Source: Dolomitihabitans soli (GTDB taxonomy: Bacteria > Actinomycetota > Actinomycetes > Streptosporangiales > Streptosporangiaceae). From it: a stretch of 64,000 bases of DNA. Positions within the stretch are counted from its first letter, which is position 1; each line of letters opens with the position of its first letter. The notes beneath the pieces are model-generated. The model worked only from the letters and a program-made list of their open reading frames with translations. It ran no database searches and was not told the origin of the DNA. Location of the stretch: contig NZ_JAKNTW010000001.1 in the NCBI RefSeq assembly GCF_022213955.1, forward strand, positions 992,001 through 1,056,000, read 5' to 3'. A program made the translations under genes and the position numbers. This document shows, piece after piece, positions 1 through 64,000 of the stretch.

Positions 1-461
1 CGAAGGCTCTTGAGGTGATCGACGATGGGATCGTAGGCGAGCTGCAGATCGTGGATCTGGTCGTCGGTCAGCAGATCGATGAAGTGCTCCCGGACCCCGG
101 CGACGTGGTGCGGCGCGACCCGCTGGATGGTCTCCCAGCCGTGGTCGGTGAGCACCGCGTAGGTGCCGCGGCGGTCGTCGTCGCAGCTCTCCCTGATGAC
201 CAGGCGGGCCGACTCCATCCGCGAGATCTGGTGCGACAGCCTGCTCCGCGACTGGATCGTGATGTCGGCGAGGTCGCTCATCCGCATTCTGCGATGCGGG
301 TTCTCCGACAGGTTCACGAGGATCTCGTAGTCGTTCAATGACAGTCCGAACCCGTGCAGCTCACGATCCAGCCTGTGCATCAGAAGCTTGTGCGCGCTGA
401 GGTGGGAACGCCACGCCCGCTGCTCGACCGTGGTGAGCCAGCGGGGCCCGTCGGTGCTCAT
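1..461 (-). CDS. MarR family transcriptional regulator, C-terminus cut by window edge
   Basis: Reading back from an ATG at 461 gives an open frame to the window edge with no stop, so about 153 residues are visible. It has the MarR winged-helix layout: an N-terminal helix, a segment reading NDYEILVNLSENP, a recognition region (MRMSDLADITIQSRSRLSHQISRME) split here only for reference, then the wing residues DDRRGTYAVLTDHG. MarR proteins are dimeric repressors that usually respond to phenolic or other small ligands. It is divergent from the cation efflux gene at 577 across about 115 bp, so it may control that gene, itself, or a gene to the left. Its ligand cannot be told from the sequence. Confidence 0.85.
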   Translation of the reverse strand, partial: MSTDGPRWLTTVEQRAWRSHLSAHKLLMHRLDRELHGFGLSLNDYEILVNLSENPHRRMRMSDLADITIQSRSRLSHQISRMESARLVIRESCDDDRRGTYAVLTDHGWETIQRVAPHHVAGVREHFIDLLTDDQIHDLQLAYDPIVDHLKSL

Positions 462-576
462 GGAGGCAATCTATACGCAGGCCGCTCCCGGCTACGCCGT
501 CCACGGGCACGTCCGCGGCGGCCTGGGGCCACCGGCGCTCGTCTGTGGCGGGGGAGCGGATGCGTAAGGTGACTCC

Positions 577-1518
577 ATGGCGGATGAACCCGGCGGGGAG
601 AGTCTGGGCACGGTGATCGTGGCCGGGGCCGTCAACCTCGCGATCGCGCTGGCCAAGCTGGTCGCCGGGCTGGTCAGCGGCTCCGCCGCCATGCTGTCGG
701 AGGCGGCGCACTCGGCGGCCGACACCGTGACCGAGATCCTGCTGCTGGTCGCGGTCCGGCACGGGGAGCGCCCCGCCGATCCGGCGCACCCGTTCGGGTA
801 CGGCAAGGCCGGGTTCTTCTGGGCGTTGATGGCGGCGGGCGCGACCCTCGCGGGCGGCGCGGGGTTCTCCATCACCCACGGCGTGCACACGATCAGCCAC
901 GGCGAGGATCTATCCGATTTCACCGTCGCCTACGTGGTGCTCGCGGTGTCCTTCGTGCTGGAGGCGATCTCGTTCGCCAGGGCGGTCAGGCAGACGGGCG
1001 GGGAGGCGCGGCGCTGGAAGGTGAGCCGCACCCGTTACGTGTCGCGCACCTCCGACACCGCGCTGAAGGCCGTGGTGCTCGAGGACGCCGCCGCTCTCAC
1101 GGGCCTGGTCATCGCCGCCCTCGGCCTGGCCGGGTCACAGCTGACCGGCGACTCGCTGTGGGACGGCGTGGCCTCGGTCCTGATCGGCCTGCTGCTGCTC
1201 GGCGTCGCGGCGAGCCTCATCAGAGCCAACACCTCGCTGCTCATCGGCCGGTCGGCCCCCGAGTCCATGCGGGCGGCGATCCGGGCCGAGCTGCTGGCCC
1301 AGTCCGAGATCGAGGACGTCGTCGAACTGCTGACCATGATGATCGGCCCCGGCCAGGTGCTGGTCGCGGCCAAGGTCGACTTCGACGACGAGGCCAGCGG
1401 CGCGGGCCTCGAAGCCGCGGCCGACCGCGTGCACCGGCGCCTCACCGAGCGCTTCCCCGGCATCCGCCAGGTGTTCCTCGATCCCACCCCCGGCGCCGGA
1501 GCCCCCAGGGACCGGTGA
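577..1518 (+). CDS. Cation diffusion facilitator (CDF) family transporter
   Basis: This 313-residue membrane protein is a proton-coupled divalent metal exporter of the CDF/ZnT family. Transmembrane segment 2 carries the H-S-A-A-D pair (EAAHSAADT, near residues 43-51) and segment 5 has an aspartate in VVLEDAAAL; these are the usual metal-site helices. A G-Y-G-K motif (HPFGYGKAGFFWALMA) precedes segment 3, as in ZnT9-like members. The C-terminal soluble domain (from about residue 225) is the short ferredoxin-like dimerisation domain. The ATG at 577 follows an AAGGTGA site. Metal choice (Zn, Co, Fe or Mn) cannot be read from the sequence. It ends 23 bp from the convergent phosphopantetheinyl transferase gene. 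Confidence 0.9.
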   Translation: MADEPGGESLGTVIVAGAVNLAIALAKLVAGLVSGSAAMLSEAAHSAADTVTEILLLVAVRHGERPADPAHPFGYGKAGFFWALMAAGATLAGGAGFSITHGVHTISHGEDLSDFTVAYVVLAVSFVLEAISFARAVRQTGGEARRWKVSRTRYVSRTSDTALKAVVLEDAAALTGLVIAALGLAGSQLTGDSLWDGVASVLIGLLLLGVAASLIRANTSLLIGRSAPESMRAAIRAELLAQSEIEDVVELLTMMIGPGQVLVAAKVDFDDEASGAGLEAAADRVHRRLTERFPGIRQVFLDPTPGAGAPRDR

Positions 1519-1541
1519 CGGCAGATGGTGCGCCGGGAGGG

Positions 1542-2195
1542 TCAGGCGGTGAAGGCGGGGGAGAGGACGGCCGGGTGGTCGGTGACGGTGGTCGCGAGCA
1601 CGTCGCCGTCGGACCACTCCAGCAGGTGCCTGCCCTGCCAGAGGAGGCGGCGGGGCGTGCCGGGCTCGTCCAGCGGCAGCGCCGACAGGTCGAGCCCCGG
1701 CAGGTCGGACAGGGTCAGCTCATCCCGCTTGACCAGCGCCTCCTTGCGCACCCACTGGCGGATCAGCGCCCGGTTGTCGCGCACCAGCACCAACTCGCGC
1801 GGCGCGAGCGCCTGCCCGGCCAGATCCGGGTCCATCGGCCCCGGGGGCACCCGCTCGACGTCGACCCCGACCTTGCCGGGCCCCGCGGCGGCGCACACGT
1901 AACCCATGGTGTGACTGAGGCTGACCCCGACGTCGGGAGCCTCGGCGAGGTACGGCCGGCCGTGGCCGGGGCCGCAGGTGTCGCAGTGTTGCAGCAGGGT
2001 CAGCTTGTCGGGAGGCAGGCCGAGGAGCTCGGCGGCGCAGTGCCGTACGAGCACGTGGGCGGCCACGTAGTCACGGCGGTCGCCCTCGCGCAGCAGACGT
2101 GCCGCGCGCTCTCGCTCGACATCGGTGAGCAGGGCCTCGCCGTCGTGGAACCGAAGCGTGGCCGTTGGGCCGGCCAGCACCACCGGATCAGGCAT
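1542..2195 (-). CDS. 4'-phosphopantetheinyl transferase superfamily protein (Sfp type)
   Basis: The enzyme moves the 4'-phosphopantetheine arm of CoA onto a serine of carrier proteins of fatty acid, polyketide or nonribosomal peptide synthesis. The 217-residue length fits a Sfp/AcpT-type single chain. The family core is visible: S-L-S-H-T (around residue 93), the metal-binding G-V-D-V-E-R segment, and W-V-R-K-E-A-L-V-K, the W-x-x-K-E-A motif. A histidine-rich N-terminal part (AAHVLVRH) is typical of broad-range activators. No synthase gene lies in the window, so its carrier protein is probably encoded elsewhere. Confidence 0.9.
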   Translation of the reverse strand: MPDPVVLAGPTATLRFHDGEALLTDVERERAARLLREGDRRDYVAAHVLVRHCAAELLGLPPDKLTLLQHCDTCGPGHGRPYLAEAPDVGVSLSHTMGYVCAAAGPGKVGVDVERVPPGPMDPDLAGQALAPRELVLVRDNRALIRQWVRKEALVKRDELTLSDLPGLDLSALPLDEPGTPRRLLWQGRHLLEWSDGDVLATTVTDHPAVLSPAFTA

Positions 2196-2263
2196 CCGCC
2201 CAGCTTAGGGGGTGACGCCGGGTTGGCGCGGATCGCCGGTGCCGGGCTGGTCGCGCGGCGGGT

Positions 2264-3694
2264 TCAGGTGCCGAGCAGGGTCGCCATCCAGCCCTCGATC
2301 TCCTCGGGGTGGCGGGGCAGCCCGGCCGACATGAGGCGGGCGCCGTCGCGGGTGACGACCAGGTCGTCCTCGATGCGCACGCCGATCCCGCGGAACTCGG
2401 GCGGCAGCGTCAGGTCGTCGGGCTGCAGGTAGAGGCCGGGCTCGACGGTGAGCACCTGGCCCTCCTCCAGCACCCCGTCGAGGTAGTTCTCCGCGCGGGC
2501 CTTCGCGCAGTCGTGCACGTCGAGGCCGAGCATGTGGCCGCTGCTGCACAGCGTGTACCGCCGGTACAGGCCGCTCTCCGGGTCCATCGCCTCGTCGGCG
2601 CCGATCTTCAGCACGCCCCACTCGTGCAGGCCCTCGGCGATGACCCGCATGGCGGCCTGGTGGAAGTCGCGGAAGCGCGCTCCCGGCCGCAGCGTCTCGA
2701 TGGCCGCGTTCTGCGCCTCGTAGACCAGCTCGTAGATCTGGCGCTGGATCGGGCTGAACCTGCCCGACAGCGGCAGGGTGCGGGTGATGTCGGCCGTGTA
2801 CAGGTTGTCGGTCTCGACTCCCGCGTCGAGCAGCAGCAGTTCGTTCTCGGGGAGCCGCCCGTCGTTGCGGATCCAGTGCAGGACGCACGCGTGCGCGCCC
2901 GCCGCGGCGATCGAGTCGTAGCCGGTGGCGTTGCCCTCCAGCCTCGCCCGCAGCCCGAAGATCCCCTCGACGTATCGTTCGCCGCGCGGGTGGATCAGCG
3001 CGGCGGGCAGGGCGCGCACCACGTCCTCGAAGCCCCGGGTGGTCGAGTCGACGGCCGACTGCAGCTCGGCCACCTCCCACTCGTCCTTGATCAGCCGCAG
3101 CTCCGACAGGAAGGAGGCGAACTCCGTGTCGGCGTCCCGGCGCAGGTGCCGGAGCACCGCCTCGTCCACCGCGGGGTCGACGCCGCGCAGCACCCGGGAG
3201 GACGTGCCGCCGGACAGCGCCTTGGGCAGTTCGTCCAGGGGCGCGCACTGGATCTGGTAGAGCGTCTCCGCTTCGGCGAGGTCGGGGCGGCGTCCCACCC
3301 AGAACTCTCCGTAGCGCCGGTCGCGGTAGAACTCCTGCCCGTCCTGGCGGGACGCTCGCGGGCGGATGAACAGCGTCGCGGCGCCCGCCGTGTCGATCAC
3401 CAGGACGTCGTCGGGCTCCTGGGCGCCGGTGAGGTGGACGAAGGCGCTGTGTGCGCGGAAGCGGTAGTCGGAGTCGTTGCTGCGGGTCTTGAGCCCGCCC
3501 GACGGGATCACCAGGCGCTCACCGGGGAAGCGCGCGGCAAGCGTGGCCCGGCGTCGCGCCGCCCACGCCGCGCCCGGCAGCGTGGATCCGCTCGCGGGAG
3601 CGGCCTCGGCCCAGCCCGTCTCCATGAACGCCACGAGTGCGTCGGAGACCGGCAGGTCGTGACTACCCGTGTTGAGTGCGTTCTTCCCGCTCAT
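2264..3694 (-). CDS. pepP: Xaa-Pro aminopeptidase (aminopeptidase P, peptidase M24B)
   Basis: This cytosolic metallopeptidase removes N-terminal residues that precede proline. It has 476 residues. The N-terminal creatinase-like domain runs to about residue 230. The catalytic pita-bread domain follows, with metal ligands in LLLLDAGVET and TADITRTLP (two aspartates), GHMLGLDVHD (histidine), VEPGLYLQ (glutamate) and GVRIEDD (glutamate). The ATG at 3694 has a GGGGGAG site 3 bases upstream. It lies 104 bp downstream of the liv-type substrate-binding gene on the same strand. Co-transcription with that operon is possible, and would link peptide turnover with amino acid uptake, but is not shown. Confidence 0.93.
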   Translation of the reverse strand: MSGKNALNTGSHDLPVSDALVAFMETGWAEAAPASGSTLPGAAWAARRRATLAARFPGERLVIPSGGLKTRSNDSDYRFRAHSAFVHLTGAQEPDDVLVIDTAGAATLFIRPRASRQDGQEFYRDRRYGEFWVGRRPDLAEAETLYQIQCAPLDELPKALSGGTSSRVLRGVDPAVDEAVLRHLRRDADTEFASFLSELRLIKDEWEVAELQSAVDSTTRGFEDVVRALPAALIHPRGERYVEGIFGLRARLEGNATGYDSIAAAGAHACVLHWIRNDGRLPENELLLLDAGVETDNLYTADITRTLPLSGRFSPIQRQIYELVYEAQNAAIETLRPGARFRDFHQAAMRVIAEGLHEWGVLKIGADEAMDPESGLYRRYTLCSSGHMLGLDVHDCAKARAENYLDGVLEEGQVLTVEPGLYLQPDDLTLPPEFRGIGVRIEDDLVVTRDGARLMSAGLPRHPEEIEGWMATLLGT

Positions 3695-3798
3695 CGGCTC
3701 CCCCGCGAAGAAAGTGCTATTTCACGTGATACGCCGCGATTGTACGGCCTGCGCCCCAGGTTTGGCAGGCTCAAGGGGCGCAGGCCGCGTTCATGGGA

Positions 3799-5061
3799 TC
3801 AGCCGACCGGAACGGTGTAGCTCTTGGCGAGGTCGGAGACCGCGGCCTCCTTGAGGATCACCATGCCGCCCAGCGCCTTCTTGTCCGGCTTGAGGACGTA
3901 GGACGCCCGGGAGGACGGCTCGTCGAAGACCGTGAAGTCCATCGGCGTGCCGAACCCGCCGTCCCAGGCGGACCGGCCACGGTGCGCGTTGACGATGCCG
4001 TCCCTGCTGAGGTCCTTGGCCTCGCACGCCTTCTCGAGCGCCTCACCGACGATCACCGCGGCCGAGTAGCCGGCCGACACCCCGCTGTCGATGGTCTGCC
4101 CGGCGTACTTGGCCGCGTAGTCGGCGGCCAGCTTCTTGATCGCGGGAAGCTCCGAGCTCATCGGCGTTCCGGCGCTCATGACGTAGTAGTCCTTCAGCAG
4201 CGCGGGCGCCGCCGGGGTGGCGAGAAGCTGCGGGGCGAACGCGGAGTTGCTGCCGACGAACGGCACGTCCATGCCCTTCGACAGCGCCACCCCGACCAGG
4301 GAGGCGGCCTGCCGCGGCCCGACCGAGACCAGGATCGCCTTGACCCCCGCCGACTTGAAGGCGGAGACCTGGGCGCTCATGTCCTGGTCGGTGGCCTTGA
4401 TCTTCTGTTCCACCACCGACAGGCCGAGCTGCTGCGCGGCGTACTTGGAGCCGTTCAGGGCGCTCTCGCCGTAGTCGCCCTCGAAGTACAGGTGACCGAT
4501 CTTGTCACCCTTCTTGATGCCCTTCTCCTTGGTCAGGAAGTCGAGGCCGTTGATCATGTCGATGTCGTAGGTGGTGCCGGTGACCTGGATGGCCTTGGCG
4601 CCGAGCAGCCCGGTCGCCCAGGCCATCGGGATGGTGAGGAGCTTGTCGCCCTCGATTCGCTGCTTGAGCGCGATCACCATCGGGGAGCCGATGAAGTGGG
4701 CGATGGCCGCCGACCGCGGCGCGACCTCGGTGTAGGAGGCCACGGCCTTCTGCGCGTCGTAGCCGTGGTCGCGGACGACGACCTCGATCTTGCGGTCGCA
4801 GACGCCGCCCGCGGCGTTCAGCTGCTCGAAGTAGAGCTGCTGTGCCTGCGTGATGCTCTTGCCGAGCGAGGCGTAGGGGCCGGTGAGGTCGGTCATCAGC
4901 CCGATGGTGATGGTGTCGGCGGTGACGCCTGCGCCGCCCTTGACGCCGTCGCCGGCGGTGGCGCTCGCCGCCGGGCCGCCGGTCGCCTTCTCGCTCGCGC
5001 AGGAGGTCACCGCGAGGGCGAGCAGCGCGGCCACGACCGCCCTGGTCCTCAGATTGCGCAT
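3799..5061 (-). CDS. Branched-chain amino acid-type ABC transporter substrate-binding lipoprotein
   Basis: This 420-residue type I periplasmic-binding-fold protein (LivJ/LivK, Peripla_BP_6) is the extracellular ligand-capture part of the adjacent transporter. The N-terminus has a lipoprotein signal with lipobox A-V-T-S-C (cysteine near residue 21), followed by a small/acidic linker. The mature part starts with the typical I-T-I-G-L-M-T-D-L-T-G-P segment. The ATG has an ideal AAGGAGCTGAC leader, which lies inside the end of livM (1 bp between stop and start). It is the last gene of livF-G-H-M-K. Ligand: a branched-chain amino acid, or an amide, urea or short organic acid, as in many actinobacterial paralogues. 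Confidence 0.9.
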   Translation of the reverse strand: MRNLRTRAVVAALLALAVTSCASEKATGGPAASATAGDGVKGGAGVTADTITIGLMTDLTGPYASLGKSITQAQQLYFEQLNAAGGVCDRKIEVVVRDHGYDAQKAVASYTEVAPRSAAIAHFIGSPMVIALKQRIEGDKLLTIPMAWATGLLGAKAIQVTGTTYDIDMINGLDFLTKEKGIKKGDKIGHLYFEGDYGESALNGSKYAAQQLGLSVVEQKIKATDQDMSAQVSAFKSAGVKAILVSVGPRQAASLVGVALSKGMDVPFVGSNSAFAPQLLATPAAPALLKDYYVMSAGTPMSSELPAIKKLAADYAAKYAGQTIDSGVSAGYSAAVIVGEALEKACEAKDLSRDGIVNAHRGRSAWDGGFGTPMDFTVFDEPSSRASYVLKPDKKALGGMVILKEAAVSDLAKSYTVPVG

Positions 5062-5062
5062 G

Positions 5063-6148
5063 TCAGCTCCTTGAATCGGGGGAGGGGGTGAGTTCCGCGG
5101 GGAGTTGGACCCGCCGGGTCACGGCGAGTCGGATCCGGGTTGCCAGCCCGAGCAGCCCCCCGGGGAGGAAGAGCACGACGGCCACGACCGCGGCGCCGTA
5201 CAGGATGCGTGCGGCCTCGGCGGGGGAGACGCCGCCGGAGCCCGGCTCGGCCACCAGCGGCAGCGCGTCGCTGTAGCGCGTCAGCAGCTGGGGGAGGAAG
5301 GAGACGAACACGGCGCCGACCACGGCGCCCGCGACCGAGCCGAGCCCGCCGATCACGATCATGGCCAGGTAGTCGAGGGAGAGCAGCATCCCGAAGTACT
5401 CGGGAACGGTCCGCTGGAAGACCAGTGCGAGCATCACCCCGGCGGCGCCGGCGTACATGGAGGACAACACGAAGACCCCGGCGCGGTAGCGGCCGACCGG
5501 AACCCCCATGACACCGGCGGCGATCTCGTGGTCGCGGATGGTGTTCATCGCGCGTCCGGGCCTGCCGCGCAGCACACCCTTGGCGAACCACGCGGCCACC
5601 AGGAGTACGGCGAGCCCGAGGAACCAGAGGCGTTCCAGCACGCCGAAGGGGACGTTGAGGATCACCAGTTCGGGGGTGTCGGCGAAGACGAGCCCGAACA
5701 GCTCCATCGGCGGCACCGCGCGGCCGTTGTAGCCGCCGGTGAGCGGCTCGGCGTTGAACAGCAGGTGCTGCCCGAGGAAGATCAGCGCCAGGGTGGCGAT
5801 ACCGAGGTAGGCCCCCTTGAGGCGGCCGGCGATGGGGCTGAACAGCCCGCCCGCGATCCCGGCGACGATCACCGCGAGCACGGCGGCGAGCGGGGTCGGC
5901 AGGTTCAGCCCGGCCAGGTGGCCCTCGGGCTCGGCGGCGAAGTAGACGTAGGCGTAGGCGCCGACGGCCAGGAAGAACGCGTGCCCGAGCGAGAGCTGCC
6001 CGGTGGCGCCGGTGAGCAGGTTGATGCCGATCGCGCCGATGGCCGCCGACATCGTGAACAGCCCGGCCTGCAGCCAGAAGCCCTCCAGGTAGAAGGGCAC
6101 GAACAGGGCGACCGCGATCCCGCCCAGCCAGGTGAGGAGTTTATACAC
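5063..6148 (-). CDS. livM: Branched-chain amino acid-type ABC transporter permease, LivM family
   Basis: This 361-residue integral membrane protein has about ten hydrophobic segments and the LivM signature region with GLSLGHAFF-type text (GQLSLGHAFFLAVGAYAY) and the cytoplasmic loop RAMNTIRDHEIAAGVMG. It forms the membrane pore with LivH. The GTG start overlaps the livH stop by 8 bp, and the gene ends 1 bp before livK, so all are translationally coupled. A periplasmic/extracytoplasmic stretch before the last helix is somewhat longer than usual (LLTRYSDALPLVAEPGSGG). Confidence 0.92.
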   Translation of the reverse strand: MYKLLTWLGGIAVALFVPFYLEGFWLQAGLFTMSAAIGAIGINLLTGATGQLSLGHAFFLAVGAYAYVYFAAEPEGHLAGLNLPTPLAAVLAVIVAGIAGGLFSPIAGRLKGAYLGIATLALIFLGQHLLFNAEPLTGGYNGRAVPPMELFGLVFADTPELVILNVPFGVLERLWFLGLAVLLVAAWFAKGVLRGRPGRAMNTIRDHEIAAGVMGVPVGRYRAGVFVLSSMYAGAAGVMLALVFQRTVPEYFGMLLSLDYLAMIVIGGLGSVAGAVVGAVFVSFLPQLLTRYSDALPLVAEPGSGGVSPAEAARILYGAAVVAVVLFLPGGLLGLATRIRLAVTRRVQLPAELTPSPDSRS

Positions 6149-7031
6149 GGCTGAGCTCCCTGGTTCCGAACAGCCCGGCGGGACGGATGAGCAGGACGAT
6201 CGTCATGATCAGGAACGGCGCGGCGTCCCCGATGCCGCGGCCGAGGAAGGAGAGCTGGTTCTGGTAGCCGCTCATCATGGCCTCGGTGATGCCCACGACG
6301 AGGCCGCCGACCAGGGCGCCCGTGGTGGAGTCCAGGCCGCCGAGGATGGCGGCGGGGAACGCCTTGATCGCGGCGAAGGTCGTGCTGCGGTCCAGCCCCG
6401 GGGTGGGGAAGACGCACAGGAACAGCGCCGCCACGGCGGCCAGCGCGCCCGCCACCGCCCAGGCGCCCAGGGAGACCCTGCCCAGCCTGATGCCCATCAG
6501 GGCGGCCGTCTCGTGGTCCTCCGCGGTGGCGCGCATCGCGACGCCCCAGCCGGTGTGCTTGAACGCCAGCAGGAAGGAGCCGATCAGGATCCCGGCGGCC
6601 AGCAGCGCCATGATCCGGGTCTGCGCGATCGCCACCGGCCCGAGGTGCACGACCTGGTCGCCCCAGGGGTCGCCGAGGGCGAGCACGTCGGTGCCGATCT
6701 GCCGGGTCAGCTCGGTCACCAGCACGATGTCCACGCCGATGGTCACGATGGCCAGCACGCTGTGGCTGGTCACGTTCGCCCTGCGGATGATCACGAACTC
6801 GATCAGCGCGCCCACCGCCGCGGCGCCGGCGATCCCGGCCGCCAGCGCGGGCCAGAACCCGATCAGCGGATGCAGCTTGGCGACCACGAACCCGCCGGCC
6901 AGCAGCAGCGAGGCGTGCGCGAAGTTGACCACCTCGGTGGCCTTGAAGATGACCACGAAGCCCAGGGCGATCAGCGAGTACAGCGCGCCGATCGAGATCC
7001 CGTTGGCCAGCAGCTCCAGGAAGGTGATCAC
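6141..7031 (-). CDS. livH: Branched-chain amino acid-type ABC transporter permease, LivH family
   Basis: A 296-residue permease beginning VITFLELLANGISIGALYSL with the LivH hallmark G-F-V-V-I-F-K-A-T-E-V-V-N-F-A-H-A. The loop RATAEDHETAALMGI is the site that contacts the ATPases. I placed the start at the GTG whose last two bases overlap the livG stop (GTGA). The frame stays open 94 codons further upstream, but that extension overlaps livG and is arginine-rich antisense-like text, so it is not used. Confidence 0.93.
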   Translation of the reverse strand: MITFLELLANGISIGALYSLIALGFVVIFKATEVVNFAHASLLLAGGFVVAKLHPLIGFWPALAAGIAGAAAVGALIEFVIIRRANVTSHSVLAIVTIGVDIVLVTELTRQIGTDVLALGDPWGDQVVHLGPVAIAQTRIMALLAAGILIGSFLLAFKHTGWGVAMRATAEDHETAALMGIRLGRVSLGAWAVAGALAAVAALFLCVFPTPGLDRSTTFAAIKAFPAAILGGLDSTTGALVGGLVVGITEAMMSGYQNQLSFLGRGIGDAAPFLIMTIVLLIRPAGLFGTRELSRV

Positions 7032-7837
7032 GCGTGCTCCTCGAGATCGGTGGCGGCGCCCAGATAGGCGCGGATGACCGCGGGGTCGCGCTGGACCTCC
7101 TCCGGCGGCCCGCCGGCGATCCGGCGGCCGAAGTCCAGCACCGTCACCGCGTCCGCGAGACGCATGACGATGCCCATGTCGTGCTCGACCAGCAGGATCG
7201 AGATGCCGAGACTCTCCTTGATCGCGACGATCAGCTCGGCCATCTCGGCCCGCTCGCCGCCGTTCATCCCCGCGACCGGCTCGTCGAGCAGCAGCAGCCG
7301 AGGCTCCATGCACAGCGCACGGGCCAGCTCCACCCGCTTCTGCACGCCGTACGGCAGTAGCCCGACGGGGGCGGAGAGCCGTCCGGCGATGCCGACGAAG
7401 GCGGCGATCTCCTCCACGCGGGCCAGGTGCCGGGCGGCCTCCCTGCGTGCGGCGGGCAGGTGGAGTCCCGCCGAGAGGAAGCCCGCCCTGGTCAGGCGGT
7501 GGCGGCCGAGCAGCAGGTTGTCGCGCACCGAGAGGCGGGGCGGCAGGGCGATGTTCTGGAAGGTGCGGGCCACGCCGAGCGCGGCGATCCGGTGGGTGCT
7601 CAGCCGGGTCAGCTCGGCGCCGCCGAACCGAACGCTGCCTGCGGCGGCGGTGTAGACACCGGACAGCACGTTGAAGCAGGTGGACTTGCCGGCGCCGTTG
7701 GGCCCGATGACCGCGTGCACGCTGCCGGGTTCGACGGTGAGACTCACCGCGTCGAGCGCGGTCAGGCCGGCGAAGCGGACGGTGACGTCGCGGACCTCCA
7801 GCGTCGCCGTACCGTCTGGTTGGTATGAACCGGTCAA
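7028..7837 (-). CDS. livG: Branched-chain amino acid-type ABC transporter ATP-binding protein, LivG
   Basis: This 269-residue ATPase has Walker A G-P-N-G-A-G-K-S, a signature loop L-P-Y-G-V-Q-K-R (usual form LSYGQQR), Walker B L-L-L-L-D-E-P and the LivG-type ending E-E-V-Q-R-D-P-A-V-I-x-A-Y-L-G. I chose the TTG at 7837, which overlaps the livF stop as TTGA and has GAGGTGG upstream. A GTG at 7846 in the same frame is the alternative. It pairs with LivF to power the transporter. Confidence 0.92.
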   Translation of the reverse strand: MTGSYQPDGTATLEVRDVTVRFAGLTALDAVSLTVEPGSVHAVIGPNGAGKSTCFNVLSGVYTAAAGSVRFGGAELTRLSTHRIAALGVARTFQNIALPPRLSVRDNLLLGRHRLTRAGFLSAGLHLPAARREAARHLARVEEIAAFVGIAGRLSAPVGLLPYGVQKRVELARALCMEPRLLLLDEPVAGMNGGERAEMAELIVAIKESLGISILLVEHDMGIVMRLADAVTVLDFGRRIAGGPPEEVQRDPAVIRAYLGAATDLEEHA

Positions 7838-8631
7838 GCGGACCACCTCGATAAGGAGGGTCGGGTGACCGCCGGGCGGCCGGTCACCTCGTCGGCCGTG
7901 ATGCCCAGATAGCGGCGGCGCACCTCGTCGCTGGCCGCGAGCTCGGCCGCCGGGCCGGACAGCACGACCTCGCCGACCTCCAGCACGTAGGCCCGGGAGG
8001 CGAGGGCCAGGGCGAGCGCCGCGTTCTGCTCCACCAGCAGCACCGAGGTGCCCTGCGCGTTGATCTCCCTGATCGTCTCGGCGATCCTGGTCGCCATCAT
8101 CGGCGCCAGGCCCAGCGTGGGCTCGTCCAGGAGCAGGGCCTTCGGCCTGGCCATCAGCGCGCGGCCGATCGCGAGCATCTGCTGCTCGCCCCCGGAGAGC
8201 AGCCCGGCTCGTTGCCCGGCCCGCTCGGCGAGCACGGGGAAGAGAGCGAGCACGCGGTCGCGGGCCTTGGCCGTGCCGCGCCGGTCGCGCACGCCGAGCG
8301 CCCCCGCCCGCAGGTTCTCCTCGACCGTCATCCGGGCGAACACCCGGCGGCCCTCGGGCACCTGCACCACGCCCTTGGCCACGACCGCCGCCGCGGCGGT
8401 CCCCGAAAGCCTGGCCCCGCCGAAGGTGATCTCGCCGGCGGAGATCCCGCCCCGCTGGAACCGCAGGGTCGCGGAGATCGCCCGCAGCAGCGTCGACTTG
8501 CCGGCGCCGTTGCCGCCGAGCACCGCGACGACATCGCCGCGCGGGACCTCCAGCGACACCCCCCGCAGTGCGCGCACCGGGCCGTAGTTCACCGCCAGAT
8601 CCCTGACGGCCAGCCCGTCCGTGGCATTCAT
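7834..8631 (-). CDS. livF: Branched-chain amino acid-type ABC transporter ATP-binding protein, LivF
   Basis: A 265-residue ATPase and the first gene of the liv operon. Walker A is G-G-N-G-A-G-K-S, the signature is L-S-G-G-E-Q-Q-M-L-A-I-G-R-A-L and Walker B is L-L-L-D-E-P-T. The usual LivF tail (A-x-L-x-A-S-D-E-V-R-R-R-Y-L-G) is present. The divergent PucR gene starts about 185 bp away, and the shared intergenic region must hold the operon promoter. Confidence 0.93.
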   Translation of the reverse strand: MNATDGLAVRDLAVNYGPVRALRGVSLEVPRGDVVAVLGGNGAGKSTLLRAISATLRFQRGGISAGEITFGGARLSGTAAAAVVAKGVVQVPEGRRVFARMTVEENLRAGALGVRDRRGTAKARDRVLALFPVLAERAGQRAGLLSGGEQQMLAIGRALMARPKALLLDEPTLGLAPMMATRIAETIREINAQGTSVLLVEQNAALALALASRAYVLEVGEVVLSGPAAELAASDEVRRRYLGITADEVTGRPAVTRPSLSRWSA

Positions 8632-8815
8632 GCAGGCCTCCTGATGTCAGTGAACGCACACGAAAACAAGCTGTCTCACATCCGTCCAGAGCCGGAGATG
8701 AAGTCGGGGCCGCAGCCCATGGGAGACGGGTGCCGGTTGTGCACGTGCACAAGGCAGGGTCACGATATGAAACCGAAGGTTGTTCTGGAGCTGTGCCGGT
8801 GGCACGCTCGGGAAG

Positions 8816-10021
8816 ATGGGTGTCACGCGTGCGGCGGGTGCCGATGACGAGGTCCGCAGAGTGCTGAAGACCGCCGCCAGGCGATTACTCGACCGGCTCC
8901 CCGAGCTGACGGACGAACTGGTCTCCAGGGTGCGGGAGAACGACCAAGCGTACCGGGCCGTGGTCCCGCTCGACGAGCACTGGAAGAACACGCACGAGGG
9001 CCTGAAAGTCGGCATCACCGCGATACTCCAGGCTCGCCGTGATCGGCGTGACCTGCAGTTCGCGGAGCAGACCGCGCGCCGCAGGGCGGAGCAGGGGCTG
9101 CCGATGGACAGCCTCCAGCGGATGTACCGTCTCTCGGCCCAGGTGACCTGGAACGGCTTCATCGACCTGGTCGCCCACGACGATCCCGGCGACATGGCCG
9201 CCCTGCTGCGCACCGCCACGCATGTCTGGCACGCCATCGACCGCCAGGCGATCGTGGCGGCCGACGCCTACCGCCGCCGTGAGAGCGAACTGCTCGGGCG
9301 CAGCGCCGAGCGCGTCAACGCGCTGATCGACGCTCTCCTGGCGGGCAGCGCCGAGCCCGGCCTGGTACGGCGCGCCGCCGCCGCCCTGGATCTGCCGGAG
9401 CGCGGACGTTATGCCGTCGTCACAATGCGCCTGCCCGTCCGGTCCGACCATGAGACGGAGTCGCCCCGCCCGGACAACGTCGGTGCGATGCGGATGATGT
9501 GGCGGCTGCGCACCGACTGCGAGGTGGCCGTCGTCTGCCTCGGAGAGGCGGGACTGGACGAGCTGTGCGAGAAGCTGGGACCGATGCTGGGCGGGGTCGC
9601 CGGAGTCGGCCCCGTCGTCGACGGCCTGGCGGAGCTCGGCTCGGCCCGCCGGCTCGCCGAGCTGGCGATGCGCACCAGCGTGGGCGAGGGACCGGAGATC
9701 GCCCGGCTGGATCGGACGCTGCCCTCGGTGCTCGTGCTGTGCCAGCCGGAGATCTCCCGGCATCTGACGACCGGAGTGCTCGGCCCGGTCCTCGCGCTCG
9801 ACACCGCCGACAGGGAGGTGCTGCTCGGCACCCTGGAGGCGTGGCTGCGCTGCGAGGGCTCGGCGGCCAGGGCGGCGGGACGCCTCTACTGCCACCGCAA
9901 CACGGTCTTCAACAGGATCCGCCGGATCGAGCAACTCACCGGTCGTTCGTTCGCCCGTCCGCTGGACATCGTGGAGCTCGCGCTGGCCCTTGACGCGGTC
10001 CGGTTGCTGGCTGTTGCCTGA
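8816..10021 (+). CDS. PucR family transcriptional regulator, probable regulator of the liv operon
   Basis: About 401 residues. The N-terminal half ([24 protein letters not shown]) resembles the RsbRD-like/co-antagonist input domain common in actinobacterial PucR proteins. A GGDEF-like CdaR linker lies in the middle. The C-terminal PucR helix-turn-helix (HTH_30) reads [18 protein letters not shown], near residues 355-372. The ATG at 8816 was chosen; a TTG 36 bp upstream is in frame but has no better ribosome site. It is divergent from livF, the usual place for a local regulator, so control of the transporter is inferred. Confidence 0.85.
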
Positions 10022-10102
10022 GAGACGAGTGTGTTGCCCCTCTGCTGCTTAGACGGGCCCACGCGGGGAATTGAAAGACGATACCTGCGGAGGTGATGTT
10101 CG

Positions 10103-10531
10103 ATGCTCATCGGTACGATCCTGCGAGGCAAGGGCACGGATGTGGCGACGGTGCGACCCGACGCCACGGTGACCGAGTTGCTGGCGGTGCTGGCCGAGCG
10201 CAACATCGGTGCCGTAGTCGTGTCCGGTGACGGCGCCGTGATCCTGGGCATCGTCTCCGAGCGCGACGTCGTGCGGCGTCTCAACGAACACGGGGCCGAG
10301 ATCCTCGGTGCCCCGGTCTCTTCGATCATGACGAGCGAGGTGCGCACCTGCCCGCCCGACGCCAACGTCGACGATCTGCGCCTCACCATGACGACCCACC
10401 GCATCCGGCACGTCCCCGTCGTCGCGGACGGCCGCCTCGCGGGCCTGGTCAGCATCGGTGACGTGGTGAAGAGCACGATCGAGGAGCTGGAGACGGAGAA
10501 GGCCAGCCTCGTCGACTACATCCACCGCTGA
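10103..10531 (+). CDS. CBS-domain pair protein
   Basis: This 142-residue protein is almost wholly two CBS repeats (about residues 7-60 and 73-128), with the usual G-I-V-S-E-R-D-V-V-R and G-L-V-S-I-G-D-V-V-K strand-helix endings and a trailing helix E-T-E-K-A-S-L-V-D-Y-I. Such single-pair proteins bind adenine nucleotides or SAM and act as cytosolic regulators or sensors. No partner is evident next to it. A GCGGAGGTGATG leader precedes the ATG. Confidence 0.9.
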   Translation: MLIGTILRGKGTDVATVRPDATVTELLAVLAERNIGAVVVSGDGAVILGIVSERDVVRRLNEHGAEILGAPVSSIMTSEVRTCPPDANVDDLRLTMTTHRIRHVPVVADGRLAGLVSIGDVVKSTIEELETEKASLVDYIHR

Positions 10532-10702
10532 GCGCGCGCCGGTTTCGGACCAGCGCCACGGTGGCTGCGGACATGCCCCAATTGTCCGGGATTTAAGGGG
10601 CGGAAGTGATCTATGTGATCAAAGTTGTGGTATTTCCCGACATATAGCTGTGAGAGCTGCTATTAAGATACGCGGCCAAGATTCCTGACAGAGAGGGTCA
10701 TC
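10532..10702 (+). promoter_or_regulatory. Intergenic region with candidate regulatory hairpins
   Basis: These 171 bp are A+T-richer than the surroundings. They contain a short inverted repeat ATAGC...GCTAT at 10644-10663 and a GCCCC...GGGGC pair around 10576-10602. A promoter for the downstream membrane-protein gene is likely here, but I cannot fix a -35/-10 pair. An AGAGAGGG ribosome site lies directly before the ATG at 10703. Confidence 0.3.
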
Positions 10703-11698
10703 ATGAGCCGCGGATCGCATGATCCGTCTTACGACGGTCACCTCGAGCCGAACCACGAGGAGATCTGGGAGCAGACCGGCGCCCTGGACCCCGACTGGTC
10801 GGCTGAGGCCGTTAACGGACCGGAACAGAACAAGAACGGCGACGTCCTGTCGGACGGCTGGGGACCTGAGGCGGAGGAGGAACCCGCCCCGGGGCCCGAT
10901 CCGGGCATCGAGACCGGCGTTCACATGGCCTTGGACCCCAGACTGCTGTCCGACGACCGGGAGTGGACGGAAGGGGAGCGCTGGGACGACAGGTCCCAGC
11001 AGTCGGAGGACTGGGAGAAGTCCCAGGAGTCATCGGCGGAGCACGACGACTGGGACCGGACCCAGCAGGCCGACTCCGATCCCGAGGAGCGGTCCGCCTA
11101 CCTCGGAGCGGGCTGGCGCGACCCGGCCGGCGTGGAGGACGAGGAGGAGAGCCGCCCGCGCCGGGGCAAGGTGCTGCTCCTCGCGGCGGCGGTGACGGTG
11201 GTCACGGCCACCGCCGGAGGCTGGCTGCTGTTCTCCTCACTGGGCGACTCCGACACCGACTGCCCCTCGGGTTCGCAGTGCGCCTCGGTCGGCCAGGTCA
11301 GCCAGGCCCCGGTGGCGGAGGTGTCCGAGGAGCCCCTCCCCGAGGACACCTCCACCATTACCGCCGAGCCGACGCCCACGGAGACGGAGACGACGGAAGG
11401 CCCCACCCAGGAGCCGGCCCCGGTCACCACCAGGCGGGCGAGCACCGAGCCGAACGAACGCCCGAGCCCCACGCGTACCCGGACCACCCCCCGGGAGGAG
11501 CCCACCGACCAGGCGCGGCCCACTCGCGAGCCCAGGATCGAGAAGACCGACGGCCCGGACCCGAACCCGAACCCCCGGCCCAGCACCCCCCCGACCAAGG
11601 CGCCCCCCACGACCGAGGCGCCCTCACAGCCGACCCCGCCGCCCTCCAAGGAGCCGGAGAAGCCGGGCGGCCTGCTGGACTGGCTCTTCGGAGGCTGA
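10703..11698 (+). CDS. Single-pass membrane protein with acidic N-terminus and Pro/Thr-rich extracellular tail
   Basis: No family is recognised. The 331 residues form three parts: an acidic, Trp- and Gln-rich cytoplasmic region (1-155); one transmembrane helix after a basic R-P-R-R-G-K stop signal (about 156-180, VLLLAAAVTVVTATAGGWLL); and an extracellular tail rich in Pro, Thr and Glu that ends in the hydrophobic G-G-L-L-D-W-L-F-G-G. Two cysteines (C-P-S-G-S-Q-C) just outside the membrane could form a small disulfide loop. The layout resembles wall-spanning stalk proteins or membrane anchors. The function is unknown. Confidence 0.75.
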   Translation: MSRGSHDPSYDGHLEPNHEEIWEQTGALDPDWSAEAVNGPEQNKNGDVLSDGWGPEAEEEPAPGPDPGIETGVHMALDPRLLSDDREWTEGERWDDRSQQSEDWEKSQESSAEHDDWDRTQQADSDPEERSAYLGAGWRDPAGVEDEEESRPRRGKVLLLAAAVTVVTATAGGWLLFSSLGDSDTDCPSGSQCASVGQVSQAPVAEVSEEPLPEDTSTITAEPTPTETETTEGPTQEPAPVTTRRASTEPNERPSPTRTRTTPREEPTDQARPTREPRIEKTDGPDPNPNPRPSTPPTKAPPTTEAPSQPTPPPSKEPEKPGGLLDWLFGG

Positions 11699-11714
11699 GA
11701 ATCACACACGCGTA

Positions 11715-11752
11715 CGGCCCCGCCGGATGAGACCGGCGGGGCCGTCGCTTTT
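11715..11752. terminator. Bidirectional rho-independent-type terminator
   Basis: A perfect 12-bp inverted repeat (CGGCCCCGCCGG, loop ATGAGA, then its complement) is followed by TCGCTTTT on the plus strand. It lies between the convergent membrane-protein and subtilase genes and can serve both. Confidence 0.85.
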
Positions 11753-11753
11753 C

Positions 11754-14700
11754 CTACTGCACGGTGATCCTGTCCACCTCGATCGTCAGGCCCTTCACCT
11801 CCGGGGTCGAGGTGGTGGTGGTGACGGTCCCCGAGCCGGCGGAGACGCCCTTCACCTTCATCGTGTAGGTGAGGGTGCCGCCGGGGGCGCCGGGAGTGCT
11901 GGTGACCCGGAGGTCCTCGGTGGGCGGCCCGGTGATCTGGGCGCCGGCCGTACCCTCCTCGTTCTCCGCGCCCACGGTCAGGCCGTACCCGTCAGGGGGC
12001 GAGCCGGGCAGGGCCGCGGGATCGTAGACGTAGGAGATGTCCTCGGCGCCGTTGAGCCCGAGCCACTGCTGGAAGACCTTGGTGTCGGTCGTGCCGAACA
12101 GGTTGACCCGCCACTCGATGACGAACCAGCGGTTCACGCCGTCGGTCAGCGTCGCGGCGAGCACGCCCGGCGCGCCGGTCCCGTCCAGGTCGGTCCAGTA
12201 CGGCGCGAGCACGCCATTGGGCGGGGTCGCGTCGGGCAGGGTCTGCGGCGTGAAGCTGATCTGCGCGGAGTCGGTGACCCCGCCCGCGACCGCGTAGCCG
12301 TTGGAGACGATGCCGACCCGGTTGTAGGTCTTGCCGGCGTAGCTGAAGCCCGGCACGTTCGCGTTGAGGGCCTCCTCGTCGCCGATCGGGGTCACCGGCA
12401 CGCCGAGCAGGTCCAGCGGCAGGTACCCGGAGGGCCCGGTGCCCGGCGCGATCGCGGGGGCGTCGGGCTGCCGTGCCGAGAGGGTCTTCTTCGCCGTGGC
12501 GATCTGGCTACCGATCTTGGTGGCGCCGGTGACCGAGTTCAGCCGCAGCCGGCTGCTGAGCGTGCTCAGCGCGGTGACCTCGGCGGGCTTGAGCGTGGTG
12601 TTCTCGATCGTGACGGTACAGGTCGACTCGCCCGTGCCGCGCGGCACGGTGGCCGGCGCGCACGTCTGGTCGATCGGCACCGCGCCCTCCTTGCGGACGA
12701 ACGCCACCGGCAGGTGGAGCTGCCGGTCGCCGCCGACCTGCTTGAGGTTCACCTGGCCGAAGTACTGCCCGTCGGGCAGTTCGGGGGCGGTGATCACGAT
12801 GGTCAGCTTCGCCGACTTGCCGGGCTTGACGGACAGCAGCGGCGGCAGCACCGCGATGTTCGCCCCGTCGACGGTCTTGCCGGTCGCGGTGAAGGTGAGC
12901 GTCTTGTTCGTGACGTTGGTGACCGTGCGCTTGGCCGTGATCACGCCGGGCATGGTGGGCGCGCTCACCGACGGCAGGTTCAGGTCGATCCGGTTCGCCG
13001 GGTCGGTGGCCGAGGCCGCGAAGTTCGCCGCGGTCTCGTCCAGGGTCAGGCCGGGGTCGCCCGCCTTGGTCAGGTCGATCCGCCCGCCGCCGAAGTCGAA
13101 CGGGTCGGCCGGGGTCGTCCGGTCCTGCTTGGTGACCTTGGTCGTCGCCGTCGTGGAGAGGGCCGACTTCACCTGGCCGGGAGTCCAGTCCGGGTGCAGC
13201 GCGAACACCAGCGCGGCGGCGCCCGCCACATGCGGCGACGACATCGAGGTGCCGGCGATCACCTGGTAGAGGTTGCCGGGCGGCCCTTCGGCCGGTGACT
13301 CGGGCGTCGGCGTGCCACCGGCCAGGATGTGCAGACCGGGCGCGGTGACGTCGGGCTTCAGGAAGTCGCCGCCCGGGCCGCGCGAGGAGAACTCCGTGAT
13401 GGCGTCGCCCTGCCAGGTGGCCTTGGCGCCCTGGGTGAAGGACGCGGTCGCCCCCGGATTGGCCGCCAGGAACGCCAGCAGGGTGACGGTCTCGGCGTCG
13501 TCCACGTGCACCGCGGGGAGCCAGTGGTTGTCGGTCATCACCTCGAACGACGCGTCGTTGTAGAGGATCATGCCGGCCGCGCCGCCCTGCTTGACGTTGA
13601 AGCCCTTCATCACCCGTCCGGAGCTGATGGCACAGGCGACGATCTTCCCGGCGAACACCCCCGGGGGAGCGGGGGACGTGCACTGCTTGTTCGAGTACGG
13701 CGGCGCGGAGGCGAGCACCACCGGCAGCGGCGACGCGATCCCGCCCGTGACGGAGGCGCCCTTGATCGTCGAGGTGGCGCCGCCCGAGCCGTTCAGCGTC
13801 AGCGCCGAGGAGAAGGTCCTGGTCTGGGTGGACGCCGCGACGGTGGTCGTCCACGGGCCGCGGTGGTCGGTGGTGCCCGCCCCCGGCCCGGAGTTGCCCG
13901 CCGAGGCCGCGACCAGCACGCCCGCGGCGTAGGCGTCGAGGAAGGCGAGTTCGACGGGGTCGCTGTAGAGGTCGCTGCCGCCGGAGATGGAGAAGTTGAT
14001 GACCCGGACGCCGTCCTGGATCGCCCGCGCGACCGCCTGGGCGGAGTCGGACGGGAAGCAGCCCTCCTGGCCGCAGACCTTGTAGACCGACACGTGCGCG
14101 GCCGGGGCCATGCCGTGGATCGGGCCGCGGCTGATGCCCAGCGGGTTGGCGTCGGCCACCGGGCCGCCCGCCGAGGTGGTGGCGGTGTGCGTGCCGTGCC
14201 CGTTGGAGTCGCGGGCCGAGTCGGGATAGACCTCGCCGTCGAACACGGAGTTGTAGGTCTCCAGGAACGGCTGCCCGCCGACCAGCTTGTTCGAGCAGGC
14301 GAACGGGTCGGCGGCGGGAGTGAGCGGGTTGTCGCCGAAGTCGCACACCCGAGGGGTGCCGTCGACGGTCGGCGGCGGCGCCGGGAGCCCGCCCGGGTCG
14401 GCGAAGGAGGGGTGCTCGGGCCACGCGCCGGAGTCGAGGATGCCGACGACCACGCCCTTGCCGGAGGACGCGCTGCCACCCAGCTTGGAGTAGATGGCGG
14501 GGGCGCCGACGAAGGCCGGGCTGGAGTCCGTCAGCAACTGCTGCGGCTTGTCCTCCTGCACCGCGGCCACGCCGGGCAGCTTGAGCAGTTCGGCGGCCTT
14601 GTCGGCGGGCAGTCGCAGGGCCATGCCGCCGTAGACGGTGCGCAGCCGTTGTCCCGCCTTCGCGGCGGGCACGCGTTTGCCGAGTTCGCCGAGGAAGGCG

Positions 14701-15101
14701 TTCTCCACGTCCTCGATGTGCTTGCCGTACTTCTTGGCGTTCGCGCCGCCCGGGTCCAGTGCCTTGCCGGTCTTCGACGGGCTGGTCGCCGGGAGGCCGG
14801 GCAGGTCGCCCTTGTAGGCCGCCAGGGAGTCATAGTCGAGCTTCACCATGACGTTGACCTGGGCCGCCGAAGTGGACTTCAGCAGGCCCTGGTCGCTTTC
14901 CGCGAGCTTCCCCGTGTCGGACTTGGCGCCCTGCACGGGAGTGGCCTCGATCTGCGCCGGTGTCGCCGTCCACTTACCGGACGGCGGGGGAGCGGGGGTG
15001 GGACTCGCCGCGGCACTGGTCGCCGGGACCAGCACGGCCACCATGGACAGGCCGGCGGCGACGCCCAGCGTGCGGGATAAGAGAGGGTGCTTACGGGACA
15101 C
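11754..15101 (-). CDS. Secreted subtilisin-family (S8) serine protease with PA insert
   Basis: A 1115-residue exported protease. A Sec signal peptide covers about residues 1-32 (cleavage near SAAA-SP). An I9-like propeptide follows to about 185. The catalytic domain has Asp223 in I-L-D-S-G, His302 in N-G-H-G-T-H, the oxyanion Asn in A-S-A-G-N-S-G, and the serine near 621 in G-T-S-M-S-S-P-H-V-A-G. Between His and Ser there is a PA-domain insert (GMILYNDASFEV, about 455-540). The C-terminal part has fibronectin-like and jelly-roll-like segments (TNVTNKTLTFTATG; RVGIVSNGYAVAGG). The GTG start has GGAGG 4 bases upstream. It probably degrades external protein; there is no wall anchor or transmembrane tail. 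Confidence 0.93.
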   Translation of the reverse strand: MSRKHPLLSRTLGVAAGLSMVAVLVPATSAAASPTPAPPPSGKWTATPAQIEATPVQGAKSDTGKLAESDQGLLKSTSAAQVNVMVKLDYDSLAAYKGDLPGLPATSPSKTGKALDPGGANAKKYGKHIEDVENAFLGELGKRVPAAKAGQRLRTVYGGMALRLPADKAAELLKLPGVAAVQEDKPQQLLTDSSPAFVGAPAIYSKLGGSASSGKGVVVGILDSGAWPEHPSFADPGGLPAPPPTVDGTPRVCDFGDNPLTPAADPFACSNKLVGGQPFLETYNSVFDGEVYPDSARDSNGHGTHTATTSAGGPVADANPLGISRGPIHGMAPAAHVSVYKVCGQEGCFPSDSAQAVARAIQDGVRVINFSISGGSDLYSDPVELAFLDAYAAGVLVAASAGNSGPGAGTTDHRGPWTTTVAASTQTRTFSSALTLNGSGGATSTIKGASVTGGIASPLPVVLASAPPYSNKQCTSPAPPGVFAGKIVACAISSGRVMKGFNVKQGGAAGMILYNDASFEVMTDNHWLPAVHVDDAETVTLLAFLAANPGATASFTQGAKATWQGDAITEFSSRGPGGDFLKPDVTAPGLHILAGGTPTPESPAEGPPGNLYQVIAGTSMSSPHVAGAAALVFALHPDWTPGQVKSALSTTATTKVTKQDRTTPADPFDFGGGRIDLTKAGDPGLTLDETAANFAASATDPANRIDLNLPSVSAPTMPGVITAKRTVTNVTNKTLTFTATGKTVDGANIAVLPPLLSVKPGKSAKLTIVITAPELPDGQYFGQVNLKQVGGDRQLHLPVAFVRKEGAVPIDQTCAPATVPRGTGESTCTVTIENTTLKPAEVTALSTLSSRLRLNSVTGATKIGSQIATAKKTLSARQPDAPAIAPGTGPSGYLPLDLLGVPVTPIGDEEALNANVPGFSYAGKTYNRVGIVSNGYAVAGGVTDSAQISFTPQTLPDATPPNGVLAPYWTDLDGTGAPGVLAATLTDGVNRWFVIEWRVNLFGTTDTKVFQQWLGLNGAEDISYVYDPAALPGSPPDGYGLTVGAENEEGTAGAQITGPPTEDLRVTSTPGAPGGTLTYTMKVKGVSAGSGTVTTTTSTPEVKGLTIEVDRITVQ

Positions 15102-15463
15102 GACACCTCCAAGAAGGGGGAGTGTCGTGGCACCACAAGGAAGGGACCCGACCCTCCCCGACGGGTGAAGTGGCCACCTCGCGACGGCAGCCTCTCGGAG
15201 CTTAACCAGCGATTTTGTTGCCGCCTAGGTCGTGAAAGTGCCGGATTTAGTGGTTTGATTCAGTAAATCTGACTATCCCGTCTACCCGGCTTTTCAGCAT
15301 TGTCCGTTCGCGACGTGCCGGCGCTCAGCTCAGGCGCGGTCCGGGAGGGCCGGCAGGAGGATCCCTGAGAGAGGACAGGCCGGATGCCGGGTGGTGTCGC
15401 CGGCCGCCGCCGATCTGACTCTTGATAATGTTCCTGACCAGTTCCCGAAAGGCGGCGGAGACC
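15102..15463. other. Divergent intergenic region, no gene seen
   Basis: This 362-bp gap holds the promoters of the subtilase (minus) and the ArsC-like gene (plus). A TTGATAATG extended -10-like element lies at 15422-15430, about 35 bp before the ArsC start. No coding signal or strong hairpin was found. Confidence 0.4.
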
Positions 15464-15820
15464 ATGGAGATCTGGATCAATCCCGAGTGCTCCAAGTGCC
15501 GTTCCGCGCTCTCGATCCTTGACGACGCGACCGCCGAGTACACGGTGCGCCGCTACCTGGACGATCCGCCGACCGGCGATGAGATCCGCGATGTGCTGGC
15601 CAGGCTGGCCCTCGAACCGTGGGACATCACCCGGACCGGAGAGGCCAGGGCCGCCGAGCTCGGCCTGGCCGACTGGCCCCGCGACGCCGACAGCCGTGAC
15701 CGCTGGATCAGGACACTGGCGGAGAACCCGATCCTGATCCAGCGGCCGATCATCACGGTCAAGGACGGCCCTGCCGTGGTCGGGCGCACCGAGCAGGCTG
15801 TACGGTCCCTGCTCGACTAG
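15464..15820 (+). CDS. ArsC/Spx-family glutaredoxin-type arsenate reductase-like protein
   Basis: 118 residues from the ATG after GGCGGAG. It begins M-E-I-W-I-N-P-E-C-S-K-C-R, with Cys9 in the N-P-x-C-S position of ArsC and Cys12 three residues later as in Spx-type CxxC. The second family motif is Q-R-P-I-I-T-V-K-D-G-P-A-V-V-G-R (Arg-Pro loop, about residues 86-101). ArsC proteins reduce arsenate with glutathione or a thiol partner, while relatives act in redox control. No ars genes lie nearby, so arsenate as substrate is not certain. Confidence 0.85.
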   Translation: MEIWINPECSKCRSALSILDDATAEYTVRRYLDDPPTGDEIRDVLARLALEPWDITRTGEARAAELGLADWPRDADSRDRWIRTLAENPILIQRPIITVKDGPAVVGRTEQAVRSLLD

Positions 15821-16183
15821 TGACGCCACTGGCCGTTCGGTTGCTGGCCCAGTGCTCCCGAAGCTACGGCCGACCGCAGGTAGCCGGGCAGTCATAGGAC
15901 GCCTTCCAAGCCGCGGCGGTCTCCGACGATGGCATAGTGTCGATGCGCCAAGACTTCGGCCAGGTCCAGGCCGATGTCCGCAGGGCTGGTTTTCGCGGGA
16001 TACGGTCCTTTCCGCCGATTGGCCGGCGGGCCGAGTGACACTTTGCGGCTCATACTGAGCGGTGGGCCAGTTTCACGTCTGGCCCTTCGGGGTGGCGGCT
16101 GCTCTGACTAACAGCCTGCATCGGACTCGCTTTGGGGCTGCTGGACGAGGCGTACCGCCTTGACCGATGGCCGACGCCGATCG
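15821..16183. other. Intergenic region without a confident gene
   Basis: The gap lies between two convergent genes. A 68-codon open frame at 15852-16058 has no ribosome site and unusual third-position use, so I do not call it. Base composition is less G+C-rich than the neighbours. No terminator-like hairpin was found. Confidence 0.4.
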
Positions 16184-17323
16184 TTACGGCTGGGTGTGCA
16201 GCACGCCCGTCAACCTGTCGTAGCGGTGGACGCGCACGCCGGACTCAGCGGGATTCTGCAGCCCCCTGACCCGGACGACGAGCACACCTTGGCGAACACG
16301 GTCCTCGGTGCTGACGCGGAGCCAGGGTTCACCGTCACGCAGCGCGGTGACCTCCTCGACCAGATCTCCCGCGCCCCCCGCCGCGATGGCGTAAGTACGG
16401 CCTTCCGGCGAAGCGATGTCAATGCCGCCGTCCTGCCGGAGCGTGAAGGTGACGACGAGATTGCCGCGGCCGCCGTTCGCATCGCCCACGAAGTCGTACA
16501 GCGGCGCCGGATCGCCCACGTAGTATTTCAGCCGGCCCATACCGGTGACGTCCATGCCGTTATAGAAATTGCGGCCCGCCGAGTCGAGCCAGAAATGCGG
16601 ATTGTGGGTGGGCGAGCTGAAGCTCGGGCCGGAGTTGTAGGAGATATGCCAGTGCGAAGGATTGTCGGCGTGCAAGGTGTTGTTGGTCTCGAAGCCCATC
16701 AGCACGAACCGATGTCCCTTCGCCGCAGCGACCTCGACCACGCCGGAGTCCCGGAGAATGGCGTGTGCCGCGACGAGCTGGTGGACCACCGACTTGACCG
16801 GGCCGGCCGGCCACGGCACCGTCGCCCACGGACCCGCGACGCGGTCGGGGTCGTTGTGCTCGATCCGCCAGTTCATTCCCGGCGAGATGTCGGGGAAGCT
16901 CCAGACCTGGAGCGTGGGCTGGTTCGCGTCGGCCGAGGCCTGCGTCATCGGCAGCGTGAACGAGAAGCTGTGCCTGTCGCCGGGAGCGCGGCGCAACGCC
17001 AGCCGCGTTTCCTGGTGGACGACGGCCTCGACACGCGTATCCGGCCACCGGACGGTGACCTCTATGCCCGCGGCGTTCTGCGGGCCACGCACGAACGTGT
17101 AGTACTCCGCGCGGGAGGCCACGGAGTAGTTCGCGCCGGGCACGATCTCGTAGCCGACGGGCAGCACGACCTCGGGCCGGCCGGGTTCGCCGGGCCGACT
17201 ACGCACGACGCGGAAGGCCGCGTAGGCCGGCGCCGCCGCGTGAGCGGCGGCGGGCAGGGCGACAGCCAGGCCGACCGCGGGTACGCCGGCGAGTAAGGTT
17301 CGACGGGACAAGGATGTAGACAT
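16184..17323 (-). CDS. Tat-exported protein of unknown function
   Basis: 379 residues from an ATG with GAGAGG upstream. The N-terminus S-L-S-R-R-T-L-L-A-G plus a hydrophobic stretch ending A-A-H-A-A is a twin-arginine signal, so the protein is folded in the cytoplasm and then exported. The mature part is beta-rich. It has a central aromatic/histidine cluster (H-A-D-N-P-S-H-W-H-I-S-Y, then H-N-P-H-F-W-L-D, about residues 235-265) that could bind a metal or ligand. I do not recognise the family. It stands alone, with gaps over 350 bp on both sides. Confidence 0.75.
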   Translation of the reverse strand: MSTSLSRRTLLAGVPAVGLAVALPAAAHAAAPAYAAFRVVRSRPGEPGRPEVVLPVGYEIVPGANYSVASRAEYYTFVRGPQNAAGIEVTVRWPDTRVEAVVHQETRLALRRAPGDRHSFSFTLPMTQASADANQPTLQVWSFPDISPGMNWRIEHNDPDRVAGPWATVPWPAGPVKSVVHQLVAAHAILRDSGVVEVAAAKGHRFVLMGFETNNTLHADNPSHWHISYNSGPSFSSPTHNPHFWLDSAGRNFYNGMDVTGMGRLKYYVGDPAPLYDFVGDANGGRGNLVVTFTLRQDGGIDIASPEGRTYAIAAGGAGDLVEEVTALRDGEPWLRVSTEDRVRQGVLVVRVRGLQNPAESGVRVHRYDRLTGVLHTQP

Positions 17324-17699
17324 TGGGGCATTCCTCTCAATCGCGACACGAGGTTGTGCCGTCCGTTGCACAGGAGACGCGCCTTAATCCTCTGTCTCGG
17401 GCCTACCGGTAGAACCTCCCCTCTCGGAACGGCCGGTGAACACGGAACATCGTTTTCCCTGCCACCCACCGAACCCGTCTGCCCCCGGGCGTCGCGGGCG
17501 TCAGGATCGGCCTCAGGGTTCAGACGAGAGATCGAACGGAATCCGGCGTTGACCACCTTGCGGACACGGCACGGGAAACAGCTCTCTGACCAGCGGGAAC
17601 CGCGCTAACGTCGCAAGGCGATGATCATCCTCATGGGGCGACGACTCGCACGATCCTCATCTCCCCAATCGACCTGATGATCAGTTTTGTACACGGGTA
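17324..17699. other. Intergenic region, promoter of the Tat-protein gene
   Basis: 376 bp between two genes on the minus strand. It holds the upstream region of the Tat-exported protein and the 3' flank of the ABC operon. A GATGATCATC palindrome lies near 17620. No gene or clear terminator was seen. Confidence 0.35.
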
Positions 17700-18359
17700 C
17701 TAAGGCTGCTTCTGGTCGGCGGGGTCGAAGAGGTCCACGGTCTTGTCCGCCCAGCGGTTCAGCAGGATCGTGTCGTGGCTGATCGCGAGCACGCCCGCGC
17801 CTGTGCGTTCCCGGTAGGCGTTCACCAGGCGGACCAGGTGGGCCTGGGTGGAGGCGTCGAGCATGGTGGTCATCTCATCGCAGATCAGGTAGCGGGGTTC
17901 GAGGGTCAGCGCCCTCGCCACGCAGGCCCGTTGCAGCTGGCCGTCGGAGACCTCGTGGGGGCGGCGGGTGAGGAGGTCGCCGGTGAGCCCGGCCTCCCCG
18001 GCCAGTTCGGCCACCCGGCCGTCGTCCGGCCGGCCGTTGGCGGTGAGCGGCTCGCGGATGACGTCGGCCAGCGTGAGGCGCGGATCGACCGCCAGCCTGG
18101 GCTGCTGGTAGATCAGCGCCACCCGGGTGCGAAGCTCACGCGGCGCGCGCTGCCGCCAGCGGAGCACGGGGTCGCCGTCCACCGTGAGCGTGCCCGACCT
18201 CGGGCGGAGCATCAGCGCCAGCACCCTGGCCAGCGTCGACTTCCCGCAGCCGCTCGGCCCGGCCAGACCGGTCACCACGCCGGGTTCGATGGTCAGGGAC
18301 GCGTCGTCCAGCGCCACCTGCCTGCCGTACCTCACCGTGATCCCGGACGCCTCAAGCAT
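17700..18359 (-). CDS. nikE: Nickel/peptide-type ABC transporter ATP-binding protein (NikE/DppF-like)
   Basis: A 219-residue ATPase with Walker A G-P-S-G-C-G-K-S, signature V-S-D-G-Q-L-Q-R and Walker B Y-L-I-C-D-E-M. The signature has Asp where LSGGQ normally has Gly, and the Walker B glutamate is kept. The ATG at 18359 follows AAGGAGAGTC and overlaps the nikD stop by 8 bp; an open extension of 16 codons upstream is ignored. It lacks the C-terminal oligopeptide extension (C-rich tail) that NikD has. The gene name is by cluster logic and the Nur-box-like site; a dipeptide transporter is the alternative. Confidence 0.8.
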   Translation of the reverse strand: MLEASGITVRYGRQVALDDASLTIEPGVVTGLAGPSGCGKSTLARVLALMLRPRSGTLTVDGDPVLRWRQRAPRELRTRVALIYQQPRLAVDPRLTLADVIREPLTANGRPDDGRVAELAGEAGLTGDLLTRRPHEVSDGQLQRACVARALTLEPRYLICDEMTTMLDASTQAHLVRLVNAYRERTGAGVLAISHDTILLNRWADKTVDLFDPADQKQP

Positions 18360-19326
18360 GACTCTCCTTCGCGATTTCCGGAGCCCTCGCGAGGTCCGGG
18401 GACGCAAGGGTGTGGTGACAGGCCACGCCGCCGTCCATCGGCGGCGACTCGGCGCAGCGCTCGGTGGCGTGCCCGCAGCGCGGCCGGAACGCGCAGCCCT
18501 CGGGCAGCCGGGTCAGCTCGGGCGGCAGTCCGGGGATCGGCACGAAGTCGCGGTCCGGCTGAGCGGCGACCAGCCCGGCGGTGTACGGATGGCGCGGCTG
18601 GCCGAGCACCCCGGCGGCAGGTCCCGTCTCCACCAGCCGGCTGGCGTACATCACGGCGAGGTCGTCGGCGACCCGCTCGGCAGCCCGCAGGTCGTGCGTG
18701 ATCAGCAGTACGGCCCGCCCCTCGTCGCACAGCTCCCTGAGTGTCCCCATCGCCCGGTCCACCAGCGGCTGGTCCAGCCCGCTCGTCGGCTCGTCGGCCA
18801 GGACCAGCCACGGGTCGCCGGCCAGCGCGATCGCGTTCGCCACCCGCTGGGCCATGCCGCCGGACAACTCGTGCGGATAGCGGTCCAGGTCCGCCGGGCG
18901 CAGGCCGTACCGCTCGGCCAGGTCGTCCGCGCGAGCGCTGGAGCCGAGCTCGTTGATCGCCTCCTGGAGCTGCGCCCGTGCCGTGCGGACCGGGGTGAGG
19001 TGGGTGGCGGGGCTCTGCGGGATCAGCCCGATCGCCCGCCCACGCACCCGCCTGGCCAGCACCTGCTGGGACGCGCCGATCAGCTCCACCGGCTCCGCCC
19101 CGCTCTGTTTCAGCCACGCCTCGCCGGAGACGGTCGCGTTGCCCGGCAGCAGGCCGAGCAGGGCGTGCGCGAGCACCGACTTGCCGCAGCCGGACTCGCC
19201 CACCAGGGCCAGGCACCTGCCGGGCCGTACCTCGAAGCTCGCCTCGCTCACCGCCCGCACCCGGGCAGCGGGAATGGCGAAGCTGACGCTCAGCCCCTCC
19301 ACCCGCAGCAGATTCCGGTCCGTCAA
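18352..19326 (-). CDS. nikD: Nickel/peptide-type ABC transporter ATP-binding protein (NikD/DppD-like)
   Basis: 324 residues with Walker A G-E-S-G-C-G-K-S, signature L-S-G-G-M-A-Q-R, Walker B L-V-L-A-D-E-P and a C-terminal oligopeptide/dipeptide domain (C-A-F-R-P-R-C-G-H-A-T-E-R-C, about residues 275-290). I chose the TTG at 19326, which overlaps the permease stop as TTGA with GGAG 8 bases upstream. An in-frame ATG at 19347 lacks a ribosome site. Confidence 0.82.
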   Translation of the reverse strand: MTDRNLLRVEGLSVSFAIPAARVRAVSEASFEVRPGRCLALVGESGCGKSVLAHALLGLLPGNATVSGEAWLKQSGAEPVELIGASQQVLARRVRGRAIGLIPQSPATHLTPVRTARAQLQEAINELGSSARADDLAERYGLRPADLDRYPHELSGGMAQRVANAIALAGDPWLVLADEPTSGLDQPLVDRAMGTLRELCDEGRAVLLITHDLRAAERVADDLAVMYASRLVETGPAAGVLGQPRHPYTAGLVAAQPDRDFVPIPGLPPELTRLPEGCAFRPRCGHATERCAESPPMDGGVACHHTLASPDLARAPEIAKESHA

Positions 19327-20129
19327 AGTTCCAGCTCCGATCGCCATCGGGGACTGCTGCGGTCGCGCCAGCGCTGGGCCAGCACCGAGATCGCCAGGGT
19401 GGGGGCCAGGATGAACAGGCCGGGCACCAGGCTCGACCACCAGTCGCCGGTGAGCAGCGAGCGCTGCCCGTCGTTGATCATGTTGCCGAGCGAGGCCAGA
19501 TGCGGCGGCAGGCCGAGGCCGAGGAAGCTCAGCGCGGTCTCGTGCCAGATGGCGTGCGGCACCATCAGCACGGTGGCCAGCACCAGATGGGGGAGCAGGT
19601 GCGGCAGCAGATGACGGCGGACCACCCGCATTCTGCCCGCGCCGCCGGAGACGGCCGCCTCCACGAACGGGCGGGTGCGCAGCGAGAGCACCTCAGAACG
19701 GACGATCCGCGCCGCCGTGGTCCAGTGGGTCACGCCGACGGAGACCACCACCGCGGCGGCGCTCGGCGCGAACAGCGCGACGATGAAGATGCCGAACAGC
19801 AGGTGCGGCAGGGCGTTGAAGCCGTCCACCACCCGCATGAGCAGGCGGTCGGGCAGGCCCCCCAGACTGCCCGCCGCCAGACCGATGGCCCCACCGATCA
19901 CCATGCTGACCAGCGCGGCGACCAGGCCCACCAGGAACGAGACCCGCAGGCCGTACACCGACCTGAGCAGGACGTCCCGGCCGACCTCGTCGGTTCCGAA
20001 GGGATGTGCGAACGACGGCGGCTGCCCGGCCGAGCGCAGGTCCACCAGGCTCTGGTCGAGCTGCACGATCGGCGGCAGCACCAGTACGGCGAGCGCCAGC
20101 ACCGCCAGGGTCCAGGTCGCGATCCGCAT
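19323..20129 (-). CDS. nikC: Nickel/peptide-type ABC transporter permease (NikC/DppC-like)
   Basis: A 268-residue inner-membrane permease with six predicted helices. It has the DppC family start (H-P-F-G-T-D-E-V-G-R-D-V-L-L-R) and a binding-protein-dependent transport loop E-A-A-V-S-G-G-A-G-R-M-R. Its ATG abuts the stop of the preceding permease. With NikB it forms the channel. Confidence 0.85.
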   Translation of the reverse strand: MRIATWTLAVLALAVLVLPPIVQLDQSLVDLRSAGQPPSFAHPFGTDEVGRDVLLRSVYGLRVSFLVGLVAALVSMVIGGAIGLAAGSLGGLPDRLLMRVVDGFNALPHLLFGIFIVALFAPSAAAVVVSVGVTHWTTAARIVRSEVLSLRTRPFVEAAVSGGAGRMRVVRRHLLPHLLPHLVLATVLMVPHAIWHETALSFLGLGLPPHLASLGNMINDGQRSLLTGDWWSSLVPGLFILAPTLAISVLAQRWRDRSSPRWRSELEL

Positions 20130-21110
20130 CTAGCCCACCCCCAGCGTGCGCACCCGCGGATCGGCCACGGTGTAGGCGATGTCGGCGAGCAGGTTGCCGG
20201 CCAGCACCGCCGCGGTGCCGAGCAGCGTCAATGCCGCCAGCAGCGGGAAGTCCACCGCCAGCGCCGCCTGCACCGAGGCGGCGGCGACCCCCGGCCAGGA
20301 GAAGACCGTCTCGACCAGGATCGCGCCGGTGACCAGTTCGGGCATCCGGGCGCCGAGCAGGGTGAGGAACGGCAGCAGCGCCGACCGCAGCGCGTGCCGT
20401 ACGATCACGGTCCGTTCGCGCAGGCCGCGGGCGCGCGCGCCGATCACGAAGTCCTCGCGGAGCACGCCGATGACCGACTCCCGCACGTAGAGGACCAGCC
20501 ACGACGACTGGGAGATCGCCAGCACGGTGACCGGCAGGATCAGGTGCGCGGCGACGTCACCCGGGCTGATCGTGGTCGAGGCCGCGTCGGTGAGCCCGCC
20601 GGCGGGCAGCCAGCCGAGCGTGACCGCGAAGATCCAGATGGCCAGCAACCCGAGCCAGAACACCGGGGCCGACTCGTTGGCGAACGCGCCACCGGTGATC
20701 ACCCTGTCCAGCCAGGAGCCGCGCCGCCAGGCGGCGAGGGTGCCGACCACCAGGCTGCCCGCGAACATCAGCACCAGTGCGGAGCCGGTGGCCAGCAGGG
20801 TCCAGCCGAGCCGCTCGCCGATGATCTCGGTGACCGGCCGGTGGAGCGACCTGGACTCGCCCAGTTCCCCGCTCACCAGGTTGCCGAACCAGGTGGCGTA
20901 CTGCTCGAGGACCGGGCGGTCCAGCCCCCAGTTGGCCCTGATCGCCTCGACCACCTCGGGCGAGGTGACCAGGGCGCGCTCACCGAGGTACTGCCTGACC
21001 GGGTCGAAGGGGGAGGCCTGTGCCAGGGCGAACATCACGATGGTGACGATCACCAGCAGGGGTACGGCGAAGGCCACCCGCCAGGCGACCATCCGGAGCA
21101 CGGCTCTCAC
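20130..21110 (-). CDS. nikB: Nickel/peptide-type ABC transporter permease (NikB/DppB-like)
   Basis: A 326-residue permease of the DppB family with the N-terminal F-D-P-V-R-Q-Y-L-G extracellular segment and the loop A-R-G-L-R-E-R-T-V-I-V-R-H-A-L-R. A GTG start overlaps the upstream stop as GTGA. About six transmembrane segments are visible. Confidence 0.86.
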   Translation of the reverse strand: MRAVLRMVAWRVAFAVPLLVIVTIVMFALAQASPFDPVRQYLGERALVTSPEVVEAIRANWGLDRPVLEQYATWFGNLVSGELGESRSLHRPVTEIIGERLGWTLLATGSALVLMFAGSLVVGTLAAWRRGSWLDRVITGGAFANESAPVFWLGLLAIWIFAVTLGWLPAGGLTDAASTTISPGDVAAHLILPVTVLAISQSSWLVLYVRESVIGVLREDFVIGARARGLRERTVIVRHALRSALLPFLTLLGARMPELVTGAILVETVFSWPGVAAASVQAALAVDFPLLAALTLLGTAAVLAGNLLADIAYTVADPRVRTLGVG

Positions 21111-22657
21111 GTCGCGGGCTTCCAGGCCGGGAGCCCGGCGAAGAGGCCGCCCGTGGCGTGCTCGTGCCCGTCCACGCCGGGCAGGATGCCGTCGTACTTG
21201 CCGCGGATCACGTAGACGTGCTTGAGGAACACCAGGTAGGAGTAGACCTGGTCATCCTTGATGATCTTCTGGAGGTCCGAGTACGCCTGCTCGCGGGTCG
21301 CCTCATCGCCCGCGGATCGGCCCTTCTCCAGCAGCTTGTCGGCCTCGGGGTTGTCGTACAGGCCCGGGTTGAAGAAGCCCTTGCCCTTGAAGTCGGAGTG
21401 GAACAGCTCGTAGTTGACGTAGTCGGGGTCGTACGGGCTGCCGTACCCCATCACGGCCGCGTCCTCGCCCAGTCGCGGTTCGATCGCGTCCCAGTCGAGA
21501 CCGGCGGGCTCCACCCGCAGGCCGATCTTCTTGGCGTCGGAGGCGGCGGCCAGTGCCAGTTCCTTGCGGAGCGAGTCGCCCGCCGGGTACATCAGGGTGA
21601 ATTCGGCCTTCCTGCCGTCCTTCTCCCTGATCCCGTCGCCGGCCTCGCGCCAGCCGGCCTCGTCGAGGACCTTCTTGGCCTGCTCCGGGTTGGTCTCGCC
21701 GGTCACTTCGGGGTTGTGCCACTTCGTGTCGGGTGAGATCGGGCCGTAGGCCGGTGTGCCCGAGCCGGCCAGGATCGCGTCCACCATCGCCTGCCGGTCG
21801 ACCGCCAGCCCGAACGCCTCCCGGACGGCCCTGTCGCCGGTCACCGGATGGGTCATCGGGAACAGGATCGCGCGGTAGTCGGCGCTCGGCACGTCGTACA
21901 CGGTCACGCCCTGCTGCCCGCGGAACTGGGCGGCGGCCTTCGGGGGCAGCACGGAAGCGTCGAAGTCGCCCGCCCGCAACCGGGTCGCCCGCACGTTGTC
22001 GTCGGGCGCGAAGGCGAGCACCAGCTTGGAGATCGCGGGAGCGCCGCCCCAGTACTCCTTGTTGGCCTCCAGCACGATCTTGTCACCCGGCGTCCACGAC
22101 ACGAACCGGTACGGACCGGTGCCCACCGGCTTCGTCTTCTCCAGGGTCCCCTTGGGCACGATGCCGAGCGTGGTGCGCTGCACGAGCGGGGCGTAGGCGT
22201 GCTTCAGCTCGAAGACCACGGTCCTCGGGTCGGGCGCCCGTACCTCCTTGATCGCCGCGTAGTCGCTCCTGATCGTGGAGTTGTTGGCGGGATCGAGCAG
22301 CGCCTCGTAGGTGTACTCGACATCTTCGCTGGTCAACTGCTTTCCGTCGTGGAACCTCAGCCCTTCCTTCAGGGTGAAGGTGACGGTTTTGCCGTCGCCG
22401 GCGACTTCTGGCTGCCCGGCGGCCAGCGCGGGCTTCAGCGTCAGGTCGGGCGACCGGCTCATCAGCCCGTCGAAGAACAGCGATCCCCCGTCGGGCGAGA
22501 ACCCGAGCACCGGGCTCAAGTTGTCGAACTCCGAGCTCAGACCGATGACGAACGTGTCGTCCGGCGCGTCGGCCGGGCCCTGCGGGACGGAACAGGCCGC
22601 CGCGAACAGGGCGAGGACGGCGCACAGCGCGGCGGACCTCCGGAGAGATTGAGTCAC
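21107..22657 (-). CDS. nikA: Nickel/peptide-type ABC transporter substrate-binding lipoprotein (NikA-like)
   Basis: 516 residues, SBP_bac_5 family. The N-terminus is a lipoprotein signal with lipobox F-A-A-A-C. Family text includes F-T-L-K-E-G-L-R-F-H-D-G-K-Q-L-T-S-E-D-V and P-V-G-T-G-P-Y-R-F. The GTG at 22657 was chosen because it places the signal peptide correctly; the open frame upstream encodes no signal and overlaps the smr gene. Ligand identity (nickel complex, peptide or opine) is not fixed by visible residues. The Nur-box-like element 18 bp upstream favours nickel. Confidence 0.82.
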   Translation of the reverse strand: MTQSLRRSAALCAVLALFAAACSVPQGPADAPDDTFVIGLSSEFDNLSPVLGFSPDGGSLFFDGLMSRSPDLTLKPALAAGQPEVAGDGKTVTFTLKEGLRFHDGKQLTSEDVEYTYEALLDPANNSTIRSDYAAIKEVRAPDPRTVVFELKHAYAPLVQRTTLGIVPKGTLEKTKPVGTGPYRFVSWTPGDKIVLEANKEYWGGAPAISKLVLAFAPDDNVRATRLRAGDFDASVLPPKAAAQFRGQQGVTVYDVPSADYRAILFPMTHPVTGDRAVREAFGLAVDRQAMVDAILAGSGTPAYGPISPDTKWHNPEVTGETNPEQAKKVLDEAGWREAGDGIREKDGRKAEFTLMYPAGDSLRKELALAAASDAKKIGLRVEPAGLDWDAIEPRLGEDAAVMGYGSPYDPDYVNYELFHSDFKGKGFFNPGLYDNPEADKLLEKGRSAGDEATREQAYSDLQKIIKDDQVYSYLVFLKHVYVIRGKYDGILPGVDGHEHATGGLFAGLPAWKPAT

Positions 22658-22674
22658 AAGAGAACTTCTATCAT

Positions 22675-22691
22675 TTGCAACTAAGTCGCAA
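22675..22691. promoter_or_regulatory. Nur-box-like operator upstream of the nik-type operon
   Basis: The sequence TTGCAA-CTAAG-TCGCAA is an inverted repeat with one mismatch and matches the Nur-box layout known from Streptomyces (TTGCAA-N5-TTGCAA). It lies 18 bp upstream of the nikA start codon, where a repressor would block transcription. It is also 27 bp before the divergent smr start. Confidence 0.5.
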
Positions 22692-22718
22692 TAAAGCGGG
22701 GGGCGTAGACTCCTCTCC

Positions 22719-22973
22719 GTGAAGCTCAAGCTGGATCTGCACCCGCTCTTCAACCGCGGCGGCGAGATCGACAAGGCACTGCGCGGCATCATCGACGAGG
22801 CCATCAGGAAGAAGGCCACCGAAGTCGAGATCATCCCTGGCAAGGGCTCGGGCCAGCTCAAGAAGAAGGTCCTGCGCTTCCTCGACCAGAAGGAGATCAA
22901 GGCCCTCTACCACCGCATCGACAAGGACTCCAAGAACCACGGCCGCCTGTTCGTCTACTTTCGTCACAAGTAG
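22719..22973 (+). CDS. Small Smr-domain protein
   Basis: An 84-residue stand-alone Smr domain. It has the family's L-D-L-H-P start, the basic helix R-K-K-A-T-E, and the core I-I-P-G-K-G-S-G-Q-L-K-K-K-V (G-K-G-x-G, near residues 40-50). Smr domains have endonuclease or nucleic-acid-binding activity in MutS2 and related proteins. The start is GTG. The 3' end is repeated at 24254-24268 (see the repeat entry). Confidence 0.85.
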   Translation: MKLKLDLHPLFNRGGEIDKALRGIIDEAIRKKATEVEIIPGKGSGQLKKKVLRFLDQKEIKALYHRIDKDSKNHGRLFVYFRHK

Positions 22974-22980
22974 GGCGGCA

Positions 22981-23009
22981 GCCGGGTCTTCGACCTGCGG
23001 AGACCCGGC
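22981..23009 (+). terminator. Hairpin after the smr gene
   Basis: A 9-bp perfect stem (GCCGGGTCT / AGACCCGGC) with an 11-base loop lies 7 bp after the smr stop. There is no T-run, which is common for terminators in such G+C-rich genomes. Confidence 0.6.
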
Positions 23010-23260
23010 CGAATACCCGCTGACCTGCGACTTGAGGTCACAGCACGTCGCGTTGACTCTCACGAGATCTCATGGCTGTGTGCCCTGGGCCGCACGCCCG
23101 ACAGCCGTTCTTCGGTCGTCCGCCCCTGTAGGGCACTACTTCGGTGTGCGGCGTCACGCAGCTCAACCGCCTCCGGAAGTCGTCGCGCCTCGGTCGCCGT
23201 AACCACCTCGGCCACCCGCCAATAGTTCGAAGGCACGAGCAGGCCGCTCGTGATCGCCGC

Positions 23261-23352
23261 GCCACCAAGACGGATGTGGGCCAGGGCTCAGACCGAAACT
23301 GGGTGGTCATGGCAGACCCCGAGGGCAACGAGTTCTGCGTCCTGCGCACCCT
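23261..23352 (+). pseudogene. Remnant of a VOC (glyoxalase-like) domain protein, C-terminal end only
   Basis: The frame reads K-T-D-V-G-Q-G, then W-V-V-M-A-D-P-E-G-N-E-F-C-V-L-R, which is the very typical C-terminal strand of actinobacterial glyoxalase-like VOC proteins. Nothing recognisable precedes it, so only about 30 codons survive. It is in frame with the methyltransferase gene downstream, which probably produces an artificially long open frame. Confidence 0.7.
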
Positions 23353-23434
23353 GGCACCGCAGAACCAGGGCGTGTTTCGAAAGTGGGTTGAGCGGTGGCG
23401 TGCGGGATTCTGGAGGGCCGTATGCTGCACTCGC

Positions 23435-24082
23435 ATGAAGGATCTTGGTAGTCAGGTCGCGTACTGGGACAGCGTCGGCGTCACGAAGACATTTACCCAC
23501 CCAGTGAACCCCGACTGGCTGGAAGGGGTGAGCCGGACCGCTCGGGTTTTGGACTACGGCTGCGGGTACGGCCGTGTCATGGCTGAGCTGGGCGAACACG
23601 GCTTCACCGATGTGTCGGGTGTGGACCTGTCTCCCGGGCTGATCGCGCGGGGCCGCCAGTTGCTGCCTGATCTGCGCTTCGCGGTACTGGAGTCTCCGCC
23701 GGAGCTGGCTTGCGCACCGGCGAGTTTCGACGTCGTCCTGCTATTTGCGGTGCTGACGTGTGTCCCCGCCGATGACGCCCAGCGGGCGTTGGTCGCTGAG
23801 CTGAGCCGTGTCCTGGCGCCCGGCGGGCTGCTCTACGTCAGCGACATGATCCTGCAGGACGACGAGCGAAACCGGGGCCGCTACGCCGCGCATGCCCAGC
23901 AGTTCGGCACTCCATACGGGGTGTTCGCCACTGACGATGGTGCGGTGTGCCGACACCACGACATCGCCGAGCTGCGCGCTCTGCTGCCGGACTTCGACGT
24001 GGCGGACGAGCGCCAGATCGACGTTGTCACGATGAATGGCCACCGATCACAGGCGATGCAACTTCTGGCCCGCAAGCGGTGA
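23435..24082 (+). CDS. Class I SAM-dependent methyltransferase
   Basis: About 215 residues. The SAM-binding glycine loop is V-L-D-Y-G-C-G-Y-G-R (near residue 36), followed by the acidic end of strand 2 (V-D-L-S-P-G-L) and the motif after strand 5 L-A-P-G-G-L-L-Y-V-S-D. Substrate unknown. The ATG at 23435 has a weak ribosome site, and the frame runs on upstream through the VOC remnant. Codon choice has more A and T at third positions than its neighbours, which fits recent acquisition. Confidence 0.8.
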   Translation: MKDLGSQVAYWDSVGVTKTFTHPVNPDWLEGVSRTARVLDYGCGYGRVMAELGEHGFTDVSGVDLSPGLIARGRQLLPDLRFAVLESPPELACAPASFDVVLLFAVLTCVPADDAQRALVAELSRVLAPGGLLYVSDMILQDDERNRGRYAAHAQQFGTPYGVFATDDGAVCRHHDIAELRALLPDFDVADERQIDVVTMNGHRSQAMQLLARKR

Positions 24083-24253
24083 GGTCACAGCCATTCGTCA
24101 CCTTGGCATATCGGCTCAATTCGGAATCTTGAGCCAGGCAGTAGAGATCCGCCATCCATGTTCTTCACAGGCAAGATCGAACATGTGTCGAGTTCCCCGG
24201 CTGTGCCCTCATGAAGATCAAAGGGGGTGCTGGCCCTGGTAACGCGTCGCGCT

Positions 24254-24268
24254 TTTCGCCACAAGTAG
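24254..24268 (+). repeat. Direct repeat of the smr 3' end, possible attachment-site scar
   Basis: TTTCGCCACAAGTAG matches the last 15 bases of smr (22959-22973) at 14 of 15 positions. Both read F-R-H-K-stop, differing by one synonymous base. The patch between the copies (about 1.3 kb) holds the VOC remnant and the methyltransferase. Repeats of a gene's 3' end on both sides of foreign-looking DNA are what site-specific integration leaves. No integrase is seen. Confidence 0.4.
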
Positions 24269-24278
24269 CGGGGGCGGG

Positions 24279-24518
24279 TCAGTCCTCGCCGTCGCTCTGC
24301 CAGCGGAAGACGTAGGACATCGCGAAACCGAGCAGGCCGGTGACGCCGGCCGCGACGGTCATCGGCATGCCCAGGGCGCCGACCACACCGGAGACGAGGC
24401 CGGCGTCGCCAGCGATCAGCCCGACGGCCTGGACGACCACCATCACCACGCTCAGTGCCAGGAACGCCACCAGGCAGACCTTGAACAGGGGCATGGAGAC
24501 CCGCTTGACCATGTTCAC
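24279..24518 (-). CDS. Small two-helix membrane protein, probable partner of the TRAP-like permease
   Basis: 79 residues with two transmembrane helices (about 10-35 and 45-70). It lies 10 bp downstream of the large permease on the same strand. A DctQ subunit usually has four helices, so this is either a minimal small subunit or a different accessory protein. No family is recognised. Confidence 0.7.
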   Translation of the reverse strand: MNMVKRVSMPLFKVCLVAFLALSVVMVVVQAVGLIAGDAGLVSGVVGALGMPMTVAAGVTGLLGFAMSYVFRWQSDGED

Positions 24519-24528
24519 GAGTTGCCTC

Positions 24529-25866
24529 CTAGATCGGCAGGACGCCGGTGGCGACCAGTACGCCCAGCGCCAGGATGGGGATGACGAACCAGACGATCAG
24601 CTTGCCGAAGGTCTTGGCCGGGTCCACGCCGGCGATGCCGCTGGCGATGTAGATGGGCGCCGCCCCGGGTGGCGAGGCGCCTTCGGTCGAGGCGAAGATC
24701 ATGATCGCGGTCGCCGCGGCCACCGGGGGCACGCCCGCCGCGGTCAGCGCGCTGAAGGCCACGCCGCCCACGGCCGCGATCGTCGCCGTGCCGGTCAGCG
24801 GGGCCGCGATGACGACGATGAGCAGGCCGACGATGATGGCGATGACCACGGTCGGCGCCTGGATCCCCCGCATGATGGAGGTGAGCTGGTCGACCAGGCC
24901 GAGTTCGCCCAGGGAGGCCGCGGCGGCGAAGGCGAAGAAGAGCGTCGCCCCGATCACGGCGTACCGGGGGGCCATCTCGCCCAGCAGTTCGCTCCAGGCC
25001 CGCCCGGTACGCGGCAACCGCTTCCAGGCGACGGCGAACGTCGCGAGGATGGTCAGGACCGGAATCCAGACCACGATGCTGATGTCCCCGGCCGCCTCGC
25101 CGACCCGCGACTCCATGAACCGCTGGCCGAAGTCGAGGGTCAACACCACGGGCACCGCGATGCCGGCGTAGACCAGCAGCGAGGTCCAGCCCTGCTTGAG
25201 CGCCAGCGTGAACGGGGTGATGTCACTGCGGTCGGTGGCCTGGATCCGGTAGCGGCGCACCCAGATGAACACCACGATGAACCTGTACAGAACCGTCCAC
25301 ATGCCGCCGACGAACGCCCCGACGAAGAGCTGGTCGGCGGTGAGCACGGGAGCCACCGCGGCCGAGCCGAGCAGCAGGAAGATCGTCGAGCTCGGCGGGA
25401 TGGAGATCCCGAGTCCCGCGTTCCCCGCGACGAGGGTGGCGGCCAGCTCGGGACTCCAGTTGGACCTGGTCATCCACGGGATGGTGACCGAGCCGACGGA
25501 GGCCGCGATGCCGGAGCCCGACCCGGCCGGGCCGCCGAGCAGGGCGGCGGCGGAGGTGGACACGTAGCCCGCGCCGCCGCGCAACCGGCCGAACACCGAG
25601 TTCAGGACGGTCACCTGCTCCTGGATGAGGCCGAGTTTCGTCAGCAGGTAGCCCATGAAGACGAACGCCAGCGCGGCGAAGACGACCTCCTCGGCGAGCG
25701 CGTCGGCGATCCCCGCGCGGGCCAGCCCGAGGAAGCCGGTTCCGCCGAAGAGGCAGACCGCGACGAAACCGATGAGCATGGCCTCGCCGATGTTCCGTTT
25801 CAGTAGACCGTTCCAAACGACGATGACGGCGATGTAGGCGATGAGCGCCCACACGGCGATGCCCAT
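24529..25866 (-). CDS. TRAP transporter large permease-like protein (DctM family)
   Basis: 445 residues with about twelve transmembrane segments. Motifs typical of DctM/ion-transporter superfamily include G-L-G-I-S-I-P-P-S-S-T-I (near residues 150-160) and G-P-A-G-S-G-S-G-I-A-A-S. The ATG has a perfect GGAGG site; an ORF start 5 codons earlier has none. No DctP binding protein lies nearby. The gene follows the CoA-ester lyase and CoA transferase, so the carried substrate is probably the organic acid they consume. Confidence 0.82.
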   Translation of the reverse strand: MGIAVWALIAYIAVIVVWNGLLKRNIGEAMLIGFVAVCLFGGTGFLGLARAGIADALAEEVVFAALAFVFMGYLLTKLGLIQEQVTVLNSVFGRLRGGAGYVSTSAAALLGGPAGSGSGIAASVGSVTIPWMTRSNWSPELAATLVAGNAGLGISIPPSSTIFLLLGSAAVAPVLTADQLFVGAFVGGMWTVLYRFIVVFIWVRRYRIQATDRSDITPFTLALKQGWTSLLVYAGIAVPVVLTLDFGQRFMESRVGEAAGDISIVVWIPVLTILATFAVAWKRLPRTGRAWSELLGEMAPRYAVIGATLFFAFAAAASLGELGLVDQLTSIMRGIQAPTVVIAIIVGLLIVVIAAPLTGTATIAAVGGVAFSALTAAGVPPVAAATAIMIFASTEGASPPGAAPIYIASGIAGVDPAKTFGKLIVWFVIPILALGVLVATGVLPI

Positions 25867-25912
25867 GACGGGTTCCTCCATAACGGTCGGGGGGATTGGC
25901 GGCGAGCCGGGG

Positions 25913-26749
25913 TCAGTCCCCGGTCAGCCGGTCGGCGAGCGCCAAGGTACGGCGGGCGCGGGCGATGATGGGGGCGTCGATGAACCGGCCGTCGGGAAGG
26001 GCCAGCGCGCCCGTCCCGGCACGGTCGGCGGCGGCCACGACCTCGCGCGCCCTGGCGATCTCGTCCTCGCCCGGCCGGAACGCCGCGCGGATCAGCGGGA
26101 GCTGCCGGGGGTGGATGGCCGTCCTGCCGAACATCCCCAGGCCGCGGCCGTGCGCGCACGAGGTGGTGAGTCCCTCGTCGTCCTTGATGTCGGGGAACAC
26201 CGACATGGGGACCGGGGGAAGCCCCGCTGCCGCGGCCGCCAGCACCGTCTGGAATCGGAGCTGGTCCAACGCGGACCGGTCGGTCACGGACAACTCGGCC
26301 GCCAGATCCTGCTCGCCGAGGGCGATGCCGGCGACCACGGGGTGGGCCGCGATGGCCGCGGCCGATCCGACACCCCTGGCCGACTCCAGCAGCGCGAACG
26401 CCTGCACCGCGCTGCCGGAGAAGGTCTCCGCCGTCAGGTCGAGAACCTCCGCCGACTCGACCTTCGGCAGGCGCACCGCGGCCAGCCCGCGGGCTCCCGC
26501 CAGGGCGCGCAGGTCGTCGCGACCGCGTTCGGTGGCCAGGTCGTTGACGCGCACATGGACGGCCGGCCCCGCGCCCGGTGCCGGCTCGCCGGCCAGATAG
26601 GCGATCGCGTTGTGCCGAGCCTCGTCCTTGCGGGCCGGATCGACGGCGTCCTCCAGGTCGATGATGACCACGTCGGCGCCGGAGGCGACGGCCTTCCCGA
26701 ACCGCTCGGGCCGGTCTCCCGGAACGTAGAGCCAGGTGACGGCGGTCAC
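25913..26749 (-). CDS. HpcH/HpaI-type CoA-ester lyase (citrate lyase beta-like)
   Basis: 278 residues, beginning W-L-Y-V-P-G-D-R-P-E-R-F, the start typical of malyl-CoA/citramalyl-CoA/citryl-CoA lyases. Metal and substrate residues are seen in I-I-D-L-E-D-A-V (Asp/Glu) and V-R-V-N-D, with A-L-L-E-S-A-R-G as the E-S-A/T-x-G signature. The GTG overlaps the CoA transferase stop by 4 bp. It would cleave a hydroxyacyl-CoA to acetyl-CoA plus an oxo acid. Citramalyl-CoA or malyl-CoA are the likeliest substrates by family, but this is inference. Confidence 0.85.
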   Translation of the reverse strand: MTAVTWLYVPGDRPERFGKAVASGADVVIIDLEDAVDPARKDEARHNAIAYLAGEPAPGAGPAVHVRVNDLATERGRDDLRALAGARGLAAVRLPKVESAEVLDLTAETFSGSAVQAFALLESARGVGSAAAIAAHPVVAGIALGEQDLAAELSVTDRSALDQLRFQTVLAAAAAGLPPVPMSVFPDIKDDEGLTTSCAHGRGLGMFGRTAIHPRQLPLIRAAFRPGEDEIARAREVVAAADRAGTGALALPDGRFIDAPIIARARRTLALADRLTGD

Positions 26750-27933
26750 GCGACCACCCCGCTCTCCTTGAGGGCGGCGATCCGCTCGGTGGTGTAATCC
26801 AGCTCGGTGAGCACCTCGTCGGTGTCGTGGCCGAGCCGGCGTCCCGGCCACCGCACCGCGCCCGGCGTCTCCGACATCCTGAACGGCACGTTCTGTACGG
26901 TGACCGAGCCCAGTTCCTCGTCCGGCAGTTCGACGAAGGTGCCGAGCGCGGCGTACTGGGGGTCGGTCGCGATGTCGGTCACGTCATAGACGGGGGCGAC
27001 GGCCGCCTGGGCCGCCTCGAACTCCGCGATGACCTCCGCCGCGTCCCGCTGCCCGATCCACGAGGCGATGGCCTCGTCGAGTTCGTCGACGTGCGCGACC
27101 CGGCCGGCCCCGCTGGCGAACCACGGCTGCTCCACCAGGTCGGGCCTGCCGACCAGGGTGACCACCCGCTCGGCGATGCTCTGGGCGCTGGTCGAGACGG
27201 CCAGCCACCTGCCGTCCCGGCTGCGGTAGGTGTTGCGCGGCGCGTTGCTGGTCGACCGGTTGCCGGTCCGCTTCGGCACCACGCCGAGGGCCTGGTAAGC
27301 GGTCATCTGCGGCCCGAGGATCGCCAGGATCGGCTCGATGATCGCCATGTCGATGATCTGGCCGCGGCCGGTCCGCTCCCGGTTGTGCAGGGCGACCATG
27401 ACCGCGTAGGACATCGCCATGCCGGCGATGCCGTCCGCCAGGGCGAGCGGCGGCAGGGTGGGCGGGCCGTCCGGCTCGCCGGTCATCGCGGCGAATCCGC
27501 TCATGGCCTCGGCCAGCGTGCCGAACCCCGGCCGGCCGGACATCGGGCCGAACTGCCCGAACCCGGTCATCCGGGCCACCACCAGGCGGGGGTTGATCTC
27601 CAGCAGGTCGTCGGGCGCCAGCCCCCAGCGCTCCAGCGTGCCGGGCCTGAAGTTCTCGATGAGCACGTCGGAGCGTTCGGCGAGGCGGCGCAGGATCTCC
27701 TGCCCCTCGGCCTGCGAGAGGTCCACGGCGGCGGTGCGCTTGTTGCGTGAGAGCGACTTCCACCAGAGGCCGACGCCCTCGACCGCGGCGCCGTGCCCGC
27801 GCGACGGGTCGCCCCGCCTGGGGTGCTCGATCTTGATCACGTCGGCTCCGAAGTCGCCGAGCAACATCGCGGCCGATGGACCGGCGAACAGGGTCGCTAT
27901 GTCGATCACTCGGAGGTCGGAGAGGCTGGTCAT
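26746..27933 (-). CDS. CaiB/BaiF family CoA transferase
   Basis: 395 residues of the class III CoA transferase family: D-F-G-A-D-V-I-K-I-E-H-P (residues about 32-43), N-K-R-T-A-A-V-D-L, and the catalytic aspartate region in F-A-A-M-T-G-E-P-D-G-P-P. It moves CoA from a donor such as succinyl-CoA to an organic acid. It is first in a three- or four-gene minus-strand set and divergent from a GntR regulator. The ATG at 27933 has no Shine-Dalgarno site, so the message may be nearly leaderless. Confidence 0.88.
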   Translation of the reverse strand: MTSLSDLRVIDIATLFAGPSAAMLLGDFGADVIKIEHPRRGDPSRGHGAAVEGVGLWWKSLSRNKRTAAVDLSQAEGQEILRRLAERSDVLIENFRPGTLERWGLAPDDLLEINPRLVVARMTGFGQFGPMSGRPGFGTLAEAMSGFAAMTGEPDGPPTLPPLALADGIAGMAMSYAVMVALHNRERTGRGQIIDMAIIEPILAILGPQMTAYQALGVVPKRTGNRSTSNAPRNTYRSRDGRWLAVSTSAQSIAERVVTLVGRPDLVEQPWFASGAGRVAHVDELDEAIASWIGQRDAAEVIAEFEAAQAAVAPVYDVTDIATDPQYAALGTFVELPDEELGSVTVQNVPFRMSETPGAVRWPGRRLGHDTDEVLTELDYTTERIAALKESGVVA

Positions 27934-28022
27934 GAAGATGTAACTTATAAGAAATATGTCATACGTCAATGCCTCCCCTAGGTAATGCGGGAGAATGAGG
28001 ACCCTCCGCCCGAAGGAAAGTG
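27934..28022. promoter_or_regulatory. Divergent promoter region between CoA transferase and GntR genes
   Basis: An unusually A+T-rich patch (27934-27970) holds a perfect CTTATAAG palindrome and, read on the minus strand, TTGACG followed by AT-rich -10-like text ending about 10 bases before the CoA transferase start. A FadR-type (FCD) GntR protein often binds a short palindrome in its own divergent promoter, so this is the likely operator. A GAAGGAAA ribosome site serves the plus-strand gene. Confidence 0.45.
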
Positions 28023-28682
28023 ATGCAGACCAGCGAGCCGCGTCCTCCCACGAGCAAGGCCGAATACGTCTACAGCGTGCTTCTCGACGAGATCCGCACC
28101 GCACGCATCCCCGGCGGCACCGCGCTGCGCGCCGCCGCCGTCGCCCAGCGGCTCGGCGTCTCGGTCACCCCTGTGCGCGAGGCGCTGCGCCGCCTGGAGA
28201 AGGACCGGCTGATCAGTTACGAGGCCCATCACGGCGCGACCGTCGTCGATCTGCACGACGACGCGCTGGAGGAGTTCTACGGCGTGCGCGCCGTACTCGA
28301 AGGGCTGGGCACCCGGCTCGCCGCGTCCCGGATCACCGAGGCCGAGCTCGCGGGGCTCTGGGAACTGCACGAGGCGATGGCCGCCGACGCCTCGAACGGC
28401 AGGAACGACCGCCTCGCCGACCAGAGCCAGGACTTCCACCTGCGGATCGTCGACATCGGCGGGCCCGCGTTCCTCGGGCAGCACGCCCGTGCGGTGCGCA
28501 ACAGCTTCCCCGTGCCCGCCGGCGTCTCCCTGTGGCTCGACGACACCCTCGCCCGAGGGCACCTGGACGCGCACGCGCGCATCCTGCGCGCCCTCGGCGA
28601 GGCCGACGGACCGGCCGCGGAACACATCATGATCGAACACGTCCAGGCCGGCGCCGCCCACCGGAGCGCCACCCGCTCCTAG
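28023..28682 (+). CDS. GntR family transcriptional regulator (FadR/FCD subfamily)
   Basis: 219 residues. The N-terminal winged helix (about residues 8-75) has the GntR text A-A-A-V-A-Q-R-L-G-V-S-V-T-P-V-R-E-A-L-R-R-L. The C-terminal FCD effector domain begins near residue 80 and has candidate metal-binding histidines in Q-D-F-H-L-R-I-V and E-H-I-M-I-E-H. It is divergent from the CoA transferase, so it probably represses that operon until the organic acid or its CoA ester is present. GTG at 28020 is a possible earlier start. Confidence 0.88.
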   Translation: MQTSEPRPPTSKAEYVYSVLLDEIRTARIPGGTALRAAAVAQRLGVSVTPVREALRRLEKDRLISYEAHHGATVVDLHDDALEEFYGVRAVLEGLGTRLAASRITEAELAGLWELHEAMAADASNGRNDRLADQSQDFHLRIVDIGGPAFLGQHARAVRNSFPVPAGVSLWLDDTLARGHLDAHARILRALGEADGPAAEHIMIEHVQAGAAHRSATRS

Positions 28683-28692
28683 CCCCCGTCAG

Positions 28693-28720
28693 GCGGCGGG
28701 CCCACCCCGGCCCGCCGCCG
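28693..28720. terminator. Bidirectional hairpin terminator
   Basis: A perfect 11-bp stem (GGCGGCGGGCC / GGCCCGCCGCC) with a 6-base loop lies between the convergent GntR and symporter genes. Confidence 0.75.
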
Positions 28721-28773
28721 TCACCAGCGGGCCCCCCGGCCCGCCACCCGGTTCATCCGCGGGACCGGCGAGT

Positions 28774-30294
28774 TCAGCCCGCCCGTCCGGCGGGCTCCGC
28801 CACGACGTCGCTGCTCAGCGAGTCGATCAGGGCGTCCGACTCGGCCCGCCGCCACGGCGCCACCAGACCCATGACGACGAACACCAGGAGCGAGCACAGC
28901 ACGGGGCCCGCCACCTCCACGGTGATCTTCCAGTCGCCGCTGAGCGCCGTCACCTGAGCGGTGAACACGTACTTGATCAGCACGAAGACCACCAGGCCCG
29001 TCGCCCACGAGGAGATCGCGGCGCTGGGCCCGCACCGGCGGAACAGCGGCAGCATGCCCAGCAGCATGGGGATCGCGATCGGCCCGACCAGCGCGCCGAA
29101 CCACAGGATGAGCAGGCCGAGCACGCCGCCGAAGCTCTCGGCGGTCAGCGCGATGCCCATCGACAGCGCGATGAAGAGGAAGGTGGACACCCGTCCGGCC
29201 AGCAGTTCCGAGGCGGGCGTGATCTGGCGGGCGCGCTTCCACACCGCGGGGATGATGTCGCGGATGACCACCGAGGAGATCGCGTTGGCGTCGGAGGACG
29301 TCATCGCCATCGTGTGCGCGAACATCCCGGCGAGCACGAGCCCGATCAGGCCGCTGGGCAGGAGTTCCTGGGTCAGCAGGGCGTACGACTGCTCGGGTGC
29401 GGTCAGTCCGGGAAGCAGGACGGGTGCCGCCCACATCGGGAAGAAGAGGATGAGCGGCCAGAACAGGTACAGGCTCGCCGAGAAGAGCGCCGCCCGGCGG
29501 GCGGAGTCACCGGTCGGCGCGGCGATGAAACGCTGCGCCAGGTTCCACGTGCCACCGTTGTACGACAGCGTGTTGATCAGCAGATAGACCAGTACGAAGC
29601 CCATGGTGTACTGCCCGTTGAACGGCTGGCCGTGCCCCTCGGGGAGCTTGTCCCACAACGTCCACACGGTGGGCAGGCCGTCCAGCCGGGAGAGCACCGC
29701 GACGAACAGCGTGATCCCGGCGATGAGCTGGATGATGAACTGGCCGAGGTCGGTGAGCGCGTCGGCCCACAGACCGCCGATGGTGGAGTAGATGAGGGTG
29801 ACCCCGCCGGTGAGCAGTACGCCCCAGGCGATCGGCACCCCCGCGAAGATCTGGAGCAGCAGGGCCGTCGCCGCCCATTTGGCGCCGACGTCGAAGACCT
29901 TCAGCGCCGTGCCGCTCCAGGCGAGGACCTGCTGCGCGGGCACGTTGTACCTGGTGGCCAGGTATTCGAGCGGGGAGATGATGCCGAGCCGTTGCCGCAG
30001 ACGCGGCCACCTGGGCGCGAACACGAACGCCCCGACGACCATCGCGAAGGTGATGCCGATCGCCCACCAGATGTAGAGGGTGAAGCCAGCGGTGTAGGCG
30101 ATCGCCGCGTAGCCGACGAACACCGCCGAACTGTAGCCCGACATGTGGTGGGAGATGCCGGACAGCCACCAGGGCAGTTTGCCGCCGGCGGTGAAGAAGT
30201 CCCTCGCGTTGTGAACCCGGGACTTGGCCCACACGCCGATCACGATCATGAGGACGAAGTAACCGCAGATCACGAGCCAGTCGAGAAAACCCAT
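28774..30294 (-). CDS. Sodium:solute symporter (SSS family)
   Basis: 506 residues and about thirteen transmembrane helices. The SSS core is visible in F-F-T-A-G-G-K-L-P-W-W-L-S-G and S-G-Y-S-S-A-V-F-V-G-Y-A-A, followed by R-Y-N-V-P-A-Q-Q-V-L-A-W. The ATG has an AGGAGATCTC leader. It lies 55 bp downstream of nagA on the same strand, inside the amino-sugar cluster, so uptake of an N-acetylated amino sugar or related compound with Na+ is the best guess. Some SSS members carry sialic acid, but no nanA is present. Confidence 0.88.
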   Translation of the reverse strand: MGFLDWLVICGYFVLMIVIGVWAKSRVHNARDFFTAGGKLPWWLSGISHHMSGYSSAVFVGYAAIAYTAGFTLYIWWAIGITFAMVVGAFVFAPRWPRLRQRLGIISPLEYLATRYNVPAQQVLAWSGTALKVFDVGAKWAATALLLQIFAGVPIAWGVLLTGGVTLIYSTIGGLWADALTDLGQFIIQLIAGITLFVAVLSRLDGLPTVWTLWDKLPEGHGQPFNGQYTMGFVLVYLLINTLSYNGGTWNLAQRFIAAPTGDSARRAALFSASLYLFWPLILFFPMWAAPVLLPGLTAPEQSYALLTQELLPSGLIGLVLAGMFAHTMAMTSSDANAISSVVIRDIIPAVWKRARQITPASELLAGRVSTFLFIALSMGIALTAESFGGVLGLLILWFGALVGPIAIPMLLGMLPLFRRCGPSAAISSWATGLVVFVLIKYVFTAQVTALSGDWKITVEVAGPVLCSLLVFVVMGLVAPWRRAESDALIDSLSSDVVAEPAGRAG

Positions 30295-30349
30295 GAGATC
30301 TCCTGTGATGCGTCAGGGGGACACCGCCCGGCGCCCGGGCGGCGGATGA

Positions 30350-31480
30350 TCACGCTTCGTACACCACCTCGCCCCGTGCGAAGGTTCGCCGCACGGAGAG
30401 GCCACGGGTGGTGACGATCAGGTCCGCCGCCGCGCCTGGGGAGATCTCGCCGCGGTCGTGCAGCCCGAGCAGCCGAGCCGGGTTGGCGGCGGCGAGCCGT
30501 ACCGCGGTGGGGAGGTCCACCTCCGTGCCGGCGAGCGCCCAGGCGACGCAGTCCATCAGGGAGCGGCCCGACCCGGCCAGCAGGTTCCCGCCCGACATGG
30601 TCAGCCGCCCGTCCTCGTGGCACGTTATCCGGCCGCCGACGGGCGTGGTGTACTCGCCCGGCGGGCATCCGGCCAGCGCCACCGAATCGCTGACCAGCAC
30701 CGACCGTTCGATTCCCTTCGCGCGCAGCATGGCCGTGAACGTGTCGGCCGGCAGGTGGTGCCCGTCGGCGATGAACGTCGCGGTGAGCCGGTCGTCGGCG
30801 AGCTGGGCCCAGATGTAGTTGGGATGGCGGGGGATCACCGCGTGCGCGCCGTTGCCCAGGTGCGTGCAGAGCCGGGCGCCGGCGGCCACCGCGGCGGCGA
30901 TGTCCTCGCGGGAGGCGGCGGTGTGCCCGATCGACGCGATCGTCCCCTGCCGGGCCAGCTCGGAGATGTAGTCGGCGGCGCCCGCCCGCTCGGGTGCGAG
31001 CGTGACGATCCGCACCAGCCCGCCGCAGGCCCGCTGCCAGCGCCCGAACTCGCCGAGGTCGGGATCGCGCAGGTGACGCGCGTCGTGCGCGCCCCTCGGC
31101 CCGTCCTCCGGCGACAGATACGGCCCTTCGACATGGATCCCCGGTACGGCGTGCCGTACCAGCGGGTCGGCGTCGCGGGCGCTCGCGATCACGCGGAGCG
31201 CCTCGACGATCTTGTCCTCCGGCGCGGTGATCACCGTGGGGAGCACCGTCGTCACGCCGCGCTTCCAGAGGGCGTGGACCAGCGCCGTGACCTCGTCCGC
31301 CGTGACCCCGTCGGCGTTGACGTCGAACCCCGCGTACCCGTTGACCTGAATGTCCACCAGGCCGGGAAGGATGAGCAGGTCGGGCGCGCCCGGATGCGGG
31401 GTCACGGAGACGATCCGGCCGCCGGCCACCTCGACGCGCACCCGCCGGCCGTCCGCGAGGGCGCCCTCGACGGCGGTCAA
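30350..31480 (-). CDS. nagA: N-acetylglucosamine-6-phosphate deacetylase
   Basis: A 376-residue amidohydrolase. Family residues are present: I-L-P-G-L-V-D-I-Q-V-N-G, G-I-H-V-E-G-P-Y (metal Glu), the histidine in S-I-G-H-T-A-A-S, T-H-L-G-N-G-A-H, and the catalytic aspartate in L-V-S-D-S-V-A-L-A-G. It makes glucosamine-6-phosphate and acetate. The TTG at 31480 overlaps the previous stop as TTGA and has AGGGGG 5 bases upstream. An upstream in-frame extension to 31828 overlaps the preceding gene and is not coding. Confidence 0.93.
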   Translation of the reverse strand: MTAVEGALADGRRVRVEVAGGRIVSVTPHPGAPDLLILPGLVDIQVNGYAGFDVNADGVTADEVTALVHALWKRGVTTVLPTVITAPEDKIVEALRVIASARDADPLVRHAVPGIHVEGPYLSPEDGPRGAHDARHLRDPDLGEFGRWQRACGGLVRIVTLAPERAGAADYISELARQGTIASIGHTAASREDIAAAVAAGARLCTHLGNGAHAVIPRHPNYIWAQLADDRLTATFIADGHHLPADTFTAMLRAKGIERSVLVSDSVALAGCPPGEYTTPVGGRITCHEDGRLTMSGGNLLAGSGRSLMDCVAWALAGTEVDLPTAVRLAAANPARLLGLHDRGEISPGAAADLIVTTRGLSVRRTFARGEVVYEA

Positions 31481-32967
31481 CGCGTCCCCCTCAGGGCGAG
31501 GGACCGCGCCGTGTCCTTGACCAGTTCGCCGGCCTCGGGCAGGAAGACGGCCGGCAGCCCGTAGGCGCGGTGCGCCTCCAGAATCTCGTAGCCGCCCTCC
31601 GCGTAGTGGGTCGCGGGGTAGGGCAGGTATCCGGGGACGCCGCCGGTGTAGCCCGCGACGAGCAGGGCCGGGTCGTCCAGCTCGGCACGCAGGTCGAGGG
31701 CCAGGTCCACGAACGGCTCGCAGGGCAGGAAGACCAGCGGCACGCCGGCCCACCTGTGCACCGCCACCGGCACCTCGACCGACACCGGAACAGGACCGTC
31801 CAGACACTCCCGCGCCCACCGCGCCCACGCCATGGCCACCCCTGCGGGCATCGGGTCGGTCAACGGGTCGGACACCGCCTGGAACACCACGCCGGCCTCG
31901 GACGCCGGGTCGGATCCGGGCGCCTCCTCGGTCTCCGGCGTCGCGCTGGGCGTGGACTCCGGTTCGAAGTCCGCCGGGGACGTCGGCTCGGACGCGGACT
32001 CGGACGCGGGCTCGGACGCGGGCTCGGACGCGGGCTCGGACGTGCCGCCGGTTCCCAGGCGCTCCCAGTCTCGCAGCCAGGCGCGGAGCGTGTCGGACGA
32101 GGGCGGCGGGCCGAGGGGCAGTTCGACGTTCTCGGCCGCCACCTCCACCGGTCCGGGGCCGGCGGGGGCGGCCTCCCGTGCGGCGGCGACGGCCGCCTCG
32201 CCCACCAGCCTGCCGATGCGTTCGGCCGCCTGGAAGGTACGGCCGGCGTCCGGGGTCCCGCGCAGGCTGTCGGCCGCGGCGTGCCCGGTGTTGAGCTGGC
32301 CGCAGCAGCCCTGCAGGAACAGCGCGACCCCGCCGAGCGCCTGCGCCGTGTGCCGCCGCGCGTACCCCGGCCAGTCGGCCGTGACCTGGAGATTGTCCGG
32401 GCCGAGCGTCACGGGGTGACAGGCGTGCGAGAAGACCGTGGCGATCGTCTCACCGTCGGGCCGGGCCAGCCGTACGACGGGGACGGCCGGGTCGGTGACG
32501 GTTCCGCCGCGCCGGTTGAACGCGACACCGGGGAGCTGCCCGCATCCCCGGTGCAGTACGGCGGGCGCCAGCCGGGCGACCGCCTCGGCCCCGGCCTGGG
32601 CGATCCGCTCGCAGGCCGCCGCCACGTAGGCGGGATCGGCGAAGCCGCCGATGCCGCCACGGGTCACGGCCGGTCCGCCGTGCGTGTGGGTGACGGCGAC
32701 GGCCACGTGCGCCGCGGGCACGCCGGTACGGGCGCTCACGTCGCGGGCGATCAGCCTGGCGGTCTCCGGATCGAGCGCGATGAGGTCGGCCGCGATCACC
32801 ACGGAGGTGTTCCGGTCGTCGGCCACCGCCACGGCCGTCGCCGACAAGGGATCGTGCGCTCCGGTGGAGACGGCTCGCCGCGCCGCGAATCCGGCCATGG
32901 ATCCACCCGGCGGCGGCGTGATGTCGGTCACCGCGGCCCCGGCCCGCAGGGACCCCCGCGCGGTCAC
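31477..32967 (-). CDS. Neutral/alkaline ceramidase-like protein with acidic repeat insert
   Basis: 496 residues, N-terminal-domain type of the neutral ceramidase family: R-A-G-A-A-V-T-D-I-T-P-P at the start, V-A-V-T-H-T-H-G-G-P (zinc histidines), and F-S-H-A-C-H-P-V-T-L-G-P and F-L-Q-G-C-C-G-Q-L-N further on. No signal peptide is seen, so it is probably cytosolic. Residues about 308-355 are a low-complexity S-E-P-A repeat. GTG start, 4-bp overlap with the SIS gene. Its place among amino-sugar genes suggests an amidase-like step on an N-acylated sugar derivative rather than on ceramide, but this is inference. Confidence 0.78.
   Translation of the reverse strand: MTARGSLRAGAAVTDITPPPGGSMAGFAARRAVSTGAHDPLSATAVAVADDRNTSVVIAADLIALDPETARLIARDVSARTGVPAAHVAVAVTHTHGGPAVTRGGIGGFADPAYVAAACERIAQAGAEAVARLAPAVLHRGCGQLPGVAFNRRGGTVTDPAVPVVRLARPDGETIATVFSHACHPVTLGPDNLQVTADWPGYARRHTAQALGGVALFLQGCCGQLNTGHAAADSLRGTPDAGRTFQAAERIGRLVGEAAVAAAREAAPAGPGPVEVAAENVELPLGPPPSSDTLRAWLRDWERLGTGGTSEPASEPASEPASESASEPTSPADFEPESTPSATPETEEAPGSDPASEAGVVFQAVSDPLTDPMPAGVAMAWARWARECLDGPVPVSVEVPVAVHRWAGVPLVFLPCEPFVDLALDLRAELDDPALLVAGYTGGVPGYLPYPATHYAEGGYEILEAHRAYGLPAVFLPEAGELVKDTARSLALRGTR
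31990..32037 (-). repeat. 12-bp tandem repeat inside the ceramidase-like gene
   Basis: Four units of GGACGCGGRCTC (the first with A, the others with G) encode repeated S-E-P-A/S on the minus strand; flanking text continues with degenerate Ser/Glu/Pro codons. The unit length keeps the frame, so copy number can change without breaking the gene. Confidence 0.85.
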
Positions 32968-33728
32968 AGCCACCGGACCCGGCCGCGGAAGCGGTGCAGG
33001 AACAGGGCGTTGCTCTCGTCGCCGCCGGGGGCGTTCCCGCTGCGCCACACGTCGGGGGCCGCGCCGCGTTCCGCCAGGGTCGTGATGGCGGCGGCCATCA
33101 GGCAGTTGAGCGCGTAGGCGTTCGCGAACGTGGAGATCGCGCCGACCCGTTCGCCGACGCCCTCGATGTCCAGGACCGCGTCGCCGATCGGCACCTTGGT
33201 GTCGATGTGCTCGTCCACGATGTCGTGCAGGTTGTGCTTCGACGGGTGCCGCGCCGGGTGGCCGGGCGCGGTCGCGTCGGCGTGCTCCCGCGAGGAGACC
33301 CCGATGACCAGCGCGCCGTTGCTCCGGGCGGTCAGCGCCGCGTCGATCAGGGCGGAGTTGATCCCGTACGCGTTGACGAGGATGAGCAGGTCGCCCTCGC
33401 CGATCCGGTTGTCCTCGATCACCAGCGTGCCGTACCCGGGGGTGCGCTCCATGGCCATCGAGCGCAGCGCGCCGCCGGACAGCAGCGTGCCCTCGTCGAG
33501 GATCGCGCTCACGTTGACCAGCCCACCGGCGCGGAAGAACACCTCCTGCGCGGCCAGGTTGGAATGACCGCCGGGCCCGTAGACGTAGATCAGCCGGTCC
33601 CGGCCGGCCTGGTCGGCGACGAGTTCGGCGGCCCTGGCGATGGCCGGGGCCTCCTCCGCCTCGATCCTGCCGAGCAGGTCGACGACCCGTTCGAGGTAGG
33701 CCCGCATCAGCGCGGTGTGTTCCGTCAC
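32964..33728 (-). CDS. SIS-domain phosphosugar-binding protein (UPF0309-like)
   Basis: 254 residues forming one long SIS domain with the phosphosugar loop Y-V-Y-G-P-G-G-H-S-N (near residue 48), G-V-S-S-R-E-H, and the C-terminal N-A-Y-A-L-N-C-L-M-A. SIS proteins bind or isomerise phosphosugars. It is first in the minus-strand arm of the amino-sugar regulon, with a GTG start and GAGGAA upstream. It may isomerise or bind the phosphorylated intermediate that precedes NagA. The exact reaction is unknown. Confidence 0.83.
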   Translation of the reverse strand: MTEHTALMRAYLERVVDLLGRIEAEEAPAIARAAELVADQAGRDRLIYVYGPGGHSNLAAQEVFFRAGGLVNVSAILDEGTLLSGGALRSMAMERTPGYGTLVIEDNRIGEGDLLILVNAYGINSALIDAALTARSNGALVIGVSSREHADATAPGHPARHPSKHNLHDIVDEHIDTKVPIGDAVLDIEGVGERVGAISTFANAYALNCLMAAAITTLAERGAAPDVWRSGNAPGGDESNALFLHRFRGRVRWL

Positions 33729-33804
33729 GGTCGTCGTTCCTCACAGTCGGTTCACGCCGGTTGCGCTCGCCTGAGGACGTCCCTCTGGGTGACGGCGCAG
33801 CAAA

Positions 33805-33818
33805 TGAAATCGATTGCA
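33805..33818. promoter_or_regulatory. LacI-type operator upstream of the SIS-nagA operon
   Basis: TGAAATCGATTGCA matches the LacI/GalR consensus TGNAANCGNTTNCA at every fixed position. It sits 77 bp upstream of the SIS-gene start and 85 bp downstream of the LacI gene's stop. A second full match lies at 34954. Confidence 0.75.
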
Positions 33819-33902
33819 GGAATTTAAACGCCGGTTCGGCTCCGGTCAAGGGGGTGGCGGCCCTGGTCTTCGTTAAATCTGTGCAAACCGGACCCGGCGG
33901 CC

Positions 33903-34907
33903 TCAGCCGGCGCGGGCCGGGCCGGTCGAGTCGCGCGGGGTGAACACGCCGGGCAGCCGCTTGTGCGCGGGCGCCCCCTCCGGTGCCTCGATCTCCCTGG
34001 TCAGCACCTCGACCGCGACCCGTCCGAGGTCGTCCATGGGCGCGGTGACGGTGGACAGGCGGGGCGTCACCGCCTGCGCGAGGAGCACGTCGTCGCACCC
34101 GACGATGCTCCGGTCGGCGGGGATGGCCACGCCCTGCCCGGCGAGCTCGGCGATGACCCCGCACGCCATCAGGTCGTCGAAGGCGAAGGCCGCCGTGGCG
34201 TCCGTCCGGAGCAGCGCCTCGCCGGCCCGCCGTCCGCCCTTGTAGGTGGCGCGGAACGGTCCCAGCTCGACGAGCCGCACGTCCCGGCCGCGCGCCCAGC
34301 GGCGGATCGCCTGGGAGCGCCGGGCCGCGGCCCACGACGCGCTCGGGCCTGCCAGCAGGGCGAAGGTCCGGTGGCCGAGCCCGTACAGGTGCTCGCCGGC
34401 GTCGAAGAGGGCGGCGGTGTTGTCGCAGATCACCGAGGACAGATCGCGCTGGACCCGGTTGAGCAGGACGAACGGCATGTCCCTGGCCGCCTCCCTGAGC
34501 GCGGAGGCCGGTGCCCGCGGCGAGGCGACGAGCACGCCGTCCACCCTGCCGCGCAACCGCGCGACCAGCCGTACCTCGGCGGCGGCGCTCTCCTCGGCGT
34601 CGATGAGCATGACCGGGCTGTCCACCCGGTCGGCCGCCCGCTGGATCGCCCGCACGAGCAGCGGGAAGAACGGGTTGGTGATGTCGGGGACGAGCAGGCC
34701 GATCATCCCGGCCCGCCCCGTCACCAGGCCGCGCGCCGCTGAGCTGGGCTGATAGCCGAGTTCTGCGGCGGCGGCGAGGACCCGGTCGCGCACGGGGGCG
34801 CTGACCAGCTCCGGGCGGTTGAACGCCCGTGACACCGTGGCGGGCGAGACCCCGCACATCGTGGCGATGGAGTAGATCGTCGCCCGGCTCACTCCGCGCT
34901 CCTTCAT
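33903..34907 (-). CDS. LacI family transcriptional regulator of the amino-sugar cluster
   Basis: 334 residues. The N-terminal helix-turn-helix is A-T-I-Y-S-I-A-T-M-C-G-V-S-P-A-T-V-S-R-A-F-N (split motif; about residues 8-30), followed by the hinge. A periplasmic-binding-type effector domain follows (L-L-V-P-D-I-T-N-P-F-F-P, then F-A-F-D-D-L-M-A-C-G). It lies between the SIS-nagA operon and the divergent epimerase-nagB pair. Both operators match its family, so it is probably the local repressor, released by an amino-sugar phosphate or free sugar. The ATG at 34907 was chosen over an upstream ATG without a ribosome site. Confidence 0.88.
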   Translation of the reverse strand: MKERGVSRATIYSIATMCGVSPATVSRAFNRPELVSAPVRDRVLAAAAELGYQPSSAARGLVTGRAGMIGLLVPDITNPFFPLLVRAIQRAADRVDSPVMLIDAEESAAAEVRLVARLRGRVDGVLVASPRAPASALREAARDMPFVLLNRVQRDLSSVICDNTAALFDAGEHLYGLGHRTFALLAGPSASWAAARRSQAIRRWARGRDVRLVELGPFRATYKGGRRAGEALLRTDATAAFAFDDLMACGVIAELAGQGVAIPADRSIVGCDDVLLAQAVTPRLSTVTAPMDDLGRVAVEVLTREIEAPEGAPAHKRLPGVFTPRDSTGPARAG

Positions 34908-34953
34908 GTCCCCACGCCCAGTTGACCGGAGTACTCTAGCGAACCACAATCTA

Positions 34954-34967
34954 TGCAATCGCTTTCA
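34954..34967. promoter_or_regulatory. LacI-type operator upstream of the epimerase-nagB operon and lacI
   Basis: TGCAATCGCTTTCA also matches TGNAANCGNTTNCA in full. It lies 34 bp before the epimerase start and 47 bp from the divergent lacI start, so it can control both. Confidence 0.75.
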
Positions 34968-35000
34968 TTGAATCCTGCCCGGACGGCAGGGAGGGGGAAC

Positions 35001-36221
35001 ATGAGCCCGGAGATCATCGCGCGGCGGCAGCTGGAGGAGGTCGTCCTCCCGTTCTGGCTGGCGAACGGGATCGACGAGACCCACGGCGGGTTCTACACCT
35101 GCTTCGACAACCGGGGCAGGGAACGGTCGTCGACCGACAAGTACACGTGGTCGCAGGGCCGCTTCGTGTGGATGCTCGCGCGGGCCGCCCGCCTCGCCGA
35201 TCGGGGACTCCTCAGCCTGCCCGCCGCGGACCTGGTCGCGCACGCCGAACGCGGCGCGCGATTCCTGGTGGACCACGCGGTCCGGCCCGACGGCAGCTGC
35301 GCCTACCTCCTGGACGAGCGGGGCGCGACCCTCCCCGCCGAACGCAGCATCTTCGCCGACTGCTTCGTCGCCATGGGGCTGGCCGAGCTGGCCAGGCACA
35401 CCGGCTCCGGGGAGTGGCTGGACACCGTCGACGCGATCATCGACCGCGTCGAGGACGACGTCGAGCGAGGCGACCCGCCGACTCCGCCGTACTCCCTGCC
35501 CGCCGGGTTCGCGGGCTTCGGCGCCCGCATGATCCTCCTCAACGCCCGGCTCGACCAGGTCCGGGCGCACGAGGCGGTGCACGGTACGGCCGGCGGCCGG
35601 CGTAACGCGCTCCGGGCCGCACGGCGCGGAATGCTCGGCCACCGCGAGAGCGGCGGCCTCTTCGCCGAGATGCGGGCGGCCGACCCGGCGGCGGCCGACA
35701 CCCTGCTCGCCCGGCACCGCACCCCCGGCCACGCGCTCGAAGGCGTCTGGATGGCACTGGAAGCCGGCGAACTGCTCGGCGACCCGGCCGACGACGCGGA
35801 CCTGATCGCCAGCGTGACCGCCCTGTGCGCGTCGGGATGGGACACCGAGCACGGCGGTCTGCTCCGCTACACCGGCGCCACCGGTCCCGTCGAGCCGACC
35901 GGTCGTCCCGTGGGCGGGCCGTACGAGGATCTGGTGCGGCGCACGTGGACGACGAAGCTGTGGTGGGTGCACTCCGAGGCCGCGTACACCACCAGGCTGG
36001 CGTCCCTGCGCTACGGCGACCGGTCCGCGGGGGAGTGGTTCGACCGGGTGTGGCGCTACACGCTGGACACGTTCCCCGGCGGTGACGAGGGCGCGGAGTG
36101 GATCCAGATCCGCGACCGGGCCGGACGGCCGCTCGACGAGGTCGTCGCCCTGCCGCTGAAGGACCCGTATCACATCTCCAGAAATCTCATGCAAATCCTC
36201 GAACTGGGGGAAGACCGGTGA
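35001..36221 (+). CDS. N-acylglucosamine 2-epimerase family protein
   Basis: 406 residues of the AGE/cellobiose-epimerase alpha6/alpha6-barrel family. Typical features are the N-terminal L-P-F-W (VVLPFWLANGID-type), D-K-Y-T-W-S-Q-G-R-F-V-W, and the conserved histidine regions R-T-P-G-H-A-L-E-G-V-W and W-W-V-H-S-E-A (catalytic His pair). It would interconvert GlcNAc and ManNAc, or a related sugar. The ATG at 35001 has GGGAGGGGG upstream. nagB follows with a 4-bp overlap. No sugar kinase gene lies in the cluster. Confidence 0.83.
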   Translation: MSPEIIARRQLEEVVLPFWLANGIDETHGGFYTCFDNRGRERSSTDKYTWSQGRFVWMLARAARLADRGLLSLPAADLVAHAERGARFLVDHAVRPDGSCAYLLDERGATLPAERSIFADCFVAMGLAELARHTGSGEWLDTVDAIIDRVEDDVERGDPPTPPYSLPAGFAGFGARMILLNARLDQVRAHEAVHGTAGGRRNALRAARRGMLGHRESGGLFAEMRAADPAAADTLLARHRTPGHALEGVWMALEAGELLGDPADDADLIASVTALCASGWDTEHGGLLRYTGATGPVEPTGRPVGGPYEDLVRRTWTTKLWWVHSEAAYTTRLASLRYGDRSAGEWFDRVWRYTLDTFPGGDEGAEWIQIRDRAGRPLDEVVALPLKDPYHISRNLMQILELGEDR

Positions 36222-36991
36222 CACCTGTTCACATGCGCACGGCCGGGCGGCTGGAGGTTCACGTCCACCGCGACCGTGCCCAGGCCGGCGCGGCGGCGGC
36301 ACGGGCCGCGGCTGACGTGTTGCGCGCCACCCTGCGGGAGAACGACGAGGCCCGGGTGGTGTTCGCCGCCGCTCCCTCGCAGCGGGAGACGCTGGCAGGG
36401 CTCCGGGAGGCCCCGGGCATCGACTGGTCGCGGGTGGTCGCCTTCCACATGGACGAGTACGTGGACCTGCCGCCGGACGCGCCCGCCCGTTTCGGCCACT
36501 TCCTGCGCCGCGCGATCTGGGACGCCGTGCGCCCCCGCGAGGTCCACGTGATCGATCCGGGCGACGACCCGGAGGTGGAGTCGGCCAGGTACGCCCGCCT
36601 GCTGGCCGCCGGCCCGATCGACCTCGTCTGCCTCGGCATCGGCGACAACGGGCACCTCGCCTTCAACGACCCGCCCGTGGCCGACTTCGGCGACCCCCTT
36701 CTCGTCAAGGTGGTCGAACTGGACGACTCCTGCCGCAAGCAGCAGGTGGGCGACGGCTGCTTCGACACGCTGGGCGAGGTGCCCGAGCGGGCGGTCACCC
36801 TGACGATCCCCACCCTGATGGCCGGGCGGCACCTGGTCGCCACGGTGCCCGGCGCCGCCAAGCACGACGCCCTGCGCGCCACGCTCGACGGACCCCTCTC
36901 GACCTCCTGCCCGGCGTCCGTGCTGCGCGAGCACCCCTCCTGCTCGCTGTTCACCGACACCGACGCCTACGGAGACATCACCCGCACCTGA
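36218..36991 (+). CDS. nagB: Glucosamine-6-phosphate deaminase
   Basis: 257 residues, NagB family: F-H-M-D-E-Y-V-D-L, G-I-G-D-N-G-H-L-A-F-N-D-P-P (active-site region), and T-L-T-I-P-T-L-M. It converts glucosamine-6-phosphate to fructose-6-phosphate and ammonia, feeding glycolysis. The GTG overlaps the epimerase stop as GTGA with a GGGGGAAG site before it. An in-frame extension upstream lies wholly inside the epimerase gene. Confidence 0.92.
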   Translation: MTPVHMRTAGRLEVHVHRDRAQAGAAAARAAADVLRATLRENDEARVVFAAAPSQRETLAGLREAPGIDWSRVVAFHMDEYVDLPPDAPARFGHFLRRAIWDAVRPREVHVIDPGDDPEVESARYARLLAAGPIDLVCLGIGDNGHLAFNDPPVADFGDPLLVKVVELDDSCRKQQVGDGCFDTLGEVPERAVTLTIPTLMAGRHLVATVPGAAKHDALRATLDGPLSTSCPASVLREHPSCSLFTDTDAYGDITRT

Positions 36992-37271
36992 CCGGCCACG
37001 AGCCGGTCCCCGCCGGGAACCGACCTGCTGGCGCAGCACCTCCAGTTCGCGTGGCGTCAACCCGGACAGGTCGGCCCACCGCTCGGGTCGGTGCCACCAG
37101 AGGGAAGATAACTCTGAGTAATCAGACTTGAGGTGAGCCTGCACGCAGGGTCTCAGGACGGAGCGCCGTCGTTGTCGGCGAGGACGCGGTAGACGCTGGC
37201 CACGGAGGGATTGCGGCCTTTGTTCTTGCCGGTGGGGACGATGAGTGGTCCGTGGCTGGCCACGGACCACA
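36992..37271 (-). pseudogene. Patch with possible gene remnants
   Basis: Two short minus-strand stretches look like protein ends. The first (about 37020-37085) reads L-S-G-L-T-P-R-E-L-E-V-L, similar to the start of a LuxR-type DNA-binding domain. The second (37153-37256) ends N-P-S-V-A-S-V-Y-R-V-L-A-D. Neither has a start or a complete domain. They may be decayed genes; the call is weak. Confidence 0.3.
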
Positions 37272-37790
37272 CTATGGCCAGGGCGACGGTGGTGGCTTCT
37301 GCGAGCGAAGGACTGGGGTCAGGGCCCGCGTGTCCGGGTGGAGGGCTCGGGTGCACAGCGTGAGCGTTTCCGCGAGTGTCGTGCGGTCCGGGACGTCGAT
37401 CTCGGCGAGCATGACGGCTTCGATGCTGTCGAGGGAGTGGTCGCATCGCCGGAGGGTGCTCAGGCCTTTCGGGGTAAGGCGGGTGCGCAGAGCGCGGCCG
37501 CCACGGGGATGCGGGTCGCGGCGGATCAGGCCGCGTTGTTCGAGATCGCGGATGACCAGGTTCATCGCCTGCGGGGTGACGAAGGCGATGCGGGCCAGGT
37601 CGGCCGAGGATGGGGCGTCGCGCAGGCGCAGCTCGCTGAGCGCCATGTATTCGGTGGTCGTCATGCCGTGCCGGGCGAGCGCTTCATCAAGGCAGGCGCG
37701 GATGCGGCGTTCCAGCCGGAACACCAGGTAGCTCACATGGGGCGGCGGTGCGTCCGGCGCAGCGGCCGCGGGGACACCCGGATCGGTCAC
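37272..37790 (-). CDS. MarR family transcriptional regulator, divergent from the secreted esterase
   Basis: 172 residues from the GTG at 37790. The winged-helix core reads T-T-E-Y-M-A-L-S-E-L-R, S-A-D-L-A-R-I-A-F-V-T-P-Q-A-M-N-L-V-I-R-D-L-E-Q-R-G-L-I (about residues 50-85), and the wing R-R-D-P-H-P-R-G-G-R-A-L-R. An in-frame start at 37937 would place a strong palindromic operator inside the gene, so it was not used. There is no good ribosome site, and the message may be leaderless. Target: probably itself and the CE1 esterase. Confidence 0.83.
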   Translation of the reverse strand: MTDPGVPAAAAPDAPPPHVSYLVFRLERRIRACLDEALARHGMTTTEYMALSELRLRDAPSSADLARIAFVTPQAMNLVIRDLEQRGLIRRDPHPRGGRALRTRLTPKGLSTLRRCDHSLDSIEAVMLAEIDVPDRTTLAETLTLCTRALHPDTRALTPVLRSQKPPPSPWP

Positions 37791-37846
37791 CAGGAGACGA
37801 TATCGCGCCCCGTCAGAACGGGCCTCAATGTAAGTTTCCCACCCCG

Positions 37847-37880
37847 TTATCAAGGACCTTGATAACAAGCTGCTTGATAA
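37847..37880. promoter_or_regulatory. Palindromic MarR-type operator
   Basis: TTATCAAGG-A-CCTTGATAA at 37847-37865 is a perfect 9-1-9 inverted repeat. A third half-site GCTTGATAA follows at 37872-37880. It lies between the MarR gene and the esterase gene. MarR proteins bind such 16-20 bp palindromes as dimers. Confidence 0.7.
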
Positions 37881-38036
37881 CCAGGGGAAACGGCTCTCTG
37901 CCAGGTGAACTGGCGGACATGCGCACCAAGCGTGCATTGACGGTGGATTGTGGCCCCTTCTATTTTCCAGCGACCGATGTCAATACGCGGCGGACCGATC
38001 CGCGGCGCGCCGCGGACATGGAGAGGAGGAGCGCGA

Positions 38037-39890
38037 ATGACACGATTGACCACGGTGCTGGCTAGTGCCTGCGCCGCGGCGCTCTTTGCCGTCATGACCG
38101 TGGTACTCGGATCGCCGGCCGTCGCCGCCACCCTGGTGGAGGTGACCAGCTTCGGCAACAACCCGGGCAACATGCGGATGCACGTCTATGTGCCGGACTC
38201 GCACCCGGCCTCGCCGGCGATCGTGGTCGCGATGCATGGCTGCGGCGGCTCCGGTCCCGGCTTCTACCAGGGCAGTGAGTTCGCCTCGTTGGCGGATCGA
38301 TATGGCTTCATCGCCATCTACCCGACCGCCACCCAGTCGGCAGGGTTCGGCAACTGCTTCGACACCTGGTCGGACGCGGCCAAGCAGCGCGGCGGCGGCA
38401 GCGATCCGGTCTCGATCACCTCAATGATCGACTATGTCGAGCGGAACTATCAGGGAGACCCGAACCGGGTCTACGCCACTGGAAGCTCGTCCGGCGGCAT
38501 GATGACCCAGCACATGCTCGCCGTCTACCCGGATGTGTTCAAGGCAGGGGCCTCCTTCATGGGTGTGCCCTTCAACTGCTTCGCCGGCGCCTCCGACTAC
38601 CCGCCCGGAAGCAGCAGGTGCACCGGCGGGAGCATGGACCGAACACCCCAGCAGTGGGGCGATGCGGTCCGCCAGGCGTACCCGGGATATTCCGGCCCCC
38701 GCCCGCGCATGCAGCTGTGGCACGGTACCAGCGACACCCTCGTGCCCTACTCGCTGCTGCGAGAGTCGATCGAGCAGTGGACCAATGTGTTCGGGCTGAG
38801 CCAGACCCCGACCAGCACCGACACCCCGCAGGCAAACTGGAACCGCAGCCGGTACGCCAATCTGTCCGGCACCGTGCAGGTGGAGGCGTACAGCATCCAG
38901 GGCGCCGGGCATGCTCTTCCGCAAAGCGGTATGGCCCTCTACGCCATCGAGTTTTTCGGCTTGACTAGCAGTCCGACCGACACCACGCCGCCGACCACGC
39001 CAGGCACCCCGGTCGCGTCCAACGTGACCGCCGCCAGTGCCACGCTGACCTGGACCGCGTCCACCGACCAGGGCGGCTCCGGCTTGGCCGGCTACAACGT
39101 CTACCGGGAGCAGGGCGCCACCGACCCGCAGCTTGGCCAGTCCACCACCACCTCGATCACCCTGACCGGGCTGAGTGCCAACACCCAATACCAGGTGTAC
39201 GTACGGGCGCGTGACGGCGCGGGCAACCTGTCGGGCAACTCCGCGCCGGCCACCTTCACCACGGCCGCTTCCGGAGGCGACACCACGCCGCCGACCGCCC
39301 CGGCCGGGCTCACCGCCTCGGGCACCACCACAACCGGCACCAGCCTGACCTGGATGGCCTCCACTGACGACACCGGTGTGACCGGCTATGACATCCTGCG
39401 CGCTCCCGGCGCGATGGGCGGAACGTTCACCCAGGTCGGCACCTCGGCCACGACCTCGTTCACCGACACGGGCCTGACTGCGAACACCACCTATCGCTAC
39501 CAGGTCCGGGCGCGCGATGCCGCTGGTAACGTCTCACCGGTCTCCAACACCGTCCAGATCGCCACTCAGGGAGGCACGACCGGTTCCTGCTCGGCCACCC
39601 CGACCGTGCAGTCCCAGTGGGGGAACGGGTATGTGATCCAGCCGCTGACCATCACCAACACCAGCACCTCGACGATCACCAGCTGGACCGTCACCTTCAC
39701 CCTGCCGGCCGGGCACACCCTAACCGGCTCGTGGAACGCCACCATCACCACCAGCGGCCAGACCGTCACGGCCAGAAGTGTCAGCCACAGTGGCACGCTC
39801 GCGCCGGGAGCCAGCACCACCAGCTTCGGCTTCCAAGCGAGCAGGCCCAACGGCAACACCGCCCTGCCGTCCGGCTACACCTGCGCCTGA
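38037..39890 (+). CDS. Secreted PHB depolymerase/CE1-family esterase with two FN3 domains and a CBM2
   Basis: 617 residues: a signal peptide (about 1-30, A-V-A-A), a CE1/LpqC-type alpha/beta hydrolase domain (31-305), two fibronectin type III domains (about 312-410 and 415-510) and a C-terminal cellulose-binding module 2 (S-C-S-A-T-P-T-V-Q-S-Q-W through G-Y-T-C-A). The triad is Ser in T-G-S-S-S-G-G, Asp in G-T-S-D-T-L-V-P-Y and His in G-A-G-H-A-L-P-Q. The M-H-G-C-G-G loop gives the oxyanion hole. It probably deacetylates xylan or cleaves feruloyl or polyester bonds on plant matter. The ATG at 38037 follows GGAGAGGAGG. Confidence 0.9.
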   Translation: MTRLTTVLASACAAALFAVMTVVLGSPAVAATLVEVTSFGNNPGNMRMHVYVPDSHPASPAIVVAMHGCGGSGPGFYQGSEFASLADRYGFIAIYPTATQSAGFGNCFDTWSDAAKQRGGGSDPVSITSMIDYVERNYQGDPNRVYATGSSSGGMMTQHMLAVYPDVFKAGASFMGVPFNCFAGASDYPPGSSRCTGGSMDRTPQQWGDAVRQAYPGYSGPRPRMQLWHGTSDTLVPYSLLRESIEQWTNVFGLSQTPTSTDTPQANWNRSRYANLSGTVQVEAYSIQGAGHALPQSGMALYAIEFFGLTSSPTDTTPPTTPGTPVASNVTAASATLTWTASTDQGGSGLAGYNVYREQGATDPQLGQSTTTSITLTGLSANTQYQVYVRARDGAGNLSGNSAPATFTTAASGGDTTPPTAPAGLTASGTTTTGTSLTWMASTDDTGVTGYDILRAPGAMGGTFTQVGTSATTSFTDTGLTANTTYRYQVRARDAAGNVSPVSNTVQIATQGGTTGSCSATPTVQSQWGNGYVIQPLTITNTSTSTITSWTVTFTLPAGHTLTGSWNATITTSGQTVTARSVSHSGTLAPGASTTSFGFQASRPNGNTALPSGYTCA

Positions 39891-40005
39891 CCGTCAGCGC
39901 GCTTCCCTGATCACGGCCCCGTCATCGAAGCCGCGGTGCCAGTCCTGTGAGGTCACCGCCGCCGGCCGCTTCGATGAGTTCGGCGGAGTGCGGGGTGGCC
40001 GGGTG

Positions 40006-40329
40006 TCAGGGGACGCCGAGGAGGCGCAGGAGGGCCGCGGTGGCGGCGGCCGCCAGGACGATCACCACGAAGGGCGCCTTGAGCCAGGCCAGGACGCCGC
40101 CGACCAGGACCCCGGCAGGGCGGGCGAAGCCCGCGAACTCGCCACCGTCGATCAGTGCGGCGGTGGCGACCAGGGCGGCCAGCAGGACGACGGCGGAGGT
40201 CGCCATCAGCCGTTCCGCGTGTTCGCTCAGCTCCATCCTGGCGCGCAGCACCGGACCGGCGAAGCGGAAGGCGAACGTGCCCGCGCCGAGCACCAGCGCG
40301 CAGACGATCACGACCCAGGGCTCGATCAT
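40006..40329 (-). CDS. azlD: AzlD family branched-chain amino acid exporter small subunit
   Basis: 107 residues with about four transmembrane helices and the AzlD text F-R-F-A-G-P-V-L. The ATG at 40329 has GAGGAGG upstream. It lies 118 bp after azlC. AzlC and AzlD together export branched-chain amino acids and analogues. Confidence 0.87.
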   Translation of the reverse strand: MIEPWVVIVCALVLGAGTFAFRFAGPVLRARMELSEHAERLMATSAVVLLAALVATAALIDGGEFAGFARPAGVLVGGVLAWLKAPFVVIVLAAAATAALLRLLGVP

Positions 40330-40447
40330 CGAGCACACCTCCTCACGTACGGGGACGACTTGATCACGACGCCGCCTTCTCGGTTCGCCGGGCCGAACGG
40401 GAACGCCGGGTTCGCCGTTCCATGAGCCCTCGCGCGGGCGGGGCCGG

Positions 40448-41131
40448 TCACGGTGCCGCCTTCTCGCGGGGACGCCAGGCGAGCAGGACCCCGGCGAGGG
40501 CGAGCAGGACCGGTAGCCCGGCGGGCAGGAAGGGGCTGGCGGCCAGGGCGACGGCGGCGCCGGCCAGCGCGGCGAGCCGGGTGCGCCGGTCCTTGAGAGC
40601 GGGCAGGACCAGGGCGAGCAGCACGGCGGGGAAGGCGGCGTCGAGCCCGAACAGGTCGGTGTCGCTGATCGCGGTCCCGGCCACGGCCCCGGCCACCACG
40701 CCGGCGTTCCAGCAGACGAACACGCCGATGCCGCAGGTCCAGTAGGCGACGCGACGGCGGGCCGGATCGTCCTGCGCCAGGGCGAAGGCGACGTTCTCGT
40801 CGAGCATGAGGTGGCTGCCCGCGATCCTGCGGCCCCACCCCCTGCCCAGGACGTCGCCGACGGCGAACCCGAACGGCAGGTGCCTGGCGTTGACCAGCAG
40901 CCCGGCGAGCACCGCCGCGATCGGGTTGCCGCCTGCGGCGACCAGGCCGATGAACATGAACTGCGCGGCCCCGGCGAAGACCACCACGGACATCAGCATC
41001 GGCACCCAGACGGCGAAGCCCTCTCCCACGGCGATCGCGCCGTAGGAGAGCCCGACTATGCCGTCGGCGAGGCAGACCAGCGCGATGTCACGCAGGAGAT
41101 CCCGGTCCAAGGTTCGCTGTGTCGAACGCAT
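40448..41131 (-). CDS. azlC: AzlC family branched-chain amino acid exporter large subunit
   Basis: 227 residues and about six transmembrane helices with the AzlC signature G-A-A-Q-F-M-F-I-G-L and N-A-R-H-L-P-F-G. Its ATG is about 68 bp from the divergent XRE-cupin regulator. A minus-strand promoter TTGACG-N17-CATTAT lies close upstream, giving a very short leader. Confidence 0.9.
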   Translation of the reverse strand: MRSTQRTLDRDLLRDIALVCLADGIVGLSYGAIAVGEGFAVWVPMLMSVVVFAGAAQFMFIGLVAAGGNPIAAVLAGLLVNARHLPFGFAVGDVLGRGWGRRIAGSHLMLDENVAFALAQDDPARRRVAYWTCGIGVFVCWNAGVVAGAVAGTAISDTDLFGLDAAFPAVLLALVLPALKDRRTRLAALAGAAVALAASPFLPAGLPVLLALAGVLLAWRPREKAAP

Positions 41132-41159
41132 AGCGTCTTATAATGAACAGAAATACTCC

Positions 41160-41175
41160 GTTCGTCAAAACGAAC
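41160..41175. promoter_or_regulatory. Palindromic operator between azlC and the XRE-cupin gene
   Basis: GTTCGT-CAAA-ACGAAC is a perfect 6-4-6 inverted repeat. It covers the -35 element of the minus-strand azlC promoter (TTGACG). A TATAAT at 41139-41144 on the plus strand could serve the regulator. Confidence 0.55.
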
Positions 41176-41198
41176 AACTGATCCGATGGAGCGAACCG

Positions 41199-41759
41199 AT
41201 GGCTCAGAGAAGCGGTGCCCCCCTCGACGTCATAGCGGCGTCCCTGCGCCGCGAGCGGGACCGCGCCGGCCTCTCGCTCACCGCGCTCGCCCAGCGGGCC
41301 GGCATCGCGAAGTCCACCATGTCGCAGCTCGAAGCGGGTACCGGCAATCCCAGCGTGGAGACACTGTGGGCGCTGAGCGTCGCGCTCGGCGTGCCGTTCT
41401 CCCGGCTCGTCCAGCCGCACACCCCCGCCGTTCAGGTGATCAGGGCGGGGGAGGGGCCCGCCGTGCACTCGGAGCGGGCCGACTACGTGGCCACGCTGCT
41501 CGCGGCCTGCCCGCCGCACGCCCGCAGGGACGTCTACCTGATCTCGGCCGAGCCGGGCGCCGCCCGCGAGTCCGAGCCGCACATGCCCGGCGTCGTGGAG
41601 CACGTCGTCCTCGGCTCGGGCCGGGCACTGATCGGCATCGCCGAGGACCCGGTCGAACTGCTCCCCGGCGACTACATCGCCTACCCCGGGGACGTGCCGC
41701 ACATCTTCCAGGCCCTCGAACCCGGCACCCGGGCCGTCCTGGTCTCCGAGCACGTCTAG
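41199..41759 (+). CDS. XRE family regulator with C-terminal cupin domain
   Basis: 186 residues: HTH about 10-62 (L-T-A-L-A-Q-R-A-G-I-A-K-S-T-M-S-Q-L-E) and a cupin-2 ligand domain about 105-180 (E-P-H-M-P-G-V-V-E-H-V-V-L-G-S-G, then P-G-D-V-P-H-I-F). XRE-cupin genes next to azlCD are a repeated arrangement. The protein probably represses azlCD and responds to an amino acid. The ATG has GGAG 7 bases before it. Confidence 0.88.
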   Translation: MAQRSGAPLDVIAASLRRERDRAGLSLTALAQRAGIAKSTMSQLEAGTGNPSVETLWALSVALGVPFSRLVQPHTPAVQVIRAGEGPAVHSERADYVATLLAACPPHARRDVYLISAEPGAARESEPHMPGVVEHVVLGSGRALIGIAEDPVELLPGDYIAYPGDVPHIFQALEPGTRAVLVSEHV

Positions 41760-41785
41760 CGCCTGCGCCAAAGGCCCCCGGCACG

Positions 41786-41822
41786 CCGAAAGGCGGCCGC
41801 GGGGGACCGCGACCGCCTTCGG
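41786..41822. terminator. Hairpin terminator between regulator and cutinase
   Basis: CCGAAAGGCGG pairs with CCGCCTTCGG (one bulge) around a G+C-rich inner helix. It ends 11 bp before the convergent cutinase stop. Confidence 0.7.
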
Positions 41823-41833
41823 TTCGATACCTG

Positions 41834-42715
41834 CTAGGAGTGCGGGCAGGTGTCGCGGTAGTCGGAGATGGCGGAGCCGCTCGGGGCGGGGCAGAGGAAC
41901 TGCTCGTAGCGGGTGTCGTTGTCGATGAAGCGCTTGAGCCAGGAGATGCTGTACTTCGCGATCGTGGTGTTGGAGCTGTTGGGCGCGAAGTGGCTGGCGC
42001 CGTTCAGCTCCAGATACGCCTTGTCCGCGGTGGACGGCAGGCTGCTGTAGAACGGGATGGAGTGGGTGATGACGGAGGCGATCGAGTCGTTCTCCGCGCC
42101 CACGATCAGGGTCGGCACCCGCACGCTGGAGAAGTTCTTGTTCGTGTTCCACGCGGTGAGCGGGATGGCCGCCTGGAGCGACGGGCGGCTCTCGGCCGCC
42201 TCCAGGGTGCCGCCGCCGCCCATCGAGTGGCCCATGACGCCGAGCCTGCTGGAGTCGATGCGGGTGCGGACCGAGCTGTTCTGGGTCAGGTAGTCCAGCG
42301 CGGCGAGTAACTGACGGCCGCGGCTGGCCGGCTGGTCGGAGGTGGTGTTGGTGTCGATCGTGAAGACCACGAAGCCCTGCGAGGCGAGGCGCGGCCCCAT
42401 CCAGGCCATGCTCGACTGGGTGGCGGTGAAGCCCGGGGCGATGGCGACGGCGCCGAAGGTGCCCTCACTGGTGCTGGTCGGGTAGTAGATCGTGCCGCCG
42501 CCGAAGCCGGTCACGCTGATCCTGGAGACGCTCGTCTGCGAGGTGGCGAACGGTCCGCGGGAGGCCTCGATGCTGGAGTTGCTGGGGGCCGGACCCCTCT
42601 CGTAGGGGTTCTCGGCGCTCGCCTGGGCGGCGGGGGCGACGCCGATGCCGCCGCCGACCAGGGCGAGGGCGAGGGCGAACTTGGCGACGATCCGGGGGGT
42701 GCTGTGTGGCTGCAC
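41834..42715 (-). CDS. Secreted lipase/cutinase of the PET-hydrolase family
   Basis: 293 residues from a GTG with AGGAG 9 bases upstream. Signal peptide about 1-35 (A-A-Q-A-S-A). The fold is a single alpha/beta-hydrolase as in Streptomyces exfoliatus lipase and Thermobifida cutinases. Triad: Ser164 (G-H-S-M-G), Asp210 (A-E-N-D-S) and His242 (A-S-H-F-A). Oxyanion residues are Phe96 (P-G-F-T) and Met165; Trp190 is the subsite tryptophan. Cys275 and Cys290 form the family's C-terminal disulfide. Substrates are likely short-chain esters, cutin and synthetic polyesters. Activity on PET is inferred by family only. Confidence 0.9.
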
Positions 42716-42933
42716 GTCGATGTACTCCTGTTCGTAGGAGCGGAACCACAACGACAGCCATCCACGCTGATAGCCTTGCGATACATGCGAATCCACGGCG
42801 CGGATCACGTCATGTTCGGCAACAAGGCGTGTGGTTCCGTCTGACTGTCAGTCGTCACTTTCGCTCCGAGCAGCCACCCGCGCATCGGTGAAATCACCGG
42901 CCATGAAAGTCGCCCACATCGGTGGCGGGAGTG

Positions 42934-43335
42934 TCAGCCCAGCTTGCGGAAGCTCCGCGCCTCCTCGGCGGCGGCGAGCACCGCCTCCATCGGGGCCCCC
43001 GCCCCCGCCGTGACGACCGCCGCGATCGTCCCCTCGACGAACGGCACGTCCGCCACCACCACCGAGTCCGGCTCCGCCAGCAGCCGGGCGGTCAGCACCG
43101 AGCTGCCCAGGTCGGGGATCAGGATCACGCCCGCGCCCGCGTCGGCCTCCTCGATCGCCGCCGCCACCTTGTCGGCGCTGGTTCCCACGCCGCCCTCGTC
43201 GGTGCCGCCCGCCGCCACGAGCCGCACCTCGTGCCCGCCGATCGCGGCGGCCAGCGCCACGACCTCCGCCGCCAGCCCGGCGCTGTGCGAGACCAGCACG
43301 ATGCCCACCATCGGCGTCCCGTCGCCGCCCGTCAT
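42934..43335 (-). CDS. dhaM: Dihydroxyacetone kinase phosphoryl-donor subunit DhaM (EIIA-man type)
   Basis: 133 residues, a single EIIA-man-like domain with the phosphorylated histidine in V-L-V-S-H-S-A-G-L-A. It receives phosphate from HPr and passes it to DhaL. Only the EIIA domain is present; the HPr and EI domains found in some DhaM proteins are absent, so general PTS proteins are needed. The ATG shares a base with the dhaL stop (TGATG). Confidence 0.87.
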   Translation of the reverse strand: MTGGDGTPMVGIVLVSHSAGLAAEVVALAAAIGGHEVRLVAAGGTDEGGVGTSADKVAAAIEEADAGAGVILIPDLGSSVLTARLLAEPDSVVVADVPFVEGTIAAVVTAGAGAPMEAVLAAAEEARSFRKLG

Positions 43336-43952
43336 CAGCGGGTGCCCGTGGCGCGCAGCGCTTCCAGGATGAGTGCGGTGGACGCGGCGCCCGGGTCCTC
43401 GTGACCGGCGCTGCGCGGCCCGAGGTAGCTGGCCCTGCCCTTGCGCGCCGTCAGCGGGATCGTGGCCGCCGCCCCCTCCAGGGCCGCGCGCGCCGCCGCC
43501 TCCGGCGCGTCGCCCCCATCCCGTACGGCCTGCGAGAACGCTCGTACGGCAGGCGCCAGCGCGTCGACCATCGTCTTGTCGCCCTCCTCGGCGGAACCCA
43601 GCTTCTGAACCCCGGCCAGGGCCGCCGCCAGCGCCTCCGCGAGCAGTTCGGGTGACACCTCGGGCGCGTCGCCCACCGCCTTGCCCATCTCGCGGAACGC
43701 CGTGCCGTACAGCGGGCCGGACGCTCCGCCGACCTTGCGGATCAGGGTGCTCCCCGCGAGGACGAGGGCCGCGCCGGGGGAGGCGGGCGGCTTGGCGGCC
43801 AGGGCCTCACGCACCGCCTTGAAGCCCCGGTCGAGGTTCGCGCCGTGGTCGGCGTCGCCGATCGCCGCGTCCAGCTCGGTGAGATGCTCCCGCTGGACGG
43901 CGACGACGTCGGTGATCTCCTCGAACCAGGCGGTGAAGAACGGCGTGTCCAC
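43335..43952 (-). CDS. dhaL: Dihydroxyacetone kinase ADP-binding subunit DhaL
   Basis: 205 residues with the nucleotide/Mg motif I-G-D-A-D-H-G-A-N (Asp triad) and G-G-A-S-G-P-L-Y-G-T-A-F. It carries tightly bound ADP that DhaM rephosphorylates. GTG start with GGGAG. It lies 20 bp after dhaK. Confidence 0.9.
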   Translation of the reverse strand: MDTPFFTAWFEEITDVVAVQREHLTELDAAIGDADHGANLDRGFKAVREALAAKPPASPGAALVLAGSTLIRKVGGASGPLYGTAFREMGKAVGDAPEVSPELLAEALAAALAGVQKLGSAEEGDKTMVDALAPAVRAFSQAVRDGGDAPEAAARAALEGAAATIPLTARKGRASYLGPRSAGHEDPGAASTALILEALRATGTR

Positions 43953-43972
43953 GAGCGGCTCCCAGGTCTAGG

Positions 43973-44965
43973 TCAGCGGCCCCAGCGCAGGCCGGGCGTC
44001 TCCACCGGAGCGTCCCACAGGCGGGTCAGCTCGTCGGTGAGGCGGCACACGGTGATCGAGAAACCCTGCATGTCGAGGCTGGTGACGTAGTTGCCGACCA
44101 GGCTGCGGGTGATCTGCGCGCCGCGCTCGCGAAGGTAGGAGTCGACCTCGGCGAAGGCGATGTACAGCTCGATCAGCGGGGTGCCGCCCATGCCGTTCAC
44201 CAGCACGAGGTTCTCTCCCGACAGCCCGAGGTCGTCGTGGATCGCGGACAGCGCGGCGCGGACGAGGTTACGGGCGGGCGCGGCCGGCACCCGGGTCCTG
44301 CCGGGCTCGCCGTGGATGCCGATGCCCAGCTCGACCTCGGTCTCGCCGAGTTCGAAGGTGGGCTTGCCCGCCGCAGGGGTGACGCAGGGCGACAGGGCCA
44401 CGCCGAACGAGCGGCTGCGCGCGTTGACGTCCGCGCCGACCGCCGCCACCTCGGCCAGCGGGGCGCCCGTCTCGGCGAGCGCGCCCGCGATCTTCTCCAC
44501 GAACAGGGTGGCGCCCGTGCCCCTGCGCCCGGCGGTGTAGAGCGAGTCCTGGACCGCCACGTCGTCGTTGACCAGCACGCTGGCCACCTCGACGCCCTCG
44601 TCGCCGGACAGCTCGGCGGCCATCGTGAAGTTGAGCACGTCGCCGGTGTAGTTCTTCACGATGTGCAGCACCCCGGCGCCGCCGTCCACCGCGGAGGTGG
44701 CCTCCACCACCTGGTCGGGGACGGGCGAGGTGAAGATCTCACCCGGGCAGGCCGCGTCGAGCATGCCGTACCCGACGAAACCGCCGTGCAGCGGCTCGTG
44801 CCCCGAGCCGCCGCCGGAGACCAGCCCCACCTTGCCCGGCCTGGGCCCCGAAGCCCGGTAGATCACCCTGTTCTCCTGGTCGACACGGAGGCTCGGATGG
44901 GCGGCGGCCATGCCGGCCAGCGCGTCGGTGATGACGGTGTCCGTGCCGTTGATGAGCTTCTTCAT
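43973..44965 (-). CDS. dhaK: Dihydroxyacetone kinase substrate-binding subunit DhaK
   Basis: 330 residues. It begins M-K-K-L-I-N and has [15 protein letters not shown], and the histidine that binds dihydroxyacetone covalently in G-I-G-I-H-G-E-P-G (near residue 217). First gene of dhaKLM. It makes dihydroxyacetone phosphate for glycolysis. No regulator (DhaR/DhaS) is next to it. Confidence 0.92.
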
Positions 44966-45137
44966 CGCGGGTCCTAACTGACGGTTGTCTCCGAGACGAC
45001 ACCTGCCCGCTGACGCCTCGCCGCAAGCCTGGACCCGGACGATTCGGGCCGAGGCGGTTGTCGGAAGGGCACTGACTTCGAGGAAGATCCGGAGTTAGGC
45101 TCGCGGGGTGGGGACACCGCCGCGAGGGAGCCGATCC

Positions 45138-46295
45138 ATGTCCGTGGAGTTCAGCCCGTTCGACTACGCCGTCAACGAGAACCCGTTTCCGATCTACGCC
45201 AGGCTCCTTGACGAGGCGCCGCTCTACCGCAACGACGACGACGACTTCTGGGCGCTGTCCCGGCACGCCGACGTCGGCGCGGCGCTGCCGGACAGCGCCC
45301 GCTTCTCCAGTTCGCACGGGCCGCTGCTGAACCGCCCCCCATGGGGGCCGGACGCGGCCTCCGCGGTGTCGTTCGTCGCGATGGACCCGCCGAGCCACAC
45401 CGCGCTGCGCACCCTCGTGTCACGCGGGTTCACCGCGCGCAGGGTCGCCGACCTGGAGCCGCGGATCAGGGACATCACCCGCCACCACCTGACGGAGGCG
45501 CTGGACCGCGGCGCCTTCGACTTCGTCGAGGACTTCGCCGTACGGCTGCCGCTGGACGTCGTCTCCGAGCTCGTCGGGGTCCCCGAGGCCGACCGGGACG
45601 ACGTGCGCCGCCTGGCCATGCTGTCGCTGCACCGCGAGGACGGCAGCCAGGACGTCTCCCCCGAGGGCGCCGAGGCGCAGGCCGCGCTGTTCGGCTACTA
45701 CAGCGACCTGGTCGCCGAGCGGCGCAAGGATCCCGCCGACGACCTCGTCTCCGTGCTGGTCGGCGACCTGCCCGACCACGAGGTCATCCCGATCCTCTTC
45801 GTCCTGCTCGCGGCCGGCAGCGAGACCACCACCAACCTCCTCGGCCACGCGTGGTACTGGGCCTGGCGCTTCCCCGACCAACTCGCCAGGGCCTTCGACG
45901 ACGTGCCCGCCTGGGTCGAGGAGACCCTGCGCTACGACCCGCCCGCCACCGGCGTCGCCCGCCTGCTCACCGAGGACCTCGACCTGCACGGCGAGCGCGT
46001 CCCCGCCGGATCCAGGATGTGGCTGCTCATCGCGGCCGCCAACCGCGATCCCCGGGTCTTCACCGATCCCGACCGCTACGACCTGGACCGCGACACCAGC
46101 CAGATGATCAGCTTCGGCGGCGGGCGGCACTTCTGCATGGGTTCCTCGCTGGGCCGTCTGGAGGCGCGGGTGGCGCTGGAGGAACTGGTCTCGGCCGTGG
46201 GGAGCTACGAGATCGACCCCGACGGCCTGCGCCGCTCCCACATGGGCAACGTCCGCGGTTTCGCCACCCTGCCGACCGTCGTCGCCCGCCGCTGA
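45138..46295 (+). CDS. Cytochrome P450
   Basis: 385 residues. Oxygen-activation helix L-A-A-G-S-E-T-T-T (about residue 225), E-x-x-R in E-E-T-L-R-Y-D-P, and the heme loop F-G-G-G-R-H-F-C-M-G with the cysteine near residue 333. No ferredoxin or reductase gene lies next to it. The I-helix has Ser where many bacterial P450s have His or Asp (A-G-S-E-T-T). Substrate unknown. The ATG at 45138 follows GAGGGAG; a GTG 30 bp upstream is in frame. Confidence 0.93.
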   Translation: MSVEFSPFDYAVNENPFPIYARLLDEAPLYRNDDDDFWALSRHADVGAALPDSARFSSSHGPLLNRPPWGPDAASAVSFVAMDPPSHTALRTLVSRGFTARRVADLEPRIRDITRHHLTEALDRGAFDFVEDFAVRLPLDVVSELVGVPEADRDDVRRLAMLSLHREDGSQDVSPEGAEAQAALFGYYSDLVAERRKDPADDLVSVLVGDLPDHEVIPILFVLLAAGSETTTNLLGHAWYWAWRFPDQLARAFDDVPAWVEETLRYDPPATGVARLLTEDLDLHGERVPAGSRMWLLIAAANRDPRVFTDPDRYDLDRDTSQMISFGGGRHFCMGSSLGRLEARVALEELVSAVGSYEIDPDGLRRSHMGNVRGFATLPTVVARR

Positions 46296-46382
46296 CCGGA
46301 TCCGGCGGCGAGCGGCGTACGGCGGAGCGGGAAGCGGCCCCGGCGTTCACACCAGGGAGGACGTCAACGGTACGGTTGGGCC

Positions 46383-47138
46383 ATGTCGGAGATCGTGTAC
46401 CCGCCGGTGATCTGGACGGCCATCGGCCTGTTCCGTGCGCTGGACCTGAAGATTCGTGTCGAGGGAGCCGACCGGGTGCCCCGGCAGGGCGGCGCCGTGC
46501 TGGTCAGCAACCACATCAGCTACCTCGACTTCATCTTCGCCGGATTCGCCGCCCGTCCCGCGAAGAGACTGGTGCGCTTCATGGCGAAGAAGGAGGTGTT
46601 CGACCACCGGATCTCCGGGCCGTTGATGCGCGGCATGCACCACATCCCGGTCGACCGCGCCGCCGGCGCCGGATCGTACGCCTCGGCGCTGCGGGCGCTC
46701 AAGGGCGGCGAGGTGGTCGGCGTCTTCGCCGAGGCCACCATCAGCCGTTCGTTCACCGTCAAGGAGATCAAGAACGGCGCGATCCGGATGGCCGCCGCGA
46801 CCGGCGTGCCGATGATCCCGATGGCCCTGTGGGGCACCCACCGGCTGTGGACCAAGGGTCACCCGAAGAGGCTGACCCAGCGCCACGTGCCGGTCACCAT
46901 CCTGGTCGGCGAGCCGATCTACCCCAAACGGGGTGACGACATGGCCGTCCACACCGTCGAGCTGCACGCCCGCATGTCCGAGCTCCTCGACCGGGCCCAG
47001 CGCGGCTATCCGGAGATCCCCCCGGGCGCCTGGTGGCAGCCCCGCCACCTGGGCGGCACCGCCCCCACCCCCGAGGAGGCCGAGGCAATGGACAAGGCGG
47101 AGGCCGACCGCCGCCACTCCACGGACACCCCCGGCTGA
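46383..47138 (+). CDS. 1-acyl-sn-glycerol-3-phosphate acyltransferase family protein (PlsC-like)
   Basis: 251 residues. The catalytic motif is N-H-I-S-Y-L-D (NHxxxxD form, near residues 43-49) and the second motif F-A-E-A-T-I-S replaces the usual FPEGTRS (glutamate kept). It probably acylates lysophospholipids or other lipids at the membrane. It lies 87 bp after the P450 on the same strand and may be co-transcribed. Confidence 0.87.
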   Translation: MSEIVYPPVIWTAIGLFRALDLKIRVEGADRVPRQGGAVLVSNHISYLDFIFAGFAARPAKRLVRFMAKKEVFDHRISGPLMRGMHHIPVDRAAGAGSYASALRALKGGEVVGVFAEATISRSFTVKEIKNGAIRMAAATGVPMIPMALWGTHRLWTKGHPKRLTQRHVPVTILVGEPIYPKRGDDMAVHTVELHARMSELLDRAQRGYPEIPPGAWWQPRHLGGTAPTPEEAEAMDKAEADRRHSTDTPG

Positions 47139-47422
47139 CGCGGGCGTCGTCCGCGCCGAACCATCGCGGGAGAGCACGCGTCTGGTGCCACTCGTGGAGC
47201 ACCGGCAGGCGGGTCGCGACCTTCACCCGGCGTCAGTGGTTCCTGCCGAGGGCAGGTCCTCATCGCGGACCTCTGCGACACCCCCGGCCTGGCGACGCAC
47301 CGGGAGCTGACGCCGGGCCCGCCGTTCGCCGGTTGCGAGCGGGGTCATCGCGAGACCCGGGCGGGCCGCCGGCTCCCAGGCCACGTGCGAGATGCTCGTG
47401 CGCGTGGCATCCACAGTCGAGG

Positions 47423-47563
47423 AGAGCTGTCAGGGCCGTCGCGTCCGGGGTGATCGACACCGCGCGGATGGTGACGCACACCGAGCCGCTCGACCGCTTC
47501 GCCGACGCCGTTCAGCTCACCAGGGACCGCGCTGGTCTCAAGGTTCAGGTCCGGCCTGTGTGA
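47423..47563 (+). pseudogene. C-terminal remnant of a zinc-type (MDR) alcohol dehydrogenase
   Basis: The last 46 codons read G-V-I-D-T-A-R-M-V-T-H, E-P-L-D-R-F-A-D-A and G-L-K-V-Q-V-R-P-V-stop, the typical end of MDR dehydrogenases. No other part of the gene is present upstream. The rest of 47139-47422 shows no gene, so this is a decayed copy. Confidence 0.7.
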
Positions 47564-47603
47564 CCCCTGTGATTGGTGGGGCTGATGATGCCAGGATGTC
47601 CGC

Positions 47604-48431
47604 ATGTCTGGTTACGCGGACGCGGACACCGGCCTCACCTGGGTGCCCGCCACCCCAGGACACGAGCTCGCACTCGACGGGGACACGCTGGTCTGCAGGG
47701 ACGACGGAGGGCGGCGGCTGAACACCGTGCCGGGCGCGGTCCGGCGCAGCGCGGTCGCACAGGAACTCCTCGCCCTGCGCGACCATCTGGAGCGGCACGC
47801 GCGTGAGTGCCACGCGGCCGTGGAGGCGTGGATGCTCGGCGCACAGTCCGTGCCCGCCGCACTGATCCGCCAGGTCTGGGCCGACCCCGCCTGGCGGGAC
47901 CGGCTCAGCGGCCTGGTCGTCATCCCCGAGCCCGCCGGCCGGCCCCGGCTGCTTCGCCGGCCCGCCGACCTGGCCGGGGCCGAGCGGGCGCTGATCCCGC
48001 ATCCGCTCCTCCTCGCCGATCTGGCGGAGCTGCGCCGGCTCGCCGCCGACCTCGGCGTCACCCAACAGGTTCCGCAGCTCTCCCGCGAGATCCACACCAG
48101 GCCGCCGGGCGCCGCGGGCAGGAACGTCACCGACTACGCCGGAGCGTACTTCGCCGAACTCGGCCACGCGGCCGACCGTGCCCGGAGCCTGGGATTCGAG
48201 CCACGCGGCGGCTACGCCGTCTGCCGCGTCGCCGACCGGGCCAGACCCGTCCAGGCCCGCTACTGGCTGGGCGCCTGCGCCCTCGACGCCGAGACCTGGA
48301 CCGGCGAACTGGCTTGGGTCGGCCCGGACGAGCACCCGATCGACATCCAGGACGTGGGACCGGTCGCCTGGTCGGAGGGGATACGGATGGCCCAGCTCAT
48401 CCACGCAGGCAGAGTCGCGGAGGAAGACTGA
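47604..48431 (+). CDS. Short DUF4132-like protein
   Basis: 275 residues. The middle resembles the C-terminal domain of DUF4132 (MolR-like) proteins: W-A-D-P-A-W-R-D-R-L-S-G-L-V (about 98-111), H-P-L-L-L (about 140), and V-T-Q-Q-V-P-Q-L-S-R-E-I (QPF-Q-L-R-type motif, about 160-171). Full DUF4132 proteins are several times longer, so this is a stand-alone or truncated version. It is followed by a 947-residue protein on the same strand. DUF4132 proteins often occur near MoxR AAA+ ATPases, but none is in this window. Function unknown. Confidence 0.65.
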   Translation: MSGYADADTGLTWVPATPGHELALDGDTLVCRDDGGRRLNTVPGAVRRSAVAQELLALRDHLERHARECHAAVEAWMLGAQSVPAALIRQVWADPAWRDRLSGLVVIPEPAGRPRLLRRPADLAGAERALIPHPLLLADLAELRRLAADLGVTQQVPQLSREIHTRPPGAAGRNVTDYAGAYFAELGHAADRARSLGFEPRGGYAVCRVADRARPVQARYWLGACALDAETWTGELAWVGPDEHPIDIQDVGPVAWSEGIRMAQLIHAGRVAEED

Positions 48432-48821
48432 GCGGCCGCCGGCGGACCCGGGTCCGCTTGAGCGTCAGGCCGGGCGGGCCGGGTTCGATCGTGCGCGTCG
48501 AGCCGGTGGTCGCGTGTAGGGCGGGGCCGGGGACGTCTATGGGCGTAGGGCCGGTGGCGGGTGCCGGAAGGGCGACCCGGTCCGTACGCGACCGGATCGC
48601 CGAACCGAGGGCGGGGGTCGCCGGAACGGAGAAGTGGCGGATTCGCCGGTGCGGAAGTGGTGGCCGGATCAACGGTCGGCAGGTTTTCTGAGTGTGGGAT
48701 GGGGCGTCGAATTCGTGGTCGGAGGGGAACGGGTGGGCGGTTTCGTCCGGGTTGGTAGGGGTTCGGGGCGGTTTTCGGGAGGAGAGGAGGGCTCCCTTCG
48801 TCTCGGCGGGCGGGGCGGGCG
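48432..48821. other. Intergenic region, nothing definite
   Basis: 390 bp between two plus-strand genes. Purine-rich text near 48770-48820 supplies a GGGCGG-like leader for the next start. No coding signal, hairpin or promoter was recognised. Confidence 0.4.
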
Positions 48822-51665
48822 ATGAAGGCTGAGTTCGGAGTGGCGGGGGAGCCGGTGCTGGCCAGGGGTTACCGCCACCCCCTGCTCGGCGACAGGGTCG
48901 TCGTCCGGCTGGTGGCGGAGAGCGCCGCCCCCGCCGAGGACCTGGCGATGGGTGTGCTCGGGTTCGGCGATCCCGAGAGCTCCACACCGGTGGCGCGGTG
49001 CCGTACGCATGACCTGGGCTACCCCGCCTGGGCGCTGGCGCACGACCCCGCCAACGCGGCCGTGGCCCTGGGCGCGGTGCCCGGGCTGGAGCGGGCCGCG
49101 CGGCTGGCGGGCGGCAAGCCGGGCCTGGCAGCCGCGGCGTACGCCGTCATCGCCGCCCGGCTGCCGCCCCTCCACCTGCCCGCCTTCTGGGAGCAGGCCG
49201 GGCGGCACTATCTCGCCGCCGGTCAGCCTCAGCACGCGGGGACGATGTTCGGCCATGCCCGCGAGGCGGAGAGCGCGCACGAGCTGGAGGTCGCCGAACC
49301 CGACCGGCGTGCCGTGTTCCTGGAGTTCGCGCTCGCCGGCGCGCTGGCGGGCAAGGCCATCGCCGCCTATACGGCCGAACTCACCAGACGGCACGAACCC
49401 GGCCAGGCCTACCGCGAACTCCTCGTCCTCGCGGAAAGGCACACGCTCGGCGGGTTGCCGCCCTGGACCGGCCTGCCCAAGCAACTGCGCGCCCTGGCCA
49501 CGGCCGCCGGGCTCGACGGACCGGCGGAGGAGCAGCGGGTGCTGGCGGACCTGCTCGGCATGCCCGCCGTACGCTCCGCGCCGCCCGGCTTCTGGGAGGC
49601 CTACCGGACCAGGCTCGTACGGCTGGCGAAACGGTCGGCCGAGCTGCGCCGCACCCTGCTCCACCTGTTCCCGGAAGCCGCCCCCGACGACTGGTGGCTC
49701 GACTTCCTCGACGAGGCCGGCGCGCTGCGCGACCTCTTGCGCGGCCAGGCCGACCCGTCCGGCTGGCTGACCCGGATGGCCGCCCACCTCAAACGCGGCC
49801 ACCGCCCCGCGCGCGCCCCCGCCCGCCTGCTCGACCTCGTGTCCCGCCTCCCTCCGGGAGCCCAGCCCGTACGGCTGGCCGAGGGCTCCTCCTGGCGAGG
49901 CAGGCACCTGGACGCGAACCTGCTCGCCGCCTGCCTCGCCGCCCGCCTGCCCGTCGCCGACCCGTCTCCCGGCCTGGCCATCGACCTGCGGGTATGGCTG
50001 TCCGCCCGCGATCGCGACCTCACCGCGGTGGCCGCCGATCCCCGCTACGCCGCGCTCCTGCGCGTCGCCGTCGACGCCTACGCGGTGGAGCGGGGCGTCG
50101 CGGAACTCCTGGCGGTCACCGCTCTGCGTCCGCTGGCCCGCGACTGGATCCTCGCCCAGGCCGCCTCGGTGGCCCACGGCGGCCTCGCCGACGCCAGGAA
50201 CGCGGTGACCAGGCTGCGAACCGTCATCACCCCGCACGCGCCGATCGAGCCCGCCGCTGATGGAGGCGCAGAAGTGCCGACCGCGACCCTTTCGGAGGTG
50301 CGGCTGGCGGTCGAGCGGATCGATCTCGCGCTTCCGCTGCGCCGTACGCTCGTCGCGGGCATCTTCGACGAACTCGGCTGGGACGCGCTCGACGACGCCG
50401 CCGACGCGCTCGGCCGCGACGCGGAGATCACCGTGAGCTGGCCCGTGCTCACCCTCTACACCAGGCACCGGGCCGTCGCCGTGGGCCCGGAGGGGCCGGT
50501 CGCCGAGCACGACGTGCGGGTGCCGCCGGCCGCGCACGACTTCACCGTCGTCTACTCGGGCGGTGAGTTCCTGGTCGCCTGGTACGACGGGCACTCGCGG
50601 CGCGGCTACTGGTCGCACCAGCGCGCGCGGATCCGGCCGCTCGACGGGGCGGGCCGCTCGGTCGACGCGCGCGCCAAGTACGGCTACGCCTTCCTCACGG
50701 GGGACGGAGCCCGGATCATGGGACACACGCCGCTGCGCCCGGGGGACATGCGCGTGGAGCCGACCCCCCGGCTGCTGTCGGACGGCACGACCTACTGGGC
50801 GCAACCTGCGGAATGGCGCCCCGAACTCCGCGAACTCCGCGAACTCCGCGAACTCCGCGAACTCCACCTCGCCGCCGGTGCGCCGGGCGGCCGGGTCGCC
50901 GGAGCGTTCGGCGGGCGTCCGTCACCGGCGGACCGGGAGACCAGGATGCCCGGCGGCCGTTCGCCGTCCTCGGATCCGGCGGCGGGGGACGGGTGTTCGT
51001 CGCCCGGCTTCCTCGACGACGCGGCGCTCCCCGATGGCCACGCCTGGGCGGTCGGGGCGTGCACTCTGGCACCCCTGCCCCCCGGCGTACGGCACGCGCC
51101 GCTGGGCACGGACGGCGAGCGTCTGGGTTTCCGGGTGAGCACGGACGGGGAGGGCGGATTCCGGATCGAGGGGGTGGACGGGCGGCGCGCCGACCTGCGG
51201 ATCAGGGACCGGCTCACCCCCTGGGGGCTGATCTCCCTGCCCGGCGGGGCGCCCATGGTGGTGGCCGGCGATTCGATCGTCTGGCTCATCGACCCCGCCG
51301 ACGGGGCGGCGCACTGGCGGACCTCGACGGGTCGCAACGAACACTGGACCCCCGGCGCGGCCGGCCACGCGACGCGCGGCACCCCGATCGTGCCGCCTCC
51401 GGCCTTCTGGCACTTCCTCACGCCCCGCGACCCCGCCGGATCGGCCGCCCTGCGGGCCATCACCTCCGGCGCAGTCCGCTCCCTGCTGGCCGCGGCCCTG
51501 ACCGATCTGGCCCGCGACCCCGGACGTCCCGACGTCCCCGCCCTCGACCAGGCCGTCGCCCGGCTCGTCACCCACCCCCGCCTGCGCCGCGGCCTGGCGG
51601 GGGTCACCCGCCACGCCGCCGAACTCCACCTCGGCCTCACCCGCATGCCGCCCGCGAGACCATGA
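48822..51665 (+). CDS. Large protein of unknown function with (ELR) repeat
   Basis: 947 residues, no family recognised. No signal peptide or membrane segment. The first 450 residues are helix-rich with a TPR-like text (H-Y-L-A-A-G-Q-P-Q-H-A-G-T-M-F-G-H-A-R-E-A-E). A middle region (about 530-640) has beta-rich text with W-Y-D-G-H-S-R-R-G-Y-W-S-H. After an (E-L-R) repeat and a Gly/Pro linker (665-730), a C-terminal domain contains D-S-I-V-W-L-I-D-P-A-D-G and F-W-H-F-L-T-P-R-D. It forms a pair with the DUF4132-like gene 390 bp upstream; a joint role is inferred from position only. Confidence 0.8.
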   Translation: MKAEFGVAGEPVLARGYRHPLLGDRVVVRLVAESAAPAEDLAMGVLGFGDPESSTPVARCRTHDLGYPAWALAHDPANAAVALGAVPGLERAARLAGGKPGLAAAAYAVIAARLPPLHLPAFWEQAGRHYLAAGQPQHAGTMFGHAREAESAHELEVAEPDRRAVFLEFALAGALAGKAIAAYTAELTRRHEPGQAYRELLVLAERHTLGGLPPWTGLPKQLRALATAAGLDGPAEEQRVLADLLGMPAVRSAPPGFWEAYRTRLVRLAKRSAELRRTLLHLFPEAAPDDWWLDFLDEAGALRDLLRGQADPSGWLTRMAAHLKRGHRPARAPARLLDLVSRLPPGAQPVRLAEGSSWRGRHLDANLLAACLAARLPVADPSPGLAIDLRVWLSARDRDLTAVAADPRYAALLRVAVDAYAVERGVAELLAVTALRPLARDWILAQAASVAHGGLADARNAVTRLRTVITPHAPIEPAADGGAEVPTATLSEVRLAVERIDLALPLRRTLVAGIFDELGWDALDDAADALGRDAEITVSWPVLTLYTRHRAVAVGPEGPVAEHDVRVPPAAHDFTVVYSGGEFLVAWYDGHSRRGYWSHQRARIRPLDGAGRSVDARAKYGYAFLTGDGARIMGHTPLRPGDMRVEPTPRLLSDGTTYWAQPAEWRPELRELRELRELRELHLAAGAPGGRVAGAFGGRPSPADRETRMPGGRSPSSDPAAGDGCSSPGFLDDAALPDGHAWAVGACTLAPLPPGVRHAPLGTDGERLGFRVSTDGEGGFRIEGVDGRRADLRIRDRLTPWGLISLPGGAPMVVAGDSIVWLIDPADGAAHWRTSTGRNEHWTPGAAGHATRGTPIVPPPAFWHFLTPRDPAGSAALRAITSGAVRSLLAAALTDLARDPGRPDVPALDQAVARLVTHPRLRRGLAGVTRHAAELHLGLTRMPPARP
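50822..50866 (+). repeat. 9-bp tandem repeat encoding (ELR)n
   Basis: Five units of CGAACTCCG, the last ending in A, stand head to tail inside the 947-residue gene and add three residues per copy. The unit keeps the frame, so slippage would vary a flexible linker without breaking the gene. Confidence 0.9.
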
Positions 51666-51751
51666 CCCACCCGGCGGCCGACGTGGTTCGCCCGGGCGGG
51701 GCAGGATGACGGCAGCGGCCCCGGGCGTCGTCGTGGCCGGGAGGCGTTTCC

Positions 51752-53425
51752 CTAGTAGCCGAGTTGCCCGAGGTCGGGCTGCTGCCAGCCGGTCTGCGGG
51801 ATGTCGCCCCGGTACGGCGGCAGGACGACCGGGGAGGTGAAGGTCTCCTTGATGGTGCGGGCGTTGACCCAGCGGATGAGGTTGAAGATGGAGCCCGCCT
51901 TGTCGTTGGTGCCCGAGGAGCGGGCGCCGCCGAAGGGCTGCTGGCCGACGACGGCCCCGGTGGGCTTGTCGTTGATGTAGAAGTTGCCCGCGGCGAAGCG
52001 GAGACGGTCGGCCGCCGACGCGATGGCGTGGCGGTCCTGAGCGATGATCGCGCCGGTCAGGGCGTACGGCGAGGCGCTCTCCATCTGGTCGAGGACGGTG
52101 TCGTAGTCGGCGTCGTCGTAGACGTGCAGGGCCAGGATCGGGCCGAAGTACTCCTTGACGAAGATCTCGTCGGTGGGGTCGGCGCACTCCAGCACGGTCG
52201 GCTTGACGAAGAAGCCGGCGCTGTCGTCGTAGGAGCCGGTGAGCAGGTCGATCGTGGCGGAGGAGCGGGCCCGGTCGATGGCGGTCCGGTGCTTGGCGAA
52301 GGCGCGCTCGTCGATGACCGCGCCCATGAACGTCGACAGGTCGGCGGCCACGTCGCCCACCGACAACGACTCGGCGACCCCGACGAACTCATCACGCATC
52401 CGGCTCCACAGCGACCGCGGCACATAGGCCCGCGAGGCGGCCGAGCACTTCTGGCCCTGATACTCGAACGCGCCCCTGATCAGCGCGGTGGACAGGACAC
52501 TCGGGTCGGCCGAGGGGTGGGCGAGCACGAAGTCCTTGCCGCCGGTCTCGCCGACGAGGCGCGGGTAGCCGTGATAGGAGCCGATGTTGGCGCCGACGCC
52601 CGCCCACAGGTGCTGGAAGGTCGCGGTGGAGCCGGTGAAGTGGACGCCCGCCAGATGCGGGTCGGCGAGCGCAACCTCGGAGACGGCCTGGCCGTTCCCG
52701 GTGACCATGTTGATCACACCGGGGGGAAGCCCGGCGGCCTCCAGCAGTCGCATGGTGAAGTGCGCGGCGAGCTGCTGGGTGGGTGAAGGCTTCCAGACGA
52801 CGACATTTCCCATCAAAGCCGGTGCTGTAGGCAAATTTCCGGCAATGGCGGTGAAGTTGAAGGGGGTGATCGCCAGGACGAAGCCTTCCAGCGGCCGGTA
52901 CTCCAGCCGGTTCCACACCCCGGGCGACGAGACCGGCTGCTCGTTGAGCAACTGCCGCGCGTAACTCACGTTGAACCGCAGAAAGTCGATCAACTCGCAC
53001 GCCGCGTCGATCTCGGCCTGCTGCGCCGACTTCGACTGCCCGAGCACGGTCGCCGCGTTCAGCGTCGCGCGCCACGGCCCGGACAGCAGGTCGGCGGCCT
53101 TGAGGAAGACCGCGGCCCGCTCGTCGAAGGACAGCGCGCGCCACCGCGCGGCCGCGCCGAGCGCCGCGTCGATCGCGGCCCGGACGTCGCCGGCCGTCGC
53201 GTCGCCGGTGTGCCCCAGCACCGCGGTCCTGTTGTGCGGCTGGACCACCTCGATCGGGGCGCCACCGCCCATCCGGCGCTCACCGCCGATGGTCATGGTC
53301 AGGTCGATCTGGGAGCCACCCAGCTCCTTGATCCGGCCCTCCAGCGCGGCCCGCTCGGGGCTTCCCGGGGCGTAGCCGTGCACCGGCTCGTTGGCCGGGA
53401 CGGGGACGTTGCTGATGGCATCCAT
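51752..53425 (-). CDS. L-glutamate gamma-semialdehyde (1-pyrroline-5-carboxylate) dehydrogenase
   Basis: 557 residues of the aldehyde dehydrogenase superfamily, group 1 P5C dehydrogenase. Catalytic cysteine in Y-Q-G-Q-K-C-S-A-A-S (near 326) and glutamate in G-E-T-G-G-K-D-F (near 292). The family start R-M-G-G-G-A-P-I and the end P-F-G-G-A-R-S-S-G-T-N-D-K are present. It oxidises glutamate semialdehyde to glutamate with NAD. The start follows GAGG, 14 bp after the PRODH stop, so both genes form one operon. Confidence 0.94.
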   Translation of the reverse strand: MDAISNVPVPANEPVHGYAPGSPERAALEGRIKELGGSQIDLTMTIGGERRMGGGAPIEVVQPHNRTAVLGHTGDATAGDVRAAIDAALGAAARWRALSFDERAAVFLKAADLLSGPWRATLNAATVLGQSKSAQQAEIDAACELIDFLRFNVSYARQLLNEQPVSSPGVWNRLEYRPLEGFVLAITPFNFTAIAGNLPTAPALMGNVVVWKPSPTQQLAAHFTMRLLEAAGLPPGVINMVTGNGQAVSEVALADPHLAGVHFTGSTATFQHLWAGVGANIGSYHGYPRLVGETGGKDFVLAHPSADPSVLSTALIRGAFEYQGQKCSAASRAYVPRSLWSRMRDEFVGVAESLSVGDVAADLSTFMGAVIDERAFAKHRTAIDRARSSATIDLLTGSYDDSAGFFVKPTVLECADPTDEIFVKEYFGPILALHVYDDADYDTVLDQMESASPYALTGAIIAQDRHAIASAADRLRFAAGNFYINDKPTGAVVGQQPFGGARSSGTNDKAGSIFNLIRWVNARTIKETFTSPVVLPPYRGDIPQTGWQQPDLGQLGY

Positions 53426-53439
53426 GCTGAGAACCTCGA

Positions 53440-54366
53440 TTACTTGGACGTGAGCGAACGCAGGAAGAAGGTCAGGTTGGCCGGGCGCTCGGCGAGCCGG
53501 CGCATGAAGTAGCCGTACCAGTCGTCGCCGTAGGGGACGTAGACACGCACCGTGTGACCGGCCCCGGCGAGCGCCTGCTGCTTGTCGGCGCGGATCCCGT
53601 AGAGCATCTGGTACTCGTAGTCGCCCGGGGCGCGGCCGTGCCGGCCGGCCAGCGTCTCGGTGATCGCGATCAGCCGTTCGTCGTGCGTGGCCACCATGGG
53701 ATACCCCTTCCCCGCCATGAGCGTGCGCAGGCATCTCACGTAGGCCCGGTCGACCGCGGTCCTGCCCTGGTGCGCGACGGACGCGGGCTCGGCGTAGGCG
53801 CCCTTGACCAGCCGTACCCTCGATCCCTCGGCGGCCAGGTCACGGCAGTCGCCCTCGGTGCGGAAGAGGTAGGACTGGACGGCCACGCCGGTGCCGGGGA
53901 AGTCGGCGCGCAGTTCGCGCAGGATCCCGAGCGTGGAGTCGGTCGTGGTGTGGTCCTCCATGTCGAGCGTGACGGTCGTCCCGGCCGACCGGGCGGCGCC
54001 GCAGATCTCCCTGGCGTGGCCGAGGGCGATCCGGTCGCCGTCCGGGCCCAGGGCCTGCCCGACCGCCGACAGCTTCACCGACACCTCGGCGCGCCCGCCC
54101 GCCTCCAGCTCGGCCAGCGCGTGGAGCAGGGTGACGTACGCCTTGGCCGTGTGGGCGGCGGCGGCGGAGTCGCGGGTCTCCTCGCCGAGATGGTCGATCG
54201 TCACGGCGAGGCCGGTGTCGCCGAGCCGTCGCGTCGTGGCGATGACCCTCGTGACGTCCTCGCCGGCGACGAACCGGTTCACCACTTTGCGGGACAGCGG
54301 GAAGCCGGACACGGCACGCCGTACGAGCGTGCTGCGCGAACCGGCGAGAAGTACGGAACCGAGCAT
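53440..54366 (-). CDS. Proline dehydrogenase
   Basis: 308 residues, monofunctional PRODH (TIM-barrel). Substrate-side text includes V-S-V-K-L-S-A, V-T-L-D-M-E-D-H, R-L-V-K-G-A-Y-A-E and the C-terminal Y-G-D-D-W-Y-G-Y-F-M-R-R-L-A-E-R-P. It passes electrons from proline to FAD and quinone and makes P5C for the next enzyme. The ATG has no Shine-Dalgarno site; the message may be leaderless. The 100-bp gap to the divergent PucR gene must hold the promoter. Confidence 0.93.
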   Translation of the reverse strand: MLGSVLLAGSRSTLVRRAVSGFPLSRKVVNRFVAGEDVTRVIATTRRLGDTGLAVTIDHLGEETRDSAAAAHTAKAYVTLLHALAELEAGGRAEVSVKLSAVGQALGPDGDRIALGHAREICGAARSAGTTVTLDMEDHTTTDSTLGILRELRADFPGTGVAVQSYLFRTEGDCRDLAAEGSRVRLVKGAYAEPASVAHQGRTAVDRAYVRCLRTLMAGKGYPMVATHDERLIAITETLAGRHGRAPGDYEYQMLYGIRADKQQALAGAGHTVRVYVPYGDDWYGYFMRRLAERPANLTFFLRSLTSK

Positions 54367-54466
54367 GTTACAAGGGTAAAACCGCAGCTCAGGATCGGCC
54401 CATGGACATCCGCCACGGGCGGTGTGGGCACCCTTCAGACAAATGCACAAAGATGGAGAGGTGCAG

Positions 54467-55543
54467 GTGGATCTTCAGGAGTCGGTTGAGGAGATGGCGC
54501 GGGTGCTCGGCGCCTCGGCGACGCTGGAGGACCGCGCGTTCGGGTTGCTCGCGTACGCGGCGCAGAGCGGCGACATCGACGAGGTCCGCCAGGAGTCGAT
54601 CCTGCGCCGCCGCGCCACCGACGAGGTCCGCGCCTACTTCGAGGGGTACGGCATCGCCACCGCGCCCGGCCCCGTCCGGATTCCCGCCGACGCGGAACTC
54701 GGCGTGCTGGCCAGGGTCTGCGTCCCGTTGCGGCGGGCCCGGGTGACGTACGGCTACCTGTGGCTGCTCGACTCGGGGGCGATCACCGACGACCGGCTGG
54801 CGGAGGTCGCGCCGCTGGTCGCACGGGCCGCCGCGACGATCGCCCAGGAGGCGCGCGGCCGGGCGGATCTCGGCCGTCCGCTGCGCGAGCTGCTGTCGGC
54901 CGATCCGGAGCGGCGGGCCGGCGCGCTGGCCGTGCTCGACCTGCGCGCGCTCGGCCTGACGGGCCCCGTCACCGCGGTGGCCGTGCGCGGCACGCGGGAC
55001 ACGGTGGCCGCGCTGTGGACGCTGCCGCGCGGGGTGCTCGCCCAGCCGGGCGACCCGGTCGCGCTGCTCGCCCCCGCCCACCAGGCGTCCGAGGTCGCCG
55101 CGCGGGTCCAGGAGATGTACGGCACCGCGGCCGGGACCGGCGGCCCCAGGCACGACCCCGGCGAGGCATGGCGGAGCTGGCGGGAGGCGCGACAGGCGCT
55201 CAGCGTGGCCGAGCGGGTCACCGCGTTCGCCCCCGTGGCGTCGTGGCCGGAACTGGGCGTCTACCGGATGCTCGCCCGCCTGCCGGAGGACGACCTGCGT
55301 GAGCTGGCGGCGGAGGCGGCGGTCCTGCTCGCCCACCCGGAACTGGCCCACACGGTCGAGATCTACCTCGACCGCGGCGGCCACGCCCAGGAGGCCGCCG
55401 CCACGCTCGGCGTGCACCGCCAGACCCTCTACTACCGGCTGGCCAAGGCCGAGCGGCTCGCCGCCGCCGACCTGGCCGACGGCGAGACCCGGCTGCGGCT
55501 GCACCTCGCGCTCAAGGCGCACAGAATGGCCCGCAGGCCTTGA
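54467..55543 (+). CDS. PucR family regulator, probable activator of proline catabolism
   Basis: 358 residues from a GTG with GGAGAGG upstream; an ATG at 54443 is the alternative. The C-terminal PucR HTH is H-A-Q-E-A-A-A-T-L-G-V-H-R-Q-T-L-Y-Y-R-L (near residues 305-325). The N-terminal part resembles the input domain of PucR activators (L-R-R-R-A-T-D-E-V-R-A-Y). In Bacillus the PucR-type PutR activates proline genes in response to proline. Divergence from PRODH-P5CDH suggests the same here. Confidence 0.88.
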   Translation: MDLQESVEEMARVLGASATLEDRAFGLLAYAAQSGDIDEVRQESILRRRATDEVRAYFEGYGIATAPGPVRIPADAELGVLARVCVPLRRARVTYGYLWLLDSGAITDDRLAEVAPLVARAAATIAQEARGRADLGRPLRELLSADPERRAGALAVLDLRALGLTGPVTAVAVRGTRDTVAALWTLPRGVLAQPGDPVALLAPAHQASEVAARVQEMYGTAAGTGGPRHDPGEAWRSWREARQALSVAERVTAFAPVASWPELGVYRMLARLPEDDLRELAAEAAVLLAHPELAHTVEIYLDRGGHAQEAAATLGVHRQTLYYRLAKAERLAAADLADGETRLRLHLALKAHRMARRP

Positions 55544-55562
55544 ACGCGGCCCGGAACGAGAA

Positions 55563-55596
55563 GAGGGCGGAGGCGGCCGGTGCCGCCTCCGCCCTC
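55563..55596. terminator. Strong bidirectional hairpin terminator
   Basis: A perfect 15-bp stem (GAGGGCGGAGGCGGC and its complement) with a 4-base loop CGGT lies between the convergent PucR and glycosyltransferase genes. There is no T-run. Confidence 0.85.
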
Positions 55597-55604
55597 CGCG
55601 TGAC

Positions 55605-56777
55605 TCAGCCGGCGGCCAGCATGGCGTCCTCGTAGACGCGCAGGAGCTCCTGGCTGATCCGCTCGTAGGAGTAGCGGGACCGGACCCGGTCCGCTCCGGC
55701 GAAGCCCAGCGCCGAACGCTTGGTCGGGTCGGCGAGCAGCTCGCGGGCGAGCCGCGCGACCTGGGCGGGCCGGTCGGGCTGCGCGAGCAGGCCCGTCACG
55801 CCGTCGAGGACGGCGTCGAGATGCGCCCCCACGGCGGAGGCGATCACCGGAACCCCGCAGGCCATCGCCTCAAGGGCGACGACTCCCGCGGTCGCCTCGC
55901 TCGGCAGCGACAGCACCACGTCGGCGCCGCGCATCAGTTTCGGCACCGTCGCCGCGGGCACTTGGCCCAGCATGGTGACGCGATTCTCGACCCCGATCTC
56001 CTTGGCGAGGATCCGCAGGCGGAGCGCCTCGGGATCGCTCTCCAGGCCGGCGGCCGGCGGGCCGCCCGCGATGACGAGCTCGGCCTCGGGAATCCCCTCC
56101 AGCGCCCGCACCGCGGCGTGCGCGCCCCTGTCCGGCGAGAGCGGGCCGACGTGCAGGAGACGAGGGCGCTTGCCGCGCTGCGCGGCGGGACCCTGCCGCC
56201 TGAACTTCTCGACGTCGACGCCGCACGGGATCACGGAGATGGTCCGCCTCGGTACGCCGAGCCGGATCAGCTCCGACTCCTCGTCGCCGCAGCCGGCGAT
56301 CACCGCGTTGGCTCTGCGGCCGATCGCACGGGCCAGCCGTACCCGCGCGGAGTCCGCCTGGCGGGGACGCGGCACCGCGGCGAGCCGCGGCAGGGTCTGG
56401 GTGACGGGGACGTGCAGGCCCTCGGCCCCGGCGATCGCCGCGAGGGCGCCGCTCCAGGAATGGGCGTGGATGACGTCCGGCCGGTCGCTGCCCCAGCGCC
56501 GCATGAGCTGCGCGCCGAGATCGGACACGTACGGCAGGACGCCGTCCTCGGTGAGGTCTTCGGCCGGTCCGGCGGGCAGGAGTTCGAGGGTCACGCCCTG
56601 GGCGAGACGCGCCTTGCGACGCCCGTCCGGGGAGTCGAGCCTGCTGTATATGGTCACGTGGTGCTCTCGGCCGAGTTCACGGGCGACTGCGATCAGATGG
56701 GCGCGCTGGGCGGCGAGATCGGAGTGCTCGGTGTTCTCGGAGCGGGTGGCGTCACAGGCGACGATTGCTATGTTCAC
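55605..56777 (-). CDS. Glycosyltransferase family 4 (GT-B fold)
   Basis: 390 residues. The N-terminal acceptor domain begins M-N-I-A-I-V-A-C-D and has D-V-I-H-A-H-S-W-S-G. The donor domain has V-I-P-C-G-V-D-V-E-K-F and the retaining E-x7-E motif in S-E-A-T-A-G-V-V-A-L-E-A-M-A-C-G. The usual R-x4-K phosphate site is L-S-P-D-R-G-A-H here, with no clear lysine. Substrate unknown; no other sugar genes lie nearby. GTG start with GAGGTG upstream. Confidence 0.88.
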   Translation of the reverse strand: MNIAIVACDATRSENTEHSDLAAQRAHLIAVARELGREHHVTIYSRLDSPDGRRKARLAQGVTLELLPAGPAEDLTEDGVLPYVSDLGAQLMRRWGSDRPDVIHAHSWSGALAAIAGAEGLHVPVTQTLPRLAAVPRPRQADSARVRLARAIGRRANAVIAGCGDEESELIRLGVPRRTISVIPCGVDVEKFRRQGPAAQRGKRPRLLHVGPLSPDRGAHAAVRALEGIPEAELVIAGGPPAAGLESDPEALRLRILAKEIGVENRVTMLGQVPAATVPKLMRGADVVLSLPSEATAGVVALEAMACGVPVIASAVGAHLDAVLDGVTGLLAQPDRPAQVARLARELLADPTKRSALGFAGADRVRSRYSYERISQELLRVYEDAMLAAG

Positions 56778-56893
56778 GGCACACCTCGGGGGCGAACTGG
56801 GCGCGTAGAAAGCCCATATTCCGTCAGGTGTGCCTGTGTCTTAAGCACCCGCAGATGAAACGACCATACCCAGCCGAGCGGATTTCGCAAACC

Positions 56894-57859
56894 TCAATAG
56901 AGGTAGTTCGCGGGTATTTGTCGGAACTCTTCCGCGCGGGCGCTCGGCACCCGGAGGCGGATCGTGCACCCTTTCTCGTCCGGCCGGATCTCCACCTGGT
57001 CGCAGAACTGCCTGGCCAGCCAGATGCCGTCGCCGGGCGCCGGCCTGCGCTCGGGGGGCAGAAAACCGGCCATCGGATCGGCTTCCACGACGCCCTCGAC
57101 CCGCAGATCGCAGAAGACGGCCCCGAGCCGTTCCCACAGCCACACGGACAGCGGCCTGCCCGCGCCGACGCGGAGGAACGTCGCGACCTCGTTCGCCGCA
57201 ACGGTGAACCCGGTGGCACGCGGGCCCACGAGCCCCCGCACACCCGCCTGCCCCATCACGAACTCCCGCAGCGCCGCCAGATCGCCCAGCACCGCGGAGG
57301 CGGCGTCCGACGGCGCGCCGGGCATCGGCATGGCGGCGTCACACTCGCGGATGAAGGCGGCGGGGTCGGCGTACCGCCCGCTGGGCAGCGCCGCGCGGCC
57401 GTCCTCGCAGAGCGACGGATGCGTGCGCCGCGCCGCGTCCAGCATGTCGCCGCTCAACTGCCTGGCGTCATAGGGGCAGATCATCCACAGGTCGGTGCCG
57501 GCCAGAAGGAGGTTGAGACCCGACTCCATACGCTGCCACGACGCGACGTCGTGCGCCGTACGGCCCGCCCAGACGGGCTCGGCGAGGACACGCACCCTGC
57601 CCGGCCCCCTGCGCTGCCAGTAGCGCCAGAAGGCGGTGGTACGGCCGACGGTGCGCCGGCCGAGGTAGGCCGTCTCCGCGTAGTCGACCAGGCGTCCGTC
57701 CGCGCCGAGCGCGTCGGCGAGCAACTCCAGGTTGGCGGGGGTGGTGGTCACCATCACCGCCTCGTTCAGGGCGAGCCCGTCCGCGACGAACGGCAACGCC
57801 ATGCGGAGGAACTGCTCGTCGGAGTCGTAGACGGTGGCCTGGTGGAGGAAAGTGGTCAT
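56894..57859 (-). CDS. Anti-sigma factor kinase-like protein with N-terminal MEDS domain
   Basis: 321 residues. The N-terminal MEDS domain (about 1-175) has H-Q-A-T-V-Y-D-S-D-E-Q-F and C-P-Y-D-A-R-Q-L. The C-terminal HATPase-c domain has the N-box in T-V-A-A-N-E-V-A-T and the G-box in G-D-G-I-W-L-A-R-Q-F-C-D. Such proteins act as serine kinases or anti-sigma factors in partner switching. The ATG overlaps the STAS gene's stop as ATGA, so both are one unit. Confidence 0.87.
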   Translation of the reverse strand: MTTFLHQATVYDSDEQFLRMALPFVADGLALNEAVMVTTTPANLELLADALGADGRLVDYAETAYLGRRTVGRTTAFWRYWQRRGPGRVRVLAEPVWAGRTAHDVASWQRMESGLNLLLAGTDLWMICPYDARQLSGDMLDAARRTHPSLCEDGRAALPSGRYADPAAFIRECDAAMPMPGAPSDAASAVLGDLAALREFVMGQAGVRGLVGPRATGFTVAANEVATFLRVGAGRPLSVWLWERLGAVFCDLRVEGVVEADPMAGFLPPERRPAPGDGIWLARQFCDQVEIRPDEKGCTIRLRVPSARAEEFRQIPANYLY

Positions 57860-58197
57860 GAGACCTCCTCCCCGGCGAGGCGCAGCCCGGGGGTCGCGTC
57901 CCAGCCGATCATCTTGATGAGGTGGTGTACGTGCGGGGCGACGGGAGCGAGCACCAGGTTTCTCCCGTCACACAATGCGGTGGCGGTGTCGGCGATCACC
58001 CGCAGCCCCGCCAGGTCGATGAAGCTCAGCTCCGCCAGGTCCAGGTGGACGTCGCCGGGCATCCGCTTGACCGCCTCGGTGAGCGACTCGGTGAATGCCG
58101 CGAGGTTGTTCAGGTCGACCTCGCCCTCGACCCGCAGGCCCGGAGGCTCCGCGGTGACCCGTATGCGGAGCAGAGCGCCGTCGAATTCTAGACCCAT
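57856..58197 (-). CDS. STAS-domain anti-sigma factor antagonist
   Basis: 113 residues. STAS core: G-E-V-D-L-N-N and L-S-F-I-D-L-A-G-L-R-V-I (expected phosphorylation position is D-L/S-x-G; the usual serine is replaced by leucine or alanine here). The ATG at 58197 has AGGAG 8 bases upstream. It couples to the MEDS anti-sigma gene. If the phosphorylatable serine is really missing, release may not depend on phosphorylation. Confidence 0.83.
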   Translation of the reverse strand: MGLEFDGALLRIRVTAEPPGLRVEGEVDLNNLAAFTESLTEAVKRMPGDVHLDLAELSFIDLAGLRVIADTATALCDGRNLVLAPVAPHVHHLIKMIGWDATPGLRLAGEEVS

Positions 58198-58248
58198 GTC
58201 CACTTCTCCTGTGAATCCCGCTGGGTGCCGACACCGCGTCCTGGGTTG

Positions 58249-58269
58249 ACGACTACTGATCGTAGTCGT
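58249..58269. promoter_or_regulatory. Inverted repeat between PP2C and STAS genes
   Basis: ACGACTAC-TGATC-GTAGTCGT is a perfect 8-5-8 inverted repeat. It is 52 bp upstream of the STAS start and 29 bp after the PP2C stop. It may be a terminator for the PP2C gene or an operator for the STAS-MEDS unit. Confidence 0.45.
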
Positions 58270-58297
58270 TGTTCGCCATGGTGACCCAGGTCTCGGC

Positions 58298-60178
58298 TCA
58301 CACGACCCGGAGCGCCAAGATCACGATCTCGTCGTAGAACCGCCCGCCGGAGAAAGCGTTGCGATCCTCCTCGATCGCCTTGACCAGAGTGGCCGGCGAC
58401 TGTGCGGCGCATCGGGCGAGCACATCGGTGAGACGGTCCTCACCATAGGGTTCGCCCTTGTCATCACGGGAGGCGACGACACCGTCGGAGTAGAAGACCA
58501 GGGTCTCGCCCGGAGTCAGCGTGAGCTCCTCGGTGCCCATCTCGGTCTCGTCGTCGATGCCCAGCGGCACCCCGCCGCCCGTCGCGAACCGCACCCCACC
58601 GTCGGGTTGCAGGAGAGCCGCGGGGTGGTGACCGGCCGAGGCCAGCCGGATCCGCCGCCCCCGGTCACGCGACCGTACGTAACCGGACAGCGCCATCACG
58701 AACATGCCGCTGCCCTGCATGAGCAGCGCCTGGTTCACCTTCCTGATCGCCTCGCCGGGATCGGACTCCCAGGCGCCGAGCACCCGCAGGCCGTTCCTGA
58801 CCAGGGCGCTGACGGCCACGGCCTCCTCGCCCTTGCCGCACGCCCCGCCCAGCGCGAACCCCCAGCCCTCCTTGACGGGGAAGACGTCGTAGAACTCCGC
58901 GCCGACCGACGCCGAACCCGACCCGGAGAGGTAGATCGCGGCGGCCTCGAACCCGGGGATGTCGGGCAGGTTTCGCGGGGCCACGCTGGTCCGCAGCGCG
59001 ACGACCGCCTCGCTCCTGGTCTGGAAGGTGCGCTGTGCCCGCAGCGCCAGCCCCAGGTGGGCGCCGATCTCCTCCATCAGGCCGAGGTCGGCCAGGGTGA
59101 ACGACTCCTTCGCGCCGAGCCGTACGAGGGTCAGCGCGCCCTGGGGAGCGCCGTCGCCCTGGATCGGGACGCACAGCAGGGAACCGGCGCCGATCGACCG
59201 CAGCAGCGGTGTCCCGTCGGGCGCCTCGCCGAAGACCGTCTCGTCCTCGACCATCTCCTGCACCAGCCCCGACCCCTGAGCCAGCACCTGCGCGATGACC
59301 GGCGACGCCGAGGGATCCATTCGCTCGATCATCCGCACCTGCTCGCCCACGGGCTGGTCGGAGGGACCGAGGACGGTCGTGCGCAGCGGGACGCCGTCAC
59401 GCACGACGTCGACCACGACCCAGTCGGCGGTCTCCGTGGCGAGCAGCCGCGCCGCCCTGGCCAGCGCCACCGGCTGGCGCAGGCTCTCCTCGTCGAGCAG
59501 CAGCCGCGCCATCCGGGCCAGCAGCTCCTTACGGCGTGCCGAGGCCATCAGCAGGGCCGCGTCGGACAGCTCGACCCGGCCGGCGGGCCGCTCGGGCAAC
59601 TGCACCTCGATGGGCAGCGCGACGACCGCGATCATCTCCTGCGGCTCGCCCGGCATCGACAGCTTGGTCAGGGCGAGCTGCACGGTGTGCGCCCTGCCCT
59701 GGTGCGAGAGCCGGGTCTGGAAGGACGCGGCCTCCCCGCGGCGCTGCACGGCGCTCAGGTGCGAACGGAACGCGGCCCGCCTCGCCACATCGACGAGCAG
59801 CGGAAACGGCCGCCCGATCAGGTAACCGGCGGGGCTGCCCAGCATCCGCGAGGTCTCCGCGTTGATCCTGCGCACCACGCCGCCGCTGTCCATGATGATC
59901 ACGGGCACCGGGAAGGAACGGAAGATCTGCCGCATGAGCTTCTGCTCGCGCATGCCGCCGACCTCGCGCCCGCCGCCGCCACGCTGCGGAGACCTGCGCA
60001 GTTCGCCGAGCGCCGCCTCCAGCAGCTCGCCCGCGGTCGCCAGCTCGGCCAGCGCGGCGTCGAGGGTGGAGCCGGGGTCGCCGGGATAGGACGACCTGGC
60101 CTCGCGCAACGACGAGACGCGCGCGGTGAGCTTGCGCACCGCGTGTTCCAGAGCCGAGAGACCACCGGGATCGGCCAA
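58298..60178 (-). CDS. PAS-GAF-PP2C (SpoIIE-type) protein with altered metal ligands
   Basis: 626 residues: PAS about 85-195, GAF about 230-385, PP2C/SpoIIE about 405-626. In active relatives the metal aspartates lie in G-G-D-F-Y-D and G-D-V-x-G-K-G. Here these read G-A-E-F-Y-D (Glu428) and G-G-A-C-G-K-G (Gly445); D565 in S-D-G-V is kept and the final D-D-I is D-E-I (616-618). It may be a weak or inactive phosphatase acting as a sensor or competitor. TTG start with GAGGA upstream; an earlier start is possible. Confidence 0.85.
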   Translation of the reverse strand: MADPGGLSALEHAVRKLTARVSSLREARSSYPGDPGSTLDAALAELATAGELLEAALGELRRSPQRGGGGREVGGMREQKLMRQIFRSFPVPVIIMDSGGVVRRINAETSRMLGSPAGYLIGRPFPLLVDVARRAAFRSHLSAVQRRGEAASFQTRLSHQGRAHTVQLALTKLSMPGEPQEMIAVVALPIEVQLPERPAGRVELSDAALLMASARRKELLARMARLLLDEESLRQPVALARAARLLATETADWVVVDVVRDGVPLRTTVLGPSDQPVGEQVRMIERMDPSASPVIAQVLAQGSGLVQEMVEDETVFGEAPDGTPLLRSIGAGSLLCVPIQGDGAPQGALTLVRLGAKESFTLADLGLMEEIGAHLGLALRAQRTFQTRSEAVVALRTSVAPRNLPDIPGFEAAAIYLSGSGSASVGAEFYDVFPVKEGWGFALGGACGKGEEAVAVSALVRNGLRVLGAWESDPGEAIRKVNQALLMQGSGMFVMALSGYVRSRDRGRRIRLASAGHHPAALLQPDGGVRFATGGGVPLGIDDETEMGTEELTLTPGETLVFYSDGVVASRDDKGEPYGEDRLTDVLARCAAQSPATLVKAIEEDRNAFSGGRFYDEIVILALRVV

Positions 60179-60286
60179 TTCACATCCTCTGCGATAAGAG
60201 TCGTTCTTCCGTAGACGCTACGCCACTTGTGAGATGCGTTCGATCCTGGGATTAATCTATGAACGGCGGGAAGGGGACACTGCGTC

Positions 60287-61033
60287 ATGGAGACCACCGG
60301 ATTGATCACACCCGCCCTTGCCCGCGAGCTGGCGGCCCTCGGCCGGGTCAGCGAGGACACCTCCAGCGAGAGCGTGCTCCGCGGCTTCACCGCCTCTCTG
60401 GTCGGGGGCGTCCCCGGCTGCTCGGGCGGATCCGCCGAACTGTGGCGCGACGACCGCGTCCTGTTGTCCGCCTCGCACAGCGAGCTCATCATGCTGGCCG
60501 AGAGCGAGGACGTCATCGGCGAGGGACCGGCGCGTGAGGCGAGGGCGACCGGCGGCCACGTGATGATCCCCGACGTGCTCAGCGAGCGGCGCTGGCCGAG
60601 ATACGCCGGGATGGCCACCCGCTGCGGGGTGCGTTCGGTGCTCGCCATCCCCATCGTGGCCGAGCCGGCGCTGCTGGTCCTCGTCCTGTTCTCCGTACGG
60701 CCGGGCGCGTTCCCCACCGAGGCGGTGACGCCGCTGTCGCAGATGCTCACCGAGCAGGCCACGGTGGCCCTCGGCAACATGTGGGACTTCGAGGAGATGC
60801 GCACCGGCGCCGCGCAGATGCAGGAGGCGCTGGCGGGCCGGGCCATCATCGACCAGGCCAAGGGGATCATCATGCAGGCCAACGGCTGCTCCGCCGACGA
60901 GGCCTTCGACGAGTTGCGCCGGGTTTCCCAGCATCACCAGGTGAAGGTGGCCGACCTGGCGCGGCTCCTCGTCAACGAGCACCGCGAGGGGAAGGGCGTC
61001 AACCAGTCCATGCCGGCGGCGGGGGCCGGCTAG
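60287..61033 (+). CDS. GAF-ANTAR domain protein
   Basis: 248 residues. GAF domain about 25-165; ANTAR domain about 180-235 with A-G-R-A-I-I-D-Q-A-K-G-I-I-M. ANTAR domains bind paired RNA hairpins and act as antiterminators. It ends overlapping the convergent STAS gene by 4 bp. Divergent from the PP2C gene. The signal sensed is unknown. Confidence 0.9.
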   Translation: METTGLITPALARELAALGRVSEDTSSESVLRGFTASLVGGVPGCSGGSAELWRDDRVLLSASHSELIMLAESEDVIGEGPAREARATGGHVMIPDVLSERRWPRYAGMATRCGVRSVLAIPIVAEPALLVLVLFSVRPGAFPTEAVTPLSQMLTEQATVALGNMWDFEEMRTGAAQMQEALAGRAIIDQAKGIIMQANGCSADEAFDELRRVSQHHQVKVADLARLLVNEHREGKGVNQSMPAAGAG

Positions 61034-61404
61034 CTCCCGATCGCCGCCAGGGCTTCGTCCAGCGAGTCGTAGAGCGGCAGGCGCTGCGCCAGGCCGGTGA
61101 CCCACATCACCTTCGTCTTCGCGTACTGCACGCCGACCAACGCGAACCCGCCCTGCGCCGCGGTGCTCACCTGCCACTGGTGCACGATCAGGCCCAGCGC
61201 CCGGGAGTCCATGAACGACACGCCCTCCAGGTCGAGGATCATGCCGGGACCCCGTTCCTCGACCGTTTCGGCGAGATACGTCGCGAACTGGTTCCTGGTC
61301 GTCGCGTCGAGGATGCCGTCCACCTTGACCACCACGAGCCCGCCCGCGAGCGTCGAGCTGAGGGTGAGTGCAGCGGATCTCTCTGGATTGTCTGACCTGC
61401 CCAC
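61030..61404 (-). CDS. STAS-domain anti-sigma factor antagonist (RsbV-type)
   Basis: 124 residues. STAS core D-G-I-L-D-A-T-T and L-E-G-V-S-F-M-D-S-R-A-L-G-L, with the phosphorylatable serine in M-D-S-R. The GTG at 61404 has GAGGAGG 6 bases upstream and is preferred; an ATG at 61428 has none. It is divergent from sigF and probably its positive regulator through the RsbW-type kinase. Confidence 0.86.
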   Translation of the reverse strand: MGRSDNPERSAALTLSSTLAGGLVVVKVDGILDATTRNQFATYLAETVEERGPGMILDLEGVSFMDSRALGLIVHQWQVSTAAQGGFALVGVQYAKTKVMWVTGLAQRLPLYDSLDEALAAIGS

Positions 61405-61646
61405 CGAGCGCCTCCTCGCCAATTCCATGGCGCATGGCGCCAGCCCCGCGTGATGGGCCAAGAGCAACCTTACTGACCTCTGGACGTTGGAAATACTCTC
61501 GCTCCCGGGGGAATAACCGAGCCGCAGCGGGGAATGCTGGGTGCCGAGGTCCAGCAGCGGGCCTCGTCTCGAACATCTGCGAGGCGGGCTGTCTGCGTGG
61601 GCTTTCCGTGGACGCCGCGCCTGCCACCCCATATCGAGGAGCGGCA

Positions 61647-62423
61647 ATGGCTGTCCAGGAGATTGCGCGCGATATCGACGACCTCACCGCCGAAGAACTT
61701 CTGGCGGAGGCGGCGAGCCCCGGCGTCGAGGAGTGCCGCAGGGAGCGCCTGCGTGAGCGCATAGTCGAGATGCACCGGCCGCTGGCCATGGAGATCGCCC
61801 GCCGCTACCGCTACCGCGGGGAGCCGCTGGAGGACCTGCTGCAGGCCGCGTACGTCGGCCTGATGAAGGCCGTCAACGGCTTCGACCCGTCCCTCGGCCA
61901 CGCCTTCAGAGGCTACGCGGTGGTCACGATGACCGGTGAGGTCAAGCGGCACTTCCGCGACCGCACCTGGGCCATCCGGGTACCCCGCCTCTACCAGGAA
62001 CGCCGTTCCGAGCTCAACCGCCTCGTCGCCGACCTCAGCCAGGAACTCCGCCGTTCCCCCACGGTCGCCGAGCTGGCCGCGAAGATGAACATCTCCGAGG
62101 AGGACGTCCTGCTCACGCTGGACGCCTCCGCCGCCTACAGCACCCTGTCGCTCGACGCCCCGCTGGGCGGGGACGACGACGCCGCGGCACTCGGAGACCT
62201 CATCCCGGAGGACGACGACGCGATGAGCGCCCTCGTCGACCGGGAAGCCGTGAAACCGCTCATCGACGGGCTTCCGCCGCGGGAGAAGAACATCCTGCTG
62301 CTACGGTTCTTCGGCAATATGACGCAGGCGGAGATCGCCGCCGAGTTCGACATTTCGCAGATGCACGTCTCCCGCATCCTGAGGAAGGTCCTCGACCGGC
62401 TTCGCGCGGAACTTGTCGCATGA
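61647..62423 (+). CDS. sigF: SigF/SigB-family alternative RNA polymerase sigma factor
   Basis: 258 residues. Region 2 (R-Y-R-Y-R-G-E-P-L-E-D-L-L-Q-A-A-Y-V-G-L, then F-R-G-Y-A-V-V-T-M-T-G-E-V-K-R-H-F-R-D), region 3 and region 4 (L-P-P-R-E-K-N-I-L-L-L-R-F-F-G-N-M-T-Q-A-E-I-A) are complete and typical of SigB/F/G proteins. The ATG at 61647 has GAGGAGCGGCA upstream. An RsbW-type kinase follows 163 bp later. It probably directs stress or development genes. Confidence 0.92.
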   Translation: MAVQEIARDIDDLTAEELLAEAASPGVEECRRERLRERIVEMHRPLAMEIARRYRYRGEPLEDLLQAAYVGLMKAVNGFDPSLGHAFRGYAVVTMTGEVKRHFRDRTWAIRVPRLYQERRSELNRLVADLSQELRRSPTVAELAAKMNISEEDVLLTLDASAAYSTLSLDAPLGGDDDAAALGDLIPEDDDAMSALVDREAVKPLIDGLPPREKNILLLRFFGNMTQAEIAAEFDISQMHVSRILRKVLDRLRAELVA

Positions 62424-62586
62424 TGCCGAGTAATTCAGCGGATACGGGGCACCCAACGGATTCAGGGCGCGCTGCGGCGGGAGACGCAGGGGCGCAGGGC
62501 ACATGAACGTTAGATGGATACGTGCGTGGACGGCTCCACCGCTGTCCACGCGGTGGCCACCGTGCCAGGTGGGAGGCGGTTACCGG

Positions 62587-63006
62587 GTGAACGAGGGCGC
62601 GGCTCCGCACGAACGGCTTCTTCCTGGTGCCGAGGCCAGAGAGCTCGCCTTCGGGTTGCCCGACCTCCCCGAGGTCCGCGACCACGCCGCCGGCTACGCC
62701 ACGCGCAACGGCATGCCCGACGCACTGGTCGGCGACTTCCTCGTCGCCGTGAACGAGGTCACCACCAACGCCGTCACCCACGGCGACGGCAAGGCGCAGA
62801 TCCGCCTGTTCGCCATGTCGGACCGCATCGTCGTCGAGGTCCACGACGAGGGCCACTGGCATCCCGCCGGCCCGCCTGGGAGAACCCCGCCCGCCGCCCA
62901 CGCCACCAGTGGCATGGGGCTGTGGGTGGCCAGACGGCTGGCCACCTCCATCACGTTCACCACCGGCCCCAGGGGAACCACCGTGACGATGGGGTTCGAG
63001 GTTTAG
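62587..63006 (+). CDS. RsbW-type anti-sigma factor serine kinase
   Basis: 139 residues, HATPase-c domain: N-box A-V-N-E-V-T-T-N-A-V-T-H-G, then V-H-D-E-G-H-W and the G-box G-M-G-L-W-V-A-R-R-L-A. It would bind SigF and phosphorylate the STAS antagonist. GTG start with GGGAGG upstream; an ATG at 62503 extends the frame by 28 codons. It is followed 41 bp later by whiB. Confidence 0.9.
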   Translation: MNEGAAPHERLLPGAEARELAFGLPDLPEVRDHAAGYATRNGMPDALVGDFLVAVNEVTTNAVTHGDGKAQIRLFAMSDRIVVEVHDEGHWHPAGPPGRTPPAAHATSGMGLWVARRLATSITFTTGPRGTTVTMGFEV

Positions 63007-63047
63007 CGACGGCGATCGGGGTTAGCAGCGTCTTCGTGAAGAGAGAA

Positions 63048-63284
63048 ATGAGCAGTTGGATAGAGAGAGCGGCGTGCATGGACGCCGATCCGGAGATCTT
63101 CTTCCCGATCGGGCCGGTTCCCGCCACCGAACAGCTCAGAGCGGTCCGCGCCATCTGCGGAGAGTGCCCCGTGCGGGGGCCCTGCCTGCGCTTCGCCCTG
63201 GAGACCGGCCAGGCAGCCGGGATCTGGGCCGGCACCACCGAACAGGAGCGCCGCGCCATGCGCGAGAAGGTCCTGCACGCCTGA
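63048..63284 (+). CDS. WhiB family iron-sulfur regulator
   Basis: 78 residues. Four cluster cysteines Cys10, Cys37, Cys40 and Cys46 (C-x26-C-x2-C-x5-C) and the G-I-W-A-G-T turn near residues 58-63 are present. WhiB proteins hold a [4Fe-4S] cluster and bind the primary sigma factor. Its length fits small WhiB paralogues. A basic E-R-R-A-M-R-E-K tail follows the turn. A GTG at 63036 would add 4 residues. Confidence 0.94.
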   Translation: MSSWIERAACMDADPEIFFPIGPVPATEQLRAVRAICGECPVRGPCLRFALETGQAAGIWAGTTEQERRAMREKVLHA

Positions 63285-63312
63285 CGCCCGCCGCCTTCGC
63301 CGGTGGCGCGAG

Positions 63313-63345
63313 GAAGGGGCCGCCCCGTGGGGGGACGGCCCCTTC
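63313..63345. terminator. Hairpin terminator after whiB
   Basis: GAAGGGGCCG pairs with CGGCCCCTTC, and an inner CCCC/GGGG pair extends the stem with one bulge. It lies between convergent genes. Confidence 0.8.
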
Positions 63346-63357
63346 TCGCGTGTGGTG

Positions 63358-63549
63358 TCAGCGCCGGGCACGGCTGCGGCCGCCGAAACTCCGGAAGCTA
63401 CTCGTACCGATGCCCGCCTGGTGCAGCGCGAGCAGCAACAGGCCGATCAGCATGAAGGTCATGCCGCTGATCCCGTCGCCGACTTGGATGTCCACCAGGT
63501 CGAATAACAGGCCGAGACCGAAGACGATGGCTGCGATGATCGCGAGCAT
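63358..63549 (-). CDS. Small two-helix membrane protein
   Basis: 63 residues with two transmembrane helices (about 2-22 and 28-45) and a basic Arg-rich C-terminus. No family recognised. It begins 3 bp after the stop of the upstream gene, with GAGGTGACCC as ribosome site, so the two are one operon. Confidence 0.75.
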   Translation of the reverse strand: MLAIIAAIVFGLGLLFDLVDIQVGDGISGMTFMLIGLLLLALHQAGIGTSSFRSFGGRSRARR

Positions 63550-63552
63550 GGG

Positions 63553-64000
63553 TCACCTCGTTCCGTGGTCGGACATCTGGAGCAGGCGCTCCAGCAGGGT
63601 TCGGTAGTCGCGTAGGGCCAGGCGGAGCTGCTCGGTGTCGGATTCTCCGCTGTTCTTCCAGGTGTCCTGCAACCGCCCGGTACGGGAGTTCAGCGCCTCG
63701 GTCATCGTCGTGACCACCTCGCCGAGCAGTTCGTCCGCGTGCTCGACCGCCGCGCGGGGATCGTCGACGAACGCCGCCTGCACGTCATGCCAGCGCCGCT
63801 GCACGTCCGCCACGTCGTGCGGGAAGAGGTCCTCGGCCGTCTCCCCGGGCACGCCGGTCGGGTGGACGGCGTCCGGTTCGACCTCCTTGCGGACTTCGCC
63901 GGGCGTGTCCTCGGGCAGCGCGCCGACGTCCTCGTCGAACGTGTCGCGCTCGCCGTACACGTCGTGGGAACGGACCGGGCCGGGACCGTTGTGGGGAGTG
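63553..64000 (-). CDS. Hypothetical protein, N-terminus cut by window edge
   Basis: The frame is open to the window edge (reading T-P-H-N-G-P-G-P-V-R-S-H-D before the GTG at 63960), so the true start is probably beyond 64000. The visible 149 codons have an acidic Pro-rich first half and a helical second half (Q-R-R-W-H-D-V-Q-A-A-F-V-D-D-P, then E-H-A-D-E-L-L-G). Actinobacterial proteins of this kind are common but uncharacterised; the family name is not known to me. A GTG start at 63960 is possible. Confidence 0.7.
   Translation of the reverse strand, partial: TPHNGPGPVRSHDVYGERDTFDEDVGALPEDTPGEVRKEVEPDAVHPTGVPGETAEDLFPHDVADVQRRWHDVQAAFVDDPRAAVEHADELLGEVVTTMTEALNSRTGRLQDTWKNSGESDTEQLRLALRDYRTLLERLLQMSDHGTR

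Follow-up and report, generated by a model that had tools for sequence, protein, structure and literature searches.

Nur control of the kind proposed here is already known from Streptomyces, and the host site described below is very probably a further case of it. The Nur regulon of Streptomyces coelicolor includes nikABCDE and sodF, and the sections of the literature that treat it (PMC7055735, PMC3919588, PMC4531530) describe a system resembling that of the host in several respects. In both, a Nur orthologue lies beside ygfZ, the box has the 6-5-6 form, the targets (predicted ones in the host) comprise sodF and an operon of the nik type, and sodN has no box. The published consensus of the Nur box, as given in an excerpt of PMC3919588, is tTGCaa-N5-ttGCAA. 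According to the same excerpt, S. coelicolor Nur does not bind sodN, and a match of 16-19 nt between the sodF 3'UTR and the sodN 5'UTR underlies a small antisense RNA. The ygfZ neighbour of S. coelicolor nur is reported in a part of PMC4531530. Unlike Streptomyces, with its complementarity of 16-19 nt (PMC3919588, same excerpt), the host gave no long sodF/sodN complementarity in the searches described below, and it is set apart from S. coelicolor by two boxes at sodF and perhaps by a further box before a CbiM/NikM-type importer. As for transporters, the closest described systems are importers of the NikZ/YntA type, which are served by a solute-binding protein (SBP) of family 5. Binding of nickel has also been described for CcSBPII of Clostridium carboxidivorans, in a passage of PMC10317975 that makes no link to structure 8efz.

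The window, by which the whole 64-kb stretch of analysed DNA is meant, corresponds to C17:992001-1056000 of host genome G000. It carries an ABC transporter operon in the order SBP - permease - permease - ATPase - ATPase (Table 1), which the initial annotation had given correctly, as judged by gene and domain assignment. The SBP gene starts with a GTG at 22657, followed by a lipoprotein signal. For the first ATPase gene, the real start probably lies at a smaller coordinate than 19440, the end of its longest open frame.

On the plus strand at 22675-22691 lies the palindrome TTGCAA-CTAAG-TCGCAA (TTGCAACTAAGTCGCAA), which differs from the Nur consensus by one mismatch. A Nur-box layout with one mismatch had been recognised in the initial annotation and is borne out, the palindrome being the sole match to TTGCAANNNNNTTGCAA at up to two mismatches within the window. 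The same source had placed the box 18 bp before the operon; its position directly upstream of the SBP start is right, but the distance to the first base of the GTG on the minus strand, when counted, is 17 bases. The match alone is weak evidence and only mildly unusual, because 0.19 matches at up to two mismatches are expected per window and at least one occurred in 19 of 100 window shuffles. A scan of 22600-22800 for consensus sigma-70 promoters found none, for the SBP gene or for smr, so that an overlap of the box with the SBP promoter is judged from distance.

The best explanation, which is regarded as highly likely on the genomic evidence set out below, is that 22675-22691 serves as a Nur operator, through which nickel-bound Nur would repress a NikZ/YntA-like nickel importer. 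With enough nickel in the cell, Ni-Nur would occupy the palindrome immediately before the SBP gene, block the promoter and so silence all five genes of the ABC importer. Under nickel shortage, Nur would release the DNA and the importer would be made.

Table 1. Features of the transporter operon, the candidate Nur box and the divergent smr gene (positions within the window).
Feature	Position	Strand	Remarks
ATPase 2	17700..18407	-	longest open frame; best NCBIfam match NikE, far below the NikE cut-off
ATPase 1, NikD/OppD-like	18352..19440	-	longest open frame
Permease 2, NikC/OppC-like	19323..20129	-	
Permease 1, NikB/OppB-like	20130..21110	-	
SBP, family 5 lipoprotein, NikZ/YntA-like	21107..22657	-	516 aa, GTG start
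Nur box (candidate), 6-5-6 palindrome	22675..22691	.	reads TTGCGA-CTTAG-TTGCAA on the SBP strand
TAGACT, presumed -10 of a leaderless smr promoter	22706..22711	+	from sequence; kept in most smr neighbours
smr, divergent gene with Smr domain (PF01713, 3e-15)	22719..22973	+	84 aa

Among SBP transporters of family 5, the one found here falls into the NikZ/YntA/AppA-like branch. It most likely imports nickel, with the metal perhaps chelated by histidine or some other small molecule. The nearest solved relative of the host SBP is by far 8efz (328 bits, 7.5e-97), whose entry, "Extracellular solute-binding protein family 5", names no substrate, and which is presumably a nickel-binding clostridial protein. 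It is followed by AppA (2e-58, 201 bits), 3ry3 (2e-57), the nickel-binding YntA 4ofl (2e-56) and 4oet (4e-54), the last of which we take to be CjNikZ, a nickel-binding protein of the Campylobacter type. The host SBP is thus related to solved nickel binders (4ofl, 4oet) and equally close to the oligopeptide-binding AppA, which scores about level with them. With the SBPs of NikZ/YntA-type importers (4oet, 4ofl/3ry3; E ~1e-54 to 1e-57) it shares membership of family 5 and a conserved C-terminal histidine region; unlike them, it is preceded by a Nur box, and its similarity to them in sequence is only distant. All nine of the closest sequences keep this region unchanged, including a histidine that lines up with the GH of 8efz and of 4oet. 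An AlphaFold model computed on nine close SBP sequences (A1) had a mean pLDDT of 48, too poor for a search by site or fold.

Against the NikA equivalog models, the SBP stays below the cut-offs, with 182.4 vs 393 bits for TIGR02294 and 181.5 vs 600 for Opp5A_nikA (NF045468). Because these cut-offs are missed and AppA is on a par with the nickel binders, sequence does not settle the substrate, and the case for nickel therefore comes from regulation and family, not from a membership result. The missed cut-offs and the high rank of AppA among the solved relatives would also suit a real Nur operator standing before a transporter with another cargo (oligopeptides, cobalt or a metallophore, for instance), and so would permease 2, the nearest model of which is the oligopeptide Opp4C. 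Such a cargo is nevertheless unlikely: a regulator specific for nickel would make little sense in control of general peptide uptake, YntA, which binds nickel, scores equal to AppA, and the C-terminal histidine is kept throughout the nine closest sequences.

The proposed nickel importer also has its expected regulator in the same genome. The Nur-type Fur protein presupposed by the initial annotation is encoded at C4:35514-35924 (L002:1465-1878), by one of four Fur-family genes of the host, and matches S. coelicolor Nur (3eyy) with E 8e-53 and 83 of 136 residues identical (61%). It shares with 3eyy the histidines 33, 70, 72, 75, 81, 88, 90 and 126 as well as four cysteines. The host protein lacks counterparts of S. 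coelicolor His86 and His87. Assigned by reading the sequences, a ygfZ-like gene adjoins host nur downstream, and the other three Fur genes adjoin znu-type transporter genes, a catalase and KatG. The host also encodes a Ni-SOD, and a search for NikR in G000 and G007 found it in neither.

Across the host genome, the loose motif (up to two mismatches) occurs at 35 places, two of which are identical stretches shown once. It is not over-represented, because a reversed control pattern occurs at 55. None of the 35 places is perfect and ten have one mismatch; these ten include two upstream of sodF and one upstream of a CbiM/NikM gene, which is followed by CbiQ and an ATPase. A sharper separation is given by a matrix trained on 48 boxes from other genomes, with the host genome left out. 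The nik site scores 30.2, the sodF boxes 29.7 and 28.8, and the cbiM box 25.1; the next score in the genome is 14.3, and the second-best within the window is -2.0. With matrix scores of at most 14.3, the remaining 31 of the 35 places are not read as Nur sites, and the best of them falls within a long open frame belonging to another gene. The initial annotation had expected the same motif near sodF/sodN and other nik genes, which holds for sodF (two boxes) and the CbiM/NikM importer (one) but not for sodN, which has no box. Elsewhere in the host genome, Nur thus very probably also represses sodF and the CbiM/NikM-Q-O importer, as the shared motif suggests. The two sodF boxes lie 52 bases apart (L006:1501-1569; G000:C3:230704-230772).

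Conservation of the box was followed at the SBP gene of related genomes. Of the 150 genomes in a family-wide search, 53 have an SBP match at E <=1e-60, and the box count covers 52 of these, one (G109) having been dropped for a gene cut by a contig end. Within the region scanned at each locus (-250..+20 around the start of the SBP match), the best box had no mismatch in 7 genomes, one in 29, two in 13 and three in 2, and one genome had none. Thus 49 of the 52 genomes have a box with up to two mismatches before the SBP gene, and two more have a degenerate one. Many of these genomes are close kin, however, so that independent events are fewer than the count suggests. Dinucleotide-shuffled upstream regions gave a mean of 0.12 of 52 at the same threshold, with 2 as the largest value in 100 shuffles. 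A coding-region control at the same loci, leaving out 14 of 52 that were too short, gave 0 of 38 at up to three mismatches. At 19 loci of more distant family-5 SBP relatives (L031-L049), no box was found at up to two mismatches. The TA steps flanking the box (-3/-2 and +18/+19), which were unused in finding boxes, are conserved too. Named relatives agree with this: in Streptosporangium amethystogenes, for example, where the SBP is 81% identical, the box lies 34 bases before the start of the match.

Nur orthologues of at least 60% identity occur in 52 of the 53 genomes. The exception, G007, has only two Fur proteins of about 30% identity (best match 32%, E 4e-11). This sole genome without Nur is also the sole one of the 52 without a box; since the joint absence was seen in this one genome, it counts as one event. 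A nik-type operon without Nur and without a box is present in G007 (L030, L179).

Fur-family sites in general are AT-rich palindromes, and with four Fur proteins in the host the palindrome might serve another of them, such as Zur or the Fur proteins beside catalase genes. This is quite improbable in view of the znu-type, catalase and KatG neighbours of the remaining three Fur genes, of G007, with two other Fur proteins but neither Nur nor a box, and of the company in which the motif occurs (sodF, CbiM/NikM), which is that of Nur. A chance match within an AT-rich intergenic gap, for which the 19 of 100 shuffles with a match and the genome-wide counts without enrichment might speak, is scarcely credible and already contradicted by conservation, with a box in 49 of 52 related loci vs 0.12 expected from shuffles. 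The box is more than chance because it is conserved in relatives. The Nur-box-like operator seen in the initial annotation is thus supported by the Nur gene in the genome, the boxes at sodF and CbiM, the conservation in relatives and G007; the box is near the operon start, a Nur orthologue is present, and known Nur targets share the motif.

Beyond the SBP gene, the box is distributed less evenly among the relatives. With partial matches left out (sodF L090 and L091; CbiM second pieces L112-L117), a box with up to two mismatches was found at 7 of 19 scanned sodF loci and at 11 of 20 CbiM loci, with three more of the latter at three mismatches. The sodF box is absent in G006, G007, G008, G010, G018, G021 and G023; of these, G008, G010, G018, G021 and G023 keep the box at the SBP gene though none is found at sodF. 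It may be that the Nur regulon of this actinobacterial family has the nickel importer as its constant core and sodF as a target that varies with lineage, that the switch from Fe-SOD to Ni-SOD works without the antisense RNA of Streptomyces, and that Nur and its operator were lost together in one lineage, a combined reading for and against which the chances seem about evenly balanced.

A sodF antisense RNA of the Streptomyces type was considered for the host and rejected. Comparison of the sequence downstream of sodF with the start of sodN (L006:2210-2610, L050:1400-1520) gave no complementary run of at least 12 nt. A 120-nt search gave 7 nt as its longest run; a wider search gave 11 nt, but this run lies 286 nt into the downstream stretch searched and outside the expected place. 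The duplex energy over 120-nt stretches was no different from that of shuffles, 95 of 200 of which were as low. The lack of such a match between sodF and sodN prompts one to ask what controls Ni-SOD outside Streptomyces.

With the proposed operator, a transporter that would otherwise be annotated as a peptide importer gains a likely substrate and control. The operator also extends the Nur regulon across an actinobacterial family with a large set of conserved boxes, and a matrix made from them can be used to search related genomes for nickel genes.

The divergent smr gene lies on the other side of the box. Seven bases separate TAGACT from the smr GTG (22719), and the box is located at about the -35 position of what looks, from its sequence, like a leaderless promoter. 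A gene for smr was found in 6 of the 52 loci, 15 of which are short stretches that possibly do not reach it. Two Planomonospora genomes have smr without an adjacent box. That smr may share the control, as initially suggested, is possible by position, but such sharing is not conserved among relatives and would not be the conserved purpose of the box. Among seven distinct genomes with smr near nik, five keep the combination of TAGACT and box, and shared Nur control of smr is plausible where the genes abut.
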